Assembly (NCBI GenBank): GCA_000153145.1 | Contig: CH672415.1 | Coordinates: 251,854 to 315,853, forward strand | Direction: 5' to 3' | Length of the DNA stretch: 64,000 nt | DNA from: a marine actinobacterium PHSC20C1 | GTDB lineage: Bacteria; Actinomycetota; Actinomycetes; Actinomycetales; Microbacteriaceae | In this document: positions 1 to 64,000 of the stretch, piece after piece | Layout: every line of letters starts with the position of its first letter | Numbering within the stretch: the stretch's first letter is position 1 | The notes under the pieces: generated by a model | Told to the model about the DNA's origin: nothing | Database searches by the model: none | Seen by the model: only the letters and a program-made list of their open reading frames with translations | Made by a program: the position numbers and the translations under genes

Positions 1-1
1 A

Positions 2-82
2 TCAGATGAAGACGTAATTGCGGAGTCAAATATTCAGTTGCAGGCGCTTTCGGCACTGCTGCGCGACGCGATTAAGAATTAG
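2..82 (+). CDS. C-terminal end of an unidentified protein (truncated by window edge)
   Basis: An open frame enters from the left edge and gives 26 residues ending in LLRDAIKN before TAG. The codon use suits a real gene and nothing else competes for this stretch, but the fragment is too short to identify. It is followed by about 75 nt before the aspA promoter candidate. Confidence 0.4.
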   Translation, partial: SDEDVIAESNIQLQALSALLRDAIKN

Positions 83-145
83 AGATCCGTTAAGAACTGG
101 CTTTCTGACGGGCTGACTCCCGCATCGCTACCAGGCAGTGAAGCG

Positions 146-217
146 TAGACTAAAGGTGTGAGTGGCACGCTGTTTTTGTCGTGCCAACCGTCAACGGAGA
201 TGAGAACCAACAGTTGA
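146..217 (+). promoter_or_regulatory. Candidate leaderless promoter and 19-codon upstream reading frame of aspA
   Basis: A TAGACT hexamer at 146-151 lies exactly 6 nt before a GTG at 158, the same spacing seen at about twenty other genes in this window. GTG 158 opens a 19-codon frame that ends in TGA 215-217. That stop overlaps an in-frame aspA TTG at 214-216 (TTGA). The layout suggests a short leader peptide translationally coupled to aspA, but it could be chance. No function is claimed for the peptide. Confidence 0.35.
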
Positions 218-1674
218 GCAACGCCTCTTCGCACAACGCCGCTACCCGCATCGAGTCCGACTCGCTCGGCTCGCTAGAGATTCCCGCCGACGCCTATTGG
301 GGAGTCCACACGCTTCGGGCGATGCGAAACTTCCCCATCACGCGACGTGCGATCTCTGTCTATCCCGACCTGGTGCTCGCGTTAGCGCACATCAAACAGG
401 CTGCCGCGCGCGCCAACGCCGAATTGGGAGTTCTCGAGTCGTCAAAAGCGAAAGCAATTGACGCAGCGTGTCAAGAGATTCTTGATGGCGCACTGCACGC
501 AGAGTTCTGCGTAGGCGTCATTCAGGGCGGTGCGGGCACCTCGACCAACATGAACGCCAATGAGGTTATTGCCAACCGTGCGCTCGAGATCTTGGGCCAC
601 AAAAAGGGCGAGTACTCGTTCCTGCACCCTATTGACGACGTCAACCGCAGCCAGAGCACAAACGATGTGTACCCGACCGCGATCAAGCTCGCCATGGTCT
701 TTGGTGTTCACCGCTTGCTTGCAGAACACGCATTGCTGTCGGACTCGTTTGGTGCGAAGGGCCGCGAATTTGTCAGCATCCTCAAAATCGGGCGTACGCA
801 AATGCAAGATGCGGTTCCGATGACCCTCGGTCAAGAGTTCACTGGCTTCTCCCACACGCTTGAGGAAGACCACGCTCGGCTAACAGCGGTCTTGCCTTTC
901 ATGAGTGAGATCAACATGGGTGCAACGGCGATCGGTACAGGAATTACCGCTGACTCTCGCTACGCAGAAGCTGTGCGTCGTCACTTGACCGACTCAACCG
1001 GCATCGAAATGCAGACGGCCTTCGACCTCATCGAAGCGACAAGCGATGTCGGAATTTTTATGACGCTGAGCGGTGTTCTTAAGCGTTCAGCCGTGAAACT
1101 GTCCAAGATTTGCAACGACCTACGGTTGCTATCGAGCGGTCCACAGGCCGGCTTTGGCGAAATAAATCTGCCAGCCAAGCAAGCAGGCTCATCCATCATG
1201 CCCGGCAAGGTGAACCCAGTTATTCCTGAGGTTGTCAATCAAGTCGCTTTCAGCGTTATTGGTGCAGACGCCACAGTTACCGCGGCTGCTGAGGGTGGCC
1301 AGCTGCAGCTCAACGCCTTCGAACCAGTGATTGCCCACTCGCTACTTCAATCACTTGAGTGGATGACAAACGCGTGCCGCACTCTGCGCGAAAATTGCAT
1401 CGACGGCATCACAGCCAACGAAGAACGACTTGCGGCACAGGTTGAGTCGAGCGTCGGAGTTGTCACCGCGCTGACGCCGTACATCGGCTACGCTGCCGCG
1501 GCCACGTTGGCGCACACCGCGCTCACGACCAATGCCTCGATCGCTCAACTCGTTGTATCAACCGGGCTCATGAAAGAAGAAGACGTCGCACGTGTACTGA
1601 CGCCTGAGCGCCTGAGCGGTGTATCACCGATGACGGCAGCGATCACTCTTCCCTGGTTGAACGAAGAAAAGTAG
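181..1674 (+). CDS. aspA: Aspartate ammonia-lyase (aspartase)
   Basis: Cytosolic aspartase converting L-aspartate to fumarate and ammonia; class II fumarase/aspartase superfamily. The family signature GSSIMPGKVNP is at residues 336-346; the SS loop carries the catalytic base serine. The N-terminal block PADAYWGVHTLRA is the aspartase version; fumarases read differently here. At 497 aa it is slightly longer than the E. coli enzyme. The start is uncertain. GTG 181 lacks a Shine-Dalgarno sequence, while TTG 214 has a purine-rich stretch upstream, overlaps the stop of a candidate leader peptide, and gives an N-terminus (MSNASS...) like that of E. coli AspA. It stands alone and converges on the next gene. 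Confidence 0.93.
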   Translation: MPTVNGDENQQLSNASSHNAATRIESDSLGSLEIPADAYWGVHTLRAMRNFPITRRAISVYPDLVLALAHIKQAAARANAELGVLESSKAKAIDAACQEILDGALHAEFCVGVIQGGAGTSTNMNANEVIANRALEILGHKKGEYSFLHPIDDVNRSQSTNDVYPTAIKLAMVFGVHRLLAEHALLSDSFGAKGREFVSILKIGRTQMQDAVPMTLGQEFTGFSHTLEEDHARLTAVLPFMSEINMGATAIGTGITADSRYAEAVRRHLTDSTGIEMQTAFDLIEATSDVGIFMTLSGVLKRSAVKLSKICNDLRLLSSGPQAGFGEINLPAKQAGSSIMPGKVNPVIPEVVNQVAFSVIGADATVTAAAEGGQLQLNAFEPVIAHSLLQSLEWMTNACRTLRENCIDGITANEERLAAQVESSVGVVTALTPYIGYAAAATLAHTALTTNASIAQLVVSTGLMKEEDVARVLTPERLSGVSPMTAAITLPWLNEEK

Positions 1675-1694
1675 ACGACTCTGAACGCGCAAGG

Positions 1695-1725
1695 CGCCTA
1701 ACTTCTCACTCGGAAAGGTTAGGCG
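1695..1725. terminator. Stem-loop between convergent aspA and the coiled-coil gene
   Basis: CGCCTAAC (1695-1702) pairs with GTTAGGCG (1718-1725) around a 15-nt loop, just beyond the aspA stop and overlapping the end of the converging gene. It has no long T-run. It is probably a shared transcription stop. Confidence 0.45.
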
Positions 1726-2291
1726 TCTTCGTAATCTTCATCATCGAGAGGGGCGAGAGCTTCATCTCGTGCCTTGCCAGCGGTCGTGAATGCGCGATCG
1801 ATAGCGCTTTCCCCGCGTTCGCGCAGCTCAGCGGCAGTCTTCGTCGCGTTATCGCGCACATCATCGGCAGTTTCTGTCACACGGCCGACCGCGTCGCGGG
1901 CAGTTGCTGAGGCGCGTTCGGCGAGTTCCTTTGCAGACATTCGAGCATTTTCTGTGATCTCTCGGGCGGTACCCCGTGCGGATTCGGCAATTTCCTTTGC
2001 GGTATCGCGCGCCGCTTCCGCAAATTCGCGAGTATTCACAGCGACATCTTTAGCAGTGTCGGTGACGAAACCGGGCGTCGCTTTAACGACGGCTTCGGCC
2101 TTGTCACGCAATATAGGTGCTTGAGTGCGCGCGTAGTCTTCGACTGTGGTGCGCGCATGCGTTACCCGCGGGCTCTCCCAGACTTCGGTAGCTTTTCCCT
2201 TCATCTGGTCATAGCGTTCGCGTCCAGCGCGAGCGCCAACAACATAGCCGACGGCAATACCGAATCCGAGAATTAAGAGTCTGGCGTTCAT
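1719..2291 (-). CDS. YtxH/apolipoprotein-like membrane-anchored coiled-coil protein
   Basis: 190 aa, function unknown. Residues 4-20 form one N-terminal membrane segment with a GARAGRERYDQM junction, typical of YtxH-like envelope or stress proteins. The rest is a long amphipathic helix with approximate 11-residue repeats rich in Ala, Glu, Arg and Thr (ARDTAKEIAESARGTA-type units at about 95-150), resembling apolipoprotein or LEA helices. The end is acidic (DDEDYEDA). A TAGGCT hexamer (complement 2298-2303) lies 6 nt before the ATG, so the mRNA is probably leaderless and its promoter overlaps the stop of the upstream alkA gene on the same strand. Low-complexity repeats make homology calls weak. 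Confidence 0.75.
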   Translation of the reverse strand: MNARLLILGFGIAVGYVVGARAGRERYDQMKGKATEVWESPRVTHARTTVEDYARTQAPILRDKAEAVVKATPGFVTDTAKDVAVNTREFAEAARDTAKEIAESARGTAREITENARMSAKELAERASATARDAVGRVTETADDVRDNATKTAAELRERGESAIDRAFTTAGKARDEALAPLDDEDYEDA

Positions 2292-2300
2292 GAGTCCAGC

Positions 2301-3776
2301 CTACGGCGACGTCGCGGTTCGCTCTACCTGGGTGGGACGCGATCGCCACAAATGCATGCAGGCGTAGCTGCGCCACGGTGCCCATCGTGGCGAATATTGT
2401 GTGAGTTCTGAGGCTGTGGCGGGAAGCCCCAATTCCTCGGCTCCTTGGCGCACTACGAGGTCACTGCTGAGCATGACGTCTGGATTACCGAGAACGCGCA
2501 TGGCCATGTAGCCAGCAGTCCAGGGGCCGATCCCGGGCATAGCGACAAGTCTTGCCGTGAATTCTTCGATGGGGGTCGACACGCTAAGTTCTAGGGCGCC
2601 TGACGCTATAGCTTCCGCAACCCCCAGAATGCTCGCCACCCGATTTTTGGGGCCACGCAGCACTTCGGTCCCAGACTCGGCGAGAACTGCGGCGGTGGGG
2701 AAGAGCCCGTCGCTGCCCAGCTCGCGCACGACGCGAGCGTGCACGGTTCGTGCCGCGGCAACCGAAATTTGCTGGCCAATAAGAGTGCGGAACAGTGTCT
2801 CTTCAGTGTCGACGCTACCGGGCAGACGCATCCCCGGCACGCGCGCGACCGATCCCGCGAGTGCCGGATCAGCAGCCAGTGCGCGATCGATGGCGTGCGA
2901 GTCCGCGTCGAGGTCGAATAGGCGTCGCACGCGGGCAACGAGTGGAGCGACATCCGAAATTTTGGCAAGTTGGGCGGTGCAAATTATGCCTTGCTCGCTC
3001 AATTGCATGCGCACAGCTGCGACGCCACCGGGTAGTCGAATTGCACGCTCAAGCGTGCTGTTGGTCGCCGTCTCGATGCCCTCGACCGCGTGATTGGCAA
3101 AGAAAGTCATGAGTCCCGCACCATCAAATGGTGCTCGGGTTGGCAATCTGAGGGTCAGCATCGAGGGGCGCTCGTTTGCTTCGCGAGGATGTGCTGAAGT
3201 GCCTCGACGGGCCAGCGTGCGCAACTGTGTCGGTGTGGTCTCGTATACGGCTTGGATCGTGTCATTGAATTGTCGGATGCTCGAAAAACCTGCGGCAAAT
3301 GCGACATCGGAGATGCTGAGATCTGTGGCCCCGAGAAGTGTTCGTGCGGCTTGCGCTCGGTGCGCGCGGGCAAGCGCGAGCGGTCCAGCTCCGAGTTCTG
3401 CGGACAATACTCTGGTGAGGTGTCGGCTTGTGTAGCCGAGTTGAGAAGAGAGCCCAGATACTCCCTCGCGTTCGACGACTCCGTCGCCAATAAGTCGCAT
3501 CGCCCTGGAAGCAAGATCGTCGTTGAGGTTCCAATCGGGGGAGCCAGGCACTGCGTCGGGCTGGCATCGCTTGCACGCGCGCAAGCCGGCTTCGTGTGCG
3601 GCTGCTGCGGTGCGGTAGAAATGGACGTTTCGCGGCTTTGGCGCGACCGCGGGACAACTTGGTCGGCAATAAATTCCCGTGGAATGCACACCGGCGATGA
3701 ACTGCCCGTCGAAGCGGGCGTCGCGAGAACAGAGTGCTCGGTATTGCTCATCGAAACTCAGGGTGGATGCAGACAT
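2301..3776 (-). CDS. alkA: Ada-AlkA fusion: AraC-type regulator with 3-methyladenine DNA glycosylase
   Basis: Combined adaptive-response regulator and base-excision enzyme. Residues 1-75 are the Ada zinc domain with C37, C41, C68 and C71; methylation of the first cysteine by phosphotriesters is the known trigger in Ada. An AraC-type helix-turn-helix spans about 90-185. Residues 205-480 are AlkA: LIGQQIS at 332-338, helix-hairpin-helix MPGIGPWTAGY at 413-423, catalytic Asp at D439. The O6-methylguanine methyltransferase domain of E. coli Ada is absent, so this protein removes alkylated bases rather than repairing O6-methylguanine. 491 aa, typical for actinobacterial Ada-AlkA fusions. It ends 10 nt before the next minus-strand gene. 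Confidence 0.93.
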   Translation of the reverse strand: MSASTLSFDEQYRALCSRDARFDGQFIAGVHSTGIYCRPSCPAVAPKPRNVHFYRTAAAAHEAGLRACKRCQPDAVPGSPDWNLNDDLASRAMRLIGDGVVEREGVSGLSSQLGYTSRHLTRVLSAELGAGPLALARAHRAQAARTLLGATDLSISDVAFAAGFSSIRQFNDTIQAVYETTPTQLRTLARRGTSAHPREANERPSMLTLRLPTRAPFDGAGLMTFFANHAVEGIETATNSTLERAIRLPGGVAAVRMQLSEQGIICTAQLAKISDVAPLVARVRRLFDLDADSHAIDRALAADPALAGSVARVPGMRLPGSVDTEETLFRTLIGQQISVAAARTVHARVVRELGSDGLFPTAAVLAESGTEVLRGPKNRVASILGVAEAIASGALELSVSTPIEEFTARLVAMPGIGPWTAGYMAMRVLGNPDVMLSSDLVVRQGAEELGLPATASELTQYSPRWAPWRSYACMHLWRSRPTQVERTATSP

Positions 3777-3900
3777 AACTCAAGGGTGCCACCATCCTCC
3801 CAACCTGACCAGCGGAAATCAGACATGAGCGTTGAGGTGACTTTGCAGACAATCGTGGGCGGGAGCACTAGCGGAGCAATGGAGCGACTAAAGTCGCACC

Positions 3901-4728
3901 GTGGAATCTTCGTGGACAGTACTCTCCTTTCTTGTAGCGGTGTGGCTCATCGCGTTTTCAGCGCAATTGGCTGACTTTGCGACAGCGCGGTTTGATCACC
4001 TTCGGCTTGCTCGTGGCGTGCGCACTCGTGTGCGTCTGCACCCCGTTGCATGGGTCGTGCCGGTCGCCGGTCTCGCTTTCGTCGTCACGGCGGTAGGAAT
4101 CGACTGGAGTGCACGGATGTTTTTCGCCGAGCAAACACAGTTCCCCGCTGCGGTACTGATCGCATTGAGCACGGTTGCCATTGCCGTCGCTGTCGTTGCC
4201 ATCATTGCGGTCGTCGTTGTGCGTCCTCCCGCAGATAGCTACCGCTTAATGCGGGACGAGCTGATTGAGCTTGCCGGCGTGCGCATGCACCAAGACCAGG
4301 TTGATGAATTTCATGCCCGAGTCTCTGCGATCGACGCCGCATCCAAAGAACGTCGGATGCCGGACTCCGTGACAGTTCCAGCGACGCTTCAACTGATTTT
4401 GCGAACCCCTCACTGGCTAATCGCTCCCGTGGTTTCGCTTGCTGTCGCGATCTCGGCAATTGTCGAAGTTGTTAGCGATTCGTCTCGCTTGTGGATGCTC
4501 GCGCTGGCTCTGCTTACCCTCGTTATTAGCGTGTCATTCGCGATCGCTGCGGCTCGCGCGTCGATGGTGCTGCGTGCCGCTGTTCGCTCAACTCAGGACG
4601 TGTACCGTGGCGAGCTGGTCGGTCTCCTCTTTGAGGCAGAACGGTCATCGAAGAAGCGTGTCGCTGGTCTCGGAGACCGCGTAGCACGAGCTTTGAGCAT
4701 CCTGCGGGAGCAGCAAGCAGCACAGTAA
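3901..4728 (+). CDS. Polytopic membrane protein of unknown function
   Basis: 275 aa from a GTG start. Predicted membrane segments lie at about residues 7-25, 45-65, 80-108, 172-190 and 197-217. A cytosolic loop of about 60 residues (110-168) and a basic helical C-terminus (ERSSKKRVAGLGDRVARA region) have no domain I recognise. A TAAAGT hexamer at 3889-3894 stands 6 nt before GTG 3901 with no Shine-Dalgarno sequence, so the mRNA is probably leaderless. It is transcribed in the same direction as the PrsW-like protease 42 nt downstream, but that gene has its own promoter candidate. Confidence 0.8.
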   Translation: MESSWTVLSFLVAVWLIAFSAQLADFATARFDHLRLARGVRTRVRLHPVAWVVPVAGLAFVVTAVGIDWSARMFFAEQTQFPAAVLIALSTVAIAVAVVAIIAVVVVRPPADSYRLMRDELIELAGVRMHQDQVDEFHARVSAIDAASKERRMPDSVTVPATLQLILRTPHWLIAPVVSLAVAISAIVEVVSDSSRLWMLALALLTLVISVSFAIAAARASMVLRAAVRSTQDVYRGELVGLLFEAERSSKKRVAGLGDRVARALSILREQQAAQ

Positions 4729-4770
4729 AGCAGAAGGAAGCGGACCTACTCGCACGCTAGTCTCGGTGAC

Positions 4771-6015
4771 ATGACTGCAAGTGACTCACCTTCAGCCACG
4801 CCGGATTACACGGCGGCCGCCGGTGTTTCCGCCAAGCGGCCGAATCCTGCTCCTAACGATGTAGCCAACGAAGCTCAGCAGAATCGGTTGCCGCCTGGCG
4901 TTCCTCAGCGCCATGGTTCCGGCCTGCTTGTGTTGGGAATCTTGGGAGTAATCGCGCTTTCGTTTGTTCTGCTCTTTGTGGTTGTCTATGTGATCTCAGC
5001 CATCGGTACGGATGCCTTTGCCCTTGGCGGTGTTCTTGCTGTAGTGCCGCTCGCCGTCGTTTTCTTCACCGTCAGATGGATTGATCGCTGGGAACCTGAG
5101 CCCCGACTTGCGGTAGTTTTCGCATTCCTCTGGGGTGCTGGCGTTGCAGTGCTACTCGCGCTCATTGTTGGAGCCGAAATCGACAACGTGATTGCGTCGC
5201 TCGGAGGGCCCGGTCCTGCCTACGAATTCTTCACTGCCGCGGTACAGGCACCGGTCGTTGAAGAAGCCGGTAAGGCCCTCGGAATCCTTGTACTCTTCTG
5301 GGTTGCCCGCCGTCATTTCGATGGTCCCATCGACGGCCTCGTGTATTCCGCCTGGATTGCGGGAGGCTTCGCTTTCACCGAGAACATTCTGTACTTCGGG
5401 TCTGAACTCGCAAGTCTCGATGGCGGTGGAAGCGGCATCCTGCAAATGTTCCTCGTGCGCGGGCTCATGTCGCCCTTTGCGCACGTCATGTTCACTGCGT
5501 GTACTGGAATCGCCCTCGGATTCGCTGCGCGGGCGACACGAAGCTCGAGCGGCGTTGGTATTTTTGCGCTCGGGCTAGCACTGGCAATCGCACTACACGC
5601 CCTCTGGAACGGCGCACTCTTCTTTGTTAATGATTTTTTCGGCTACTACGCAATAGTGCAGTTTCCGCTCTTCATTGTCGCCATTGTGATCGTTCTGTAT
5701 TTACGCAGGCAAGAGGAAAAACTTACATTCGACCGTCTCGCGGAGTATGCGAGTGTTGGTTGGTTCAACCACGACGAAGTTGCCGTGCTCGCGACATCTC
5801 AGGGTCGCAGACGGGCCCTCGCCTGGGCGGCCCAACTCAACAAGCGTGCAGAAATGAAAACTTACATTCAGGATTCAACTCGACTTGCCTTCGCGCGTCA
5901 GAGAATTATCACTGGTCGCGATCGAATCGGAGCCACCGCGGATGAAGCCGTGCTGCTCGGTGCCGTCATTGAGGCACGTCACGCGCTTATGGGCACTCAG
6001 CATCCGACCCGCTAG
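4771..6015 (+). CDS. PrsW-family intramembrane protease
   Basis: Multi-pass membrane protein of the PrsW/CAAX-like glutamic-type protease family. PrsW of Bacillus cleaves an anti-sigma factor; the substrate here is unknown. Family motifs: WEPEPR at 107-112, the paired glutamates of PVVEEAGKAL (E164-E165), FTEN at 202-205, FAHVMFT with H238, and HALWNG with H276. The N-terminal 50 residues are Pro/Ala-rich and probably cytosolic; the last 90 form a soluble helical tail. At 414 aa it is longer than Bacillus PrsW but usual for actinobacteria. TAGTCT at 4758-4763 is 7 nt before ATG, so it is probably leaderless. Confidence 0.88.
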   Translation: MTASDSPSATPDYTAAAGVSAKRPNPAPNDVANEAQQNRLPPGVPQRHGSGLLVLGILGVIALSFVLLFVVVYVISAIGTDAFALGGVLAVVPLAVVFFTVRWIDRWEPEPRLAVVFAFLWGAGVAVLLALIVGAEIDNVIASLGGPGPAYEFFTAAVQAPVVEEAGKALGILVLFWVARRHFDGPIDGLVYSAWIAGGFAFTENILYFGSELASLDGGGSGILQMFLVRGLMSPFAHVMFTACTGIALGFAARATRSSSGVGIFALGLALAIALHALWNGALFFVNDFFGYYAIVQFPLFIVAIVIVLYLRRQEEKLTFDRLAEYASVGWFNHDEVAVLATSQGRRRALAWAAQLNKRAEMKTYIQDSTRLAFARQRIITGRDRIGATADEAVLLGAVIEARHALMGTQHPTR

Positions 6016-6050
6016 GGGCGACGACAGTCCGTTTCTGCAGAATTTAGAGC

Positions 6051-7127
6051 TTACGAGACCATTCGGAACATGAATGGCACGATCCACAAGGCGGCGACGA
6101 TGACGACCATCGCGACGGCGACAGTTGAAACCCCAGCTTTCAACCGCTGTCCTTGAGGCGCTACGAGATTGACGCTGGAGTCTCCGATGCGTTCATCTGC
6201 GTAATGGCGTGATTGCCGCAGAGTTTTTGCGCCGACCGTATCGGCGATTCCGAGCAGTCGTCGATGTTGAGCGGGATCGACAAGGTCGAAGTCTTTCGGT
6301 GAGTACACCAGTAGCCACTTATCGATCACTTCAACGTCGTAGGGCGCGGCGTGATCGATGAGGAGCGCCATGAGGTCGGGAGTGAAAATGTAGAGTGCGT
6401 CGCGTTCGTACTCGCGAGGACAGTACAGGGTGAAGTGAGCGTTGAAATCGCCTTCAAGTTTCAGTACTTGGTTCTTCGCAAACGATTGAGGAAGGTTGCT
6501 TACGCCAAATAGCTTGTTGTTCGAACGAGCATCGAGCACCATGTGGGGGAGCGCGCGATCAAGTTCAAGCGCCATAAAACCCCAATTGTGGGTTTGGCGG
6601 TTTTTGCCAGAGCCCGTGACGTAGCGATAGTTGCCGTAGTCGAGTGTGCGGCCCTCGCTACTGCGAAAACGGTTTCGGATAGATCGGGTGCCGCCTTCAT
6701 CGAAAATCAGGCCGGGATAGTTGATTCGAGTGTCGAGCGGAGTGAAAGTGAGCCCGTTATCCTCGGCGAATTTGTTCATTCGATAGAAGCGTTGCCACGG
6801 ACCGCCTCCACGTCGCCAGGCACGAATTCCCACATAGCTCGCTCCGCCGGTGATCGCGAAAAAAACGACCACAAGAACCAACACTGGAATGGCCGTGAGC
6901 CAAGCGCCCTCAGCAAGTGCGGAGCGGACTATCGAGCTGAGGACTCCAAAGATCTGGGTGCCGACGATTACAGCGAAGAAGACGGCAAAAAGCGCAACGC
7001 CAACGACCTTTGCTTTCACGCCGAGCTGTGAGAACCCAAACAAGCCGCGGTGACTTTTCGTGAAGGCCGAAACCGAATGAGGGTCAACAGGGTAGATAAG
7101 CCCGGAATAGTCGATAGAACGAAGCAT
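6051..7127 (-). CDS. Conserved actinobacterial membrane protein, unknown function
   Basis: 358 aa. Two membrane segments near residues 40-62 and 77-105, a soluble domain of about 210 residues (115-320), and a C-terminal membrane anchor at about 331-352. The soluble part holds RRGGGPWQRFYRMNKFAEDNGLTF and a DYGNYRYVTGSGKN loop, a layout reminiscent of DUF3137-type actinobacterial proteins, but I cannot assign the family with certainty. TACGAT (complement 7134-7139) lies 6 nt before the ATG, implying a leaderless mRNA. It converges on the PrsW gene with only 35 nt between their ends. Confidence 0.78.
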   Translation of the reverse strand: MLRSIDYSGLIYPVDPHSVSAFTKSHRGLFGFSQLGVKAKVVGVALFAVFFAVIVGTQIFGVLSSIVRSALAEGAWLTAIPVLVLVVVFFAITGGASYVGIRAWRRGGGPWQRFYRMNKFAEDNGLTFTPLDTRINYPGLIFDEGGTRSIRNRFRSSEGRTLDYGNYRYVTGSGKNRQTHNWGFMALELDRALPHMVLDARSNNKLFGVSNLPQSFAKNQVLKLEGDFNAHFTLYCPREYERDALYIFTPDLMALLIDHAAPYDVEVIDKWLLVYSPKDFDLVDPAQHRRLLGIADTVGAKTLRQSRHYADERIGDSSVNLVAPQGQRLKAGVSTVAVAMVVIVAALWIVPFMFRMVS

Positions 7128-7326
7128 GCGCCCATCGTATTGGGTAGAAGAGTGGCCCTAACAAGACTCATCGCTCACCGGTGCGGCACTGCCTGCGACT
7201 CTGGTGAACGATGAGTTGGTCTTCCATTAGATTGCCACCGAGTCTTCACGAGCGCAAGAGTAAAACGGCAAATCTATAGTCAAAAACGGCGTACGATTGG
7301 AGGTCGCAATTTGGAGAGGACACCGG

Positions 7327-9576
7327 ATGTCATCGAGTGAGCTTGCACGGGAACGGGACTACGTTCACGGCCTCTATCGTCGACTCGATTCGCTTCGAGA
7401 AGCGGCCCAAGAGCAGCTCGAGGCTGTGCGCAGGAGTGCGCCGGGTGGTACGCACCAGAACCGATCAGAACGCGACGCCTTTGCGCGAATTTATGAAGAT
7501 CGAGTCGGGCAATTGCGAGAGATTGATGAGCGACTCGCGTTTGGTCGCCTCGAACTTGAGCCCGAAGACGATTCCAGCGAGCGAGTGCTGCGCTATATCG
7601 GGCGAATCGGCCTTCGCGATGAAGACCAGCAATCTCTCTTGCTCGATTGGCGAGTGCCTCAAGCACGTGCCTTCTACCAAGCAACCGCGGCGACTCCGCT
7701 CGGTGCTCGCGCCAGACGGCACTTGCAGAGCCGCGGCCGGGACATCGTGCGAATCGACGACGAAATTTTTGATTCCGAGATCCTCGATAGCGATGCAGCA
7801 TCGCTTCAAGGAGAGGCCGCGCTTATGGCCAGCCTCACAGCAGATCGCACCGGGCGGATGGGCGACATCGTTGCCACTATTCAGGCCGAACAGGACGCAA
7901 TTATTCGATCCGAGCTCGGAGGCGCACTCGTAGTGCAGGGCGGGCCGGGCACAGGCAAGACCGCGGTTGCGCTGCACCGCGCTGCCTACCTGCTGTATTC
8001 CCATCGGGAACGGCTCTCGACATCCGGAGTTTTGATCGTTGGTCCTTCTCGTTCGTTCCTGCGCTACATCGAGGCTGTGTTGCCGTCACTCGGTGAGACC
8101 GGTGTTGTCCTCGCAAGCTTGGGGCAATTGTTCCCGGGCGTTGATGCCCGACGTGAAGATGTCGACTCGATTGCCAGCCTCAAGGGATCACTGGAGATGG
8201 CCGCCCTCATTAGGCGAGCGGTGCGTTCTCGTCAGGTTGCACCAACTGAGACTCAGCGGCTCGAGGTCAATGGCGAAATCCTTGACGTGCCAGCTGATCT
8301 AATCCGCGGTGCCATGCAGAAAGCTTGGGACTCCCACAAGCCGCACAATCTCGCGCGCGTTGCCTTTAACAAGGCTGCGATCGCTGCACTAAGTCGGATG
8401 CTCGCAGATCAACTCCGTTCGCATGGCAACACTATTGACGACTCTGACCAGAAGTGGTTGCGCGAAGACATCCGTACAGCACACGACGTAAAGGTGGCGC
8501 TCAATACGGCGTGGATGCCCCTCTCGCCTCACAAACTCCTGAATGACCTCTATGCCCGACCGAATTGGTTGCGCAGCCTCACGCCGCACTGGGCGCCCGA
8601 ACAGAGGGCACTGTTGTTGCGGGAGCGTGACGTGCCATTCACTATTAGCGACGTTGCGCTACTGGATGAAGCGGCGGAGCTGCTCGGAGAGGTTGATGTG
8701 GCTCACACCGCTGCAGAGCGGGAGCGCACTCAACAACGCAAGCGTGACCTCGAGAATGCGGCCGCTGCAATCCACAATATGGGGGTGGAAGGCATGATCG
8801 ATGCCGAAACTCTTGCCGACGGTTTTGAAGTGAGTGCTGAGCGAGCGACGACGGCTGACATCGCCGCTGCGGACCGTTCCTGGACATACGGTCACATCGT
8901 TGTTGATGAGGCTCAAGAACTATCTCCAATGCAATGGAGACTGTTGGCCCGCCGCAATCCATTGAAGTCGTTCACCATTGTTGGCGATGTGGCCCAAGCG
9001 AGTGCTGCAGCTGCTGCGACGCGTTGGGACACTGCGCTCGCGGATCATGTCGGCAGCTCGTGGCGACTTGAAGAACTCACCGTGAATTACCGCACGCCGT
9101 CACAGATCGTTGCCGTTGCCGAGGCCGTAGCGCTTGCACACCACGTGTCAATAACCCCGTCCCGTGCTGTTCGCGAGAGTCCGTGGCCGGTAGCGGTCAC
9201 AATTGCCGCGCCCGATAATCGTCAGGCTAGCGTCGTAGAGGCAGTGCGCGTCGATCGCGAGATCTCTGCGGATGGCACGATTGCCGTCATCGTGAGCGAA
9301 TCGCTCACAGCAGACGTCGTCAGCGCTCTCAAGACTGCGTTCTCGAACGATGTTGGCGAGGGGGCTGCGGGCCTCAACCGACCGATCGCGGTTCTCACTC
9401 CCCGCGAATCGAAGGGCTTGGAATTTGACTCAGTAGTGGTGGTAGAGCCGCAGAGAATCGTTGACGAGATCGCAAGGGGTGCCGCAGCGCTCTATGTTGC
9501 CATGACGCGCCCAACCCAGCGTCTTAGTATCGTGGCCACTAATGGCCTTCCTGAAGGCATCCCCACACCGGTTTAG
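7327..9576 (+). CDS. helD: HelD-like superfamily 1 helicase (RNA polymerase recycling factor)
   Basis: Actinobacterial HelD removes stalled RNA polymerase from DNA using ATP; it resembles UvrD/Rep but acts on the polymerase. Features: a long N-terminal coiled-coil arm (residues 1-75), Walker A GGPGTGKT near 204-211, Walker B VDEAQELSPMQW near 526-537, VGDVAQ, the YRTPSQIV motif, and ESKGLEFDSVVVVEP plus ALYVAMTRP of motifs V-VI at the C-terminus. 749 aa from ATG 7327, chosen because GGAGAGGA (7313-7320) is 6 nt upstream; an in-frame TTG at 7297 has no such site. A stem-loop terminator follows. Confidence 0.9.
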   Translation: MSSSELARERDYVHGLYRRLDSLREAAQEQLEAVRRSAPGGTHQNRSERDAFARIYEDRVGQLREIDERLAFGRLELEPEDDSSERVLRYIGRIGLRDEDQQSLLLDWRVPQARAFYQATAATPLGARARRHLQSRGRDIVRIDDEIFDSEILDSDAASLQGEAALMASLTADRTGRMGDIVATIQAEQDAIIRSELGGALVVQGGPGTGKTAVALHRAAYLLYSHRERLSTSGVLIVGPSRSFLRYIEAVLPSLGETGVVLASLGQLFPGVDARREDVDSIASLKGSLEMAALIRRAVRSRQVAPTETQRLEVNGEILDVPADLIRGAMQKAWDSHKPHNLARVAFNKAAIAALSRMLADQLRSHGNTIDDSDQKWLREDIRTAHDVKVALNTAWMPLSPHKLLNDLYARPNWLRSLTPHWAPEQRALLLRERDVPFTISDVALLDEAAELLGEVDVAHTAAERERTQQRKRDLENAAAAIHNMGVEGMIDAETLADGFEVSAERATTADIAAADRSWTYGHIVVDEAQELSPMQWRLLARRNPLKSFTIVGDVAQASAAAAATRWDTALADHVGSSWRLEELTVNYRTPSQIVAVAEAVALAHHVSITPSRAVRESPWPVAVTIAAPDNRQASVVEAVRVDREISADGTIAVIVSESLTADVVSALKTAFSNDVGEGAAGLNRPIAVLTPRESKGLEFDSVVVVEPQRIVDEIARGAAALYVAMTRPTQRLSIVATNGLPEGIPTPV

Positions 9577-9595
9577 GGGTACCCAATACGGTTCA

Positions 9596-9628
9596 CCCCC
9601 ACTCGGGTATGCCCAATAGTGGGGGTTT
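9596..9628 (+). terminator. Stem-loop terminator after helD
   Basis: CCCCCACT (9596-9603) pairs with AGTGGGGG (9618-9625) around a 14-nt loop that itself contains GGG/CCC, followed by TTT. It lies 20 nt after the helD stop. Confidence 0.65.
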
Positions 9629-9717
9629 CATCAATTTCTCAGGTTAGGCACTATGTATCTAGAAGTTGTTCCTCGGGGGAGGGACCTTCACTCGGGAGCG
9701 ATTCTTCGCCACGAGTC

Positions 9718-9745
9718 GGGCCGGAGGCGGGGGAGCCTCCGGCCC
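9718..9745 (+). other. Perfect 11-bp hairpin in the leader of the first NERD-like gene
   Basis: GGGCCGGAGGC (9718-9728) and GCCTCCGGCCC (9735-9745) are perfectly complementary around a 6-nt loop GGGGGA. It lies about 40 nt upstream of the Shine-Dalgarno site of the gene at 9795. The loop is itself purine-rich like a ribosome-binding site. It could be a second terminator for helD or a regulatory leader element; no T-run follows. Confidence 0.5.
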
Positions 9746-9794
9746 AACGTATTTCTACATGCAATTACGTGTATGTAAGAGCTGGAGGTTCTGC

Positions 9795-10589
9795 GTGCCG
9801 CAGAGTAATGATCTTCGCGGCCGGATCGCTGGACAATCAGCAATGGCCGCCGTAATCGAGGCGCAATCACATCGTGCGCCCCGAGGAACTGTGGCGCGCG
9901 TTTTCGGTGTTTCACCATTGACCGCCGAAGGCCGCGCCCACTACCGGGGTGCTGTAGGCGAGCTTCTGGTCGGATCGATCCTTGATCGACTCGGACACAG
10001 TTGGGATGTGCTTCACGGCGTCCCGCTCGGCCCAACTTCCCTCGATCATTTTGCCGTTGGCCGCGCCGGAGTATTCGCGATCGTTGTTGTCAATTGTCAA
10101 GGCAATGATGTCGCTGTCAATGGCGACGAGCTTGTCGTCGCAAAGTCCGTGAACAGTGGGATCCTCGCTTCGCGGGAAGCCGCTCGCATTGTCGCTGCAG
10201 CTCTGAGCGGGGCGCTGAGCCGGCCAGTTGTTGTCACACCAGTGTTGGTCCTCGTCGAGCCAAACAAGGTTTCCACCGTGAAAGAACCTGACGAGGTTCA
10301 CGTTCTTACGTCGATGCAACTCGAGCAGTGGCTACTCGCGTCACCTGCACTGCTCACTGGAGATGATGTAGCGCAAATCTCCGGGGCGGCCGAGGCAAAC
10401 AATACTTGGCCCCAGCCTCAAAGTGCCGCGCAAAAGTCGCGAAACCTTACTCGTGCGTTCGTTCGCATCCATCACGATGTGCGTTCGGCGCTCGTGCGCC
10501 GTTTCTTCTGGATCGGTGCGGCGCTGATCGCTACATTTCTTTCTGTTTGGGTTCTCGTGTCGATTCTTACTGCACTCGTCATGAGTTAA
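9795..10589 (+). CDS. NERD-like domain membrane protein (paralogue A)
   Basis: 264 aa. A nuclease-related (NERD-like) fold is suggested by GAVGELLVGSILDRLGHSW, then VLHGVPL, then LDHFAVGRAGVFAI. The position where active NERD domains carry an acidic residue and Lys (I-D-T-K) reads IVVV, so the catalytic residues appear lost. A single C-terminal membrane segment (about 237-262) anchors it. GTG 9795 was chosen because GGAGG at 9784-9788 is 6 nt upstream. A divergent paralogue lies at 12636. Function unknown; VanZ-like gene follows 57 nt later. Confidence 0.72.
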   Translation: MPQSNDLRGRIAGQSAMAAVIEAQSHRAPRGTVARVFGVSPLTAEGRAHYRGAVGELLVGSILDRLGHSWDVLHGVPLGPTSLDHFAVGRAGVFAIVVVNCQGNDVAVNGDELVVAKSVNSGILASREAARIVAAALSGALSRPVVVTPVLVLVEPNKVSTVKEPDEVHVLTSMQLEQWLLASPALLTGDDVAQISGAAEANNTWPQPQSAAQKSRNLTRAFVRIHHDVRSALVRRFFWIGAALIATFLSVWVLVSILTALVMS

Positions 10590-10646
10590 TCGGGAGTTGC
10601 TAGCGCGTTGCCCACTTTCTTAGCTCTCGTAGTGCACGATTGATGA

Positions 10647-11129
10647 ATGTTCCGGCGTCACCCCTACTTGAGCGCTGCAACGTTGGGGTACTTGGCGGTA
10701 TTGGCCTGGTTGACGTTGAGTCCCCAGGCACCGGATCAGCGCGATGGGCCACTCTGGCAGCTCGCGGTGTTTCTCGATCGATTTCAGGCGACGCAGTGGT
10801 TGACATTCAACGACCTCGAATTCGCAGCGAATATCGCGCTGTTCGTTCCTCTAGGACTTTTCTTCGTGCTCCTCGTCGGCAAACGGCAGTGGTGGCTTGC
10901 TTTAGGGCTGGCTGTCTTGCTTACAGCAGGGATCGAGTGGGTTCAGCAGTTCATTCCTTCGCGAGTCTCGGACCCGCGAGACATCGTTTCTAATTCTCTG
11001 GGTGCTGCGATCGGCGTTGTGATCACGCTGAGTGTCGCGGCCGCCTGCCACCGTGCTCGAGTTGCGATTGCTCGGAGACAGAATCGAAGATTCTCTTCGG
11101 ATACCGGGCAATCGAGTCATACTCTGTGA
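10647..11129 (+). CDS. VanZ-like membrane protein
   Basis: 160 aa with four predicted membrane segments. The VanZ-family core is visible: NIALFVPLGLFFVLL, a WW(L/A) turn, AGIEWVQQFIPSRVSDPRDIVSNSLGAAIG. The E..Q...P.R..D..D...N..G pattern is the family signature. VanZ gives low-level teicoplanin resistance in enterococci; most actinobacterial relatives have no known role. It starts at ATG 10647 (a nearby ATG at 10643 is out of frame) and no strong ribosome-binding site is evident. About 230 nt without a recognisable gene separate it from the converging marP. Confidence 0.8.
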   Translation: MFRRHPYLSAATLGYLAVLAWLTLSPQAPDQRDGPLWQLAVFLDRFQATQWLTFNDLEFAANIALFVPLGLFFVLLVGKRQWWLALGLAVLLTAGIEWVQQFIPSRVSDPRDIVSNSLGAAIGVVITLSVAAACHRARVAIARRQNRRFSSDTGQSSHTL

Positions 11130-11359
11130 GGGCGCTCGCCGCTCGCGGGTTTATTCCCTCTGCGATGGAAGCACTCGTGCGCGTGGGTCGTCGATATTTT
11201 TGTTTCGGATGCCGGCAGTGCGAGTTTCATGAATTGGCCTCGCAGCATTCTTGCGCACGCGCCTCGGAGTGTTTCTGATTCCGCTCGCGAAGCACCGTTG
11301 CCGCAACGGGGGTGACTTATGCGGCCTCGTGGGCTCATCCGCTGTGACGGAGTAGACGA
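11130..11359. other. Intergenic stretch without recognisable features
   Basis: 230 nt between the converging VanZ-like gene and marP. I see no reading frame with family resemblance, no strong hairpin with a T-run and no repeat. Transcription from both sides must end somewhere here, but no terminator stands out. Confidence 0.5.
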
Positions 11360-12541
11360 CTAGCCGGGGATGCAGGAGCCGCTAGATACTGCGCTGCTGT
11401 GCATGGCGGCATCGTCAACTACAGGTTGCAGCTCCGTAAGCGTCATCGCGTAACCCACGTTTTCTTGATCGGCGCTGCGCGCAAAGACTGCTCCAACGAC
11501 GTCGCCGTCGAGAGTAAGCAACGGACCACCAGAGTTGCCAGGGTTGACTTGCCCTGCGAGCGTGTAGACCTCTCGAGGGGACCCACCCGATCCGTAGATG
11601 TTGGGGCTATTGGTGATACTGACGTGCTGCACTAGCGCCGGGTCGACGGTTATCGGGCCGCCGTAGGGGTATCCCTCAATTGCGGTCTTGGTCCCCGGGC
11701 TTGCGGTAACTCCGAGCCTTAAGGGGTCGGAGGTGAGACCGGGTACCGCAATTACGGCGAGATCATCACGAGCATCGAAATAGACGATTTTCCCTGTGAG
11801 TACTTGACCGTTTGGCGCTTCGATGACGGGCCGTTCGGTGCCGGCGACGACGTGAGCGTTGGTAACAATACGCTCGCCTGCCACGACAAACCCGGTCCCG
11901 GTCTGCGCTTGCCCACAGGCATAGGCGTTGCCGGTTATCCGTACGACTGATTCAGCTGCTGCCGCAAGCGCAGGGCTAGCAGTGTCGATCGTGGGGATCT
12001 CTGCACCGGCGATGCCCAATTCCGAGGTGAAGAACGGCACACCTTTGTCGGAGAGCATCGCGCGAAGTTGACCGATGCGCACTTCCACTGAATCGGGGGT
12101 CACATCTTGAATTGTTCGGATGACCGCGGACCCGGCGATCGTGCGCGACAGCAGGGGCGAGCCAAGTTGGGCGACACTGAAGCTGACCGTTGATACAACA
12201 AGGGCGGCAAGCACTCCGATCGCAAGCCCGCCAGCAGCGCGGTCGATGCCGCGCAATCTGCTGACTTCGAGATCTTCACGCAGCGCCCGAGCTATTGCTG
12301 CACCGATCGCATGGCCGATCGCGATGAGGGCGACCGCAGCAACTATCGTGATCGCTACTCGAAGCTGAGGAAGCGGAATCGCCCGGGAAATCGCAGGCGC
12401 GAGCAGCACGGCCGCTACGACTCCCGCCACAATCCCCGCAATCACAAAAACGCTTCTGGTGAGTCCGAACGTGATGCCGTAGGCAACGTACCCGAGCAGC
12501 AGCGCGATAAGCAGCAGATCGAGTAGAGGGGCAACGTTCAT
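11360..12541 (-). CDS. marP: MarP-type membrane serine protease (CvpA domain plus trypsin-like domain)
   Basis: In mycobacteria MarP is a periplasmic protease needed for acid resistance, acting on peptidoglycan hydrolases. Four N-terminal membrane segments form a CvpA/colicin V-like domain (residues 1-125). The protease domain (195-385) has the triad H230 (TNAHVV), D260 (ARDDLAVI) and S337 (GNSGGPL). C209 and C390 match the spacing of the disulfide that stabilises mycobacterial MarP. 393 aa, full length. TAGGGT (complement 12548-12553) lies 6 nt before the ATG, so it is probably leaderless. It is divergent from NERD paralogue B. Confidence 0.92.
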   Translation of the reverse strand: MNVAPLLDLLLIALLLGYVAYGITFGLTRSVFVIAGIVAGVVAAVLLAPAISRAIPLPQLRVAITIVAAVALIAIGHAIGAAIARALREDLEVSRLRGIDRAAGGLAIGVLAALVVSTVSFSVAQLGSPLLSRTIAGSAVIRTIQDVTPDSVEVRIGQLRAMLSDKGVPFFTSELGIAGAEIPTIDTASPALAAAAESVVRITGNAYACGQAQTGTGFVVAGERIVTNAHVVAGTERPVIEAPNGQVLTGKIVYFDARDDLAVIAVPGLTSDPLRLGVTASPGTKTAIEGYPYGGPITVDPALVQHVSITNSPNIYGSGGSPREVYTLAGQVNPGNSGGPLLTLDGDVVGAVFARSADQENVGYAMTLTELQPVVDDAAMHSSAVSSGSCIPG

Positions 12542-12603
12542 CCCTCAACCCTAATCGGCTCGTCTGGACTCTCCGCCGAATTGGGCGAACCGCGCAATCG
12601 GGA

Positions 12604-12609
12604 TATTCT
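12604..12609 (+). promoter_or_regulatory. Candidate -10 element for NERD paralogue B
   Basis: TATTCT at 12604-12609, with transcription expected to begin near 12616, just upstream of GGGGGA (12625-12630) and GTG 12636. No clear -35 is visible. Confidence 0.35.
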
Positions 12610-12635
12610 CTGCGTGAAGCATGTGGGGGATATTC

Positions 12636-13469
12636 GTGAGCGGTGCGGGGCGTAGCGAGAGCGCAAGAACGACTCCAATTGAGGAGTCGGGTTTTGGATC
12701 GACGATGGCAGCGTGCCTGCGCGCGCAAGCAGCACAGGAGCCGCGATGTAGTCTCGCCGCTCTCTTGGGTGTGAGCCCGCTTTCGCGCGAAGCCAAAGAC
12801 CTTTACCCCTATGCGCTAGGCGAACTGCAATCTGCGGTCGCTTTGGCCGCGTTGGGTTCCCAGTGGATGGTCGCCAATTCGACCACAAGCGTCGACGGAA
12901 TTGCGGATGCTGAGCACATCGCGCTGGGTCCGGCAGGAATCTTCTATATCTGCAGCCGCCAACACTCCTCTGCCAGGATCGTGAGCGCCGGTCGAATGAT
13001 CATGGTGAACGGTCGAAGAGTTGCCTATGTACGGGATGCCATGATCGGGGCTGATCGTGCGACAACCGCGCTCGCCAATCTCGGCGCTGACGGCGTTTCG
13101 GTGAATCCCATTGTTGTATTGAGTGGTGCGTCGGAGTTTGTTCGCGGTCGCATGCGGGCCCCCGTACCGGTTCTTCATTTGGGAGATCTTGCCGGTTGGC
13201 TGCTTCGTCAACCCGCAATCTATTCGCCTGCGGTAGTTCGACAGCTCGTTTCAGCTGCGGGTCAATTGAGCGGTTGGCAGGTTCATCCCTCAGCGGCCAG
13301 CGCAAGCGTGCGGCTCACTGCGCGTTTCGAGCGGCTTCGAGCCGAAGTGGATGCTGCCCGCCGTCGTTATCGCCTGTGGGTTGTCGCGGGGGCAACGATC
13401 GCGCTCGCAGCTACCGTCACCATGCTGGTCTTTGTAGCACCGCTGATTGCTGATGTACTTTCTCGCTAG
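12636..13469 (+). CDS. NERD-like domain membrane protein (paralogue B)
   Basis: 277 aa. It aligns end to end with the protein at 9795: LLGVSPLSREAKDLYPYALGEL against VFGVSPLTAEGRAHYRGAVGEL, then DAEHIALGPAGIFYI against LDHFAVGRAGVFAI, a shared linker region, and a C-terminal membrane segment (about 248-272). The catalytic acidic/Lys positions of active NERD domains read C-S-R here, so nuclease activity is doubtful. GTG 12636 follows GGGGGA by 5 nt; an in-frame ATG at 12621 is possible but has no site. The pair flanks VanZ and marP and probably arose by an old duplication. Role unknown. Confidence 0.72.
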   Translation: MSGAGRSESARTTPIEESGFGSTMAACLRAQAAQEPRCSLAALLGVSPLSREAKDLYPYALGELQSAVALAALGSQWMVANSTTSVDGIADAEHIALGPAGIFYICSRQHSSARIVSAGRMIMVNGRRVAYVRDAMIGADRATTALANLGADGVSVNPIVVLSGASEFVRGRMRAPVPVLHLGDLAGWLLRQPAIYSPAVVRQLVSAAGQLSGWQVHPSAASASVRLTARFERLRAEVDAARRRYRLWVVAGATIALAATVTMLVFVAPLIADVLSR

Positions 13470-13489
13470 TTCTTGATCGAGCGCCACTC

Positions 13490-13498
13490 TGCTAGAAT
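13490..13498 (+). promoter_or_regulatory. Extended -10 promoter of rpsO
   Basis: TG-C-TAGAAT (TG at 13490-13491, hexamer 13493-13498) is an extended -10 element 90 nt upstream of rpsO. No well-spaced -35 is seen. The leader of about 80 nt ends in a strong ribosome-binding site (GAAAGGGG). Confidence 0.5.
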
Positions 13499-13587
13499 TT
13501 CAAGGTTGCCGTCTAACGGCCGCGGATAAAGAGAGCTCAAGCATTCAGCTGTGGGCACCGCGCAACGACTAGAAAGGGGATCACCTT

Positions 13588-13857
13588 ATGGCTCTTGAAG
13601 CTAGCATCAAGAAGGCGATCATCGAAGAGTACGCAACCCACCCAGGTGACACGGGATCCCCCGAGGTCCAGATCGCGATGATGACTCGTCGCATCCTCGA
13701 CCTCACGGAGCACCTCAAGATGCACAAGCACGACCACCACTCACGTCGTGGACTGCTTCTTCTTGTTGGTCAGCGTCGCCGTCTGCTTGGTTACTTGCAG
13801 AACGTCGACATCACGCGTTACCGCACGCTGATCGAGAAGCTGGGACTGCGTCGCTAG
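13588..13857 (+). CDS. rpsO: 30S ribosomal protein S15
   Basis: 89 aa, full length. S15 binds the central domain of 16S rRNA and nucleates platform assembly. The family core is plain: [35 protein letters not shown] and [14 protein letters not shown] strong ribosome-binding site (GAAAGGGG) precedes the ATG and a long intrinsic terminator follows. In most bacteria pnp is next; here seven genes intervene. Confidence 0.98.
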
Positions 13858-13876
13858 TCGATTCGTCACACTTGCC

Positions 13877-13909
13877 AAAGGCCGCCATCGCATTGCGATG
13901 GCGGCCTTT
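13877..13909 (+). terminator. Strong terminator after rpsO
   Basis: A perfect 15-bp stem (AAAGGCCGCCATCGC at 13877-13891 with its complement at 13895-13909) has a 3-nt loop and ends in TTTGTTGTT. It makes rpsO a monocistron and also lies at the end of the converging HdeD-like gene. Confidence 0.85.
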
Positions 13910-13924
13910 GTTGTTAAAGCGTGG

Positions 13925-14524
13925 TTAGGCGGCAGAACCTGCGGAAGTAACGGTGTTCTTGCGGGGGAGTGTCAGTAGGGTCGTGATGCTCACCGCGATC
14001 ATGAGAATTGCGCCAATTGCTACGAGTGAGAAGATGCCGGCTGCGGGAAGGACGAACATCGCTACTCCGGCGGCCATAGATACGATTCCGCTGACCCAAC
14101 CGAACCAGCGGGGGTGGATGGTGCCACGAACGCCGCCGACGAGGTCAACAATTCCTTCGAGAATCCATCCGATTCCGATAACTAGTGCGAGCGCGACTAG
14201 CGACTGGAACGGGTTCGATAGGCAGAGGATGCCGGCAATTACAACGAGTAGTCCGAGGATGCCGGTGACCCAGCGCATCGAGGAGTCGAGGTTGTTGGCA
14301 ACGAACGCCGCCATGATTCTGTACATGCCGGAGGCGATCAAGTAGATGCCAAAGAGGACCGCAACTGTGAGAAGGGTTGCACCGGGAAACAGCAGGCCAA
14401 TGACGCCGAGAACGAGGCCGATCACTGCCACGGCCATAAGCTGACCGCGGTGTACTCGCAGCAGCCCAGGAAGAAGATTCTCGGCAGTGGTGGTGTGGGT
14501 AGTCGTGCTGTCAGTCGAGCTCAT
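13925..14524 (-). CDS. HdeD/DUF308-family membrane protein
   Basis: 199 aa with six predicted membrane helices after a Thr/Ser-rich N-terminus. Repeats of the family pattern G-I-x-G-L-x-F-P-G-A and VTGILGLLVVIAGILCL mark the DUF308/HdeD family, known in enterobacteria for acid resistance at high cell density; the role in actinobacteria is not established. The ATG at 14524 follows TAGGA by 5 nt; a further upstream frame lacks support. It converges on rpsO, sharing its terminator region. Confidence 0.85.
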   Translation of the reverse strand: MSSTDSTTTHTTTAENLLPGLLRVHRGQLMAVAVIGLVLGVIGLLFPGATLLTVAVLFGIYLIASGMYRIMAAFVANNLDSSMRWVTGILGLLVVIAGILCLSNPFQSLVALALVIGIGWILEGIVDLVGGVRGTIHPRWFGWVSGIVSMAAGVAMFVLPAAGIFSLVAIGAILMIAVSITTLLTLPRKNTVTSAGSAA

Positions 14525-14624
14525 TGGGGTCCTAACCGGTGAGGTCAATCGGTGTACGTAGTCTTCATTCTCCCAGCTACGACACGAATGTGTGCAAGAA
14601 CGACGCACCCGTTAGGCTCGAATT

Positions 14625-15542
14625 ATGACTCGTCGCGTTACTTACTCTCAGCTCGGTGGGCCAGAAGTGCTCACAATTTCCGAAGTCCCTGAACCTCATG
14701 CAGGCGCGGGCGAAGTTCGAGTGCGGGTGAAGTTTGCGGGGATCAACCCTTTCGATGCCAAAGTCTTTAGCGGTGGGGCAACCTCGACACCCCAGAACGT
14801 GACTTTTCCCAATGGCAACGGCAATGACTTCGCAGGAGTGGTTGACGAGGTCGGCGATGGTGTTGCTCGCTGGGCATTAGGCGACGAAGTATTGGGCGGC
14901 AAAGGCTTCAGTGCGCAAGCTGACTATGTAGTCGTGCCAGAACGCAAACTCGTGCGCAAGCCAGCAAGTCTCAGTTGGGAACAGGCCGGCGGCCTTGACA
15001 TCGCTGGACGCACGGCGTGGGCCAGCGTTGAGAGCTTGTCGCTCACGCCGGCAGACACCGTTCTCGTTAGCGCGGCAGCCGGCGGAGTCGGCGTGATTGC
15101 TGCGCAGCTCGCGAAGCTGAAGGGTGCGAAGGTAATCGGCTCGGCGAGCGCGTCGAACCATGAGTTCTTGCAGTCTCTCGGCATCCACCCGGTAACGTAC
15201 GGCGAAGGAATGGTCGAACGCATTCTTGAGATTAGTCCGGAAGGCATCACCGCAGCTCTTGACAACAATGGACGTGAGACGGTGGATGCTGCACTCGCGC
15301 TTGGTGCGCCTGCTGACCGGATCAACAGCATCGCGGACTACGCAGCACTCAAGGAGTATGGAACGACGGGTGTTGGCGCTGCTGGTGCTACTCCCGATGA
15401 TCTGGCGGCACTATCTGCCCTGGTCGCTGCGGGTACAGTGCAGGTTCCAATCGATTCGGTCTTTCCGTTCGAGCAGGTCAGCGAAGCGTATGCCAAGCTC
15501 ATTCAAGGACATTCGCGCGGAAAGATTGTGCTCTCGCTGTAA
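14625..15542 (+). CDS. NADP-dependent quinone oxidoreductase-like enzyme (MDR family)
   Basis: 305 aa medium-chain dehydrogenase/reductase of the zinc-free quinone oxidoreductase type. The N-terminal GroES-like domain (GEVRVRVKFAGINPFDAKV) is followed by a Rossmann fold with AAAGGVGVIAAQLAKLKGAKVIGSA at about 145-170 for NADPH. No zinc-ligand cysteines are seen. It probably reduces quinones or enones; the exact substrate is unknown. TAGGCT at 14613-14618 is 6 nt before the ATG with no Shine-Dalgarno sequence, so it is probably leaderless. A PucR-type regulator gene converges on it. Confidence 0.88.
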   Translation: MTRRVTYSQLGGPEVLTISEVPEPHAGAGEVRVRVKFAGINPFDAKVFSGGATSTPQNVTFPNGNGNDFAGVVDEVGDGVARWALGDEVLGGKGFSAQADYVVVPERKLVRKPASLSWEQAGGLDIAGRTAWASVESLSLTPADTVLVSAAAGGVGVIAAQLAKLKGAKVIGSASASNHEFLQSLGIHPVTYGEGMVERILEISPEGITAALDNNGRETVDAALALGAPADRINSIADYAALKEYGTTGVGAAGATPDDLAALSALVAAGTVQVPIDSVFPFEQVSEAYAKLIQGHSRGKIVLSL

Positions 15543-15563
15543 CCCACCCGGCAAAAAATACGT

Positions 15564-16571
15564 CTAGTCGAACCGCGCGGTTTCCAAACGGTAGAGCGCA
15601 AGCGCGACCGAGAGTCGCGTGCGCCCGCGTGAAGTGCGCACGTCGAAGCCGAGCTTGCCGCTGAGCTCCTCCGCCCGAGTTTGCACGGTCGAGTGATGGA
15701 AGCCGAGCGAATTCGCTGCGGCACGCAGGCTCTCACTCGCGGCGAGAGTGTCGAGCATCGGAAGGATGCGCGGGGTCTCGCGAATCACAACACCGAGCGA
15801 CTGCAGGTCGCAGTTCTCTGGTGCTCCGGCGGGAGTAATCGCAGCGAGTAGCAGCAACGAACCGAGGTCATCCGCATGTAGAACTGGCTCGCCATCTGAA
15901 GTAAGCCGCAGGGCAGTGAGCGCGGATTGCCACGACCGAACGAGATCGCTCGGCGCCGCAGCGATGCCGATTCCCGCTCGCGGAGCAGCCACAACATCCG
16001 TGCTGAGCAGGATCTCGGCGCGCACGTCACCAGCGACCGTTGTGATGACAGCGGAGGGACCCGCTGCCGCCCTCGTCGTGCTCGCTGGTTGTGTGATCAC
16101 TCGGTAACGGGTGGTCGGCGCAAGGTGAAGAGACTGGGCGGCGCTGTGCTGGTGCTCGGGGGTTTCTTCAGAATCCAGCAGTGTTTCGACAGGGTTGTGA
16201 ACGGATTCCGCGGGCCCCGTGCGCTCGAAAAGAATCCCGAGGGCGAGAGCAACCCGTTCCAGAATCATGTCGTCGTTGGCATGCGGAGCGTCTGCACGCT
16301 CGATCCACACGGTTGCGCCAGTTGGGACGGCTCGAGAAGGCCACGAACCCGCAGAACCGGGATCGGCGCTGCGCCGGCCACGCTCGTCGACTCGAATGTT
16401 TAGTGTTGCCGATGAGAGGCCAGCCGGGCATCCAGCGAGCATGCTTGCCCCGCGCAGGAGCACTTCAGCGCTGGCATGACCTGCGGTGAGCGCGTCGAAG
16501 TAAGAGATCACGCGAAGGGTTTCGCTCGCTTCGGGATCGAGCGCTTTTAAGCGCCCAGCTAGTTCTTGCAT
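15564..16571 (-). CDS. PucR/CdaR-family transcriptional regulator
   Basis: 335 aa. The C-terminal PucR-type helix-turn-helix is clear at about 275-335: SLRAAANSLGFHHSTVQTRAEELSGKLGFDVRT and SVALALYRLE. The rest resembles the variable sensory part of CdaR-like regulators and has no recognised ligand. Such proteins activate purine, sugar-acid or amino-acid catabolism genes. Its position between the oxidoreductase and an esterase gene suggests one of them as target, but this is only context. It starts at ATG 16571. Confidence 0.82.
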   Translation of the reverse strand: MQELAGRLKALDPEASETLRVISYFDALTAGHASAEVLLRGASMLAGCPAGLSSATLNIRVDERGRRSADPGSAGSWPSRAVPTGATVWIERADAPHANDDMILERVALALGILFERTGPAESVHNPVETLLDSEETPEHQHSAAQSLHLAPTTRYRVITQPASTTRAAAGPSAVITTVAGDVRAEILLSTDVVAAPRAGIGIAAAPSDLVRSWQSALTALRLTSDGEPVLHADDLGSLLLLAAITPAGAPENCDLQSLGVVIRETPRILPMLDTLAASESLRAAANSLGFHHSTVQTRAEELSGKLGFDVRTSRGRTRLSVALALYRLETARFD

Positions 16572-16684
16572 TCTCGTTCCGCCCTTTGTGGTTCGAGCCC
16601 TACTCTATTCTGCTGCCCCGCGAGGAAGGAGCCGGGAAGGAGCAGGGAAACTGTCGGGACTCGAACCACTCGAGTCTCTCGAGA

Positions 16685-17650
16685 TTAGACGCCAAGCGTT
16701 CGACGCAACCAGTTCAGTCGAGCATCCTGAGTCGCTATCGAGAGTGCGGCAAAGGGGGCCATGCTGTCGTAACCGTGAAATCCTCCCGGCCACACGTGAA
16801 GTTCACAGTGACCGCCAGATGCCCAGATCGCCGAAGCATACGCGACGTCTTCGTCACGGAATACTTCTGATGTTCCTACATCGATGAATGTCGGAGGCAG
16901 GTTGCTGAGATCTGTCGCGCGCGCCGGGGCTGCATAGATCGAGACCTGGTCGGTCTTGCGGCGGTCACCCAGCAGGGCGTCCCACCCTGTGTCGTTGCTG
17001 CCGCGATCCCACACCCCTGTTCCATCGATTTGATGGCTTGAGACCGTTTCATTGCGGTCATCAATCATTGGATAGATCAGTACCTGCGCGGCAAGGTGGG
17101 GTCCACCGCGGTCACGCGCCAGTAGCGCGGTTCCGGCGGCAAGCCCGCCACCAGCACTTCCACCGGAGATGACCAACTTGGCGGGATCGAACCCGAGCGC
17201 AGCGGCATTGGCTGCCGTCCACACGAGGCCCGCGTAGCAGTCTTCGACGGGAGCAGGGTCAGGATGTTCGGGAGCCAAGCGGTATTCGACGGAGACGACC
17301 ACGGCATCCAGCTCATCAACCCACGACAGCATTGTCTCCATGCCTGTGAAGCGGTCGCCAATAATCATGCCGCCGCCATGGGTGTGGAAAATTCCCGGGC
17401 CTGCAGTGGTGTGATCATCGCGCGCGAAGATCGAGACGATGAGGTCACCATCGGGGCCGGGAATTGTTTGCTCGCGATGACTGATTGAACGGCCGTCAAG
17501 CAGGGCAGGCACGTCGGTCGCGAATCCGGTGCGAAGGGGCTGAATCATCTCCGGAGTGACGGTGGGCGGGAGCTGTTCATTGACAACGCCGAGAACTGCG
17601 GCAAGTTCGGTGTCGAACGGGGGAGCGGGATGAACAGTGTGCATAGTCAT
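16685..17650 (-). CDS. Alpha/beta hydrolase, hormone-sensitive-lipase type esterase
   Basis: 321 aa from the ATG at 17650, which has GGAGG 4 nt upstream; a second ATG at 17644 would also fit. HTHGGGMIIGD forms the oxyanion hole, GGSAGGGLA is the nucleophile elbow (usual G-D-S-A-G), DVGTSEVFRDE carries the acid and GGFHGYD the histidine. HSL-type enzymes hydrolyse short-chain carboxylic esters; the natural substrate is unknown. Membership is secure although the first residue of the elbow pair is Gly-Gly rather than Gly-Asp. Confidence 0.9.
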   Translation of the reverse strand: MTMHTVHPAPPFDTELAAVLGVVNEQLPPTVTPEMIQPLRTGFATDVPALLDGRSISHREQTIPGPDGDLIVSIFARDDHTTAGPGIFHTHGGGMIIGDRFTGMETMLSWVDELDAVVVSVEYRLAPEHPDPAPVEDCYAGLVWTAANAAALGFDPAKLVISGGSAGGGLAAGTALLARDRGGPHLAAQVLIYPMIDDRNETVSSHQIDGTGVWDRGSNDTGWDALLGDRRKTDQVSIYAAPARATDLSNLPPTFIDVGTSEVFRDEDVAYASAIWASGGHCELHVWPGGFHGYDSMAPFAALSIATQDARLNWLRRTLGV

Positions 17651-17856
17651 GTGACCTCCATTGGTCTGCGCCACGTCATTGTGGCGGCGTGACTCCACGC
17701 TAGAGTCTGGCGTTGCACCATCAGTACCGCCACTCAGCCCAGGTTCCGAGCACGCTAACCGCCATGTGGCGGTATGGTGCTGGAATTATCAGGAAACGAC
17801 GTGGTTGAACCGGATAACTGATTCATCAAGGCAGATTTTGGGAGACCGGAGCACTA

Positions 17857-18972
17857 ATGCAGTTCGGAATTTTCACCGTTAGCGACGTCACGACTGACCC
17901 GACAAACGGCACAACGCCCACCGAGGGCGAGCGCATCAAGGCGATTGTCACGATAGCGAAGAAAGCGGAAGAAGTCGGGCTCGACGTCTTCGCTCTGGGG
18001 GAGCACCACAACCCACCGTTCTTCTCCTCAAGCCCCACGACGACGCTCGCGTACATCGCAGCTCAAACAGAGAAGCTCATCCTCTCGACGAGCACGACGC
18101 TCATCACGACCAACGACCCGGTGAAGATCGCCGAAGACTACGCGATGCTTCAGCACCTCTCCGACGGTCGCGCCGACCTGATGATGGGTCGAGGCAACAC
18201 CGGCCCGGTCTACCCGTGGTTCGGCAAGGATATTCGTGAGGGCATCCCGCTCGCCATCGAAAACTATTCGCTGCTGCACAAGCTGTGGCGTGAGGAGTTC
18301 GTGAACTGGGAGGGCAAGTTCCGCACACCGTTGCAGGGCTTCCAATCCACTCCACGACCTTTGGATGGCGTGCCTCCCTTTGTCTGGCACGGCTCGATCC
18401 GCAGCCCCGAGATTGCAGAGCAAGCTGCGTTCTACGGAGATGGCTTCTTCGCCAACAACATCTTCTGGCCAAAAGAGCACTACATGCGCCTCGTGAGCTA
18501 TTACCGCCAGCGCTTTGAGCACTACGGTCACGGGACGGCATCGCAGGCCATTGTTGGCCTCGGTGGACAGGCGTTCATGCGCAGCAACTCTCAGTCGGCG
18601 AAGGCAGAATTCCGTCCATACTTCGACAACGCGCCCGTCTACGGCCACGGTCCTTCTATGGAAGACTTCACCGAGCAGACGCCGCTCGCGGTTGGCAGCC
18701 CGCAAGAGGTCATAGACAAGTACGCGGGGATGCGCGAGCACTTCGGTGACTACCAACGTCAGCTGTTCCTCATGGATCACGCCGGCTTGCCCCTCAAGAC
18801 AGTTCTCGAGCAACTCGACATCCTGGGCGAAGAAGTTGTGCCCGTGCTCCGCAAGGAATTCGCGTCCAACCGCCCAGCCGACGTTCCGGATGCTCCAACC
18901 CACGCCTCGCTCGTCGCCAAACGCGACTCGGCTCTCGCCGCCTCCGCGGCTACCGATGCCGCAGCCGTCTAG
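17857..18972 (+). CDS. FMN-dependent luciferase-like monooxygenase (CE1758 family)
   Basis: 371 aa, bacterial luciferase-like fold. FGIFTVSDVTTDPTNGTTPTEGER at the N-terminus, FALGEHHNPPF and DGRADLMMGRG are typical of the CE1758-type subfamily found in actinobacteria. The following gene is the matching CE1759-type FMN reductase, so the two form a two-component flavin monooxygenase: the reductase supplies FMNH2, the oxygenase uses it with O2. The substrate is unknown. A ribosome-binding site (GGAG) precedes the ATG; 43 nt separate it from its partner. Confidence 0.9.
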   Translation: MQFGIFTVSDVTTDPTNGTTPTEGERIKAIVTIAKKAEEVGLDVFALGEHHNPPFFSSSPTTTLAYIAAQTEKLILSTSTTLITTNDPVKIAEDYAMLQHLSDGRADLMMGRGNTGPVYPWFGKDIREGIPLAIENYSLLHKLWREEFVNWEGKFRTPLQGFQSTPRPLDGVPPFVWHGSIRSPEIAEQAAFYGDGFFANNIFWPKEHYMRLVSYYRQRFEHYGHGTASQAIVGLGGQAFMRSNSQSAKAEFRPYFDNAPVYGHGPSMEDFTEQTPLAVGSPQEVIDKYAGMREHFGDYQRQLFLMDHAGLPLKTVLEQLDILGEEVVPVLRKEFASNRPADVPDAPTHASLVAKRDSALAASAATDAAAV

Positions 18973-19015
18973 TCCCACAACACCCCACTGCTAACCCGTA
19001 AGAAAGAAGTTCCCT

Positions 19016-19648
19016 ATGTCTGACGTCAAGAAGATTGCCGTCATTGCCGCTGGACTCAGCCAGCCATCATCAACCCGACTACTCGCCGACCGCCTCACCG
19101 AGGCAACAGTCAACGATCTGAGAGCGCGCGGTGTCGCAGCTGAAGTTACCGTGATCGAACTGCGCGATCTCGCTCACGACGTCACGAATAACCTGCTCAC
19201 GGGGTTCCCGAGCGCCAAACTCGACGAGGCCATCGCTGCGGTGACCGGCGCAGACGGACTCATCGCCGTTACCCCCATCTTCACCACGAGCTACAGCGGG
19301 CTGTTCAAATCCTTCATTGACGTACTTGACCCACAATCGCTCACAGATCTACCCGTACTGCTCGGCGCGACCGGCGGAACCGATAGGCATTCACTGGCGA
19401 TCGACTACGCGATGCGACCGCTATTTAGCTACCTACACGCCGTGGCGGTGCCGACCGGTGTGTATGCGGCATCCGCAGACTGGGGAAGCGGGGGAGAGAG
19501 CACGTCAAGCACTCTTCCAGCACGGATAGAGCGTGCCGCCGCAGAACTGGCGGCGCTCGCGGCGGTCTCTGATCGTTCTGATCAGGTCATGGACCCGTTC
19601 GCGCTCCCCGAGGGCTTCAGCCCCGTGGGAAGCTTCGGCGCCCAATAA
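19016..19648 (+). CDS. FMN reductase (CE1759 family), partner of the upstream monooxygenase
   Basis: 210 aa flavodoxin-like NADPH:FMN reductase. AAGLSQPSSTRLLADRL binds the FMN phosphate; ADGLIAVTPIFTTSYSGLFKSFIDVL is the conserved PxxxxSxxGxLK-like flavin-binding region. It likely supplies reduced FMN to the luciferase-like enzyme encoded just upstream in the same operon. AAGAAAG precedes the ATG. Confidence 0.9.
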   Translation: MSDVKKIAVIAAGLSQPSSTRLLADRLTEATVNDLRARGVAAEVTVIELRDLAHDVTNNLLTGFPSAKLDEAIAAVTGADGLIAVTPIFTTSYSGLFKSFIDVLDPQSLTDLPVLLGATGGTDRHSLAIDYAMRPLFSYLHAVAVPTGVYAASADWGSGGESTSSTLPARIERAAAELAALAAVSDRSDQVMDPFALPEGFSPVGSFGAQ

Positions 19649-19729
19649 GAACTAGCCGCGCTGCTCGGCGAACTCCGCAGTGGTGTAATTCACGCGGTGT
19701 CGCCGGGCGGCAGCGGTTGTTTCGCTCGT

Positions 19730-19912
19730 TTATCCAGTCTTGCGGCGGAAGTCGCGCTTGTGATCCGCGCGGTCTTGCGTGCCGTGGATAGCTGATTCGG
19801 CATCCAAGTGACCTGGACGGGCTGTTTCCTTGCCCTGCTTGCGATCAAGCGCCTCGCGGAACCTGCGCTTGTTCTCTTCGCTCGCAGAGGGTGTTTCTTC
19901 TGTGGGTTCCAT
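19730..19912 (-). CDS. DUF5302 small protein
   Basis: 60 aa, charged and probably disordered. The pattern ENKRRFREALDRKQGK followed by AIHGTQDRADHKRDFRRKTG matches the actinobacterial DUF5302 family as I remember it. No function is known. It lies on the strand opposite to pnp, within the rpsO-pnp insertion. Confidence 0.75.
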   Translation of the reverse strand: MEPTEETPSASEENKRRFREALDRKQGKETARPGHLDAESAIHGTQDRADHKRDFRRKTG

Positions 19913-20221
19913 ACCCCCAAGCGTAAACGACTGAGGGCCATAGCGTGTCGCAATCGCTGTTATCTAGGGCCACAGAGTGCGTAATGGTACGATTATGAGC
20001 GTTGTCCACGTAGTTGTAGGCCAACGTACGGAGCAGGCTGGCAAGAAGCTGGTCACCGGTGGTAATTTTCCGAGTTGTTCGGAGGCTTTCTACTGTTGGC
20101 CAGACGTGCGCCGCCACTCTAGGCATGCGCACGAACCATCGCGTCCTTCTGCCCGCTCCTGCTCCTTGACGAGTCGCACACCACACGGGTGCGCGACGTA
20201 AAACAAAGGAGAAACCCCCGC
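19913..20221 (+). promoter_or_regulatory. pnp promoter and long leader
   Basis: An extended -10 element, TG-G-TACGAT (hexamer 19988-19993), could start a leader of about 220 nt. Its 3' end carries a 10-bp hairpin (20173-20182 with 20188-20197, one mismatch) ending 7 nt before the Shine-Dalgarno AAAGGAG (20205-20211). PNPase mRNAs are autoregulated through leader structures in E. coli, and a conserved actino-pnp RNA motif is known upstream of pnp in actinobacteria. Whether this leader is a member needs a covariance search. Confidence 0.5.
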
Positions 20222-22471
20222 ATGGAGGGTCCAGAAATCACATTCGCCGAAGCCGTTCTCGATAACGGTAAGTTCGGCAAGCGCACCGTGCGCTTCGAAA
20301 CCGGTCGACTCGCTCAGCAGGCACAGGGTGCCGTTGCTGCGTACCTCGACGAAGAAACAATGATCTTGAGCGCGACAAGCGCTGGCAAGCACCCGCGTGA
20401 AGGCTTCGACTTCTTCCCCCTCACTGTGGATGTTGAAGAGCGCTCATACGCAGCAGGCAAGATCCCCGGCAGCTTCTTCCGCCGCGAGGGTCGTCCGTCG
20501 ACGGAAGCGATTCTCGTTTGCCGTCTCATTGACCGTCCGATGCGTCCGACGTTCGTTGAGGGACTCCGCAACGAAGTTCAGATTGTCATCACCGTCCTGA
20601 GCATTGCTCCCGACGAGTTCTACGACGCCCTCTCGATCAACGCTGCATCGCTCAGCACCCAGATCTCGGGTCTTCCGTTCTACGGTCCCATTGCCGGCAT
20701 CCGCCTGGCTCTGATCAACGACCAGTGGGTTGCTTTCCCGAAGCACAGCCAGCTCGCTGACGCTGTCTTCGACCTCACCGTTGCTGGCCGTATGGTCACT
20801 AACGACAATGGTGAAGAAGACATCGCCATCATGATGGTTGAAGCAGAAGCTACTGAGAACAGCTGGGAGCTCATCAAGGCTGGCGCAACCAAGCCAGACG
20901 AGGCCGTTGTTGCTCAGGGACTCGAAGCATCCAAGCCGTTCCTCAAGCAGCTTGTCAAGGCTCAGCTCGAGGTTGCTAACAAGGCTGCCAAGCCTGTTGC
21001 CGAGTTCCAGCTCTTCCCGCCGTACTCCGACCAGGCGTACAACGCGGTCAGCGAAATTGCTGAAGCAGAGCTTCGCGATGTTTACAAGATCGCTGACAAG
21101 ATCCAGCGCCAGACCGCTGACGATGAGCTCAAGGCTCGCGTCAAGGCTGAAGTTCAGTCGAAGGTCGACGCTGAAGAACTCAGCGCAGACGTTCTCGGCA
21201 TGGTTGGTGGCGCGTACAAGGCCGTCAGCAAGAAGGTCATGCGCCAGCGCGTACTCACCGAAGGAATCCGCATCGACGGCCGTGGCTTGAGCGACATTCG
21301 TGCGCTTGATGCTGAGGTCGAGGTCATTCCTCGCGTTCACGGTTCGGCAATCTTCCAGCGCGGCGAGACCCAGATCTTGGGTGTCACAACGCTGAACATG
21401 CTCAAGATGGAGCAGCAGATTGACTCACTGGCCCCAGTGACCAAGAAGCGCTACATGCACCACTACAACTTCCCGCCCTACTCGACTGGTGAGACCGGTC
21501 GCGTTGGTAGCCCGAAGCGTCGCGAAATCGGTCACGGTTTCTTGGCAGAGCGTGCCATCGCGCCAGTGCTTCCTCCGCGCGAGGAATTCCCTTACGCCAT
21601 CCGCCAGGTTTCCGAGGCTCTCGGTTCCAACGGTTCGACGTCGATGGGTTCTGTTTGTGCTTCGACCCTGTCACTGCTCAACGCTGGTGTGCCACTGCGC
21701 GCACCCGTTGCGGGTATCGCCATGGGCCTGATCTCGGATGAAGTTGATGGCGTTACGCGCTACGCAGCTCTCACCGACATCCTTGGTGCTGAAGATGCCC
21801 TCGGCGACATGGACTTCAAGGTTGCCGGTACGAGCGAATTCGTTACCGCCATTCAGCTCGACACCAAGCTCGCTGGTTTGCCTTCGTCGGTTCTCGACGG
21901 TGCGCTCAAGCAGGCTAAGGAAGCGCGTACCGCGATTCTTTCGGTGCTCAACGCTGCAATCGATGCTCCCGACGAGATGGCCCCTACGGCTCCTCGCGTG
22001 ATCTCGGTTCAGATTCCGATCGACAAGATCGGTGAGCTCATCGGGCCCAAGGGCAAGAACATCAACCAGATTCAGGATGACACCGGAGCCGACATCTCGA
22101 TCGAGGATGACGGAACCGTTTACATCGGCGCTGTCGATGGTCCTTCTGCCGAGGCTGCACGCGCGGCGGTCAACGCCATTGCGAACCCGCTCAACCCTGA
22201 GGTTGGCGAACGCTTCTTGGGTACGGTCGTCAAGATCGCTACCTTCGGCGCATTCGTTTCGCTCACTCCGGGTAAAGACGGATTGCTGCACATCTCTGAG
22301 GTTCGCAAGCTTGCCGGTGGCAAGCGTGTTGAGAACGTCGAAGACGTGCTCGCCGTTGGCCAGAAGATTCAGGTCGAAATCACCAAGATTGATGACCGCG
22401 GAAAGCTTTCGCTTGCTCCGGTTACTGACGAGTCTGACGCAGAAGCAGCGGTTCCCGCTGAGGAAAGCTAG
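20222..22471 (+). CDS. pnp: Polyribonucleotide nucleotidyltransferase (PNPase)
   Basis: 749 aa, full length. Phosphorolytic 3'-5' exoribonuclease and RNA-tailing enzyme. Two RNase PH domains (about 10-220 and 330-560) are separated by a helical domain. The second has [18 protein letters not shown] and the catalytic [19 protein letters not shown] segment. KH domain ([23 protein letters not shown]) and S1 domain ([17 protein letters not shown]) follow. ATG 20222 was chosen for AAAGGAG 10 nt upstream; an in-frame GTG at 20189 lies inside the leader hairpin. Monocistronic, with a terminator downstream. Confidence 0.98.
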
Positions 22472-22500
22472 ATCCACTTAGCTCACCAGCAGTAACGCAC

Positions 22501-22529
22501 AGTGCCCATCCTCTTAGAGGGTGGGCACT
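22501..22529 (+). terminator. Terminator after pnp
   Basis: A 13-bp stem (22501-22513 with 22517-22529, one G-T pair) has a TTA loop. The downstream sequence CTGCCGTT is only weakly T-rich. Confidence 0.7.
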
Positions 22530-22631
22530 CTGCCGTTAACGGTGCGATTGACCGTCAGCGCGAGGCGTTGTCAGCCGTGACTCCCTCTTTGGGGTGCCCA
22601 CTCGGGCATGTTTGGGCGCTACTGTGGTTTT

Positions 22632-22817
22632 GTGACCCGAATCACTACACCTCTTGATGCCTTCATGAGCGACATGCTCGTGTGGCTCGATGGCGCCTGG
22701 TATTTGTGGGTAGCTCTCGGCATTGTTGTGCTTGTCGTGGTTGTAAGCGTGGTTGTTGCGAAGATGCGCAGCCGTGGTTACGAGCGCGTACCTCACTATT
22801 TCCGCCAGAACTCCTAA
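22632..22817 (+). CDS. Small single-span membrane protein
   Basis: 61 aa from GTG 22632. One hydrophobic helix (about residues 23-46, YLWVALGIVVLVVVVSVVVA) is followed by the basic stop-transfer KMRSRGYERV, so the C-terminus is probably cytosolic. TACTGT at 22620-22625 stands exactly 6 nt before GTG 22632 and there is no Shine-Dalgarno sequence, matching the leaderless pattern of this window; this supports both its reality and its start. No family recognised. Confidence 0.62.
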   Translation: MTRITTPLDAFMSDMLVWLDGAWYLWVALGIVVLVVVVSVVVAKMRSRGYERVPHYFRQNS

Positions 22818-22877
22818 CGCACACCATTGCGATCGTTAGATTTTTCCCGTATTCCCGAGGCGGGATATTTGTCGCGC

Positions 22878-23423
22878 CTACGCGGAAGCTGGTTCAGGAT
22901 CTGTTCTTGATAGTCCCGTTAGTTGGGCTCGCGCCACCACGTAGTCTCGCATCATGAACCCGAGCATCGCGGGTGTGCTTCCTTCAGGGATATCCAGGCG
23001 TTCGGTATTCAACGCGCTCAGGGTAAAAATGTAGCGGTGGTCGCCATGGCCGGCGGGGGGAGCCGCGCCCTGAAATGACTCGAGACGAAGTTCGTTGGGC
23101 AAGGTGATGGCACCGCTGGGCATGAGCGCTCCATCAGTGGCTCCCGCGTTCTGTGGCAGCGACTCGATCGAGGCCGGAATATTGAGTACGGCCCAGTGCC
23201 ACCAACCACTACCCGTCGGAGCGTCAGGGTCGAGAACTGTCAGCACGAAACTTTTGGTTCCCGAGGGGAAGCCGTGCCAGTGAAGTGTGGGGGAGCGATC
23301 TTCACCTCCGGCGTTTGCAACGCCGGATCGAGCCCACTGCGGCAGCGTGCCGCCGGCTGTGAAGTCTGGGCTCTCAAGTTTAAATGAGGGCACGATAGGA
23401 AGCTTCCAATTGGGATCGTTCAC
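22878..23423 (-). CDS. YbhB/YbcL-family PEBP-like protein
   Basis: 181 aa phosphatidylethanolamine-binding/Raf-kinase-inhibitor-like protein. Family segments are present: VLTVLDPDAPTGSGWWHWAVLNIP, GHGDHRYIFTLSAL and the Asp-Pro-Asp-Ala-Pro ligand-pocket motif. Bacterial members have no firmly established role. GTG 23423 follows AGAGGA by 8 nt and gives the usual N-terminus (NDPNWKLPIVPSF); an in-frame ATG at 23492 would add 23 residues. Confidence 0.88.
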   Translation of the reverse strand: MNDPNWKLPIVPSFKLESPDFTAGGTLPQWARSGVANAGGEDRSPTLHWHGFPSGTKSFVLTVLDPDAPTGSGWWHWAVLNIPASIESLPQNAGATDGALMPSGAITLPNELRLESFQGAAPPAGHGDHRYIFTLSALNTERLDIPEGSTPAMLGFMMRDYVVARAQLTGLSRTDPEPASA

Positions 23424-23616
23424 GACGGCAGTCCTCTCGAAGGTCAACACGGTGCTGTGGCCATTATTGCGAGGATGCGGCTTGAAGGACACTTTGGGAG
23501 GCTCAATGCTGCGCTATCTGACAGTTTTCAACACGGAGTAATAACGATAAGTCTGTCCTCCACGTGTTCAGACCACTCGCGGCATACGCTTACGAAAAGC
23601 CTTGTGGGAGGCCATT

Positions 23617-24609
23617 ATGACGCAGGTGAACCCGACGCGATTACAGCCGGGTTCCACTGGGGCGCGTGAAATAACCCAGCCGCACTTTACTACCAGAGTT
23701 ATTGGCTCGTCCGACCTCCGGGTTTTCCCTGTAGCGCTGAGTGGAAACGTCTTTGGCTGGACAGCGGACGATCCCGCAACAACCTCAATTCTCGATACTT
23801 TCGCCGATGGCGGCGGAAATTTTATTGACACCGCTGATTCGTATGCCTCAGGTCGAAGCGAGCTAATGATTGGCCGATGGATGCGCGACCGTCGCAATCG
23901 AGACAACATCGTCGTGGCGACCAAAGTCGGCAAGAGTCGCGAGAATCCGGGAATGCGCGCGGAAGCCATCAAACGTTCCGTCGCCGCCTCGCTTTCCAGA
24001 CTGGGCACGTCACATATCGACCTGTTGTACTTGCATGTTGACGATGAAAGTGTTGACTTCGACGAGACATTGCTTGCCGTTGATGAGCTGATTGGTGAGG
24101 GCAAGGTTCGCTATTTTGGCGGCTCTGACCACACCGGAAATCGTCTCATCCAAGCGCGTATCGCGTGCGGCCAGATGGGAGTCGCGCCGATGGTTGCGGT
24201 CCAATCTCACTACAACTTGCTCCATCGCAAAGACTACGAGACCGGTCTTGCTCATGTTGCGGCGATTCAGGGACTTGGCGTGATGCCTCGCTTCGCGCTG
24301 GCCAGTGGCTTCTTGAGCGGAAAATACCGTCAGCGTGCAGACGTGGCTCGCAACCCTCGAGGGCATGACGCTCTCCGGTATATGCGCCGTCGCGGATTCA
24401 AAGTGTTGCACGCACTCGATGAGGTTGCGGACGAGCACGAGGCAAGCGTTGCGACAATAGCCTTAGCCTGGTTGCTCAATAAGCCAGGAGTAGTCGCTCC
24501 GGTCGTCAGCGCCAGCAGTGCCGTCCAAGTGCCCGAACTGCTTGCCGCCGCGCGCGTACAAATGACGCGACACCAGTCGGCAGAGCTCGATCGGGTGTCG
24601 AGCTACTAA
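23617..24609 (+). CDS. Aldo/keto reductase
   Basis: 330 aa TIM-barrel NADPH-dependent oxidoreductase. FADGGGNFIDTADSYASGRSE contains the catalytic Asp and Tyr, VVATKVG the Lys, and SRLGTSHIDLLYLHVDD carries the active-site His. The C-terminal LLNKPGVVAPVVSASS region binds the cofactor. Physiological substrate unknown. ATG 23617 follows GGGAGG by 5 nt. Its stop overlaps the convergent TetR gene by 4 nt, so the regulator is a candidate for controlling it. Confidence 0.9.
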   Translation: MTQVNPTRLQPGSTGAREITQPHFTTRVIGSSDLRVFPVALSGNVFGWTADDPATTSILDTFADGGGNFIDTADSYASGRSELMIGRWMRDRRNRDNIVVATKVGKSRENPGMRAEAIKRSVAASLSRLGTSHIDLLYLHVDDESVDFDETLLAVDELIGEGKVRYFGGSDHTGNRLIQARIACGQMGVAPMVAVQSHYNLLHRKDYETGLAHVAAIQGLGVMPRFALASGFLSGKYRQRADVARNPRGHDALRYMRRRGFKVLHALDEVADEHEASVATIALAWLLNKPGVVAPVVSASSAVQVPELLAAARVQMTRHQSAELDRVSSY

Positions 24610-25199
24610 ACGGAGACGGACTCGGCAAGTACGCGCTTGACGACGCGCGCCATTGCTGCTCCGGCTGCAATGGTGTCGCCGGCATATCCGCCAGCTAGCG
24701 CGCCGTCTTTTGCGAGCATGAGTTCGTCTGCGGCGTCACCGGCGAACGGGTGGCCCGCGCCACGCATTAGTTCGTACAGCGTTTCGTTGTACCAGTCGCG
24801 GTGCTCAGCGATCAGCACGCGCACGGGATGTGTGGGGGAGGGGAACTCGGCAACAACGTTAAGGAACGGGCATCCGCGGAAGTCGCTCTTGGTGAGTTTA
24901 GCGGCAATACTCTCTAGCAGCCCAAGGACGGCGTCGTGAGGGGACGCGGCGCCTTCAATGATCGACTGCACTTGAGCCTCTGTAGCTGCTCGGCGGCTTT
25001 TGACGTACTCGAGAATCAAGTTGTCTTTTGAGCGGTAGTGCTTATAGAAAGTAGCTTTCGTCACGCTCGATTGCGCAATGATGCGGTCTACTCCGACGTT
25101 CAATATGCCGTCTTGGTAAAAAAGTTGGTTGGCCGTGTCGAGGATGCGACCTTTGGCCGGAGCGCGCTGTGCGGTCTCTGGTGTCTCAAATACCATCAC
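24606..25199 (-). CDS. TetR/AcrR-family transcriptional regulator
   Basis: 197 aa. N-terminal TetR helix-turn-helix at about 17-63: ILDTANQLFYQDGILNVGVDRI then SVTKATFYKHYRSKDNLI. The C-terminal ligand domain contains a conserved Cys-Pro (GCPFLNVVAEF), seen in a TetR subgroup. It starts at GTG 25199 or ATG 25196, both served by AAGGAG (complement 25207-25212). Upstream lies the hairpin array, which on this strand would form its 5' leader. Confidence 0.9.
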   Translation of the reverse strand: MMVFETPETAQRAPAKGRILDTANQLFYQDGILNVGVDRIIAQSSVTKATFYKHYRSKDNLILEYVKSRRAATEAQVQSIIEGAASPHDAVLGLLESIAAKLTKSDFRGCPFLNVVAEFPSPTHPVRVLIAEHRDWYNETLYELMRGAGHPFAGDAADELMLAKDGALAGGYAGDTIAAGAAMARVVKRVLAESVSV

Positions 25200-25213
25200 A
25201 GCGCACTCCTTCC

Positions 25214-25431
25214 GGGGGAGATTCGGATCAGGAACGGTTCCCCACTAGTTGCATCGCTAGATTTCGGGATCAAGCGATGCGGTTGTGATACACAACCCGG
25301 TTCGGGTCCGGGTTGTGTGGTTATGGATCATCACTAGGTTCGGGTCCCAGTGATGGGTTGTCGGCTTCGGGTGCCTAAAAAGAACTGTAGCACATGAGGA
25401 CATACAGACAAGTCTGTCTGTCCTCTTTTTT
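25214..25431 (+). ncRNA. Candidate structured RNA: tandem hairpins with identical TTCGGG(T) loops plus terminator
   Basis: Hairpin 1: 25251-25262 with 25269-25280 (11 of 12 pairs), loop TTCGGG. Hairpin 2: 25290-25300 with 25308-25318 (11 of 11), loop TTCGGGT. Hairpin 3: 25329-25338 with 25346-25355 (9 of 10), loop TTCGGGT. Hairpin 4: 25363-25365 with 25373-25375 (3 pairs), loop TTCGGGT. A shorter GAT-TCGG-ATC element at 25220-25229 may be a fifth copy. Stem sequences differ while pairing and loop are kept, as expected of an RNA motif. A terminator on the + strand (25397-25431) closes the array. The promoter is unclear; TACCAT at 25191-25196 is a weak -10 candidate. A role as leader of the minus-strand tetR gene is the main alternative. 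Confidence 0.5.
25397..25431 (+). terminator. Intrinsic terminator closing the hairpin array
   Basis: A 13-bp stem (25397-25409 with 25412-25424, one mismatch) with a 2-nt apex is followed by C and six T. It is oriented for the + strand only. The M16 peptidase gene downstream has its own start-proximal promoter, so this stop belongs to an upstream + strand transcript. Confidence 0.8.
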
Positions 25432-25510
25432 CCTCCCCAATTTGGGGGACGGCCCACACACAGCAGACACCCAGCGGACTGCGAGTCGATAATGACGTAG
25501 GCTCATAGCG

Positions 25511-26881
25511 ATGATCGACGCTGTAACGCTTCCTCTAGACCTTCCCGAACTGTCGTTCACCGCAACCGGCGACAGTCTCGTTCGCAGGACCGTATTGCCG
25601 AGTGGCGTACGTATCCTCAGCGAACAAGTGCCCGGTGCGCGCAGCGCGACTGTCGGCTATTGGGTAGCCGCTGGTTCGCGCGACGAGCTCACCGGCACCT
25701 TCGGTGCAACCCACTTCCTAGAGCACTTGCTTTTCAAAGGAACACCGTCGCGCTCGGCCCTCGATATTGCGGTCAGCTTTGATGCGGTTGGTGGCGAACA
25801 CAACGCGATGACGGCCAAGGAATACACCTGCTACTACGCGAAGGTGCAAGACATTGACTTGCCCATGGCGATTGAAGTCATCGGCGACATGCTGACGTCG
25901 AGCTTGATCGATCCCACAGAATTCTCGAACGAGCGCGGGGTGATTCTCGAAGAACTCGCCATGGCCGACGACGATCCGACCGACGTGGCCAGCGAACGCT
26001 TCTTTGAAGCAGTTTTCGGTGATCATCCGCTTGGCCGTCCGATTGGCGGCAGTCCAGAGACAATTAATGCCATCTCGAGGGACTCTGTCGTCGCGCACTA
26101 CCGGGGAAACTACCGGCCGCAGGACCTCGTGATTACCGTCGCCGGTGCCGTTGATCACGACGTGCTCGTTGCTGCGGTCACGGCGTGCTTGGTTGCCGCC
26201 GGATGGGACCTTTCGCTCTACGCGGCCCCCGTTGCTCGACGCGAGAGAACAGCGGCCGTCCCTTCGGCTATTGGCTCACCAGTCCAGAGCCTTCACGTGA
26301 CACCCCGGCCCATCGAACAGGCAAACATCATTGCCGGTGTCGAAGGACTATCGGCCACTGACGAGCGGCGCGCAACGCTCACGGTTCTTAACTCGATCCT
26401 CGGCAGCGGAATGTCATCGCGCTTGTTTCAAGAGGTGCGAGAAAAGCGTGGACTCGCGTACTCGGTGTACTCGTTTGCTCCGAGCTACTCTGATGCTGGA
26501 GTCTTCGGAATCTATGCCGGATGCTCCCCAGCAAAGTCGGCACAGGTTACCGAGCTCATGCTCGAAGAATTCACCAAGCTCGGCGCAGCCCCCGTAACCG
26601 ACGAAGAAATTAGCCGAGCAGTGGGGCAATTGCGAGGCGCTTCTGCTCTCGCTCTTGAAGATTCTGACTCTCGGATGTCTCGACTCGGTCGAAGTGAACT
26701 GACACTCGGCGAATTTGTAGACCTCGACACCTCAATCGCACGGATTTCGGCGGTCACTGCCGACGGAATCCAAGAACTTGCTCGCGAACTCTCTTCGCGC
26801 CCGCTGTCCATTGCGGCAGTCGGTGCGGTCGACGATGAGATGTTTTCCGGGCTTACTCTCGGCAGCGCCGCCCAGAGTTAG
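25511..26881 (+). CDS. M16-family zinc metallopeptidase (mitochondrial-processing-peptidase-like)
   Basis: 456 aa. The inverted zinc motif HFLEH (H68, E71, H72) is present, and the third ligand is the Glu pair at 147-148 in RGVILEELAM. The C-terminal half has REKRGLAYSVYSF, the substrate-binding RY-like segment of the family. Relatives in Gram-positive bacteria (YmxG/PepR type) are encoded next to pnp and dapB; the substrate is unknown. TAGGCT at 25498-25503 is 7 nt before the ATG, implying a leaderless mRNA. Confidence 0.92.
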   Translation: MIDAVTLPLDLPELSFTATGDSLVRRTVLPSGVRILSEQVPGARSATVGYWVAAGSRDELTGTFGATHFLEHLLFKGTPSRSALDIAVSFDAVGGEHNAMTAKEYTCYYAKVQDIDLPMAIEVIGDMLTSSLIDPTEFSNERGVILEELAMADDDPTDVASERFFEAVFGDHPLGRPIGGSPETINAISRDSVVAHYRGNYRPQDLVITVAGAVDHDVLVAAVTACLVAAGWDLSLYAAPVARRERTAAVPSAIGSPVQSLHVTPRPIEQANIIAGVEGLSATDERRATLTVLNSILGSGMSSRLFQEVREKRGLAYSVYSFAPSYSDAGVFGIYAGCSPAKSAQVTELMLEEFTKLGAAPVTDEEISRAVGQLRGASALALEDSDSRMSRLGRSELTLGEFVDLDTSIARISAVTADGIQELARELSSRPLSIAAVGAVDDEMFSGLTLGSAAQS

Positions 26882-26899
26882 ATCAACAAAGGAATGGTG

Positions 26900-27502
26900 A
26901 TGGCTCACTACCTGTACCTCGTGCGTCACGGCGAGCAGCAAGATGCAGAATACGGATTGCCTGACGGCCCGCTTTCTGGCAGGGGAACGCGGCAAGCGAC
27001 CGCAATTTCAGAACGACTGAGTGGTGTGCCGTTCACTCGCGCTTTCCATTCGCCGCTGCAGCGTGCTGCCGAAACAGCAGCAATCATGACCGGGCGGATG
27101 CCGGCGCTCGAGTCTCAGCCAACGACGCTACTGATGGATTGCATCCCGAGTGGACCGACGGCAGATATGCCGTCGGCGTTCGAGCAATTTTTTGGTTCAG
27201 TAACTCCAGAAGAAATCGACGCCGGACAAGCGCAGATGGAGGATGCTGTCGCTGAGTTCCTGACTCCAGCACGCGAAGACCGACACGATCTACTCATCAC
27301 TCACAACTTCGTGATCGCCTGGTTTGTGCGCGAGGTTCTTGGGGGCGAACAGTGGCGCTGGTTGGGCCTCAACCAGGCTAATTGCGGGCTGACGATCATC
27401 CGGGTCCGCAGTCGAAAGCCCCCAGTGCTCGTAACCTACAACGACCTTGGGCATTTGCCAGCAGAGTTGCGCACAGGGCTACCGGAAGAGCAGCCCTACT
27501 AA
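26900..27502 (+). CDS. Histidine phosphatase family protein
   Basis: 200 aa. LVRHGEQ is the phosphoacceptor RHG motif; HSPLQRAAETA contains the second conserved Arg, and LLITHNFVIAWFV the distal catalytic His. The family includes phosphoglycerate mutases and broad phosphatases; the substrate cannot be told. ATG 26900 was chosen because AAAGGA (26888-26893) lies 6 nt before it; ATG 26894 abuts that site. It follows the M16 gene by 18 nt, probably cotranscribed, and its stop overlaps the convergent GNAT gene. Confidence 0.88.
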   Translation: MAHYLYLVRHGEQQDAEYGLPDGPLSGRGTRQATAISERLSGVPFTRAFHSPLQRAAETAAIMTGRMPALESQPTTLLMDCIPSGPTADMPSAFEQFFGSVTPEEIDAGQAQMEDAVAEFLTPAREDRHDLLITHNFVIAWFVREVLGGEQWRWLGLNQANCGLTIIRVRSRKPPVLVTYNDLGHLPAELRTGLPEEQPY

Positions 27503-27957
27503 ACGAGTACCTTGCGATACCAGGTCGTCGCGTTGGGATTATCGTTGTACGGCTCACACGTCTCGAAGCCACTCGATCGATAGAGTCCACCGGCCGCTGC
27601 CAGGCTCTCGTTGGTGTCGAGCACTAGCTCCGACGCGCCCCACTCGTGGGCTCGCTGTTCTAGTTCGGCTAAAAGCTGACGCCCGAGGCCTGTGCCGCGG
27701 CCGTCGGGCCGTACCCACAAGTGCTTGATTTCGAAGCGACCGGAGTCGAGTTGTCGGATGCCACCACAGCCGAGTGTTCGGCCTGCGTCTTCAACTAAAA
27801 GGAACACTCCGCGAGGTGGCTCGAATTGATCGCTCGCTGGAAAGTTTGTGACGTATCCGGAAGGCGTGGGGAACGATTCCGCCCGGTAGCTGAAGTACTC
27901 AGTGAGAAGTGCGTGGGCAAGGGCATCTGTTACGGGGACGGCGCGAAACTGTGACAC
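27499..27957 (-). CDS. GNAT-family N-acetyltransferase
   Basis: 152 aa. The acetyl-CoA-binding motif is LWVRPDGRGTGLGRQLLAEL, followed by ELVLDTNESLAAAGGLYRSSGFE, the usual GNAT end. Acceptor unknown. GTG 27957 is preferred because TACTGT (complement 27964-27969) lies exactly 6 nt before it, the leaderless pattern; a TTG at 27996 is the alternative. It overlaps the end of the histidine phosphatase gene by 4 nt. Confidence 0.88.
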   Translation of the reverse strand: MSQFRAVPVTDALAHALLTEYFSYRAESFPTPSGYVTNFPASDQFEPPRGVFLLVEDAGRTLGCGGIRQLDSGRFEIKHLWVRPDGRGTGLGRQLLAELEQRAHEWGASELVLDTNESLAAAGGLYRSSGFETCEPYNDNPNATTWYRKVLV

Positions 27958-28027
27958 AGAACCACAGTAGTCGCGCCCGTAGCCGTGGGCAGTCAACGCT
28001 GCTGCTCAGGGTTGGTAGATTTGAACA

Positions 28028-28783
28028 ATGACAACGAAAGTAGCGGTAGTAGGCGCGACCGGTCGCATGGGTAGATACATCAGTGGTGTGATCGAGGCTG
28101 CAACCGACTTTTCTCTTGTCGCGAAGCTGAGTTCGCGTTCTGAGCTCAGTGAAATGCTTATCGCCGACGTTGTCGTGGACGTCACGGCGCCAAGCATTTC
28201 GCCTTCCGTGGTTGAGTTTGCAACCTCTAACGGCAAGAGCGTTCTCGTGGGTACGTCTGGGTGGAGCGAAGATCGGATTCAGGGCGTGAAAACTGCACTC
28301 CTGGAGACCCCGGATCTCGGCGTCATCTTCATCCCCAATTTTTCCCTTGGCTCTGCCTTGGCGACATCGTTTGCTGCTGCAGCTGCTCGTTACTTCGACT
28401 CCATCGAGATCATCGAAGGCCATCACGCGGGCAAAGTCGATTCGCCGTCAGGCACCGCGGTGCGCACCGCGGAGTTGATGGCGGATGCTCGCAGTGAGCG
28501 CGGCCCTGTTGCTGCACCGCACGTAGATCAGCGTGCTCGTGGCGAGCAAGTCGCGGGGATCCCTGTTCACAGCCTGCGCATGACAGGGATAATTGCTCAG
28601 CAACAGGTAATTTTTGGTGGGCCGGGCGAAGTGCTGACTCTTGACCACCGCACAATGTCTCAAGAATCGTACGAGGCAGGAATTCTCCTCGGATTGCGTG
28701 CTCTCCCTAGTGCGCGCGGCGTGACTGTTGGTCTTGATCAGCTCATAGACCTCTCACCGAGCGGTAGCGTGGAAAACGCATGA
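28028..28783 (+). CDS. dapB: 4-hydroxy-tetrahydrodipicolinate reductase
   Basis: 251 aa. Second committed enzyme of the diaminopimelate/lysine pathway, reducing the DapA product with NAD(P)H. The nucleotide-binding GATGRMG is at residues 9-15. The catalytic segment EGHHAGKVDSPSGTA has H132, H133 and K136. TAGATT at 28016-28021 lies 6 nt before the ATG with no Shine-Dalgarno sequence: leaderless. Its stop overlaps the next gene as ATGA, so the two are translationally coupled. dapA and dapF are also in this window. Confidence 0.96.
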   Translation: MTTKVAVVGATGRMGRYISGVIEAATDFSLVAKLSSRSELSEMLIADVVVDVTAPSISPSVVEFATSNGKSVLVGTSGWSEDRIQGVKTALLETPDLGVIFIPNFSLGSALATSFAAAAARYFDSIEIIEGHHAGKVDSPSGTAVRTAELMADARSERGPVAAPHVDQRARGEQVAGIPVHSLRMTGIIAQQQVIFGGPGEVLTLDHRTMSQESYEAGILLGLRALPSARGVTVGLDQLIDLSPSGSVENA

Positions 28784-29235
28784 AGACTCGCATCGCTGCC
28801 CTCGTAATGGTGGGGCTCCTCGCCCTCTATCTCCTGTTCGTGATCAACTACTCGCTCATCCTCATCGGTACCGCGATCCCCATTGCTCAAGTAATGGGCT
28901 GGGCGCTGCTCGTTCTTCCGCTCATCGGCTTTTGGGCACTAGCAGCGGAACTGGCGTTCATCTTTAGGGCAGAGCGACTACTAAACTCCCTCCGCACTGA
29001 GGGCGCATTGCCTGACGAAGTTGACGAGCGTCGACCGAGCGGTCGCCCAGACCCTGAAGCAGCGGATCGTGCCTTCGGACGCTACCGTGAAGAGGTCGAG
29101 ACTGACCCTGAATCGTGGCGTGCGTGGTTGCGATTGGGGCTCGCTTATGACGCCAGTGGCGACCGGAGTCGAGCCCGATGGGCAACCCGCCGGGCAATCT
29201 CGCTGTCACGCTCTTCGGCAAAAAAGTCGGCCTAG
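28780..29235 (+). CDS. Small membrane protein with a TPR-like tail
   Basis: 151 aa. Two N-terminal membrane helices (about 5-27 and 33-63) are followed by a charged linker and one helix pair resembling a tetratricopeptide unit (DPESWRAWLRLGLAYDASGDRSRARWATRRAI). It overlaps dapB by 4 nt (ATGA), a coupling conserved in actinobacterial dapB neighbourhoods as far as I recall. Function unknown. Confidence 0.8.
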   Translation: MKTRIAALVMVGLLALYLLFVINYSLILIGTAIPIAQVMGWALLVLPLIGFWALAAELAFIFRAERLLNSLRTEGALPDEVDERRPSGRPDPEAADRAFGRYREEVETDPESWRAWLRLGLAYDASGDRSRARWATRRAISLSRSSAKKSA

Positions 29236-29276
29236 CCGAACATTTGGCGCTGCTGAGAGCTGAGTGATGCGCGGGT

Positions 29277-30176
29277 TCAGTCGGCGAATTCGTCAATCGC
29301 TTGTTCGATTGTGCGGTGCCGAAACGTGAATCCCGTGTCAATCAGAGTTTCGGGGTGCACGTTTTCGTCGACCAAGATCAGATCTTTGCCGGCATCGCCA
29401 AGCATCCGTAGTGCAAACTCGGGTACTGCTAGCCAGTGGGGTCGTGCCAGCGATTGTGCGAGCGTTTTCGTTACGGTCGAGGCGGTTGCCGGAGTTGGTC
29501 CGATGAGGGAAACGACGCCGCTGAATTCACTGCGCAATAGATGGATGATTGCCGCGGCTTCATCGTGCAGGCTGATCCAGGGCCAGTACTGGTTTCCGCT
29601 ACCAAGACGGCTACCGAGTCCGAAGCGGGTAAGCAGGTTGAGCGGCGTGAATGCTCCACCTTCTCCGACTACTATCCCGGTGCGGAAGATCACGAGACGC
29701 GTGCTCGAGGGGGTAAGGCGTGCCGCCTGTTCCCACGCATCAACAACATCGCTCAGGAATCCGGTTCCGCGGGCTGAGTCATCAGTCAATACTTCTCCGG
29801 GCCGACTTCCAAAGTAGCCAACTGCAGATCCGCTGAGGAAGGCGGCGGGGGGAGTCTTCGAGCGGCGAATCGCCTCGGCGATCGTGCGAGTTCCGTCGAC
29901 TCGGGAGCGCAAAATTTCACGCTTATAACCGGGGGTCCACGGCAACCTGCCCGTGCTTGCACCGGCCAGATTGATGACGACGTCTGCCAGTTGGATCGCT
30001 CGCTCGTCGACGATCCCTGCGTGTGGATCCCAATGAAATTCGCTAGCCGTACGGGGTTCGCGACGAACAAGACGCAACACGTCGAAACCGTCAGCCTCAA
30101 GCTGCGCTACGAGTTCTGTGCCGATGTATCCTGATGCGCCGCCGACGAGAACTCGGGTGGGCATCGGCTCATTCAC
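29277..30176 (-). CDS. TIGR01777-family NAD-dependent epimerase/oxidoreductase (YfcH-like)
   Basis: 299 aa extended short-chain dehydrogenase. GGASGYIGTELVAQLEADGF binds the dinucleotide; DVVINLAGAS and SGSAVGYFGSRPGE are family hallmarks; the C-terminal DUF1731-like segment (LAVPEFALRMLGDAGKDLILVDENVHPETL) confirms TIGR01777. Biochemical role unknown. It starts at GTG 30176, 2 nt after the stop of the OsmC-like gene upstream on the same strand, so the two form an operon; ATG 30164 is an alternative. Confidence 0.9.
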   Translation of the reverse strand: MNEPMPTRVLVGGASGYIGTELVAQLEADGFDVLRLVRREPRTASEFHWDPHAGIVDERAIQLADVVINLAGASTGRLPWTPGYKREILRSRVDGTRTIAEAIRRSKTPPAAFLSGSAVGYFGSRPGEVLTDDSARGTGFLSDVVDAWEQAARLTPSSTRLVIFRTGIVVGEGGAFTPLNLLTRFGLGSRLGSGNQYWPWISLHDEAAAIIHLLRSEFSGVVSLIGPTPATASTVTKTLAQSLARPHWLAVPEFALRMLGDAGKDLILVDENVHPETLIDTGFTFRHRTIEQAIDEFAD

Positions 30177-30178
30177 CG

Positions 30179-30604
30179 TTACGCCAAGCTTGCTTCAAGG
30201 GTGATCGAGACGCCGGTCAGCGCACGCGAGACTGGGCAGCCTTCTTTGGCTTCGTTCGCGAGTCGTTGAAAGTCATCCTCGCTGAGGCCGGAAACTTTGG
30301 CACTAACGAGGAGGTGGCTTCCCGTGATTCCCTCGGCTGGATCAAACGTAACGGCGGCGGTGACTTGGAGGCTCTCAGCCGGAGTCCCGTTGCTCGCGAG
30401 CCCATTTGAGAACGCCATAGCGAAGCACGCAGAATGCGCAGCGCCAAGCAGTTCTTCAGGGTTTGTGGTCGACTCTTGGCCTTCTGACCGTGCAGCCCAG
30501 GTAACTGGGAATTCGGCAGCATCCGAGGAATCTAGCGATGTCGTTCCCTTGCCACTAAACAGGTCACCAAACCAGAGTGTTGTTGCTTCGCTTGTAACAG
30601 GCAT
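30179..30604 (-). CDS. OsmC-family peroxiredoxin
   Basis: 141 aa. OsmC/Ohr proteins reduce organic hydroperoxides using a Cys pair. Here the first Cys is in NPEELLGAAHSACFAMAF and the second in EAKEGCPVSRAL, with the activating Arg near the N-terminus. The (N)PEELL-A-A-H-A-x-C pattern fits the OsmC rather than the Ohr branch. ATG 30604 follows AAAGGA by 6 nt. First gene of an operon with the TIGR01777 oxidoreductase; divergent from thyA. Confidence 0.92.
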   Translation of the reverse strand: MPVTSEATTLWFGDLFSGKGTTSLDSSDAAEFPVTWAARSEGQESTTNPEELLGAAHSACFAMAFSNGLASNGTPAESLQVTAAVTFDPAEGITGSHLLVSAKVSGLSEDDFQRLANEAKEGCPVSRALTGVSITLEASLA

Positions 30605-30700
30605 TGCCGTTCCTTTCGTCGGGCTCAACACTATGCGCTGACTGAGCGACGCGCATGAGAAACCCGTGTGAAGGAGCGCACAGCCAGTACTATCAACTCG

Positions 30701-31506
30701 ATGGCTTCTACGATCGCAACCCCTTACGAAGACCTGTTGCGCGACACTCTCGCGAACGGTGTGCACAAGAGTGATCGCACGGGCACGGGCACGCGTAGCG
30801 TGTTCGGTCGCCAGTTGCGATTCAACCTCGCTGAAGGTTTCCCCCTCATCACGACTAAACGCGTGCATTTCAAGTCAATCGCCTACGAGCTGTTGTGGTT
30901 TCTACGCGGCGAAAGCAATGTGTCCTGGTTACGCGATAACGGCGTGACTATTTGGAACGAGTGGGCAGACGAAGATGGCGAGCTCGGCCCGGTCTACGGC
31001 GTTCAGTGGCGCTCGTGGCCGACTCCGTCTGGCGAACAAATTGATCAGATTTCCGAAGTAATTGATCAGATCAAGACCAATCCAGACTCGCGTCGGTTGA
31101 TCGTTTCAGCGTGGAACCCGGCGGATATCCCGCAGATGGCGCTCGCGCCGTGTCACGCGTTCTTTCAGTTCTACGTTGCCAACGGCAAGCTCTCGTGCCA
31201 GCTATATCAACGAAGCGCAGACCTGTTCTTGGGCGTGCCCTTCAACATCGCGAGTTATGCCCTACTCACCCACATGGTGGCAGAGCAGACAGGACTTGAG
31301 GTCGGAGATTTTGTGTGGACTGGTGGCGATTGCCACATCTACGACAACCACATCGAGCAGGTCACCGAGCAACTCACGCGCGAACCATTCGGTCCGCCTC
31401 GGCTCGCCATCAGCTCAACTCCCGATAGCGTCTTCGGCTACGCCTTTGAAGACTTCGAGATCGTCGACTACGAACATCACCCTGCAATCAAAGCTCCGGT
31501 AGCGGT

Positions 31507-31510
<4 letters not shown>
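30701..31510 (+). CDS. thyA: Thymidylate synthase
   Basis: 269 aa. Converts dUMP to dTMP with methylene-tetrahydrofolate, yielding dihydrofolate that the next gene recycles. Active-site Cys at C151 in [36 protein letters not shown] and [24 protein letters not shown] are family blocks. ATG 30701 matches the E. coli start. TACTAT at 30688-30693 is 7 nt before it and there is no usable Shine-Dalgarno sequence, so it is probably leaderless. Its stop overlaps folA (GTGA). Confidence 0.97.
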
Positions 31511-32037
<527 letters not shown>

Positions 32038-32046
32038 CCTAGAGGG

Positions 32047-33021
32047 GTGTCTACAGTGAATCCATTTGGTCAAGTACTCGTCGCGCTCATCACGCCATTC
32101 ACCGCTGAGGGTGAAGTCAACTGGGGCGATGTCGAAAAGCATATCGACGACGTGATCAGTGCGGGTGCCGACGGAATCGTCGTCACTGGCACCACCGGTG
32201 AAACAAGTACGCTCACCGATCCTGAGAAAATCAAGCTCGTTGAGGTCGCAAAGTCAGTCTCTGCAGGCCGCGCCAAGATCATCACCGGTGGCGGTTCGAA
32301 TGAGACGGCGCATGCCATCGAACTGTACAAGGCGAGTGAGAAGGCCGGTGCAGACGGCGTGATGTTCGTCACGCCTTACTACAACAAGCCGACTCAGGCC
32401 GGCGTGCTCACCCACTTCAGAATGCTGGCCGATGCCACTGACTTGCCGGCAATTCTCTATGACATTCCCGGCCGCACTGGTGTGCCGATCATGTACGAAA
32501 CGATTCTTCGTGCGGCGAAACACCCCAACATCCTTGCGGTGAAAGATGCCAAGGGCGATTTCAGCGAAGTGAGCCGCGTGCTCAACCAGACTGACCTCAT
32601 GTATTTCTCGGGTGACGATGCCAATGTGTTGCCGCATTTGGCAATCGGTGCAACGGGATTGATCGGCGTTACAGCAAACATTGCTCCCGCCCCGTACCGA
32701 GTTATCGTCGACGCAGTGAACGCAGGCGATCTGGCTACGGCCACGGCAGCGCATCAAGCGCTTGAGCCTCTCGTTCGCGCCGCGATGACGCACGTTCCAG
32801 GCACCGTCGCAGCAAAGTACATTCTTCACGGCCTTGGTCGAATCTCAAGCCCTCGTGTTCGACTTCCGCTCGTCGGTCCAGAAGAATCTGAAGCCGCTCA
32901 GATCGAAGATGAGCTTGCGCTCGTCACCGGTATCAAGGGTCTTGACCTCACCAATTTTCGCCCTGACCGCAATGCAGCAGCGGGTGGAGCGCTCCCTAAA
33001 GTTGCGGGAGCAACCCGCTAG
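32047..33021 (+). CDS. dapA: 4-hydroxy-tetrahydrodipicolinate synthase
   Basis: 324 aa (E. coli 292; the extra is mostly C-terminal). Condenses pyruvate with aspartate semialdehyde. Schiff-base lysine is K166 in AVKDAKGD, with Y138 in ILYDIPGRTG and GTTGE at 48-52. GTG 32047 lies 6 nt after TAGCCT (32035-32040) and is probably a leaderless start; GTG 32056, 9 nt after AGAGGG, is the alternative. It is followed by rnj, a common actinobacterial order. Confidence 0.95.
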   Translation: MSTVNPFGQVLVALITPFTAEGEVNWGDVEKHIDDVISAGADGIVVTGTTGETSTLTDPEKIKLVEVAKSVSAGRAKIITGGGSNETAHAIELYKASEKAGADGVMFVTPYYNKPTQAGVLTHFRMLADATDLPAILYDIPGRTGVPIMYETILRAAKHPNILAVKDAKGDFSEVSRVLNQTDLMYFSGDDANVLPHLAIGATGLIGVTANIAPAPYRVIVDAVNAGDLATATAAHQALEPLVRAAMTHVPGTVAAKYILHGLGRISSPRVRLPLVGPEESEAAQIEDELALVTGIKGLDLTNFRPDRNAAAGGALPKVAGATR

Positions 33022-33114
33022 CTTCACTGGCGAGGGGTAGGCTTTGGCTAGGGCGTGGCCCACATTTTTCGCACGGGGGCTAACGGCCCCACACATCTAA
33101 CTGCAAGGTACTGA

Positions 33115-34791
33115 ATGCCAGTTTCCGTATTTGACCCACCCGCGCTTGAGCCAGGAACCCTTCGTGTAACGCCGATCGGTGGCCTCGGTGAAATCGGCCG
33201 CAATATGACTACGTTCGAGATTGACGGCAAAATCTTGATCGTCGACTGCGGTGTGCTCTTCCCAGAGGAGCACCAGCCAGGAGTCGACCTGATTCTGCCC
33301 GATTTCAGCTCGATTCGTGACCGGCTCGACGACATCCTCGGCATTGTTCTTACGCACGGCCACGAAGACCACATCGGCGCTGTTCCGTACCTGTTGCGTC
33401 TGCGTCAAGACATTCCGCTGATCGGCTCAACGCTCACGCTCGCGCTTATTGAGGCGAAGCTCAAGGAACACCGCATCAAACCCTACACGCTCAATGTCAC
33501 CGAGGGCCAGAAAGAGAAGATCGGCCCGTTCGATCTTGAGTTTGTTGCCGTCAATCACTCGATTCCGGATGCCCTCGCTGTTGCCATCACAACGGCAGCC
33601 GGCGTTGTGCTTCATACGGGTGACTTCAAGATGGATCAGTTGCCGCTCGACAACCGCATCACTGACCTTCGTGCCTTTGCGCGGCTCGGCGAAGCAGGAG
33701 TTGACCTTTTTCTCTCCGACTCCACTAATGCTGACGTTCCCGGCTTCACGCCGAACGAGCGCGACATCGGTCCGGTTCTTGAAGCCGTAATCGCAAAGGC
33801 ACCCCGCCGCGTGATTGTTGCTAGCTTCTCCAGCCATGTTCACCGTGTTCAGCAGGTGCTGGATGCGGCTGTGGCCAACAACCGCAAGGTTGTTTTGATG
33901 GGTCGTTCGATGGTGCGCAACATGGGCATCGCGGCGGATCTTGGATTCCTCAAGGTGCCAGATGGGGTCTTGTTGGATGCCAAAAAGGCAGTCAACTATC
34001 CGGACAACCAATTGGTCTACATGTCCACAGGTAGCCAGGGCGAGCCGATGGCTGTTCTGGCACGCATGGCGAATATGGAGCACCAGATTGAGGTCGGCCA
34101 GGGTGACACCGTCATTCTCGCGTCGAGCTTGATCCCCGGCAATGAGAACGCTGTCTACCGCGTTATCAATGGCTTAACCAAGCTGGGTGCGAATGTCGTG
34201 CACAAGGCGAATGCCAAGGTTCACGTTTCAGGTCACGCCGCCGCGGGTGAGTTGCTGTACTGCTACAACATCCTGCGCCCCAAGAATGTGCTTCCGGTTC
34301 ACGGTGAGTACCGCCACTTGGTGGCGAACGCGAATCTTGCTATTCAGTCGGGTGTTCCTTCGGAAAACACGATCATCGCCGAAGATGGCACCGTAATCGA
34401 CTTGAAAGATGGCCACGCTCAAATCGTTGGGCAGCTCGATGTTGGTTTCGTTTACGTTGATGGTTCGAGCGTTGGCGAGATCACAGATGCTGATCTCAAG
34501 GATCGTCGTATTTTGGCAGAAGAGGGCTTCATCTCGATCTTTATTGCCGTGGATGCTCAAACAGGAAAGGTCATCGTCGGGCCCGAGATTCAGTCTCGTG
34601 GTTTCGCCGAAGATGCTGACGTTTTTGACGCGGTGCTTCCGCAGGTTGTGAAAGCACTTACGGATGCTGCAGCGAATGGCACGCGTGACTCTCACGCTTT
34701 CGCTCAAGTAGTTCGCCGCACGGTCGGCCGTTGGGTCAATACTCAACACCGCCGTCGCCCGATGATCGTTCCTGTAGTCATCGAGGTTTAG
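33115..34791 (+). CDS. rnj: Ribonuclease J
   Basis: 558 aa. Metallo-beta-lactamase/beta-CASP RNase with endo- and 5'-3' exonuclease activity, central to mRNA decay and rRNA maturation in actinobacteria. HGHEDHIG (81-88) holds the metal ligands; GDFKMDQ and SDSTN follow; the beta-CASP region includes SFSSHVHRVQQ, and VSGHAAAGE and PVHGEYRH give the late histidines. A short C-terminal domain is present. Ribosome-binding site CAAGG precedes the ATG. Confidence 0.96.
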   Translation: MPVSVFDPPALEPGTLRVTPIGGLGEIGRNMTTFEIDGKILIVDCGVLFPEEHQPGVDLILPDFSSIRDRLDDILGIVLTHGHEDHIGAVPYLLRLRQDIPLIGSTLTLALIEAKLKEHRIKPYTLNVTEGQKEKIGPFDLEFVAVNHSIPDALAVAITTAAGVVLHTGDFKMDQLPLDNRITDLRAFARLGEAGVDLFLSDSTNADVPGFTPNERDIGPVLEAVIAKAPRRVIVASFSSHVHRVQQVLDAAVANNRKVVLMGRSMVRNMGIAADLGFLKVPDGVLLDAKKAVNYPDNQLVYMSTGSQGEPMAVLARMANMEHQIEVGQGDTVILASSLIPGNENAVYRVINGLTKLGANVVHKANAKVHVSGHAAAGELLYCYNILRPKNVLPVHGEYRHLVANANLAIQSGVPSENTIIAEDGTVIDLKDGHAQIVGQLDVGFVYVDGSSVGEITDADLKDRRILAEEGFISIFIAVDAQTGKVIVGPEIQSRGFAEDADVFDAVLPQVVKALTDAAANGTRDSHAFAQVVRRTVGRWVNTQHRRRPMIVPVVIEV

Positions 34792-34797
34792 TTATTC

Positions 34798-34833
34798 ACA
34801 ATGGCGCGGAGGCAGGTGCCTCCGCGCCATTGT
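34798..34833 (+). terminator. 17-bp perfect hairpin after rnj
   Basis: 34798-34814 and 34817-34833 are perfectly complementary with 2 nt between them (the real apex is a few bases wider). It begins 7 nt after the rnj stop. No T-run follows, so it may act with Rho or as a 3'-end protecting structure. Confidence 0.6.
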
Positions 34834-34977
34834 CGCGCCCCGACTCCTCACCACAGGGATTGATGCCAGACGCTTGGGCTTGACGAAACGTTGGGCTTGT
34901 ATTTCGTGCCCTTTGGTGGTGTGATGTGAAGATTGCTCGGCTGTTGTTGTCGAGCATTCTCTGGATCGAGGTCTCAA

Positions 34978-35946
34978 TTGGGTGTTGCGCGCCGGTGGGT
35001 ATTTCCCATCATTTGGATGGTTATCTTTGCAATCATTGCGGCCGCGCTCGTTAAGTTCGCGTTCTTTGGCGATGCGCTCAAAGCCGATGATCTGGAGTAT
35101 CCGACCGTCGCTATCGAAGAGCAGCATTACGAGGTTGTCTCCGGCACGATCACGAACGATGTCGAGCTGAGCGGCAGCATTTCGGCTGCGGCGAGTGTTG
35201 CGATCCCTGCGACTCTGTCTGGCGAGGTGCGTGAAGTCTCTGTCGCGGCGGGACAGTCGGTGAAGAAGGGTCAGGAAATCCTCAAGCTTCGCGCAGAAGT
35301 GATGAACCCGGATGGCACGCAAGGAACTCAGTGGAAGGTCGTTTCAGCGCCGGCTACTGGCAAGCTCACTGACTTCACCGCTCTTGTTGGCGCATCCTTC
35401 GAAGTTGGCTCTCCTCTGGGAAGCATTGCCCCGCCTTCGTACATCGTCAGCGGAACTGTGCCATCCGAGCAGCTCTATCGACTCGTCGATCGCCCCAAGG
35501 AGGCCACCGTTGCGATTAACGGAGGTCCGGCCCCGTTTACGTGCACGGGGCTGAGCATCACTTTTGTGGCTGCGGGGGAGTCGAGCGGGGAGTCCGCAGC
35601 GGGCCCGACCGTCTCGTGTGTCGTTCCTCGCGATGTTGTAGTTTTCCCGGGACTGACCGCCGCGATTACGATCGCCGGCGGAATTGCCGAGGATGTCATG
35701 GTGGTGCCAATTACTGCCGTTGAAGGTACAGCGCTTTCGGGCAACGTCTACTTTGTGCTCCCTGACGGCACGACAGAGCTGCGCGAGGTTGTGCTCGGCC
35801 TCAACGACGGCATCACCGTCGAAGTCGTCTCAGGGCTAGAAGTCGGCGACAAAATCTTGCAGTTTGTTCCGGGCGCTGAAGCGGTCGACGAGGGGGCACT
35901 GCCTGATAATTGCTACCAAGACGGCGACGAAGTCGTGTGCTACTGA
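34978..35946 (+). CDS. MacA/HlyD-like periplasmic adaptor of an ABC exporter
   Basis: 322 aa. One N-terminal membrane helix (residues 5-28), then a biotinyl-lipoyl-like barrel (SGEVREVSVAAGQSVKKGQEILKL) and a beta-barrel plus membrane-proximal domain ending in VVSGLEVGDKIL. In MacAB-like systems the adaptor links the permease to the cell exterior or substrate. TTG 34978 is preferred: GAGG lies 6 nt upstream and the membrane helix then starts at once; an in-frame TTG at 34933 would add 15 residues rich in Cys. The C-terminus carries two cysteines (NCYQDGDEVVCY). Its stop overlaps the next start (TGATG). Confidence 0.82.
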   Translation: MGVARRWVFPIIWMVIFAIIAAALVKFAFFGDALKADDLEYPTVAIEEQHYEVVSGTITNDVELSGSISAAASVAIPATLSGEVREVSVAAGQSVKKGQEILKLRAEVMNPDGTQGTQWKVVSAPATGKLTDFTALVGASFEVGSPLGSIAPPSYIVSGTVPSEQLYRLVDRPKEATVAINGGPAPFTCTGLSITFVAAGESSGESAAGPTVSCVVPRDVVVFPGLTAAITIAGGIAEDVMVVPITAVEGTALSGNVYFVLPDGTTELREVVLGLNDGITVEVVSGLEVGDKILQFVPGAEAVDEGALPDNCYQDGDEVVCY

Positions 35947-36671
35947 TGCCACTGTTATCGCTAGAAGCGGTGACGCGGTCGGTTGAGCTGCCTGATTTCT
36001 CGCACTTGGAAATCCTCAAGGGCATCGATCTTGAAGTTGACGTTGGTGATCACATCAGCATCGTGGGGCGATCAGGCTCTGGAAAGTCGACTCTGCTCAA
36101 CTTGCTTGGACTCATCGACAATCCCACGACCGGTCGCATCGTCTTCGATGGTGCCCCGCTCGAGAAGCTGTCTGGGGGCAAACGTGATCGTAAGCGTGGT
36201 CGCGATGTTGGCTTCATCTTTCAGCAGTTCAATCTGCTCTCGGGCCGCACAGCTCTTGAGAACGTGATGACTCCGCTTCTCTATGCTTCTGGCCGTCAGT
36301 TTTGGCGTCGCCGAGCGCTGGCAGAAGAGATGCTCGATCGCGTAGGCCTTAGCTCGCGGATGGCGTCGATGCCTGACAAGCTCTCCGGCGGAGAGCAACA
36401 ACGTGTCGCCATCGCACGAGCTCTCGTCCGTAGCCCACGCCTGATTCTCGCTGACGAACCGACCGGTGCACTCGATGTCGAGACTGGGGGCACTGTTATG
36501 GCGCTTTTGGATGATGTGGCGGAGCAGTCCGGTGCTGCACTGATCACGATCACTCACGACCCCAATGTGGCTGCTCTGGCCCGCAGGCACTACCGCCTCG
36601 ATAGCGGTGTGCTTTCGGCCATCGATGTGCGTCACATGCTCGCAACTACTCTTCCTGAGGCGGCACTGTGA
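35946..36671 (+). CDS. MacB-like ABC transporter ATPase
   Basis: 241 aa LolD/MacB-type ATP-binding subunit. Walker [10 protein letters not shown] at 41-49, Q-loop [18 protein letters not shown], signature [15 protein letters not shown], Walker [14 protein letters not shown]-loop ITHD. It energises the following permease and the adaptor encoded upstream; such MacAB-type machines export peptides, macrolides or lipoproteins, but the substrate here is unknown. ATG 35946 overlaps the adaptor stop and its own stop overlaps the permease start. Confidence 0.93.
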
Positions 36672-38026
36672 TCTGGCGTCGAAAAAAGTCAGGCGAGCCA
36701 CCGGGGGCTGATCTTGCTTCGATCGATCCCGCACAGCACGCCGACGATGATCTCGTCTGGCGTCCAAGCGACGAGCGTGCCAAGCCCACTCGCGAACCGC
36801 GAGGGTCGCTGCTTAGCGGAGTTGTCGGCTCTGTAGTTGAAGCGTGGGATGAGGTGCGCATCAACCGCACGAGAGTGCTTCTGAGCTTGATCGGAATTGG
36901 CGTTGCAGTGTGTGCGCTTGCCACGGTTGTGGGGGCAGGCACGGTATTCGGCCAGGCTCAAACTGAGCAGTTTGAGCGGGACAGCGGTCGCCCGGCCACG
37001 CTCACTGTGTATCCACCATTCATGGAATCCGGGGTCGAGGCCGCCGACACGACGCTCTTCATGAACCACATGGATAACGTAATCGACCGCTATCAGATCA
37101 GTCATGCGACTCCGCGTTTTCGGGGGAGCATCACGGCGCACCTCGTCAATGGAACCCAGTACTCCGCAGTGCAAGGCGTGAGCGTTGCCTATGGCGTCAT
37201 GCATCGAGTTGAACTCGGCTACGGCCGCTGGCTCACTGAAGCAGACGAGAAACGTCTCGCTCCAGCAGTCGTTATTAATGATGGATTCTACGAGGAACTT
37301 GGCCGACCTGATCTGAGAACCCACCCAACAATAGTTTTGGGCTCAGAAGCGACGACGACAGCAGTGATTGTGGGAGTTCTTTCTCCTACACCCTACGAAT
37401 CAGGTCTCGACCTTTCGATGCTCGCGGCGCCGATGCGAGAACTTGTCGGCGCTGCAGCGTCAGATCAGGGCGACCTGAGCTACGAATTGTGGGTGCCAGA
37501 AGAGCAGTGGGAGCAGCTCCAGCAAATCATCGTGCGCGATGTCACTGGCGACTTCGGTGAGGGCTGGCAAGCCAACGTGAATCGCAGTGACTATCTGGCT
37601 TGGGGCGGACCGAATCCTCTCGAACCCCTCCAATGGGTGATCGGCGGTATCGCCGGACTCATCCTTCTGCTCGGGGCGCTGGGACTCGTGAACATCTCGC
37701 TCGTGACGGTGAAGTATCGCGTGCGGGAGATCGGCGTGCGCCGTGCATTCGGAGCTACCGCTGGTCGGGTTTTCTTTGCCGTAATGATGGAGAGCGTTGT
37801 TGCCACAGTGGCCGCAGGAGTCATGGGAGTCGCCCTGGCGATCGTGATCGTCCAAAACCCCGCGGTTCAAGAACTTATCGCGCCGGGAGTACAAGACCTG
37901 CCTCCGTTCCCGATTGGCGCGGCGCTGATCGCACTGGGGGCATCCGCGGCAGTGGGGGCACTCGCGGGGCTGATGCCTGCCCTCGTCGCCGTCAAAGTAA
38001 AGGTGATCGATGCGATCCGCTACTAG
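36668..38026 (+). CDS. MacB/FtsX-type ABC transporter permease
   Basis: 452 aa. An N-terminal cytosolic stretch (about 1-55), one membrane helix (LSLIGIGVAVCALATVVGAG), a large extracytoplasmic MacB_PCD-like domain (80-320), then three helices of the FtsX fold (about 325-450), including KYRVREIGVRRAFGATAGRVF, the coupling motif typical of MacB and FtsX. GTG start overlaps the ATPase stop. With the two preceding genes it forms a complete tripartite exporter. Confidence 0.92.
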   Translation: MIWRRKKSGEPPGADLASIDPAQHADDDLVWRPSDERAKPTREPRGSLLSGVVGSVVEAWDEVRINRTRVLLSLIGIGVAVCALATVVGAGTVFGQAQTEQFERDSGRPATLTVYPPFMESGVEAADTTLFMNHMDNVIDRYQISHATPRFRGSITAHLVNGTQYSAVQGVSVAYGVMHRVELGYGRWLTEADEKRLAPAVVINDGFYEELGRPDLRTHPTIVLGSEATTTAVIVGVLSPTPYESGLDLSMLAAPMRELVGAAASDQGDLSYELWVPEEQWEQLQQIIVRDVTGDFGEGWQANVNRSDYLAWGGPNPLEPLQWVIGGIAGLILLLGALGLVNISLVTVKYRVREIGVRRAFGATAGRVFFAVMMESVVATVAAGVMGVALAIVIVQNPAVQELIAPGVQDLPPFPIGAALIALGASAAVGALAGLMPALVAVKVKVIDAIRY

Positions 38027-38124
38027 CGGCGACGAACCCGAGAGTCTCAAAGGAGACCAGTGCAGAGCGGCGTCGGTGAGTGTCGCTGCATCGCTCTGAC
38101 AGGGGCCACAGGTAGCTTTGAATC

Positions 38125-40863
38125 ATGGCTACGCGTACATCGTCGACCTCGCGCTCAGGTGCGTCGAAACCGCGCGCCAAGAGCACGTCGAACAAGACCC
38201 AGGCAACTAAGCGACTGCCCCGCGGCAAACAGACTCCTGTTGAGCCCGATGGTCCGCTCACCAAGATGTGGATGGCTCTCGCCCACATGGTTGGCGGCGC
38301 TTTCCGCGTCTTCGGTCGCGAAGAGCTGACGAAAGATGAACGCCGCGACGGGGTCCCCTTTCTCTTCTTTACGCTCGCAATTGTTGGAGCGGTCGTTGAG
38401 TGGTTTAACCCGACCGACGATGTAGCGATTGCACTCGATGCATACACCTTTGGCGGACTTGTCGGCCGGGTAGCTTTCGCCCTGCCTGTGATTCTTCTGC
38501 TGCTAGCAATTTGGATGTTCCGGCATCCATCAAGCGTTCACGACAACGGGCGCATTGGCATCGGCCTCAGCATCCTTATTGTGACTGTGGCAGCGTTGTG
38601 CCATGTGTTCGGCGGGCAGCCGCACCCCTCGGAGGGAGCTGAAACTATTGCCCGGGCCGGTGGAGTCTTCGGCTGGCTAATTGCTAATCCGCTGATTTGG
38701 CTTGGCACGACTTTTCTCGCCGTCCCGGTGATTGTGCTCCTTCTCGTACTGTCGCTGTTTATCATCACGAAAACACCGCCCAACCGGCTTCCGTCGCGCT
38801 TGCGCGAACTCTATGCCTACCTCTTTGGGGCTCAATTGCAGACCGAGGAAGAGCGCGCTATGGCGAAATCTGCGGCCAGCGTCAACAAGAATGACTCAGT
38901 GCAATTTGGGTCGCTTACCGATATCGGTCTCGGGGGAGTCGAAGACACATCATCGTTGCCGTGGTGGCGTCGCAACAAATCGCCGCAGAGCGAAGATAAA
39001 GCATTCGATAGCCCTGTCATTTCTCGTGACCAGGCAACCGAAGTGGTCAACCCCACTCCGCCTCCTGCGGCCAAAGACCTCACTAAGAAAGAAGAGCAGT
39101 TCGGAGTTGAACTTCTCGAGGATCTCCTGAAGGCCGAAGAAGCGGTCAAGAATTACACCACGGGAGAAGTGGATGCTTCTGCCACTGCTGTGCGTGACGA
39201 CGGGCCAGGCGTCCTCCCCGGCTTCACGACAAAGGCGAGTGAGAAGGGTACTGCTGGCGAATTCGACGGCCCTCATGAAACAACCCCGCAAGCATCGAAC
39301 GCTGTCTACCGGCTTCCTCAAGCGGCCATGTTGTCCGCTGGAACGCCGCCGAAGTCCCGGTCCGCTGCTAACGACGAAGTTGTCGCGGCGATTACTGAAG
39401 TTCTCAAACAGTTCAGCGTTGACGCGACAGTTACTGGATTCAGCCGCGGGCCTTCAGTAACCCGCTATGAACTAGAACTTGGCCCAGGGGTGAAGGTCGA
39501 GCGCGTGACGGCGCTTGCCCGCAATATCAGCTATGCGGTCGCTAGCAATGAGGTAAACATTCTCTCCCCGATCCCTGGCAAGAGTGCCATCGGTGTTGAG
39601 ATCCCCAACAAGGACCGTGAGATCGTATCGCTCGGGGACGTACTGCGCTCGAGCGCTAGCACCAAGAGCGAACACCCCATGACGATCGGTCTAGGAAAAG
39701 ATGTCGAGGGCGGCTTCGTTGTTGCGAACCTCGCCAAAATGCCCCACTTGCTCGTGGCTGGTTCCACCGGCTCCGGTAAATCGAGTTTCGTCAACTCAAT
39801 GATCACTTCGATCCTCATGCGGGCAAAGCCGGCTGAAGTTCGTATGGTCCTTATCGACCCGAAGCGCGTCGAACTCTCAATTTATGCCGGCGTTCCACAC
39901 CTCATTACCCCCATCATTACGAATCCTAAGAAGGCGGCAGAAGCACTCGCCTGGGTCGTGAAAGAGATGGACATGAGGTATGACGACCTCGCAAGCTTCG
40001 GTTACCGTCACATCGACGACTTCAATCGCGCCGTTGTCGCCGACGAGATCAAGTTGCCAGAAGGTAGTCAGCGCAAGCTCAAGCCTTACCCGTATTTGCT
40101 CATCGTTGTTGATGAGCTGGCGGACCTCATGATGGTCGCTCCGCGGGATGTAGAGGACTCGATCGTTCGCATTACCCAATTGGCGCGAGCATCCGGAATT
40201 CACCTAGTGCTGGCGACCCAGCGACCCAGCGTCGATGTGGTCACCGGTCTCATTAAAGCCAACGTCCCGTCTCGCTTGGCGTTCGCCGTGTCGAGCATGA
40301 CTGATTCGCGAGTGATTCTTGACCAGCCCGGTGCTGACAAACTCATCGGCCAGGGTGACGCGTTGTTCCTGCCAATGGGGGCATCGAAGGCTATCCGTGT
40401 GCAGGGCGCGTGGGTTCCTGAAAGCGAAGTTGCTGAAATCGTGCAGCACGTAATTGCCCAAGCGCAGCCCGAATATCGCAACGACGTAGCCGCTGTTGCC
40501 GAGAAGAAGAACATCGACGCCGACATCGGCGGAGACCTTGAAGAGCTTCTTGCGGCAGCCGAACTCATTGTGAGTACCCAGTTCGGGTCAACGTCGATGC
40601 TTCAGCGCAAGCTTCGTGTCGGCTTTGCAAAAGCAGGTCGGCTGATGGACTTGTTGGAGTCCCGAGAGATCGTCGGCCCGTCTGAGGGTTCGAAGGCTCG
40701 CGATGTGCTCGTGAGCGCTGAGCAGTTGCCATCTGTGCTTGCTCGATTGCGTGGCGAGGATGAGCCAGGACCTGTCGACGCTGTGGAAGAGTCGCTCAGC
40801 GGATACGATGAAGTGCAAGGCGGCTCAGACGAGGACGCTTGGAACTTGACCGATCGGGAGTGA
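38125..40863 (+). CDS. ftsK: DNA translocase FtsK/SpoIIIE
   Basis: 912 aa. ATP-driven DNA pump at the division septum that clears chromosomes. Basic N-terminus, four membrane helices (about 65-230), an acidic linker (240-400), then the motor: Walker [10 protein letters not shown] near 546-554, Walker [38 protein letters not shown]. The C-terminal winged-helix gamma domain ([29 protein letters not shown]) reads orienting sequences. TAGCTT at 38113-38118 is 6 nt before the ATG: leaderless. pgsA follows at 4 nt. Confidence 0.97.
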
Positions 40864-40867
40864 TCGC

Positions 40868-41524
40868 GTGGGCGCACAACCAGTTTCGCAGTCCACTCCG
40901 CCCAGCCGCACTAACCCACTGCGTGGACGAGTAATTCGCCACGGTGATACCCCGGCGTCAAACGGCAATATCGCCAACATCATCACTGTTGCCCGTATCC
41001 TTCTTGCTCCGCTGTTTGTCTGGCTCCTGCTGCTGGATGCCGGTGAAATGGGTGTGGTCCGTTATCTGGCTGCTGGATTGTTTATTCTCGCTATCGTTAC
41101 GGACAGTCTCGATGGCTACCTCGCCCGTGACCGCAACTTAGTTACCAACGTCGGAATCATTCTTGATCCAATTGCTGACAAGGTGCTCATCGGTGGCGCT
41201 CTGGTTGCCCTATCGATCTTGGGTGAACTGCCGTGGTGGATCACCGTCTTGATCCTTGTTCGCGAGTTCGGGATAACTGCATTCCGGTTTGCTGTGTTGT
41301 CGAAACGCGTCATTCCTGCGTCGCGGGGCGGCAAGCTAAAGACGATTGTCCAGGCTGTCGCGATCTCGATGTTCCTAGTTCCGCTCTTCACTGTTGTCGG
41401 ACCGTGGGTGCTCTGGCTCAACTGGTCCGTCATGGCAATTGCCGTTGTGCTGACGGTATTTACTGGGCTCGACTATCTCTGGCAGGCATGGCGACATAAC
41501 CGAAAATCCAACTCAGGAGCGTGA
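40868..41524 (+). CDS. pgsA: CDP-diacylglycerol-glycerol-3-phosphate 3-phosphatidyltransferase
   Basis: 218 aa integral membrane enzyme making phosphatidylglycerol phosphate. The CDP-alcohol phosphotransferase motif is read as DSLDGYLARDRNLVTNVGIILDPIADK (D-G-x2-A-R-x8-G-x3-D-x3-D), with flanking membrane helices. A Pro/Ser-rich N-terminus of about 35 residues precedes the first helix. GTG start, 4 nt after ftsK; likely cotranscribed with ftsK and the cinA-like gene. Confidence 0.94.
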   Translation: MGAQPVSQSTPPSRTNPLRGRVIRHGDTPASNGNIANIITVARILLAPLFVWLLLLDAGEMGVVRYLAAGLFILAIVTDSLDGYLARDRNLVTNVGIILDPIADKVLIGGALVALSILGELPWWITVLILVREFGITAFRFAVLSKRVIPASRGGKLKTIVQAVAISMFLVPLFTVVGPWVLWLNWSVMAIAVVLTVFTGLDYLWQAWRHNRKSNSGA

Positions 41525-41534
41525 CCCCTCACTA

Positions 41535-42041
41535 GTGACTACTGATGAACTCGCCGCGAAGATAGTGGCGATTCTCACCGAACGACGTCAAACGGTTGCT
41601 TTGGGGGAGTCATTGACCGGTGGCTTACTGTGTGCTGCACTCGTCGCCGTTCCGGGGGCCTCAGCAGTTCTGAACGGAGCGGTCGTCGCGTACAACACGG
41701 CGATCAAGAATCAGGTGCTCGGTGTTGATGCGAGCTTGTTGGCAATTTACGGCACGGTGCATCCGGATGTCGCTGCCCACATGGCAACGGGAGCACGCGA
41801 TGTTCTCGGAGTCGGGGAGCAGCAGGCGTCGTATGGTTTGGCAACGACAGGCGTTGCAGGCCCCGAATTTCACGAAGGCAAGGCTCCCGGCACAGTATTT
41901 ATCGGCCTTGCCGCAACCAACTTTGTCGAAACTCGGGATTTCTTTTTCACAGGTAACCGCGCTGAGATCCGAGAGCAGACAGTTCACGCCGCGCTCGAGT
42001 GTCTCTATGAGTACCTCACTGTCGATACTCAAATTAATTAA
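41535..42041 (+). CDS. CinA C-terminal domain protein (nicotinamide-nucleotide amidase-like)
   Basis: 168 aa, only the amidohydrolase (PncC) half of CinA. GESLTGGLLCAALVAVPGASAVLNGAVVAYNTAIK and YGLATTGVAGP are the family blocks; PncC deamidates NMN in pyridine nucleotide recycling. It follows pgsA at 10 nt and precedes clgR-recA, the usual actinobacterial order. The GTG 41535 start has no good ribosome-binding site, so it may depend on coupling to pgsA. Confidence 0.92.
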   Translation: MTTDELAAKIVAILTERRQTVALGESLTGGLLCAALVAVPGASAVLNGAVVAYNTAIKNQVLGVDASLLAIYGTVHPDVAAHMATGARDVLGVGEQQASYGLATTGVAGPEFHEGKAPGTVFIGLAATNFVETRDFFFTGNRAEIREQTVHAALECLYEYLTVDTQIN

Positions 42042-42232
42042 CTGCTGCACCCAGAAGTGGTTACGCCCTTCGAGGTGCGGCGGGAATAATCCACGTTTCG
42101 GCTGGGTTACAGTTAGCGAACTCACAAGGCCTCTCCAGTTTGGAAGGGCTAGAGTTCTGAACAGATAGTGGCTGTAGTCTTGACTATCCAGAATGATCTG
42201 GTCGCACTACACAGTCAGAGAGGGAGTGTCCA

Positions 42233-42541
42233 ATGGTTCTAGTTCGTCAGGAAATCGGTGACGTTCTCCGCGACGTGCGCCTGCAAAAGGGACGCACCCT
42301 TCGTCAGGTCGCAAGCAAAGCGAGCGTTGCCCTCGGATACCTCAGTGAGGTTGAGCGAGGCCAAAAAGAAGCTAGCTCCGAAATTCTTGCTTCGGTAGCC
42401 GAGGCCCTCGATACACCGATCTCAGTCATCATGCGTGAAGTTGGCGACCGCCTTGCTGTTATTGAAGGCGCCACAACGATCCCAGACACCCTGCCAGATG
42501 AGCTCGTTGCCGAGTTCGATTCGAACCTGGTTTCGCGCTAA
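42233..42541 (+). CDS. clgR: ClgR-like helix-turn-helix regulator
   Basis: 102 aa. XRE-type HTH: IGDVLRDVRLQKGRTLRQVASKASVALGYLSEVERGQKEASSEILASVAEAL. In corynebacteria, mycobacteria and Streptomyces, ClgR activates clp protease genes and other stress functions; its size and position beside recA suit ClgR. GAGGGAG precedes the ATG. A TTGACT at 42180-42185 could be a -35, but no well-spaced -10 is seen. A terminator follows. Confidence 0.88.
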   Translation: MVLVRQEIGDVLRDVRLQKGRTLRQVASKASVALGYLSEVERGQKEASSEILASVAEALDTPISVIMREVGDRLAVIEGATTIPDTLPDELVAEFDSNLVSR

Positions 42542-42552
42542 ACAATTTGTAT

Positions 42553-42586
42553 CGGATGCCTCGCTCTTTCGAGAGCGGGGCATCCG
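42553..42586 (+). terminator. Terminator after clgR
   Basis: A 15-bp stem (42553-42567 with 42572-42586, one G-T pair) capped by TTCG, a very stable tetraloop. Only a weak T-rich sequence follows. Confidence 0.75.
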
Positions 42587-42618
42587 TCAGTTAAGCCAAG
42601 CGAACGTAGGGTGGGTAC

Positions 42619-42843
42619 ATGCGATTGAGCGAGTTTTGGACGGCGGTTGCTGACGAGTTCGGTGAGCCCTATGGGCGGGTACTCGTCAACGATCAGGTAC
42701 TGGGCGCTGTCGGCAGCGTCACTGCCGCACAGGCGCTCTCTCGGGGTGTTCCAGCTCGACAAGTGTGGAGCGCGCTCTGTGACGCTATGGATGTTCCTGC
42801 TGAGCGTCGGTACGGCGTTGGGCAGCGCGAACCCAAAAAGTAG
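42619..42843 (+). CDS. DUF3046 protein
   Basis: 74 aa. MRLSEFWTAVADEFGEPYGRVL, ...GVPARQVWSALCDAMDVPAERRYGVG is the whole DUF3046 family pattern. Its place between clgR and recA is conserved in actinobacteria; function unknown. TAGGGT at 42607-42612 lies 6 nt before the ATG, so it is probably leaderless. Confidence 0.9.
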   Translation: MRLSEFWTAVADEFGEPYGRVLVNDQVLGAVGSVTAAQALSRGVPARQVWSALCDAMDVPAERRYGVGQREPKK

Positions 42844-42867
42844 TCGATTCGTCCCCGCGTGGCGTGT

Positions 42868-42883
42868 TCGAACATTTGTTCGA
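42868..42883. promoter_or_regulatory. LexA (SOS) box of recA
   Basis: TCGAAC-ATTT-GTTCGA is a perfect palindrome matching the actinobacterial LexA operator. TATTGT (42884-42889) and TAGTCT (42890-42895) directly downstream are candidate -10 elements, so LexA would block the promoter. recA starts about 205 nt downstream. Confidence 0.9.
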
Positions 42884-43010
42884 TATTGTTAGTCTTCTCC
42901 CTAACACCCAATCGAATACAACTATTGGGCGCACACCGCACGTCCCTTCTCTGGAATGTCAGAGCAAGAACGTAACGTGGCTTTTAGAAACACAGCCTTT
43001 GTCGGGAGGT

Positions 43011-43036
43011 TGTGGGCCTTGCAACATCGGCCCACA
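43011..43036 (+). other. Hairpin in the recA leader
   Basis: TGTGGGCC (43011-43018) pairs with GGCCCACA (43029-43036) around a 10-nt loop, 40 nt before the recA ribosome-binding site. It lies inside the approximately 190-nt leader that follows the SOS box. Confidence 0.45.
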
Positions 43037-43087
43037 CGAATCGCGACAGCCTATGGGCAGCAACCTACGACCAATGGAGAAGATGTA

Positions 43088-44248
43088 ATGCCATCAGCAG
43101 CAGACCGCGAGAAGTCCCTCGAGACAGCTCTTGCACAAATTGACCGTCAGTTCGGCAAGGGCTCAGTCATGCGCCTTGGCAGTGACGAACGCGCTCCGGT
43201 CGAGGTTATTCCCACCGGCTCGATCGCTTTGGACGTCGCGCTCGGCATAGGTGGGCTTCCCCGTGGGCGAATCGTAGAGATCTATGGTCCGGAGTCTTCG
43301 GGTAAAACCACTCTCACTTTGCACGCGATCGCTAACGCTCAGCGCAATGGCGGAATCGCAGCCTTCATCGATGCGGAACACGCCCTCGACCCTGAATACG
43401 CTGCAAAGCTTGGCGTTGACATCGATGCCTTGCTTGTTTCTCAGCCAGACACTGGTGAGCAAGCGCTTGAAATCGCCGACATGCTCGTGCGAAGCGGTTC
43501 TATTGACCTCATTGTTATTGACTCGGTTGCTGCGCTTGTTCCTCGTGCAGAAATCGAGGGCGAGATGGGTGACACCCACGTTGGTCTTCAGGCCCGGCTC
43601 ATGTCTCAGGCGCTGCGCAAGCTCACCGGTGGTCTCAGCCAAACCAACACCACCATGATTTTCATCAACCAGTTGCGCGAGAAAATCGGTGTGTTCTTTG
43701 GCAGTCCCGAAACTACTGCTGGTGGAAAGGCCCTCAAGTTCTACGCCTCTGTGCGACTCGACATTCGCCGTATCGAAACGCTGAAAGATGGCACGGATGC
43801 CGTGGGTAACCGCACGCGAGTCAAGGTCGTAAAGAACAAGATGGCTCCGCCTTTCAAGCAGGCAGAATTCGACATCCTCTACGGAATCGGAATCTCTCGC
43901 GAGGGCAGCCTGATCGACTTCGGTGTCGACCACGAGATCGTCCGTAAATCGGGCGCGTGGTACACCTACGACGGCGATCAGCTCGGCCAGGGTAAAGAAA
44001 AGTCGCGTGCATTCCTGATCCAGAACCCCGCGATCGCCCTAGAGATCGAACAGAAGATCATGCGCAAGCTGGGCGTAGGTGCAGAAGCGAAAGCAGCAAT
44101 CGCCAGCGAAGCGAAGGAAGCTGCCGCGGCTGCCGTGATTGCAGAGAAAGCCGAAAAGGCTGCAAAAGCCAGTGCCAAAGCTGACGGACCCGTGCTCCCG
44201 GTTGCGGCCAACACCGCTCCGCCCCTCAAAAAAGTTGTAGGACAGTAG
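43088..44248 (+). CDS. recA: Recombinase A
   Basis: 386 aa. Homologous recombination and co-protease for LexA self-cleavage. Walker [10 protein letters not shown] at 67-75, then [37 protein letters not shown] and [28 protein letters not shown]. The C-terminal 60 residues are Ala/Lys-rich and longer than in E. coli. ATG 43088 follows GGAGA by 7 nt; the frame stays open upstream to ATG 42956. No intein. Controlled by the SOS box at 42868. recX follows at 9 nt. Confidence 0.98.
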
Positions 44249-44257
44249 GTAGAACCC

Positions 44258-45076
44258 ATGCCTCATTCCTCCGACGACGACTACATTGCACCAGTCATCA
44301 ACATGTTTGGCGACCGCAAAGGTGCTAATCGCGCCGAGACCAGTGCGCACGCTGCGTCGTCGGAGGAATCATCAGTGCCGCCATCCGTCGGCAACTGGGC
44401 TGACGAGCCAGAAGATGGCGACACCATCGAAGTAGCCGCTGAGACACTCTCAGTGCTGAAGACACCTTCTCCTGTTCGTGCGCTCCCGACAATGGCTGAC
44501 TTCGAATCGAAGGCATACGCTGCAACGGAACCGTCAACACAGTCCCAGCAAGCACAGCCGAAAGCGGAGAGACGGCAGTCACGCGACGGCTTTTCCGAAA
44601 TCAGTCGAGTCAGTATGCGCGCGCTAGCACGCCGAGGTATGTCCTCATTCGAGATGACCCAGTTTCTGGGTACGCGTGAATTCGACACGGATGAAATCGC
44701 TACTGAGATTGAGCGCTTAGAGGGCTCCGCGTTACTCGACGATGCCGCACTCGCCGAGACACTGGCGCGCACACTCCGCGACCGCAAAGGTCTGGGAGCG
44801 TCGGCGATCAAAGCTGAACTCCGCCGACGCAAGATCGACAACGAGCACATAGAGGTTGTCATCGGAGAGGAGCGCGATGAAGAGCAAGAACGCGCAACAG
44901 AAATCGCGCTCAAACGTGCACCACAATTACGTTCGCTCGACAGCGTCACAGCGAAGCGCAGACTTACCGCCTTCCTCATGCGCAGGGGATACTCTGGCTC
45001 AATCATTTCAGTGGCCGTAGCTGCAGCACTTGCTCCCGGCTCACCCGAATCCTCAGGCGGACCCGTCTTTCGCTAA
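44258..45076 (+). CDS. recX: Regulatory protein RecX with long N-terminal extension
   Basis: 272 aa; the RecX fold occupies about 113-265 ([70 protein letters not shown]). RecX inhibits RecA filaments. Residues 1-110 are acidic, Ser/Glu/Pro-rich and probably disordered, longer than most RecX proteins. It is 9 nt downstream of recA and so likely SOS-induced with it. Confidence 0.92.
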
Positions 45077-45120
45077 TTCTGCGTCAACCTCAAGAACGGA
45101 TGAGGCTTAAGGTGGAAGAC

Positions 45121-46656
45121 ATGATTGACGAAAAACTGGCCACCCCGCGCAGCTACGAGGTGCGCACCTACGGATGCCAGATGAACGTGCACGACTCCGA
45201 ACGACTCAGCGGATCCCTCGAAGCAGCCGGCTACATCCGGGCCACCAAGGGTCAAGCCGATGTAGTCGTCATAAACACGTGCGCAGTGCGCGAAAACGCA
45301 GACAACAAGCTATACGGCAACCTCGGAATGCTCGCCAGCGTCAAACGTGAGCACGAAGGAATGCAGATCGCCGTCGGCGGGTGCCTTGCGCAAAAAGACA
45401 AGAACGTCATCCTCGAGAAAGCACCCTGGGTCGACGTCGTCTTCGGAACTCACAACATGGGTTCCCTGCCGACACTCCTCGAACGAGCACGCCACAACGA
45501 AGAAGCGCAACTAGAAATACTCGAATCACTCGACGTATTCCCGTCCACTCTCCCCACCAGACGCGAGTCAACGCACAGTGCCTGGGTATCGATATCCGTA
45601 GGCTGCAACAACACCTGCACGTTCTGTATCGTCCCCGCACTTCGGGGTAAAGAAAAAGATCGCCGCGCCGGCGACATCCTTTCAGAGGTGCAAGCCATCG
45701 TCGACGACGGGGCAATCGAAATAACTTTGCTCGGTCAGAATGTCAACTCCTACGGGGTTGAATTCGGCGACCGTCAAGCGTTCAGCAAACTATTGCGCGC
45801 AACAGGTGCAATCGACGGCCTCGAGCGAGTCCGATTCACCAGCCCCCACCCCGCGGCATTTACCGATGATGTCATCGACGCCATGGCTGAAACACCGAAC
45901 GTCATGCCGCAACTACACATGCCGCTGCAGTCAGGCTCCGACCGCATCCTCAAAGCAATGCGACGAAGCTACCGCTCAACCAAATTCCTCGGCATTCTGG
46001 AGCGCGTTCGCGCCCAAATGCCACACGCAGCAATCAGCACCGACATAATCGTCGGATTTCCCGGCGAAACCGAAGAAGACTTCGCCGAAACACTACGGGT
46101 AGTCGAAGAAGCACGCTTCGCCTCCGCCTACACGTTCCAATACTCGATCCGTGAAGGCACTCCCGCTGCCACAATGGAAGACCAAATTCCCAAAGAAATC
46201 GTTCAAGAACGCTACGAACGACTAGCGGCGCTGCAAGATCGAATCTCTCGCGAAGAGAACGAGAAACAAGTAGGGCGCACAGTTCAAGTGATGGTGACCG
46301 CTACCGAAGGACGAAAACAAGCCGAAACGGACAGGCTCTCTGGCCGCGCGGAAGACTCGCGACTCGTCCACTTCAACGTCCCAGAAGCTAGCCCCGTGCC
46401 GCGCCCCGGTGACGTCGTCACCCTCACAATCTCCGAAGCCTCAACATTCCACCTCGTCGCGGATACCGACAGCGGTGGAACCCTCACCATTCGCCGCACC
46501 ACCGCGGGTGACGCGTGGGATCGCGCACAAGCTGAATCCTGCGGAGTGCCCAGCACCTCAGCAGCGGCCGAAGCCGGCCCGCGGGTATCCCTCGGTCTCC
46601 CAACAGTCCGAGTCTCGACGATACCGATCTATGACCCCACAGACTCACAGCGCTGA
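45121..46656 (+). CDS. miaB: tRNA-2-methylthio-N6-isopentenyladenosine synthase
   Basis: 511 aa. Radical-SAM methylthiotransferase acting on A37 of tRNAs already modified by MiaA, encoded next. N-terminal cluster cysteines C19, C54 and C88; radical-SAM cysteines C162, C166 and C169 in [13 protein letters not shown] domain near 385-455. The last 60 residues are a Ser/Thr/Pro-rich tail beyond TRAM. ATG 45121 follows AAGGTGGA; an in-frame ATG at 45100 has weaker support. It overlaps miaA by 26 nt. Confidence 0.96.
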
Positions 46657-47656
46657 GCTAGCAGTGACAGCAGCAGGACCTGTCGCCGAGAGTTCCGCCG
46701 CGACCCAATCCAAAGCTGCCGTGCACGACCTCATCGTAATTGTTGGGGCAACGGGCACCGGAAAGTCCGAGCTTTCGCTTGATATCGCGGAATCCCTCGG
46801 GCATCGAGCACAGGCTGCCGAGATCATCAATGCGGATGCGATGCAGCTCTATCGCGGAATGGACATTGGTACTGCCAAGCTTGCACACGATGAGCGCCGC
46901 GGAATCCCTCATCATCTGCTCGACGTTCTCGAGACGACCGACGAAGCGAGTGTTGCCCAATATCAGTCAAGCGCACGCGCAATTATTCGCAAGGTTCAGG
47001 CCGCTGGGAGGGTTCCGATTCTCGTTGGGGGCTCGGGGCTCTACGTTTCGAGCGTCATCCATGACTTTCAATTTCCGGCCCGCGATCCTGAGGTTCGCGC
47101 CAAGCTCGAGGGCGAATTGGAGAACCTCGGCATCGGCATCCTCTTTCAGCGCCTACGCGAACTCGACGCCGACGCAGCACAGTCCATCGGTTCCAGCAAC
47201 GGCCGCAGAATCGTTCGCGCCCTCGAAGTAATCGAGATTACTGGTGAACCATTCGGGGCAGGCTTGCCAGAGGAACAGAAGCTCTGGACTCCAGCTCATA
47301 TATTCGGCATCGCCGCGCCGCGCGAGCAACTCGTTTCTCGCCTCGACCAGCGGGTCTGCGGCATGTGGGATTCCGGACTCCTCGACGAAGTCCGAGCGCT
47401 TCGCCCCCGCGGATTAGGCGTAACTGCCGCTCGAGCGATCGGCTACGCTCAAGCGATTTTGCAGCTTGATGGTGAATTATCTGAAACCGAAGCCGTTGAC
47501 CAGACTGCCGCCCTCACTCGACGTTATGCACGACGGCAAGTTGGCTGGTTCAAGCGCTACAACGAATGCAATTGGCTGAACTATGACGACCCCGATCGCG
47601 TGCAGAAAGCTCTCTCCATTGTGATGGGGGAGAATGGAGACCATGGCGACGCTTAA
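46631..47656 (+). CDS. miaA: tRNA dimethylallyltransferase
   Basis: 341 aa. Prenylates A37 of tRNAs reading U-starting codons, making the MiaB substrate. Walker A GATGTGKS at 39-46; [30 protein letters not shown] and [10 protein letters not shown] are family blocks. ATG 46631 lies within the end of miaB (26-nt overlap); GTG 46664 just after the miaB stop is the alternative, and neither has a clear ribosome-binding site. Its own 3' end overlaps dapF by 14 nt. Confidence 0.94.
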
Positions 47657-48521
47657 CTTCACCAAAGGTCAGGGAACCGGCAACGATTTCGTGCTGTTTT
47701 CTGATCCTGAGGGACAACTCGAACTCACCCCTCAACAGGTCGCAGCAATCTGTGATCGCAGATTTGGGGTCGGGGCAGACGGCATCCTTCGCGCGGTACG
47801 TTCGAGCAACATCGACGTCGGTGCTGCTGCCCTAGCCGAGGACGCTGACGCTGAGTGGTTCATGGACTACCGAAATGCCGATGGCACCGCCGCAGAAATG
47901 TGCGGAAACGGTATCCGAGTATTTGCTCATTACCTTGCCGAGAACGGGTTCGTAGACTTCGAACCCGGCGATACCCTGCCGGTCGGTACGCGCTCTGGAG
48001 TGCGTGATGTTCAACGCAATATGGCCGGATATCAAGCAGACATGGGCCGATGGTCGCTAGACGGGGGAGAGCCTCTCGTACGTGCAAAAGAGCTCGATGT
48101 CGCTCGCCCCGGGCTTGGCATCAACGTGGGAAACCCACACGTGGTCGTGGCTTTGGCCGATGAATCCGAACTTGATCATGTTGATCTCAACTACATTCCC
48201 GTCATTGATCCGCTGCCCGAACACGGGGCGAACGTCGAGTTCGTTGTGCCAGCCGAACCGCTCGTCAAAGACGGCGTTGGCTCGATTCGTATGAGAGTGC
48301 ACGAGCGTGGAAGCGGTGAGACGCTCTCCTGCGGCACGGGAGCGGTTGCGGCAGCTCTTGCCATTCGTCACTACGCGGGAGCGGGAGCGCCTAACCAGTG
48401 GCGTGTGGCGGTACCAGGGGGAACAGTTGTCGTGCGTATGTTCCCGACAGAGGACGGCGAACACGTCTCGCTCAGTGGACCAGCGGAACTCGTCTACACC
48501 GGCAGCCTCGAACTGGCCTAA
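47643..48521 (+). CDS. dapF: Diaminopimelate epimerase
   Basis: 292 aa. Converts LL- to meso-diaminopimelate for peptidoglycan and lysine. Two catalytic cysteines: C87 in AEMCGNGIR and C230 in LSCGTGA, with GTGNDFV near the N-terminus. ATG 47643 has GGGGGAG 10 nt upstream. It overlaps the end of miaA by 14 nt, closing the miaB-miaA-dapF operon. Confidence 0.96.
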
Positions 48522-48548
48522 GGGTCCTTCGGCGTTTGCTTCAGTGGG

Positions 48549-49172
48549 TTAGCGTTCGGCAAGGGCGCGGCGACGCGCCTTCAACAGCCGGTAACCCTTG
48601 CTCGTTGCGGCGCGACTAAATGCGAAGTCTTCAGGGAATGTGGACTCCATCCACCTCTGCAGTGAATCAGAACCCAAATTGCGCTGCACAACTAGCCAGG
48701 CATCGGCATCCAATTCAAGTCGGGGCAGCCACGTCTCAAGGATGTTGTGAAGCTCGTCCTTGCCGACGCGAATCGGTGGATTTGACCAAATAGACATAAA
48801 CGTTACGTCTTCGGGAACATCTCCGGGCAGAACAGCGTTAATGTTGGGTATGGACAATTTTTTGGCGTTCGCCCGCACCAGATCCAGTGCGCGCTCGTTG
48901 ACGTCCACCGCCCACACCGTTGCATGAGGTGACTCGAGGGCAAGGGTGAGCGCCATCGGACCCCAACCGCACCCGAGATCAAGCAGGTTTCCGCCCGGAG
49001 GTGGCGCCGGCACGTTCGACAAAAGAACTTGGGTTCCCGCGTCGATTCGTACGGGGCTGAAGATCCCATTTGCCGTGACAAGTTCACGCTCGACACCAGC
49101 AATGGTCGCGTGAATCGTCCGCAGTTTGAGATCACTCTCGGGTGTTGACGAGAAGTAATGCTCGTTAGCCAT
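48549..49172 (-). CDS. RsmC/RlmG-like rRNA guanine methyltransferase
   Basis: 207 aa class I SAM methyltransferase. LLDLGCGWGPMALTLAL binds SAM; the catalytic-loop motif SNPPIRVGK is the N-P-P-[FIW] signature of N2-guanine methylases such as RsmC. It is the single-domain form common in Gram-positives. TAAGTT (complement 49179-49184) lies 6 nt before the ATG, so it is leaderless and divergent from hflX, whose own -10 is 20 nt away. Confidence 0.88.
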   Translation of the reverse strand: MANEHYFSSTPESDLKLRTIHATIAGVERELVTANGIFSPVRIDAGTQVLLSNVPAPPPGGNLLDLGCGWGPMALTLALESPHATVWAVDVNERALDLVRANAKKLSIPNINAVLPGDVPEDVTFMSIWSNPPIRVGKDELHNILETWLPRLELDADAWLVVQRNLGSDSLQRWMESTFPEDFAFSRAATSKGYRLLKARRRALAER

Positions 49173-49213
49173 GAACAGAACTTACCGAAAACTAGAGAAG
49201 TAAGGTTAACCCA

Positions 49214-50764
49214 ATGACGCGAAACACGACTGAATCCAGTATCGAGGCCGATAACGGCGACGACGCCGAGCGTTCCGTCGATCGAGTTCTCGCTACCGAA
49301 ACCACCGATCATGCTGCAGTGACACGATTCGGCTCCGGACCATCCGGGGCTCAAGCGCTCCAAGCGGATGCCCACTATGAGTCGGATCGAGACGGCGATC
49401 AGTTCGACCGCGAGGATCGACACGCGCTCAAGCGTGTTCGTGGTCTTTCAACCGAACTCGAAGACGTTACTGAGGTCGAGTACCGCCAACTGCGCATCGA
49501 GAACGTCGTCCTGATTGGAATTTACGGTCAGGGTGCACTTCGTGAGGCCGAGAATTCACTTCGCGAACTATCAGCCCTCGCGGAAACGGCGGGCGCTGTC
49601 GTGCTCGACGGTCTCTTGCAGCGCCGGTCAAACCCCGATCCGAGCACATATTTCGGTAAGGGAAAAGCGATCGAACTGCGCGATGTAGTTGCCGCTACGG
49701 GGGCCGACACCGTAATCGCGGACACAGAGCTCGCGCCGAGCCAGCGGCGTGCCCTAGAAGACGTTGTTGGTGTCAAGGTAATTGACCGCACCGCGGTGAT
49801 TCTAGACATCTTCAGCCAGCATGCTACAAGCCGTGAAGGTAAAGCCCAAGTCGAGCTTGCTCAGATGGAATATCTCCTTCCGCGATTGCGTGGTTGGGGT
49901 GAATCGATGTCCCGCCAGGCCGGTGGCCAGGTCGGTGGCGCGGGCGCCGGCATGGGTAGCCGTGGTCCAGGTGAAACCAAAATAGAGCTTGATCGTCGCC
50001 GCATTCACACGCGCATGGCTCGACTGCGCAAGCAGATCAAGGGCTTTGCCCCTGCGCGTGAAGCAAAGCGTGCGAACCGAGACCGCTTTGAAGTCCCCAG
50101 TGTCGCAATCGCTGGTTACACGAACGCGGGTAAATCGAGTCTTCTTAACCGTCTGACTCGGGCCGGAGTGCTCGTCGAGAACGCTCTGTTTGCGACCCTA
50201 GACGCCACAGTGAGGCGCTCAGAAACAGCTGATGGTCGACTATTCACACTCAGTGACACTGTCGGTTTTGTGCGCAACCTGCCGCACCAACTGGTTGAGG
50301 CGTTCCGCTCGACACTCGAGGAGATCGGCCAAGCGGACGTCATTGTCCACGTTGTTGATGCTTCTCATCCTGATCCGGGCGCGCAGCTGAGCACAGTGCG
50401 CGATGTGATTGGCGAGCTCGGTGCGCGCGACATCCCAGAGATTGTTGTCTTCAATAAGAGCGATTTAGCGGATGATGACCAGCGCCTGGTGATTCGCGGC
50501 CTTGAACCCACTGGCATTTTTGTCTCAGCGCGTTCGGGAGAGGGCATCGATGAGCTCAACTCGCGCATCGCTGAACTTCTTCCAGCCCCCGAGATCAAAG
50601 TAACTTTGCTAGTCCCCTATGATCGCGGCGAGATTATCTCGCGGCTCCATGTCCAGGGAAGAGTGCTGTCAACCGATTATCGCGAGGACGGCACCTTGGT
50701 GACAGCTCTTGTGCACCCAGCTCGCGTTGACGAACTCACAGAGTTTGTAGTTACTTCGGCGTAA
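49214..50764 (+). CDS. hflX: GTPase HflX
   Basis: 516 aa. Ribosome-splitting heat-stress GTPase. HflX domain around 95-290 with glycine-rich GGQVGGAGAGMGSRGPGETKIELDRR; G domain with G1 GYTNAGKSS at 301-309, DTVGFVRNLPHQLVEAFRSTLEE, and NKSD. The first 85 residues are an acidic, variable extension. TAAGGT at 49201-49206 lies 7 nt before the ATG; AAGG could also serve as a weak ribosome-binding site. Converges on lexA. Confidence 0.95.
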   Translation: MTRNTTESSIEADNGDDAERSVDRVLATETTDHAAVTRFGSGPSGAQALQADAHYESDRDGDQFDREDRHALKRVRGLSTELEDVTEVEYRQLRIENVVLIGIYGQGALREAENSLRELSALAETAGAVVLDGLLQRRSNPDPSTYFGKGKAIELRDVVAATGADTVIADTELAPSQRRALEDVVGVKVIDRTAVILDIFSQHATSREGKAQVELAQMEYLLPRLRGWGESMSRQAGGQVGGAGAGMGSRGPGETKIELDRRRIHTRMARLRKQIKGFAPAREAKRANRDRFEVPSVAIAGYTNAGKSSLLNRLTRAGVLVENALFATLDATVRRSETADGRLFTLSDTVGFVRNLPHQLVEAFRSTLEEIGQADVIVHVVDASHPDPGAQLSTVRDVIGELGARDIPEIVVFNKSDLADDDQRLVIRGLEPTGIFVSARSGEGIDELNSRIAELLPAPEIKVTLLVPYDRGEIISRLHVQGRVLSTDYREDGTLVTALVHPARVDELTEFVVTSA

Positions 50765-50786
50765 CCCGGCATTCCCTAGCGTTCGT

Positions 50787-50811
50787 CAAGGCGCGCAACG
50801 TGCACGCCTTG
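50787..50811. terminator. Stem-loop between convergent hflX and lexA
   Basis: CAAGGCG (50787-50793) pairs with CGCCTTG (50805-50811), with extra imperfect pairs outside. No T-run; tentative bidirectional stop. Confidence 0.4.
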
Positions 50812-50825
50812 GCGACGAGCGGGAA

Positions 50826-51515
50826 CTAGAGGGCGCGAAGAACCGTGACGACTTTGCCCAGTACTTGGGCGTAATCGCCAAGGATCGGTTCAAAGTTCGA
50901 GTTGCGTGGCAAAAGCCAGGTGTGGCCGTCCCGCTGGCGAAAGACCTTGACTGTTGCTTCATCATCGAGCATGGCGGCGACGATGTCGCCATTCTCAGCC
51001 GTCTGTTGTTGGCGCACAACAACCCAATCTCCGTCGCAAATAGCGGCGTCGATCATGGAATCACCCACGACCTTGAGCATGAAGAGATCGCCCTTGCCGA
51101 CGAGCTGACGGGGGAGCGGAAATACTTCCTCAACGTGTTGTTCTGCCGTAATCGGAATACCCGCAGCGATTCGGCCGACAAGCGGCACCATCGCGGCATC
51201 GCCCATCGAGGGGCTGATGGTGCTGGATTCATCGACGGCACTCGGCACATCGATGAGAACCTCGATTGCGCGAGGACGATTAGGGTCACGACGCACGTAG
51301 CCGCTCAGTTCAAGCTGGTTGAGTTGGTGGGTGACGCTCGACAGCGACGAGAGACCGACAGCATCTCCGATTTCGCGCATGCTCGGCGGGTAACCCTGAG
51401 TGGCGACCGCTCGCTGGATCATTTCGAGAATCGCAAGTTGTTTAGCGCTCAGGCTGGTTCGCCGCCGCGTTCCACGTTCAGTGGCATCGCCGAAGGGGGC
51501 AGTTGAGTCGGTCAC
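50826..51515 (-). CDS. lexA: SOS repressor LexA
   Basis: 229 aa. Winged-helix DNA-binding domain at about 22-88 ([36 protein letters not shown]). Autocleavage site A118-G119 in GRIAAGIP, catalytic S153 in GDSMIDAAI and K190 in ATVKVF. RecA filaments trigger its self-cleavage, derepressing recA-recX, the LysM gene and lexA itself. GTG 51515 follows GAGGA. An SOS box lies 77 nt upstream. Confidence 0.97.
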
Positions 51516-51591
51516 GAGTCCTCGATTTCTGCCTCTGACGATTCCAATGTCAGTGGCTCATTCGAAACTGTATCCGCACCACAGGCCAAAA

Positions 51592-51607
51592 ACAAACATT
51601 TGTTCGA
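51592..51607. promoter_or_regulatory. LexA box proximal to lexA
   Basis: ACAAAC-ATTT-GTTCGA matches 10 of 12 defined positions of the TCGAAC-N4-GTTCGA operator; the GTTCGA half is perfect. It lies 77 nt upstream of the lexA start and provides autoregulation. Confidence 0.75.
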
Positions 51608-51663
51608 GTGTCGCTGAGTGAAATTGGCAACTTGTTCGAAAATCTACTTGAAATTCGAACAAT

Positions 51664-51679
51664 TCGAATGTATGTTCGG
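51664..51679. promoter_or_regulatory. LexA box proximal to the LysM gene
   Basis: TCGAAT-GTAT-GTTCGG matches 10 of 12 operator positions and lies about 64 nt before the LysM gene start. Additional half-sites (GTTCGA near 51634, TCGAAC near 51655) sit between the two boxes. Confidence 0.7.
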
Positions 51680-51689
51680 AACACAGCTT

Positions 51690-51723
51690 CGCACCCGACT
51701 CTCCCGGCCGAGAGTCGGGTGCG
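51690..51723 (+). other. 14-bp perfect hairpin in the leader of the LysM gene
   Basis: 51690-51703 pairs perfectly with 51710-51723 around a CCGGCC loop whose core is self-complementary. It separates the SOS box from the Shine-Dalgarno site AGGAGG (51732-51737). No T-run, so mRNA stability or translational control is more likely than termination. Confidence 0.55.
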
Positions 51724-51742
51724 AGAACCTCAGGAGGAGTGA

Positions 51743-52108
51743 ATGATGTCCACTGCAACGATTGCACCCAACGCGGCCCCCCGCGCTCGGCAGCTTGCAC
51801 CGCGACTTCGTCTCACCACGCGTGGCCGTGTTGTCCTGATGACACTCGCGGCCACGCCCCTGGTTATCGCCGCGCTCGTGATCGCGCTGAACAGCGGTGA
51901 AGCGGCGGCTACTTTGGAGTCAGGCGACACCTCGTTTGTTTATGTCGACGTCTCAGCAGGGCAGTCTCTGTGGAACATCGCCGAGCAGCACGCACCTGGC
52001 CAAGACCCGCGTGAGGTTGTTGCTCAACTGATTGAGCTCAACCAACTCGCTTCCGCTGATGTCTTCGCAGGCCAAGAGCTTGCGATTCCCGCCAACTTCA
52101 CCCGCTGA
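51743..52108 (+). CDS. LysM-domain protein, DivS/Rv2719c-like SOS cell-division inhibitor candidate
   Basis: 121 aa. One membrane helix (about residues 29-50) and an extracytoplasmic LysM domain (YVDVSAGQSLWNIAEQHAPGQDPREVVAQLIELNQL...AGQELAIP). In mycobacteria (Rv2719c) and corynebacteria (DivS), the small protein encoded divergently from lexA is SOS-induced and blocks division. The divergent position, SOS box and architecture here match. ATG 51743 follows AGGAGG by 5 nt; ATG 51746 is also possible. Confidence 0.85.
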   Translation: MMSTATIAPNAAPRARQLAPRLRLTTRGRVVLMTLAATPLVIAALVIALNSGEAAATLESGDTSFVYVDVSAGQSLWNIAEQHAPGQDPREVVAQLIELNQLASADVFAGQELAIPANFTR

Positions 52109-52175
52109 CCACAAGAGCATCGCGCTAGGGAGACGAGCGACCTCGCAGATGCTTCAGTGCATCTAGCATTGTGGA

Positions 52176-53264
52176 GTGACTTCGCTTTCTGATCTCCCTA
52201 TTCGCGACGACCTTCGGGGCCTGAAGCCCTATGGCGCTCCCACCGACCCAGTGAGCATCCAGCTCAATGTCAACGAGAACACTCACCCCATTCCCGAAGC
52301 GGTAGCGACCGACATCGTCATGGCGCTCGCACGCGCCGTGATGACAGCAAACCGTTACCCTGATCGCGAATTTACTGAACTGCGAGAAGCCCTCGCCACG
52401 TATCTCGGGCGTGGCCTCACCGCTGAAAACATTTGGGCCGCCAATGGATCCAACGAAGTCCTGCAGCAGACGCTTCAGGCATTCGGTGGTCCAGGTCGCC
52501 GCGTCCTAGGATTCCCACCCACGTACTCGATGCACTCGATCATCGCCTCGGGAACTGGTACCGAATGGTCGACCGCGCCTCGCGACCCCGGCTACGACCT
52601 CTCGCCAAAGACAGTCGTGAACGCAATCACCGAGTCTTCACCCGACGTCGTCTTTTTGTGCTCGCCAAACAACCCAACCGGCACTCCGGTTAGTAACGCC
52701 ACAATTGCTGCTGCCTACGACGCGACCGACGGCATCGTTCTTGTCGACGAGGCCTACGCTGAGTTCTCAGATCGCGAATCCGCTCTGTCGCTCCTCGAGG
52801 GGAGGCCGAGGCTGATTGTGTCGCGCACCATGAGTAAGGCGTTCGCGTTCGCTGGTGCACGCGTTGGCTATCTCGCGGCAGATCCTGCCATCGCCGATGC
52901 TCTCCGGCTCGTCCGGCTCCCGTACCACCTCTCTGCTCTCACGCAGGCGGCGGCTGTCGCTGCGCTGTCGCACGCGCCAGAAATGCTTGCAATGGTCGAT
53001 GAAATCAAAGCGCAGCGCGACCGCATGAGTGCCGGCCTCGCGGGCCTGGGGTTTACTCCCGTGCCGAGCGAGGCCAATTTCGTGTTGTTCGGCAATGTTG
53101 CTGAGCCCCAAGAGCTGTTCCGCAAGTTGCTTATCCAAGACATTCTGATTCGGGATGTTGGGATCCCTCACCACTTGCGCGTCACCGCTGGCACCGAAGC
53201 CGAAACAACGGCGTTCCTCGATGCAATGGCCGACCTCCAGACGCTCGGTAGAGTGGCACAATGA
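52176..53264 (+). CDS. hisC: Histidinol-phosphate aminotransferase
   Basis: 362 aa fold-type I PLP enzyme of histidine synthesis. PLP lysine K221 in [24 protein letters not shown]-type motif SPNNPTGTP and [11 protein letters not shown] 52176 stands 6 nt after TAGCAT (52164-52169), a leaderless start. Stop overlaps hisB (ATGA). First gene of hisC-hisB-hisH-priA. Confidence 0.95.
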
Positions 53265-53866
53265 CTTCACAGCGCACCGCGACGATTAAGCGCGAAACAA
53301 GCGAGTCGAGCATCGAGCTTTCGATCAACCTCGACGGAACCGGCACTTCATCCATTGAGACGAGCGTGCCCTTCTACGACCACATGCTGACAGCGTTCTC
53401 GAAGCACTCGTTGATCGATCTAACAGTGAAGGCGAGCGGCGATACCCACATCGATGTTCACCACACGGTAGAGGACATCGGAATCGCGCTCGGCCTCGCC
53501 CTTAAGCAGGCGCTCGGCGACAAGGCCGGTATTTCCCGATACGGTGACGCCCTAGTGCCTCTCGACGAAGCGCTCGTGCGTGCCGTGGTCGACGTTTCGG
53601 GTCGTCCCTATCTTGTGCACACTGGTGAGCCTGCCGGATTCGAAATGCACTTGATCGGTGGACACTTCACCGGATCGATGGTTCGCCACGTATTCGAAGC
53701 GATTAGTCTCAACGCTGGCATCACAGTCCACGTCACCGTTTTGGGTGGGCGAGACCCGCACCACATTGCTGAGGCAGAGTTCAAGGCGTTCGCTCGTGCG
53801 CTGCGCGGCGCCGTCGAACCGGATGCTCGAGTGACTGGCATCCCTTCCACGAAGGGCGCGCTCTAA
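53261..53866 (+). CDS. hisB: Imidazoleglycerol-phosphate dehydratase
   Basis: 201 aa monofunctional dehydratase. [35 protein letters not shown] and [18 protein letters not shown] carry the manganese-binding histidines. No phosphatase domain is fused, as usual in actinobacteria. Overlaps hisC by 4 nt. Confidence 0.97.
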
Positions 53867-53867
53867 C

Positions 53868-54500
53868 GTGGCCACACCCTCGGTCGTCATTCTCGACTAC
53901 GGTTCCGGAAACGTGCACTCGGCCGCTAAAGCGCTTGAGGCTGCCGGTGCCAGTGTGCGCTTGAGCGCGGATCGTTCGGTGGCGGAAGCGGCGGACGGAC
54001 TTTTGGTGCCCGGTGTCGGTGCATTTGCGGCTGTTATGTCGGCGCTCGAATCAGTTCGTGGCGGCGCGATTATCGAGAAGCGCCTCACTGGCAGTCGTCC
54101 AGTATTGGGCATTTGTGTCGGGATGCAGGTCATGTTTTCATCGGGCGATGAGCACGGAGTTCAGACTGACGGGCTCGATGAGTGGCCGGGTGTTGTAGAA
54201 AAGTTACCTGCACCGGTTTTGCCTCACATGGGATGGAACACGGTCGAGACCCCGAACGACACCACGCTCTTCGATTCGATCCGTGACGAGCGTTTCTATT
54301 TTGTTCATTCGTACGCCGCACAGCAGTGGACGCTTGATGTTCAGCCGCCTTTTCCGCAGCCGAAACTCACGTGGGCCGAACACGGTGGCCGGTTCCTAGC
54401 GGCTGTCGAAAACGGACCGCTGACGGCTACTCAGTTCCACCCAGAGAAGTCTGGGGAAGCGGGAATTCAATTGCTCCGCAACTGGTTGAAGTCCTTGTGA
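53868..54500 (+). CDS. hisH: Imidazole glycerol phosphate synthase glutaminase subunit
   Basis: 210 aa class I glutamine amidotransferase that feeds ammonia to HisF. Nucleophile C83 in [12 protein letters not shown]; late His and Glu in [16 protein letters not shown] start 1 nt after the hisB stop region. hisF is not in this window. Confidence 0.96.
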
Positions 54501-54579
54501 TTTTGCGGCAGTTCGAGGTGCACTAGTATCGGATGCTTGTGCGCGGCGTTCCGCGGTCAGGTCTTTAGAGAGCGTGTCT

Positions 54580-55329
54580 ATGAGTGAGTTCAATAAAACA
54601 CCCAGTCTCACACTGCTGCCTGCAGTTGATGTCGCTGACGGCAAGGCCGTGCGACTCACACAGGGTGAAGCTGGAACTGAGAAAAGCTACGGCGACCCCT
54701 GTGCCGCTGCCCATGACTGGGTAGATCAAGGCGCCGAGTGGATCCACCTCGTAGATCTCGATGCAGCGTTCGGGCGTGGCAATAACCAGGCCATGATCAA
54801 GAAGGTCATCAAATCGACTCCTAAGCGCGTCAATATCGAACTTTCGGGCGGCATCCGCGATGACGAGTCGCTCGAAGCGGCACTCGCTACCGGCGCTAAG
54901 CGCATCAACCTCGGTACGGCCGCTCTGGAAAACCCCGAGTGGGCGGCCCACGTAATCGCAGAATATGGCGAAGCAATCGCCGTTGGTCTCGACGTTCGTG
55001 GCACGACACTCGCCGCGCGTGGCTGGACCCAAGAGGGCGGTGACCTATGGACAGTCCTTGAGCGCCTCGAGGCGGCTGGATGCTGCCGCTATGTGGTTAC
55101 CGACGTCACTAAGGATGGCACGCTACAGGGTCCCAACGTTGAGCTGCTGCGCCAGGTGATGGAACGCACCCACCGCCCCGTAATTGCCTCCGGGGGAGTG
55201 TCAAGCCTCGATGACCTCATCGAGCTGCGCGAACTCGTTCCCCAGGGCCTAGAGGGCGCGATTGTCGGCAAGGCACTGTATGCGAAAGCATTCACTCTCG
55301 CTGAGGCGCTCGACGTTTCGTCACAGTAG
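54580..55329 (+). CDS. priA: Phosphoribosyl isomerase PriA (HisA/TrpF bifunctional)
   Basis: 249 aa TIM barrel. [29 protein letters not shown] at the N-terminus, [12 protein letters not shown] and [15 protein letters not shown] carry the two phosphate sites and the catalytic Asp pair. In actinobacteria PriA serves both histidine and tryptophan pathways; the sequence resembles that branch. ATG 54580 follows AGAGAG; an in-frame GTG at 54574 is possible. hisH is 79 nt upstream. Confidence 0.94.
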
Positions 55330-55354
55330 TTCACCCTCTACATCGGTTGCTGTA

Positions 55355-56110
55355 ATGAATTCAACGGACTCTGCCGGCACTCCTTGGGAGGGTCGTACCT
55401 TTGAGCCCAATCCGGCACCGGACGACGACGGCACCGCACCTCCCCGATTCGTTGCTGTGATTACTCGGTTCCATGAGGGTGAAGCAACAGAGGCAGACGT
55501 CGTCGATGTAGTTCGCGAGTCTCGACTTCTCATCCCGCTGCTTGCAAAAGCAGGGGAGACGGCGACAACTGAGGCTGGACTGACAATCGATAAGACTCAA
55601 GAGTTGTCGATCGTGACTGTGACGGGCCCAGACGGGCGCACGGTACTTCCGGTGTTTTCTTCCGTTGCGGCGATGACAAATTGGAACCCTGAGGCTCGGC
55701 CGGTGCCGGCAGCAGGCACCCGAGTTGCGCTGGCAGCGGCCAGTGAGAACACCGACCTTGTCGTCATCGACCCCTTGGGTGAAACTGAGTTCGTTGTTCG
55801 ACGCCCAGCGCTCTGGTCGATAGCGCAGTCCATCGGTTGGACGCCAAGCTATCTTCGGGCTGAGGTTCGAGATGAGTTTGTCTCTCTTGCATCAGACGAA
55901 AGCGACGTCGTCGAAATTCAGCTTCTTGCCGGCGATCCGAGTGCTCGGCTGCACGGGCCAGAGCTGGTCGTTCAGATAGCCATGAAAACGGGGCTAGATC
56001 GCGAAACCCTAGACGCAGTCATGGAGCGGCTCCGAGAACGATGGGCAACTTCTGAGATCATCGCTCAAGCAGTTGACTCGCTCGCAATTCAGGTTGTTCG
56101 CGCGCCTTAG
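55355..56110 (+). CDS. SseB-family protein
   Basis: 251 aa, cytosolic. The middle and C-terminal parts (LLIPLLAKAGE, TVTGPDGRTVLPVFSSVAAMTNWNPEARPVP) fit the SseB N-terminal domain family, often encoded between hisA/priA and infC in this group. Function unknown. ATG 55355 lies 25 nt after priA; its stop overlaps the convergent DUF1844 gene by 4 nt. Confidence 0.85.
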   Translation: MNSTDSAGTPWEGRTFEPNPAPDDDGTAPPRFVAVITRFHEGEATEADVVDVVRESRLLIPLLAKAGETATTEAGLTIDKTQELSIVTVTGPDGRTVLPVFSSVAAMTNWNPEARPVPAAGTRVALAAASENTDLVVIDPLGETEFVVRRPALWSIAQSIGWTPSYLRAEVRDEFVSLASDESDVVEIQLLAGDPSARLHGPELVVQIAMKTGLDRETLDAVMERLRERWATSEIIAQAVDSLAIQVVRAP

Positions 56111-56457
56111 TTAACCGGCCCTGTCCACTTTTCACCAGGGCCTTGCCCTGGAGCGTCCGGGAAAGTTGAAGCCTCACGGAAAGCCAGTTGCACTGAACGT
56201 AGCCCATCGCGTAGCGGGCGAGCGTGGTGATTTCCGATCTCTGGCGCAGCGGCTGTAACGAAACCGGCGAGAGCATTGATGAGCTTGCGCGCCTCATCGA
56301 GGTCCTTTTCTGATTCAGCATCCGGGCCGTCAGATAGTCCGAGTTTCACTGCTGCTGCACTGAGCATGTGAACGGCAACAGTGTTGATTACCTCCACCGC
56401 AGGTACTTCTGAGATGTCGCGTGCTTCGGTAAAGTCGTCGTTGGTGGGCTCGCTCAT
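56107..56457 (-). CDS. DUF1844 protein
   Basis: 116 aa. The core EVINTVAVHMLSAAAVKLGLSDG...DLDEARKLINALAGFV is the DUF1844 pattern. Function unknown. AAGGA precedes the ATG. It is divergent from infC, whose promoter lies 30 nt upstream of this start. Confidence 0.88.
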   Translation of the reverse strand: MSEPTNDDFTEARDISEVPAVEVINTVAVHMLSAAAVKLGLSDGPDAESEKDLDEARKLINALAGFVTAAAPEIGNHHARPLRDGLRSVQLAFREASTFPDAPGQGPGEKWTGPVN

Positions 56458-56781
56458 GATGTCCTTCGCTTATTGGGGTTCGCTCTGCTATCCTTATGCA
56501 GGCCCGGGGCTCGCCCCGGATACGAAAGTGGAGATTCTCCCACCTGTCAACCGCATACAAGGTTACCGGGTAGTTACACCCCGCACAGTTCGCTTGCGGT
56601 GCAGTATGTGTGATCAGTCTTCTGATTGTGCACATTGTTCCGGATGTCGACGTGCAGCTTTAAAGGGTGTTGCAGTGTAAAACTGCATGACGATCCTCTT
56701 TCGTGCCACGGCATCCGCCGAACTGCGTTTGTTGAACCACCGTGTTCATCAGATGCACCACGAACTGTGAGGAGAACACGC
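56458..56781 (+). promoter_or_regulatory. infC promoter and structured 280-nt leader
   Basis: Extended -10 TG-C-TATCCT (hexamer 56489-56494) predicts transcription from about 56501. The leader contains a GC hairpin at its 5' end (56504-56509 with 56514-56519), small stems at 56581-56599 and around 56615, and TGCAGT-GTAAA-ACTGCA at 56671-56687. It ends in GAGGAG at 56769-56774. infC leaders are regulated by IF3 or L20 in several bacteria; no match to a named motif can be claimed. Confidence 0.5.
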
Positions 56782-57384
56782 ATCAGCGATCCCCGTACCA
56801 ACGACCGAATCCGAGTTCCTGAGGTCCGTCTTGTCGGACCCGGCGGTGAACAAGTCGGTGTCGTCTCTATTGACGTCGCCCTCAAGCTCGCCCAAGAGGC
56901 AGATCTAGATTTGGTCGAGGTTGCTCCCAATTCAAAGCCTCCCGTTGCCAAGATCATGGATTACGGCAAGTTCAAGTACGAAGAGGCGCAGAAGGCGAAA
57001 GAAGCTCGTCGCAACCAGACGAACACGATCCTCAAAGAGGTTCGTTTCCGTCTAAAGATTGACAAGCACGACTACGAAACCAAGCGCAAGCGCGCCGAAG
57101 GCTTCTTGGCTGGTGGCGACAAGGTCAAAGCAATGATCTTGTTCCGAGGCCGTGAGCAGTCTCGTCCCGATCAGGGTGTGCGTTTGCTTCAAAAGTTTGC
57201 CGAAGATGTTTCGGAGTTCGGTTCAATTGAATCGACACCGATGATCGACGGTCGAAACATGGTCATGATCATTGGCCCACACAAGACCAAGGCAATAGCG
57301 AAAGCTGAAGCCGAGGCCCGCAAGGCTGCTAACAAGCCGTCTCGCGCGGCAGAAGTTCCAGAGAAAGAGGAGAAAGATGCCTAA
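56782..57384 (+). CDS. infC: Translation initiation factor IF-3 (ATC start)
   Basis: 200 aa. Both IF3 domains are present: [42 protein letters not shown] and [20 protein letters not shown], then [25 protein letters not shown] (56769-56774) is 7 nt before ATC 56782, while an in-frame GTG at 56767 overlaps that site and has none of its own. IF3 genes of many bacteria use AUU/AUC starts as part of autoregulation, so ATC is preferred. It overlaps rpmI by 8 nt. Confidence 0.95.
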
Positions 57385-57571
57385 GCAGAAGACGCACTCA
57401 GGCACCAAGAAGCGTTTCAAGATCACCGGTAGCGGCAAGGTCATGAAGCAGCAGGCTGGTATGCGACACAACCTCGAGGTCAAGAGCGGAAAGCGTAAGC
57501 GCGCGCTCAACCAGGATCAGGTTCTTGCATCGCAGGACGCCAAGGTCATCAAGAAGCTTCTCGGTAAGTAA
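57377..57571 (+). CDS. rpmI: 50S ribosomal protein L35
   Basis: 64 aa, complete. [20 protein letters not shown] and [14 protein letters not shown] are the family blocks. Overlaps infC by 8 nt, with a ribosome-binding site (AGAGGAG) inside the infC end. Confidence 0.98.
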
Positions 57572-57589
57572 GGGTTTAAGGAATACATC

Positions 57590-57976
57590 ATGGCAAGAGT
57601 TAAAAGGGCCGTAAACGCCCACAAGAAGCGTCGGGTAATTCTCGAGCGCGCCAAGGGTTACCGCGGCCAGCGTTCGCGTCTTTACCGCAAGGCCAAGGAG
57701 CAGGTCACCCACTCCCTCGTATACGCATACCGCGACCGTCGCGCCCGCAAGGGTGAATTCCGTCGTCTGTGGATTCAGCGCATCAATGCTGCATCGCGTG
57801 CGAACGGCCTCACCTACAACCGTCTCATTCAGGGCTTGAACCTGGCTGGAGTGCAGGTTGACCGTCGTATCCTCGCTGACCTCGCGGTCACTGAGCCTGC
57901 AACGTTCGCGTCGCTGGTTGCAACCGCTAAGGCTGCACTTCCTGCTGACACGTCGGCACCTCGTTCGGCTGCTTAA
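57590..57976 (+). CDS. rplT: 50S ribosomal protein L20
   Basis: 128 aa. [42 protein letters not shown] is the L20 RNA-binding helix; [23 protein letters not shown] the globular part. L20 is the operon regulator in several bacteria. 18 nt after rpmI; last gene of the operon before a long hairpin. Confidence 0.98.
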
Positions 57977-57998
57977 GTAGTCGCACTGAAATTCGTGC

Positions 57999-58045
57999 AA
58001 TCGGCACGCTGATTCGTCCAATTTGGACGGGACAGCGTGCCGATT
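57999..58045 (+). terminator. Long two-part hairpin after rplT
   Basis: A 13-bp outer stem (57999-58011 with 58033-58045) encloses a 5-bp inner stem (58015-58019 with 58025-58029). It is placed as a terminator for infC-rpmI-rplT, although no T-run follows. Confidence 0.6.
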
Positions 58046-58081
58046 CTCGTATGGGCGGTAGGTGAGTCTAGGGTTAGTCTC

Positions 58082-58885
58082 GTGATCGATAATCCGCGCT
58101 CACCACGCGTAAGAGCAGTGGCGAAACTTGCAAAGAAGAGCGCTCGGTCGGAGACCGGGCTTTTTCTCTTGGAAGGTCCCCAGTCCGTTTCCGAAGCCCT
58201 CCAATACCGGCCGGAACTCCTTGTCGAGCTCTACGCCACTCCAACCGCGCTTGAGCGTCACACTGAGATCGCGCGATCAGCCGAAGCGGCTGATATTGAG
58301 GTGGAGTTCGTTTCTGAGCAAGTGCTCGAAGCAATGGCAGACACAGTCACCCCGCAGGGCGTTATCGCCGTGTGCCGCCAATTTCCGACCTCAGTAAAAG
58401 ATTTACTCGCTGGCGCTCCGAAGCTCATCGCGATTCTCGAAGAGGTCCGCGACCCCGGCAATGCGGGAACAATCATCAGGGCTGCGGATGCTGCAGGTGC
58501 AGACGGCGTGATTCTTACCGGTCGAAGCGTTGACCTCTACAACCCCAAGGTTGTGAGAGCGACAACGGGCTCGCTATTCCACCTACCTGTAGCGGTCGGG
58601 GTTGACCTTGAACCTGTTCTTGAACGAGTCAAGGGCGCTGACCTCCGTGTGATTGCCGCCGACATCAAGGGTGGCGATTTGCTCGCCGCTCGCAATGACG
58701 GCGTGCTCGATCATCCGACCGCCTGGTTGTTCGGCAACGAGGCTCGCGGATTGACCGACGAGCACTACGCGCTGGCTGATTGGGTAATCTCAGTGCCGAT
58801 TTACGGTCACGCTGAGTCGATGAATTTGGCGACGGCTGCATCGGTTTGTCTGTATGAGAGTGCATTCGCTCAGCGCAGCAAGTGA
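58082..58885 (+). CDS. SpoU/TrmH-family RNA 2'-O-methyltransferase
   Basis: 267 aa. N-terminal L30e-like substrate-binding domain (1-105) and SPOUT domain with the three motifs: ILEEVRDPGNAGTIIRAADAAGADG, WLFGNEARGL, and VPIYGHAESMNLATAASV. A methylase of this type between rplT and pheS is typical of actinobacteria; target rRNA/tRNA unknown. TAGGGT at 58069-58074 lies 7 nt before GTG 58082: probably leaderless. Confidence 0.92.
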   Translation: MIDNPRSPRVRAVAKLAKKSARSETGLFLLEGPQSVSEALQYRPELLVELYATPTALERHTEIARSAEAADIEVEFVSEQVLEAMADTVTPQGVIAVCRQFPTSVKDLLAGAPKLIAILEEVRDPGNAGTIIRAADAAGADGVILTGRSVDLYNPKVVRATTGSLFHLPVAVGVDLEPVLERVKGADLRVIAADIKGGDLLAARNDGVLDHPTAWLFGNEARGLTDEHYALADWVISVPIYGHAESMNLATAASVCLYESAFAQRSK

Positions 58886-58922
58886 ATCTGTGTCACGAGC
58901 GTGTTACATCTAGGCGTGCCGT

Positions 58923-58952
58923 TTGACCGTACTTGCACGGGTGTGATTATCT
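58923..58952 (+). promoter_or_regulatory. Promoter of the gluABCD operon
   Basis: TTGACC (58923-58928), 18 nt, TTATCT (58947-58952), then 6 nt to ATG 58959. This is the best -35/-10 pair in the window and predicts transcription starting at or next to the A of the ATG, so gluA has no leader. Confidence 0.7.
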
Positions 58953-58958
58953 TGCAGG

Positions 58959-59711
58959 ATGGCAGCACAGAGCGGTGAACCTCTGGTCGTAGTCGACCAT
59001 GTTAATAAACATTACGGTGAGCTACACGTGCTCAAAGACATCACAACCACGATTCATCGTGGCGAGGTGGTGGTCGTAATTGGGCCTAGTGGTTCTGGAA
59101 AGTCCACGCTCTGTCGTGCGATCAACCGTCTTGAAACGATCGACGATGGAACCATCACTATCGATGGCAAGCTCCTCCCTGAAGAGGGCTCCGGCCTCGC
59201 AAAATTGCGCGCAGACGTCGGAATGGTCTTCCAATCCTTCAACCTCTTCGCGCACAAGACGATTCTTGAAAACGTCACGCTCGGCCCGCGCCGCGTACGC
59301 AAAATTTCTAAGTCTGAAGCAGACAAGCACGCGATGGAACTGCTCGACCGCGTTGGTATCGGCAACCAGGCATCCAAGATGCCAGCTCAGCTTTCTGGTG
59401 GCCAGCAGCAGCGTGTAGCTATTGCTCGCTCCCTTGCGATGGACCCTAAAATCATCCTTCTCGACGAGCCAACCTCAGCGCTTGACCCTGAGATGATCAA
59501 CGAGGTGCTCGACGTCATGGTGCAGCTAGCCAAAGACGGCATGACCATGCTGGTTGTCACTCACGAGATGGGCTTCGCCCGCAAGGCAGCCGATCGCGTC
59601 ATCTTTATGGCCGATGGTGAAATCGTTGAAGAGGCTGAACCCGAGCAGTTCTTCACCAACCCTCAGTCCCCGAGAGCGCAAGACTTCCTCTCGAAAATTC
59701 TTACCCACTAA
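58959..59711 (+). CDS. gluA: Glutamate/amino-acid ABC transporter ATPase
   Basis: 250 aa polar amino-acid uptake ATPase. Walker A GPSGSGKST at 42-50, Q-loop MVFQSFNLFAHKTILENV, signature [15 protein letters not shown], Walker B IILLDEPTSALDPEM, H-loop THEMGFAR. With the next three genes it forms a complete GluABCD-type importer; glutamate is inferred from gene order and similarity. Confidence 0.92.
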   Translation: MAAQSGEPLVVVDHVNKHYGELHVLKDITTTIHRGEVVVVIGPSGSGKSTLCRAINRLETIDDGTITIDGKLLPEEGSGLAKLRADVGMVFQSFNLFAHKTILENVTLGPRRVRKISKSEADKHAMELLDRVGIGNQASKMPAQLSGGQQQRVAIARSLAMDPKIILLDEPTSALDPEMINEVLDVMVQLAKDGMTMLVVTHEMGFARKAADRVIFMADGEIVEEAEPEQFFTNPQSPRAQDFLSKILTH

Positions 59712-59748
59712 CTCAGCGGGTAATCCTCACAGCAGCAAGGAGAAAAAC

Positions 59749-60618
59749 ATGAGACTCAAAAAAGGTCTGATGATTTCTGCCATCGCAGCGGTCGGTATTC
59801 TCGGCCTCAGCGCGTGTGCAGCAGACACTGGAACTACGAATCCTGATGTCGTCGTTCCTGAGTTCGAAGCAGGAACCACCATGGCGAGCCTCGCCGATGC
59901 AGGCAAGATCACCATCGGCACCAAGTTCGACCAGCCGCTGTTCGGCCTCAAGGGACCGTCTGGCGAGCCGGTTGGTTTCGACGTCGAGATGGGCAAGATC
60001 ATCGCCGCTTCGCTGGGGATTAGCGAAGACAACATCGAATGGGTCGAGACTGTTTCAGCTAACCGCGAAACGTTCATCGAGAACGGCACCGTTGACATCG
60101 TCATCGCTACGTACACGATCAACGACAAGCGCAAGGAAGTTATCTCCTTCGCTGGCCCGTACTACAACGCGGGCCAGGACATCCTCGTTCTCGAAGGCAA
60201 CCCCGAGGGAATCACTGGTCCAGAGGACCTTGCAGGTAAGGATGTTTGCAGCGTTGCAGGTTCGACCTCAGAGAAGAACATTGCTGAGTATGGCGTCAAC
60301 CTCATCACCACGGATACGTACTCGAACTGCCTCGAGCCGCTTCGTAGTGGCACGGTTGTCGCAGTAACGACTGACAATGTGATCTTGGCTGGACTCGCCG
60401 ACCAGAACGCTGGCGAGTTCGAAGTTCTGAGCAACCCGTTCACCGAAGAGCCTTACGGTATTGGTCTTGGTCACGACGATGACGCATTCCGCGATTACAT
60501 CAACGACGTTCTCGAGGGCTCGTACGACGATGGCTCGTGGGACAGCGCTTGGGAAGCAACTGCAGGCAAGGTCCTGAAGCTCCCGACTCCTCCCGCTGTA
60601 GACCGCTACAGCAACTAG
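59749..60618 (+). CDS. gluB: Glutamate-binding lipoprotein
   Basis: 289 aa. Lipoprotein signal peptide with lipobox GLSAC (C23), then a type II periplasmic binding fold: KITIGTKFDQPLFGLKGPSGEPVGFDVEMGK, VDIVIATYTINDKRKEVISFAGPYYNAGQDILV. It captures the amino acid outside the membrane for GluCD. AAGGAG precedes the ATG. A hairpin between it and gluC probably keeps its transcript more abundant. Confidence 0.93.
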   Translation: MRLKKGLMISAIAAVGILGLSACAADTGTTNPDVVVPEFEAGTTMASLADAGKITIGTKFDQPLFGLKGPSGEPVGFDVEMGKIIAASLGISEDNIEWVETVSANRETFIENGTVDIVIATYTINDKRKEVISFAGPYYNAGQDILVLEGNPEGITGPEDLAGKDVCSVAGSTSEKNIAEYGVNLITTDTYSNCLEPLRSGTVVAVTTDNVILAGLADQNAGEFEVLSNPFTEEPYGIGLGHDDDAFRDYINDVLEGSYDDGSWDSAWEATAGKVLKLPTPPAVDRYSN

Positions 60619-60625
60619 TGTCACC

Positions 60626-60660
60626 GGTGCCCGCCTGCGGCTAACGCAGGCGGGCACCTT
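60626..60660 (+). terminator. Intra-operon hairpin between gluB and gluC
   Basis: A 14-bp perfect stem (60626-60639 with 60645-60658), 5-nt loop, then TTCC. The weak T-tail suggests partial termination or 3'-end protection, which would raise binding-protein levels over permease levels. Confidence 0.65.
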
Positions 60661-60695
60661 CCACGTCACGATCACTTAATCCCCAGGAGGCCCGG

Positions 60696-61364
60696 ATGGA
60701 CGTCATCTCTAACGCGATCGACGCCCTTGTCGACATAACGCCGCTTTACATGGAGGGCTTTCTGCTGACACTGGCTCTGTTGGGCATCTCTGGTCTTGGG
60801 GCTTTTGTTCTCGGGATTCTCATCGCAACAATGCGAATTTCGCCGGTACCGGCGTTGCGGTTGTTCGCGACTGTGTACACAGAAATTCTGCGCAACATCC
60901 CACTCCTTCTCGTGCTGTTTTTCTGCGCCTATGTCCTTCCTATTTTGGGAGTGGACCTCGACTTCTTCCTCCTCGCAGCACTGGGGCTAACGCTCTACAC
61001 GTCACCGTTCGTTGCAGAAGCAGTGCGCTCAGGTTTCAACGGTGTCCCTGTTGGGCAGGCTGAAGCAGCCCGAAGCATCGGCATGGGATTCACTCAAACC
61101 GTTGGCTTGATCATCCTGCCGCAGGCGGGGCGAATGGTTGTACCTCCGTTGATCAACGTCTTTATTGCTCTGACAAAGAACACCTCGGTTGCCGGAATCT
61201 TCTTTGTCAACGAACTCTTCAAAGCGACATATGCCGCTGCACGAGATAACGGTGACGTGGTCGTGCTCACTCTGGTTTATGCAGTCGCGCTCTATCTCGC
61301 TATTACCGTCCCGCTCGGCCTTATAGCCGGAGCGATCGAGAAGAAGGTTATGGTGCTGCGATGA
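60696..61364 (+). CDS. gluC: Glutamate ABC transporter permease GluC
   Basis: 222 aa with five membrane helices. The EAA loop EAARSIGMGFTQTVGLIILPQAGRMVVPPLINVFIALTKNTS contacts the ATPase. LLTLALLGISGLGAFVLG is the HAAT-family N-terminus. AGGAGG precedes the ATG. Stop overlaps gluD (ATGA). Confidence 0.92.
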   Translation: MDVISNAIDALVDITPLYMEGFLLTLALLGISGLGAFVLGILIATMRISPVPALRLFATVYTEILRNIPLLLVLFFCAYVLPILGVDLDFFLLAALGLTLYTSPFVAEAVRSGFNGVPVGQAEAARSIGMGFTQTVGLIILPQAGRMVVPPLINVFIALTKNTSVAGIFFVNELFKATYAAARDNGDVVVLTLVYAVALYLAITVPLGLIAGAIEKKVMVLR

Positions 61365-62290
61365 GCATGAGTGTTCTCTACGATGCCCCCGGTCCCAAGA
61401 CCCGGCGCAATTCGACAATTGCCTCCGTCATTAGCGCTGTTGCTATTTTGGCTGGACTGACGTGGGTGTTCTTCACGCTCGCAGCTCCTCGAGTAAATGC
61501 AAACGGTGCCGAGCAGCCGGGAATGTTTGACCCATCAAGGCTCGATATTCTTAGCGACCCTGAAGTGTGGGGTGCATTCGGCGGTGGAGTAGCAGACACG
61601 CTCCGTATGGCTGGAGCCGCCGCGATTCTTGCCATCGTCGTCGGTATATTGTTTTCGTTTGGACGCACCGCCGCATCAAAATGGATACGAATTCCCACCT
61701 CGATTCTTCTCGAGCTGTTCCGAGGAATGCCGCTTCTTCTGCTTATCCTGTTCGTCTTCCTGCTGTTCTCGACAGGAAGCTACTGGGCTGGCGTCATCGG
61801 GCTTGCGGTTTACAATGGCGCGATCATTGGTGAAGCGCTGCGAGCAGGGATCAGCTCTCTTCCCAAGGGGCAACGGGAAGGCGGACTCTCGGTCGGGCTG
61901 ACCTCGCTTCAGACTCGCTTCATCATTGAGTTCCCGCAGGCTTTCCGCCAAATGCTGCCGATTATTCTCGCGCAACTTGTTGTGCTGCTCAAAGACACCT
62001 CATTGGCGTACGTTGTTTCGTATCCTGAGCTAGCGCGCACGATCAAGAACCTCCAGAACTTCTACGGAAGCCGCTACCTGTTCACTCTCTTCGCGGTGGG
62101 ATTCGTCATCTACTTGGTGATGAACCTGACGCTGTCGTACATCGCTCGCTACGCCGCGAAACGCAGCGGACCGAAGCTCGGCAAGGTTACGCCAGACACC
62201 CCAAAGGTGCCTGGAGCCGACGGTACGCGAGCGATAACCATTCCGCGTGGCGGGGGTAGCTATGGTGATACGGGTAGGGCACCGAAGTAG
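61361..62290 (+). CDS. gluD: Glutamate ABC transporter permease GluD
   Basis: 309 aa. Same fold as GluC with an N-terminal extra helix and a longer cytosolic tail. EAA loop EGGLSVGLTSLQTRFIIEFPQAFRQMLPIILAQLVVLLKDTSLAYVVS. The final 45 residues are Gly/Pro/Lys-rich and probably disordered. Coupled to gluC by a 4-nt overlap. Confidence 0.92.
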   Translation: MSMSVLYDAPGPKTRRNSTIASVISAVAILAGLTWVFFTLAAPRVNANGAEQPGMFDPSRLDILSDPEVWGAFGGGVADTLRMAGAAAILAIVVGILFSFGRTAASKWIRIPTSILLELFRGMPLLLLILFVFLLFSTGSYWAGVIGLAVYNGAIIGEALRAGISSLPKGQREGGLSVGLTSLQTRFIIEFPQAFRQMLPIILAQLVVLLKDTSLAYVVSYPELARTIKNLQNFYGSRYLFTLFAVGFVIYLVMNLTLSYIARYAAKRSGPKLGKVTPDTPKVPGADGTRAITIPRGGGSYGDTGRAPK

Positions 62291-62309
62291 CCCAGCGTCG
62301 TTTCTGGGC
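62290..62309 (+). terminator. Possible terminator after gluD
   Basis: GCCCAG (62290-62295) pairs with CTGGGC (62304-62309); an overlapping palindrome TGGGCA-G-TGCCCA (62305-62317) could form instead. No T-run. Confidence 0.35.
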
Positions 62310-62638
62310 AGTGCCCATTCAGGACATGGACTGAGCCAGCACCGCCAACGGCAACGGGCCGGTCGAGAACGTTCGCAGTGGTGCCCTTGGCCCATTAGTG
62401 ACGAGCCCTAACCGATGCGGCGGCCACCCGATCGAAATCGACAGTCAGCAAAGTTGAACGGTCGCACAAGGTGCTGCGACTAATGTTTTCACCCAACTTT
62501 CCGACGACTTGACTGCGGTGACAGGAATTGACCCCAATCGGGGGAAGTAGGCGTAGCATTTCAGCTAAATTGAGGTTTTCCCAAAATAATGGCCTCGGTT
62601 CCAATCGAGTACTCAACAAGTGAGCAGGGTCAAAGATT
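62310..62638. other. Intergenic stretch before the secreted-protein gene
   Basis: About 330 nt without a convincing gene. TTGACT near 62512 and TTGACC near 62538 could be -35 elements, and TAGCAT near 62557 a -10, but the spacing to the second (about 20 nt) is long. CCCC-AATC-GGGG near 62541 is a small palindrome. No repeats or mobile-element remains seen. Confidence 0.4.
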
Positions 62639-63013
62639 ATGAAAAAGTTGTCCGCATCAGCCGTCATTGCCTTTATCGTCGCCGGCTCAATCCTCGGGGC
62701 AGCGCCTGCCCATGCTGTCTCCGCCCCAGTCTGTTCTATCTCGGTCGGGAGTAAAATTTCGGCGGCCGGCAAGCTGACTTTCTACCCATCCGCAAAGTGT
62801 GACAAGGCGACCAAGACCATAATTATTTCCAATTGGAGCCCCACGGGCACGTCGCCCATCAAGTATCACCTGAACAAACCTGCCGGGACGTATGCGGGAA
62901 ACTCGGTCACGATGACGTCAAGCAAACCCGGTAAATATTGCATTCTTGTCACTGTTGACTGGTCGTATGGACCGTTCGAGATGGTGTCTAAGAAGGTCTG
63001 CCGAGTTCGTTGA
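62639..63013 (+). CDS. Small secreted protein with four cysteines
   Basis: 124 aa. Signal peptide (MKKLSASAVIAFIVAGSILGAAPAHA, split here as KK + hydrophobic core + AHA) with likely cleavage after A26. The mature 98 residues are beta-rich in appearance, with cysteines C32, C54, C101 and C121 that could form two disulfides, and alternating Thr/Ser/Lys strands suggestive of an Ig-like fold. No family recognised. Base composition is more A/T-rich than its neighbours. Ribosome-binding site weak (GCAGGG). Confidence 0.72.
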   Translation: MKKLSASAVIAFIVAGSILGAAPAHAVSAPVCSISVGSKISAAGKLTFYPSAKCDKATKTIIISNWSPTGTSPIKYHLNKPAGTYAGNSVTMTSSKPGKYCILVTVDWSYGPFEMVSKKVCRVR

Positions 63014-63312
63014 TCAGGGCGATTAGATTACGGTTTCTGTTGTGTCGGGCGTTGCGGTTAGAGGGTGCTGCGTCCGACTCCCGGTGAAAGTAAGAATTCT
63101 CGTTGTCGTGCCGCTCAATACTCTTCGCCTTCTTGTGCGAAACGGTCATGGTTCGAACTCCGGCACGGGCAACTCTCAAACTCCGCCGGCGATAGTCCGC
63201 GCGAGATCGCGATTCCGTTTCGCGAAGTCAGCCATGGCGGCACGGCAAGGTGCCACCAGAACGTCAGCGGGTGCGCCGTTCGTTATGGCGGCTTCCGCTA
63301 AACTCGGTTTCT
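63014..63312. other. Intergenic stretch upstream of pheS
   Basis: About 300 nt with no recognised gene. GGCAC-GGCAA-GTGCC type small palindromes occur near 63240, but nothing resembling a T-box core or a tRNA. TAAACT at 63299-63304 is the likely pheS -10, 8 nt before the GTG start. Confidence 0.4.
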
Positions 63313-64000
63313 GTGTCTGAACCCACCCCGATCACAGAACCAGCGGTAACCGCAGCGGTTGAAGCAGCTCTTGCTGCCATCGACTCCGCCGCGACAATGG
63401 CCGACCTCAAAGCGGTACGAAACGCCCACCTTGGCGAGAGCTCGCCACTGGCTGCCCTCAACGCCCAAATGAAGAACGTGGCGCCCGCAGACCGAGCTGC
63501 CTCCGGCAAACTCATCGGTGGCGCGCGCGGACGCGTCAACGGTGCGTTTAGTGCACGTGAGGCCGAATTGGCCGTTGCCGAAGAAGAGGCAAAGCTTGCG
63601 GCGGAAGCCGTGGATGTCACGGCGGTCGCGACCCGCTACGTGAAGGGTGCGCGTCATCCGCTCAGCCTGCTCATGGAACACATGAGCGACCTGTTCGTCG
63701 CTATGGGGTGGGATGTCGCTGAGGGACCAGAGCTCGAAAACGAGTGGTTCAATTTCGATGCCCTCAACTTTGATGAAGACCACCCGGCGCGCGCGATGCA
63801 AGACACGTTCTTCGTCGATCCGGTTGAGTCACACCTGCTCTTGCGCACGCACACGAGCCCGGTACAGATCCGCTCGCTTCTCGAGCGTCCGCTGCCCGTG
63901 TACGTCGTGGCGCCCGGTCGAGTTTTCCGCACCGATGAACTCGATGCAACCCACACCCCGGTGTTCCACCAGCTTGAGGGAATCGCGATCGACAAGGGCC
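63313..64000 (+). CDS. pheS: Phenylalanine-tRNA ligase alpha subunit (truncated by window edge)
   Basis: 229 codons visible, open at the right edge. N-terminal coiled-coil arm (about 1-95: AAIDSAATMADLKAVRNAHLGESSPLAAL), then class II catalytic core: HPLSLLMEHMSDLFVAMGWDVAEGPELENEWFNFDALN, HPARAMQDTFFVD (motif 2 region), and LRTHTSPVQIRSLL, GRVFRTDELDATHTPVFHQLEG. GTG 63313 has TAAACT 8 nt upstream and no ribosome-binding site, so it may be leaderless. pheT is expected downstream. Confidence 0.97.
   Translation, partial: MSEPTPITEPAVTAAVEAALAAIDSAATMADLKAVRNAHLGESSPLAALNAQMKNVAPADRAASGKLIGGARGRVNGAFSAREAELAVAEEEAKLAAEAVDVTAVATRYVKGARHPLSLLMEHMSDLFVAMGWDVAEGPELENEWFNFDALNFDEDHPARAMQDTFFVDPVESHLLLRTHTSPVQIRSLLERPLPVYVVAPGRVFRTDELDATHTPVFHQLEGIAIDKG

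Follow-up and report, generated by a model that had tools for sequence, protein, structure and literature searches.

A tandem array of CCC-loop hairpins, most likely the leader of a tetR-family mRNA, is conserved in Microbacteriaceae

The tetR locus, its hairpin array and its promoter

The window analysed here, a stretch of 64,000 nucleotides from the marine actinobacterium PHSC20C1 (contig CH672415.1), is part of a 2.77-Mb genome of a Salinibacterium relative in the family Microbacteriaceae. The gene order around the array is pnp, genes for a phosphatidylethanolamine-binding protein and an aldo-keto reductase, a tetR-family gene on the minus strand, the array itself, genes for an M16 peptidase and a histidine phosphatase, and dapB, the array lying between tetR and the divergent M16 peptidase gene (Table 1). 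It comprises four hairpins and one short unit within positions 25220–25375, and the loops read TTCGGG or TTCGGGT on the plus strand. These hairpins had been described, with their coordinates, stems and loops, in a sequence-only reading of the same DNA, and all of them are present in the sequence. The fold of the region was more stable than that of each of 200 shuffles on either strand (z = −5.3 on the minus strand and −2.9 on the plus strand), and the minus strand of 25195–25390 contained four CCC-loop hairpins, whereas 100 shuffles averaged 0.56 and never exceeded three. The same reading had counted the short unit as a partial fifth hairpin. It is present in the sequence, but its pairing is not kept in the relatives: GATCCGAA is invariant in 11 of them, and the 3' arm reads ACC in six of the 11 and, by eye, is unable to pair there. 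Judged by this alignment, the short unit probably does not belong to the array as a hairpin.

Table 1. Features of the tetR locus and of two similar arrays elsewhere (window positions unless a locus is named)
Feature	Position	Strand	Basis or remark
tetR-family gene, 197 aa, GTG start	24606..25199	-	Pfam TetR_N, E 5.1e-12
Shine-Dalgarno GGAAGGAG of tetR	25206..25213	-	sequence
Predicted 5' untranslated leader of tetR, ~180 nt	25200..25377	-	start placed ~7 nt past -10, from promoter position
Short unit GAT-CCGA-ATC near ribosome binding site	25220..25229	-	sequence
H4, GCATCGCT-T-GAT-CCCGAA-ATC-T-AGCGATGC	25251..25280	-	sequence, alignment of 11 relatives
H3, ACACAACCCGG-ACCCGAA-CCGGGTTGTGT	25290..25318	-	sequence, alignment of 11 relatives
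H2, CATCACTGGG-ACCCGAA-CCTAGTGATG	25329..25355	-	sequence, alignment of 11 relatives
H1, hairpin at expected RNA 5' end, GGC-ACCCGAA-GCC	25363..25375	-	sequence; invariant in 11 close relatives
-10 box TACAGT of tetR, extended by TG at 25391-25392	25384..25389	-	sequence; family conservation
-35 box TTGTCT of tetR, within operator	25406..25411	-	sequence; 16 nt to -10
Palindromic TetR-type operator GGACAGACAGACTTGTCTGTATGTCC, earlier read as plus strand terminator	25398..25423	-	sequence, conservation
Tandem hairpins, ACCCGA-type and C-run loops	L248 1130-1790 (G089), L249 1170-1345 (G117)		away from tetR

The palindrome beyond H1 had been taken for a 13-bp terminator stem closing a plus-strand RNA (25396–25432). 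The predicted stem has 12 pairs and one mismatch, and a terminator scan of 24500–25700 found one site where 1.1 were expected by chance. The terminator reading is not supported, since the palindrome holds the core ACAGACNNGTCTGT over the −35 box of tetR. This core occurs once in the genome without mismatch, and the sole site with one mismatch lies inside a predicted open reading frame; a search for the core with up to one mismatch thus found no second convincing operator site in the genome. Upstream of tetR, the whole-palindrome pattern is present at 23 of 26 genus loci, with variants seen by eye at two more, and an operator-like half-site is present in 70 of 74 distinct leaders from the family. 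The extended −10 box TGNTANNNT lies within 32 nt past the half-site in 57 of these 74 leaders, and at a distance of 10–13 nt in 51 of the 57, whereas it occurs in 7.9% of random 40-nt stretches from the same sequences. In the 57 leaders measured, the distance from the −10 box to the start codon ranges from 87 to 280 nt. A conserved palindrome that overlaps the gene's own promoter is the arrangement of TetR autoregulation, and the palindrome therefore looks mainly like a TetR-type operator over the tetR promoter. As in other autoregulated TetR promoters, a palindromic operator covers the −35 box of the regulator's own promoter, but here a long structured leader follows and the genome yielded no second convincing operator site. 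By eye, the plus strand carries a run of at least five T past the palindrome in seven of the 11 close relatives, and the palindrome may have a second use as a plus strand terminator.

With the operator core over the −35 box and an extended −10 box behind it, the array is most likely the leader of tetR, starting with H1. A tetR leader with ACCCGAA loops had been mentioned earlier as a mere alternative; on the evidence of operator and promoter it becomes the most likely reading, and the minus strand is indicated as well by the ribosome binding site and by the significance of the fold. In Curtobacterium, the array may extend into the tetR gene itself, since a CCCCCC-loop hairpin can form in the coding start of tetR, where the first codons at three loci (L142, L156 and L159) contain, by eye, a possible hairpin GACGGTCG-ATTCCCCCCAAC-CGACCGTC or close forms of it. 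The tetR leader in the window also contains, by eye, a short upstream open frame; G016 has a stop at that position. On the other side of the operator, the M16 peptidase gene is possibly leaderless, with ATGACGTAGGCTC at 25492–25513, a possible −10 box TAGGCT and 6 nt to the ATG; by eye, ATGACGTAGGCTC recurs ahead of this gene in relatives. The operator could also act on this divergent gene, as a second target.

Conservation of loops and stems in the genus and the family

A tetR match at E 1e-30 was found in 26 of the 27 genus genomes, and G004, whose tetR match had 38% identity, was left out of the genus set. The DNA of the array was matched in 28 of 60 genomes, its own included: 11 over nearly the whole length, 14 in H1 and the operator, and three in the operator only. 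In a MAFFT alignment of the 11 long leaders (A3), 86.6% of the cells pair, and 14 of the 35 pairs have changed on both sides, which are the compensatory base changes expected of a structured RNA. The covariation score of this alignment was 0.235, compared with 0.152 in shuffles, none of 500 of which scored as high, and with no more than 0.073 in slid controls, over which A3 is favoured because its reference structure was taken from the window sequence.

The four hairpins contribute differently to this result. H1 is invariant in all 11 close relatives and therefore gives no covariation evidence; among the 14 more distant genus leaders, it is exact in 11 and altered in three by eye. In H2, 93.6% of the cells are paired and four of ten pairs have changed on both sides, with the loop reading ACCCGAA in eight relatives and CCCCGAA in one, and being lost in two (G005 and G012). 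H3 is the most changeable in its stem, with eight of 11 pairs changed on both sides around a loop that reads ACCCGAA in all 11 relatives; its 74.4% of paired cells is a lowered figure, because the MAFFT register is off by one in some rows. In G025 (L032), the 11-bp stem of H3 is wholly different from that of the other ten species (ATGTGAGCGAG-ACCCGAA-CTCGCTCACAT), and the loop is unchanged. In H4, 89.1% of the cells are paired, two of 11 pairs have changed on both sides, and the loop contains CCCGAA in all 11 relatives. Three of the four loops (H1, H3 and H4) thus keep CCCGAA in every close relative, and the fourth (H2) keeps it in nine of the 11. By eye, the other hairpins of the 14 distant leaders often, not always, carry ACCCGA or a variant such as ACCCCCGA on new stems. 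The proposal of the sequence-only reading that loop and pairing are kept, rather than the stem sequence, is borne out by these compensated stem changes around constant loops.

In the family, tetR was matched at E 1e-40 in 105 of 249 genomes; at the same threshold, beyond the own genome, none of 119 genomes from the order, at least seven others of which belong to the same family, gave a match. We analysed 130 loci, consisting of 25 from the genus, 25 further ones from the family (out of 100 other matching family genomes) and 80 from named records. These gave 109 distinct full-length leaders, of which 74 remained after near copies were removed; start codons were chosen by script, and seven of the 109 leaders had no scored ribosome binding site. 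The 74 leaders contained 145 CCC-loop hairpins with at least five pairs, compared with 35.2 (sd 5.5, maximum 45) in 30 dinucleotide shuffles. Loops with CCCGA numbered 63 and those with CCCC 75, compared with 2.4 and 12.9, respectively, in the shuffles, and hairpins of all kinds numbered 316 compared with 240.5. On the reverse strand of the same leaders, seven CCC loops were found. Flanking DNA, sampled as 1500 mostly coding windows on both strands, gave 385 CCC loops, or 0.26 per window versus 1.96 per leader, a 7.6-fold difference, and two or more C-loop hairpins occurred in 46 of the 74 leaders versus 42 of the 1500 flanking windows. The number of C-loop hairpins per leader ranged from zero to five, with seven of the 74 leaders lacking a CCC loop. 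Two kinds of loop predominate in the family, ACCCGA(A) and runs of four to six C. Where the run has three C, GA comes next in 57 of 65 loops, which favours sequence-specific recognition; runs of five or more C have no clear follower, A coming next in 17 of 48.

Known RNA families and similar hairpins elsewhere

The earlier statement that the array fits neither 6C RNA nor the ANTAR hexaloops agrees with our analysis. No Rfam family matched the window at curated cut-offs, and a search of 16 tetR loci with E values of up to 5 gave no sensible match. Four hits at these loci, to two animal microRNAs, one animal lncRNA and one CRISPR repeat, were far below the cut-offs and were attributed to chance, and none of them lay within the array of the window. 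In the paper library searched, no paper naming both 6C RNA and Microbacteriaceae was found, and among the matches listed, no title described the array element (titles and abstract starts). Nothing in the Rfam library searched matches this RNA element, which is strongly conserved and presents nearly one loop on many different stems.

The closest known design is that of 6C RNA (RF01066), which has two hairpins, each with about six C in its loop, uses these loops to pair with mRNAs, and is what we take the mycobacterial RNA B11 to be. The gathering threshold of RF01066 was not reached in the window or at the 16 tetR loci, and the genome has its own 6C RNA elsewhere, with CCCCCC loops and 52.1 bits, above the cut-off. 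The absence of an Rfam match, together with this true 6C RNA in the same genome, indicates that the array is not 6C RNA. Its loops contain three C rather than the six or so of the 6C type, and loops of five or six C occur in some other genera. The sequence-only reading had reached the same exclusion, which stands, by contrasting the array with the C-rich loops of 6C RNA, which does not: the minus-strand loops are C-rich too, and the design comes nearer to 6C RNA than had been thought. Both are neighbouring hairpins with C-rich loops in actinobacteria, and many other tetR leaders have loops of four to six C; the array differs in that it most likely leads an mRNA, can have as many as five C-loop hairpins and, in this genus, has mostly ACCCGA loops. 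The array shares the C-loop design of 6C RNA yet is separate from it. 6C RNA is treated in PMC6789036 and PMC9569102.

ANTAR-target RNAs, described in PMC8164766 as dual stem–loops whose hexaloops have A at position 1 and G at position 4, resemble the array in being tandem short stem–loops in a leader with A at loop position 1. We rejected this assignment: ACCCGA has C at position 4, the loops of the window have six or seven bases, many loops of the array type have seven, and there are often more than two units.

Similar hairpins outside tetR leaders were sought with a hairpin model (R1) built from 35 ACCCGAA hairpins, whose 86.1% pairing is biased because they had been preselected for pairing. 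In the own genome, the three best matches all lay in the array, and the next had an E value of 0.14. In other members of the genus, some matches outside tetR leaders equalled the scores of the array (up to 30.8 bits), and the seven strong ones that were inspected lay at gene ends or within or next to open frames. At E 0.01, R1 matched 41 of 120 family genomes and, among the matches listed, most were not at tetR. G089 and G117 each had tandem matches that lay away from tetR and had other C-loop hairpins in their vicinity; one site lies behind a predicted gene, and the other is flanked by two genes predicted on the minus strand, its C loops being on the opposite strand. The CCC-loop counts in G089 and G117 were four versus 1.4 and three versus 0.75 in shuffles, some of which reached these counts. 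With matches off tetR, two of them tandem, the design may be independent of this gene. Near strong R1 matches in two species (L186 and L188), two small hairpins with CCCCC and CCCCGAA loops were seen by eye beside a predicted gene start. Cruder patterns were uninformative. Paired ACCCGA motifs gave 18 matches in the own genome, two of them in the array, and 27 in a reversed control, and thus no excess; a cluster of ACCCGA at 35284–35391 formed no hairpins by eye; and a triple ACCCGA pattern, matched in 203 of 299 family genomes, many of which exceeded the reversed control, fell mostly in coding repeats by eye among the matches listed.

Possible roles of the loops

That the loops are kept while the stems turn over suggests that something reads the loops, and the shared CCC core of the two loop kinds points to something that recognises C runs in single-stranded form, or to a G-rich RNA. 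The idea, already put forward from the sequence, that repetition of one loop amounts to multivalent presentation fits, since several like loops per RNA would suit multivalent binding. We tentatively favour a model in which the array is the leader of an autoregulated tetR mRNA and its loops dock a trans-acting partner that controls this mRNA in cis. TetR, bound to the palindrome that covers the −35 box, would repress its own gene, and once repression is lifted, the leftward transcript would open with tandem hairpins, each presenting a CCC-containing loop. These loops, ACCCGA(A) here and often four to six C in other genera, would serve as repeated docking sites for one partner, which could be a G-rich RNA or a protein recognising C runs in single strands. 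Once bound, this partner would determine either the translation of the tetR mRNA or its decay. The hairpins, the largely conserved loops, the compensated stems, the near-unique operator and the conservation across the family are observed; the transcription start, autorepression, the partner and the cis effect are what we infer from them. To our knowledge, the usual RNA chaperones are largely missing in actinobacteria. With nearly one loop on many different stems, the array offers a clean natural experiment for finding the reader of C-rich loops in this phylum. It would also connect a TetR switch with an RNA design of which 6C RNA is the known, and at best partly understood, relative.

A less likely but serious alternative is that the leader acts in trans. 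Liberated or cleaved off at an early stage, it would be a small RNA of the 6C type or a sponge, switched by TetR and its ligand, and would use its C loops to pair with other RNAs at G-rich sites. The common C-loop design of 6C RNA, with CCCCCC loops in the same genome, and the tandem arrays away from tetR agree with this alternative, and the near-uniqueness of the operator core implies that the array transcript is the likely main target of TetR. According to PMC12395582, B11 regulates its targets through a C-rich loop. Two features of the locus argue against release of a separate RNA: the scan of the window found no minus-strand terminator between the array and tetR, and the ribosome binding site and start codon follow directly after the array.

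We consider it unlikely that the hairpins merely shield the mRNA from decay at its 5' end or act as spacers for the ribosome binding site, with C-rich loops serving to avoid mispairing. The position of H1 at the expected 5' end, the varying number of C-loop hairpins and the excess of hairpins of all kinds in the family leaders would be expected of such a function, but stability alone would require neither the GA that follows most three-C loops nor fixed H1, H3 and H4 loops on changing stems. More doubtful still is a broader scheme in which the C-loop arrays at tetR and at other loci are family-wide multivalent RNAs that gather one common partner, perhaps proline tRNAs, for which 6C RNA competes, the TetR ligand switching the amount of free partner.

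Docking by a tRNA, in which the loops would kiss the anticodon loops of proline tRNAs and so sense tRNA-Pro, is very unlikely. CCCGAA is complementary to six contiguous bases (UUCGGG) of the anticodon loop of tRNA-Pro(CGG), with four for the next best of the 44 tRNAs, and CCCCCC best matches tRNA-Pro(GGG), with five bases compared with three for the next best, but 3.8% of random 7-nt loops match some tRNA equally well. The A that such pairing would want after runs of five or more C is present in the minority counted above, and the m1G usually present at position 37 of tRNA-Pro would prevent one of the pairs. T-box leaders and others that sense tRNAs likewise have a loop with complementarity to an anticodon loop, which in the array may be a chance match; the array differs from them in having no Rfam match.

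The original proposal of a plus-strand structured RNA ending at a terminator is the least credible: the T runs of the relatives and the wobble-pair counts (G-U versus A-C wobbles 36 versus 28 in the 74 leaders, P = 0.38, 56 versus 53 in the 109, a further count of 52 versus 46, and 21 versus 10 in A3, where the cells count related sequences repeatedly) are compatible with it, but the palindrome is operator-like with a minus-strand promoter at a fixed distance, the minus-strand fold is the more significant, and many of the plus-strand loops in other genera would be runs of G. Beside the operator, a second palindrome, CCCCAATTTGGGG, lies at 25435–25447, and similar forms such as ACCCGAACTGGGGT were seen by eye in many members of the family.
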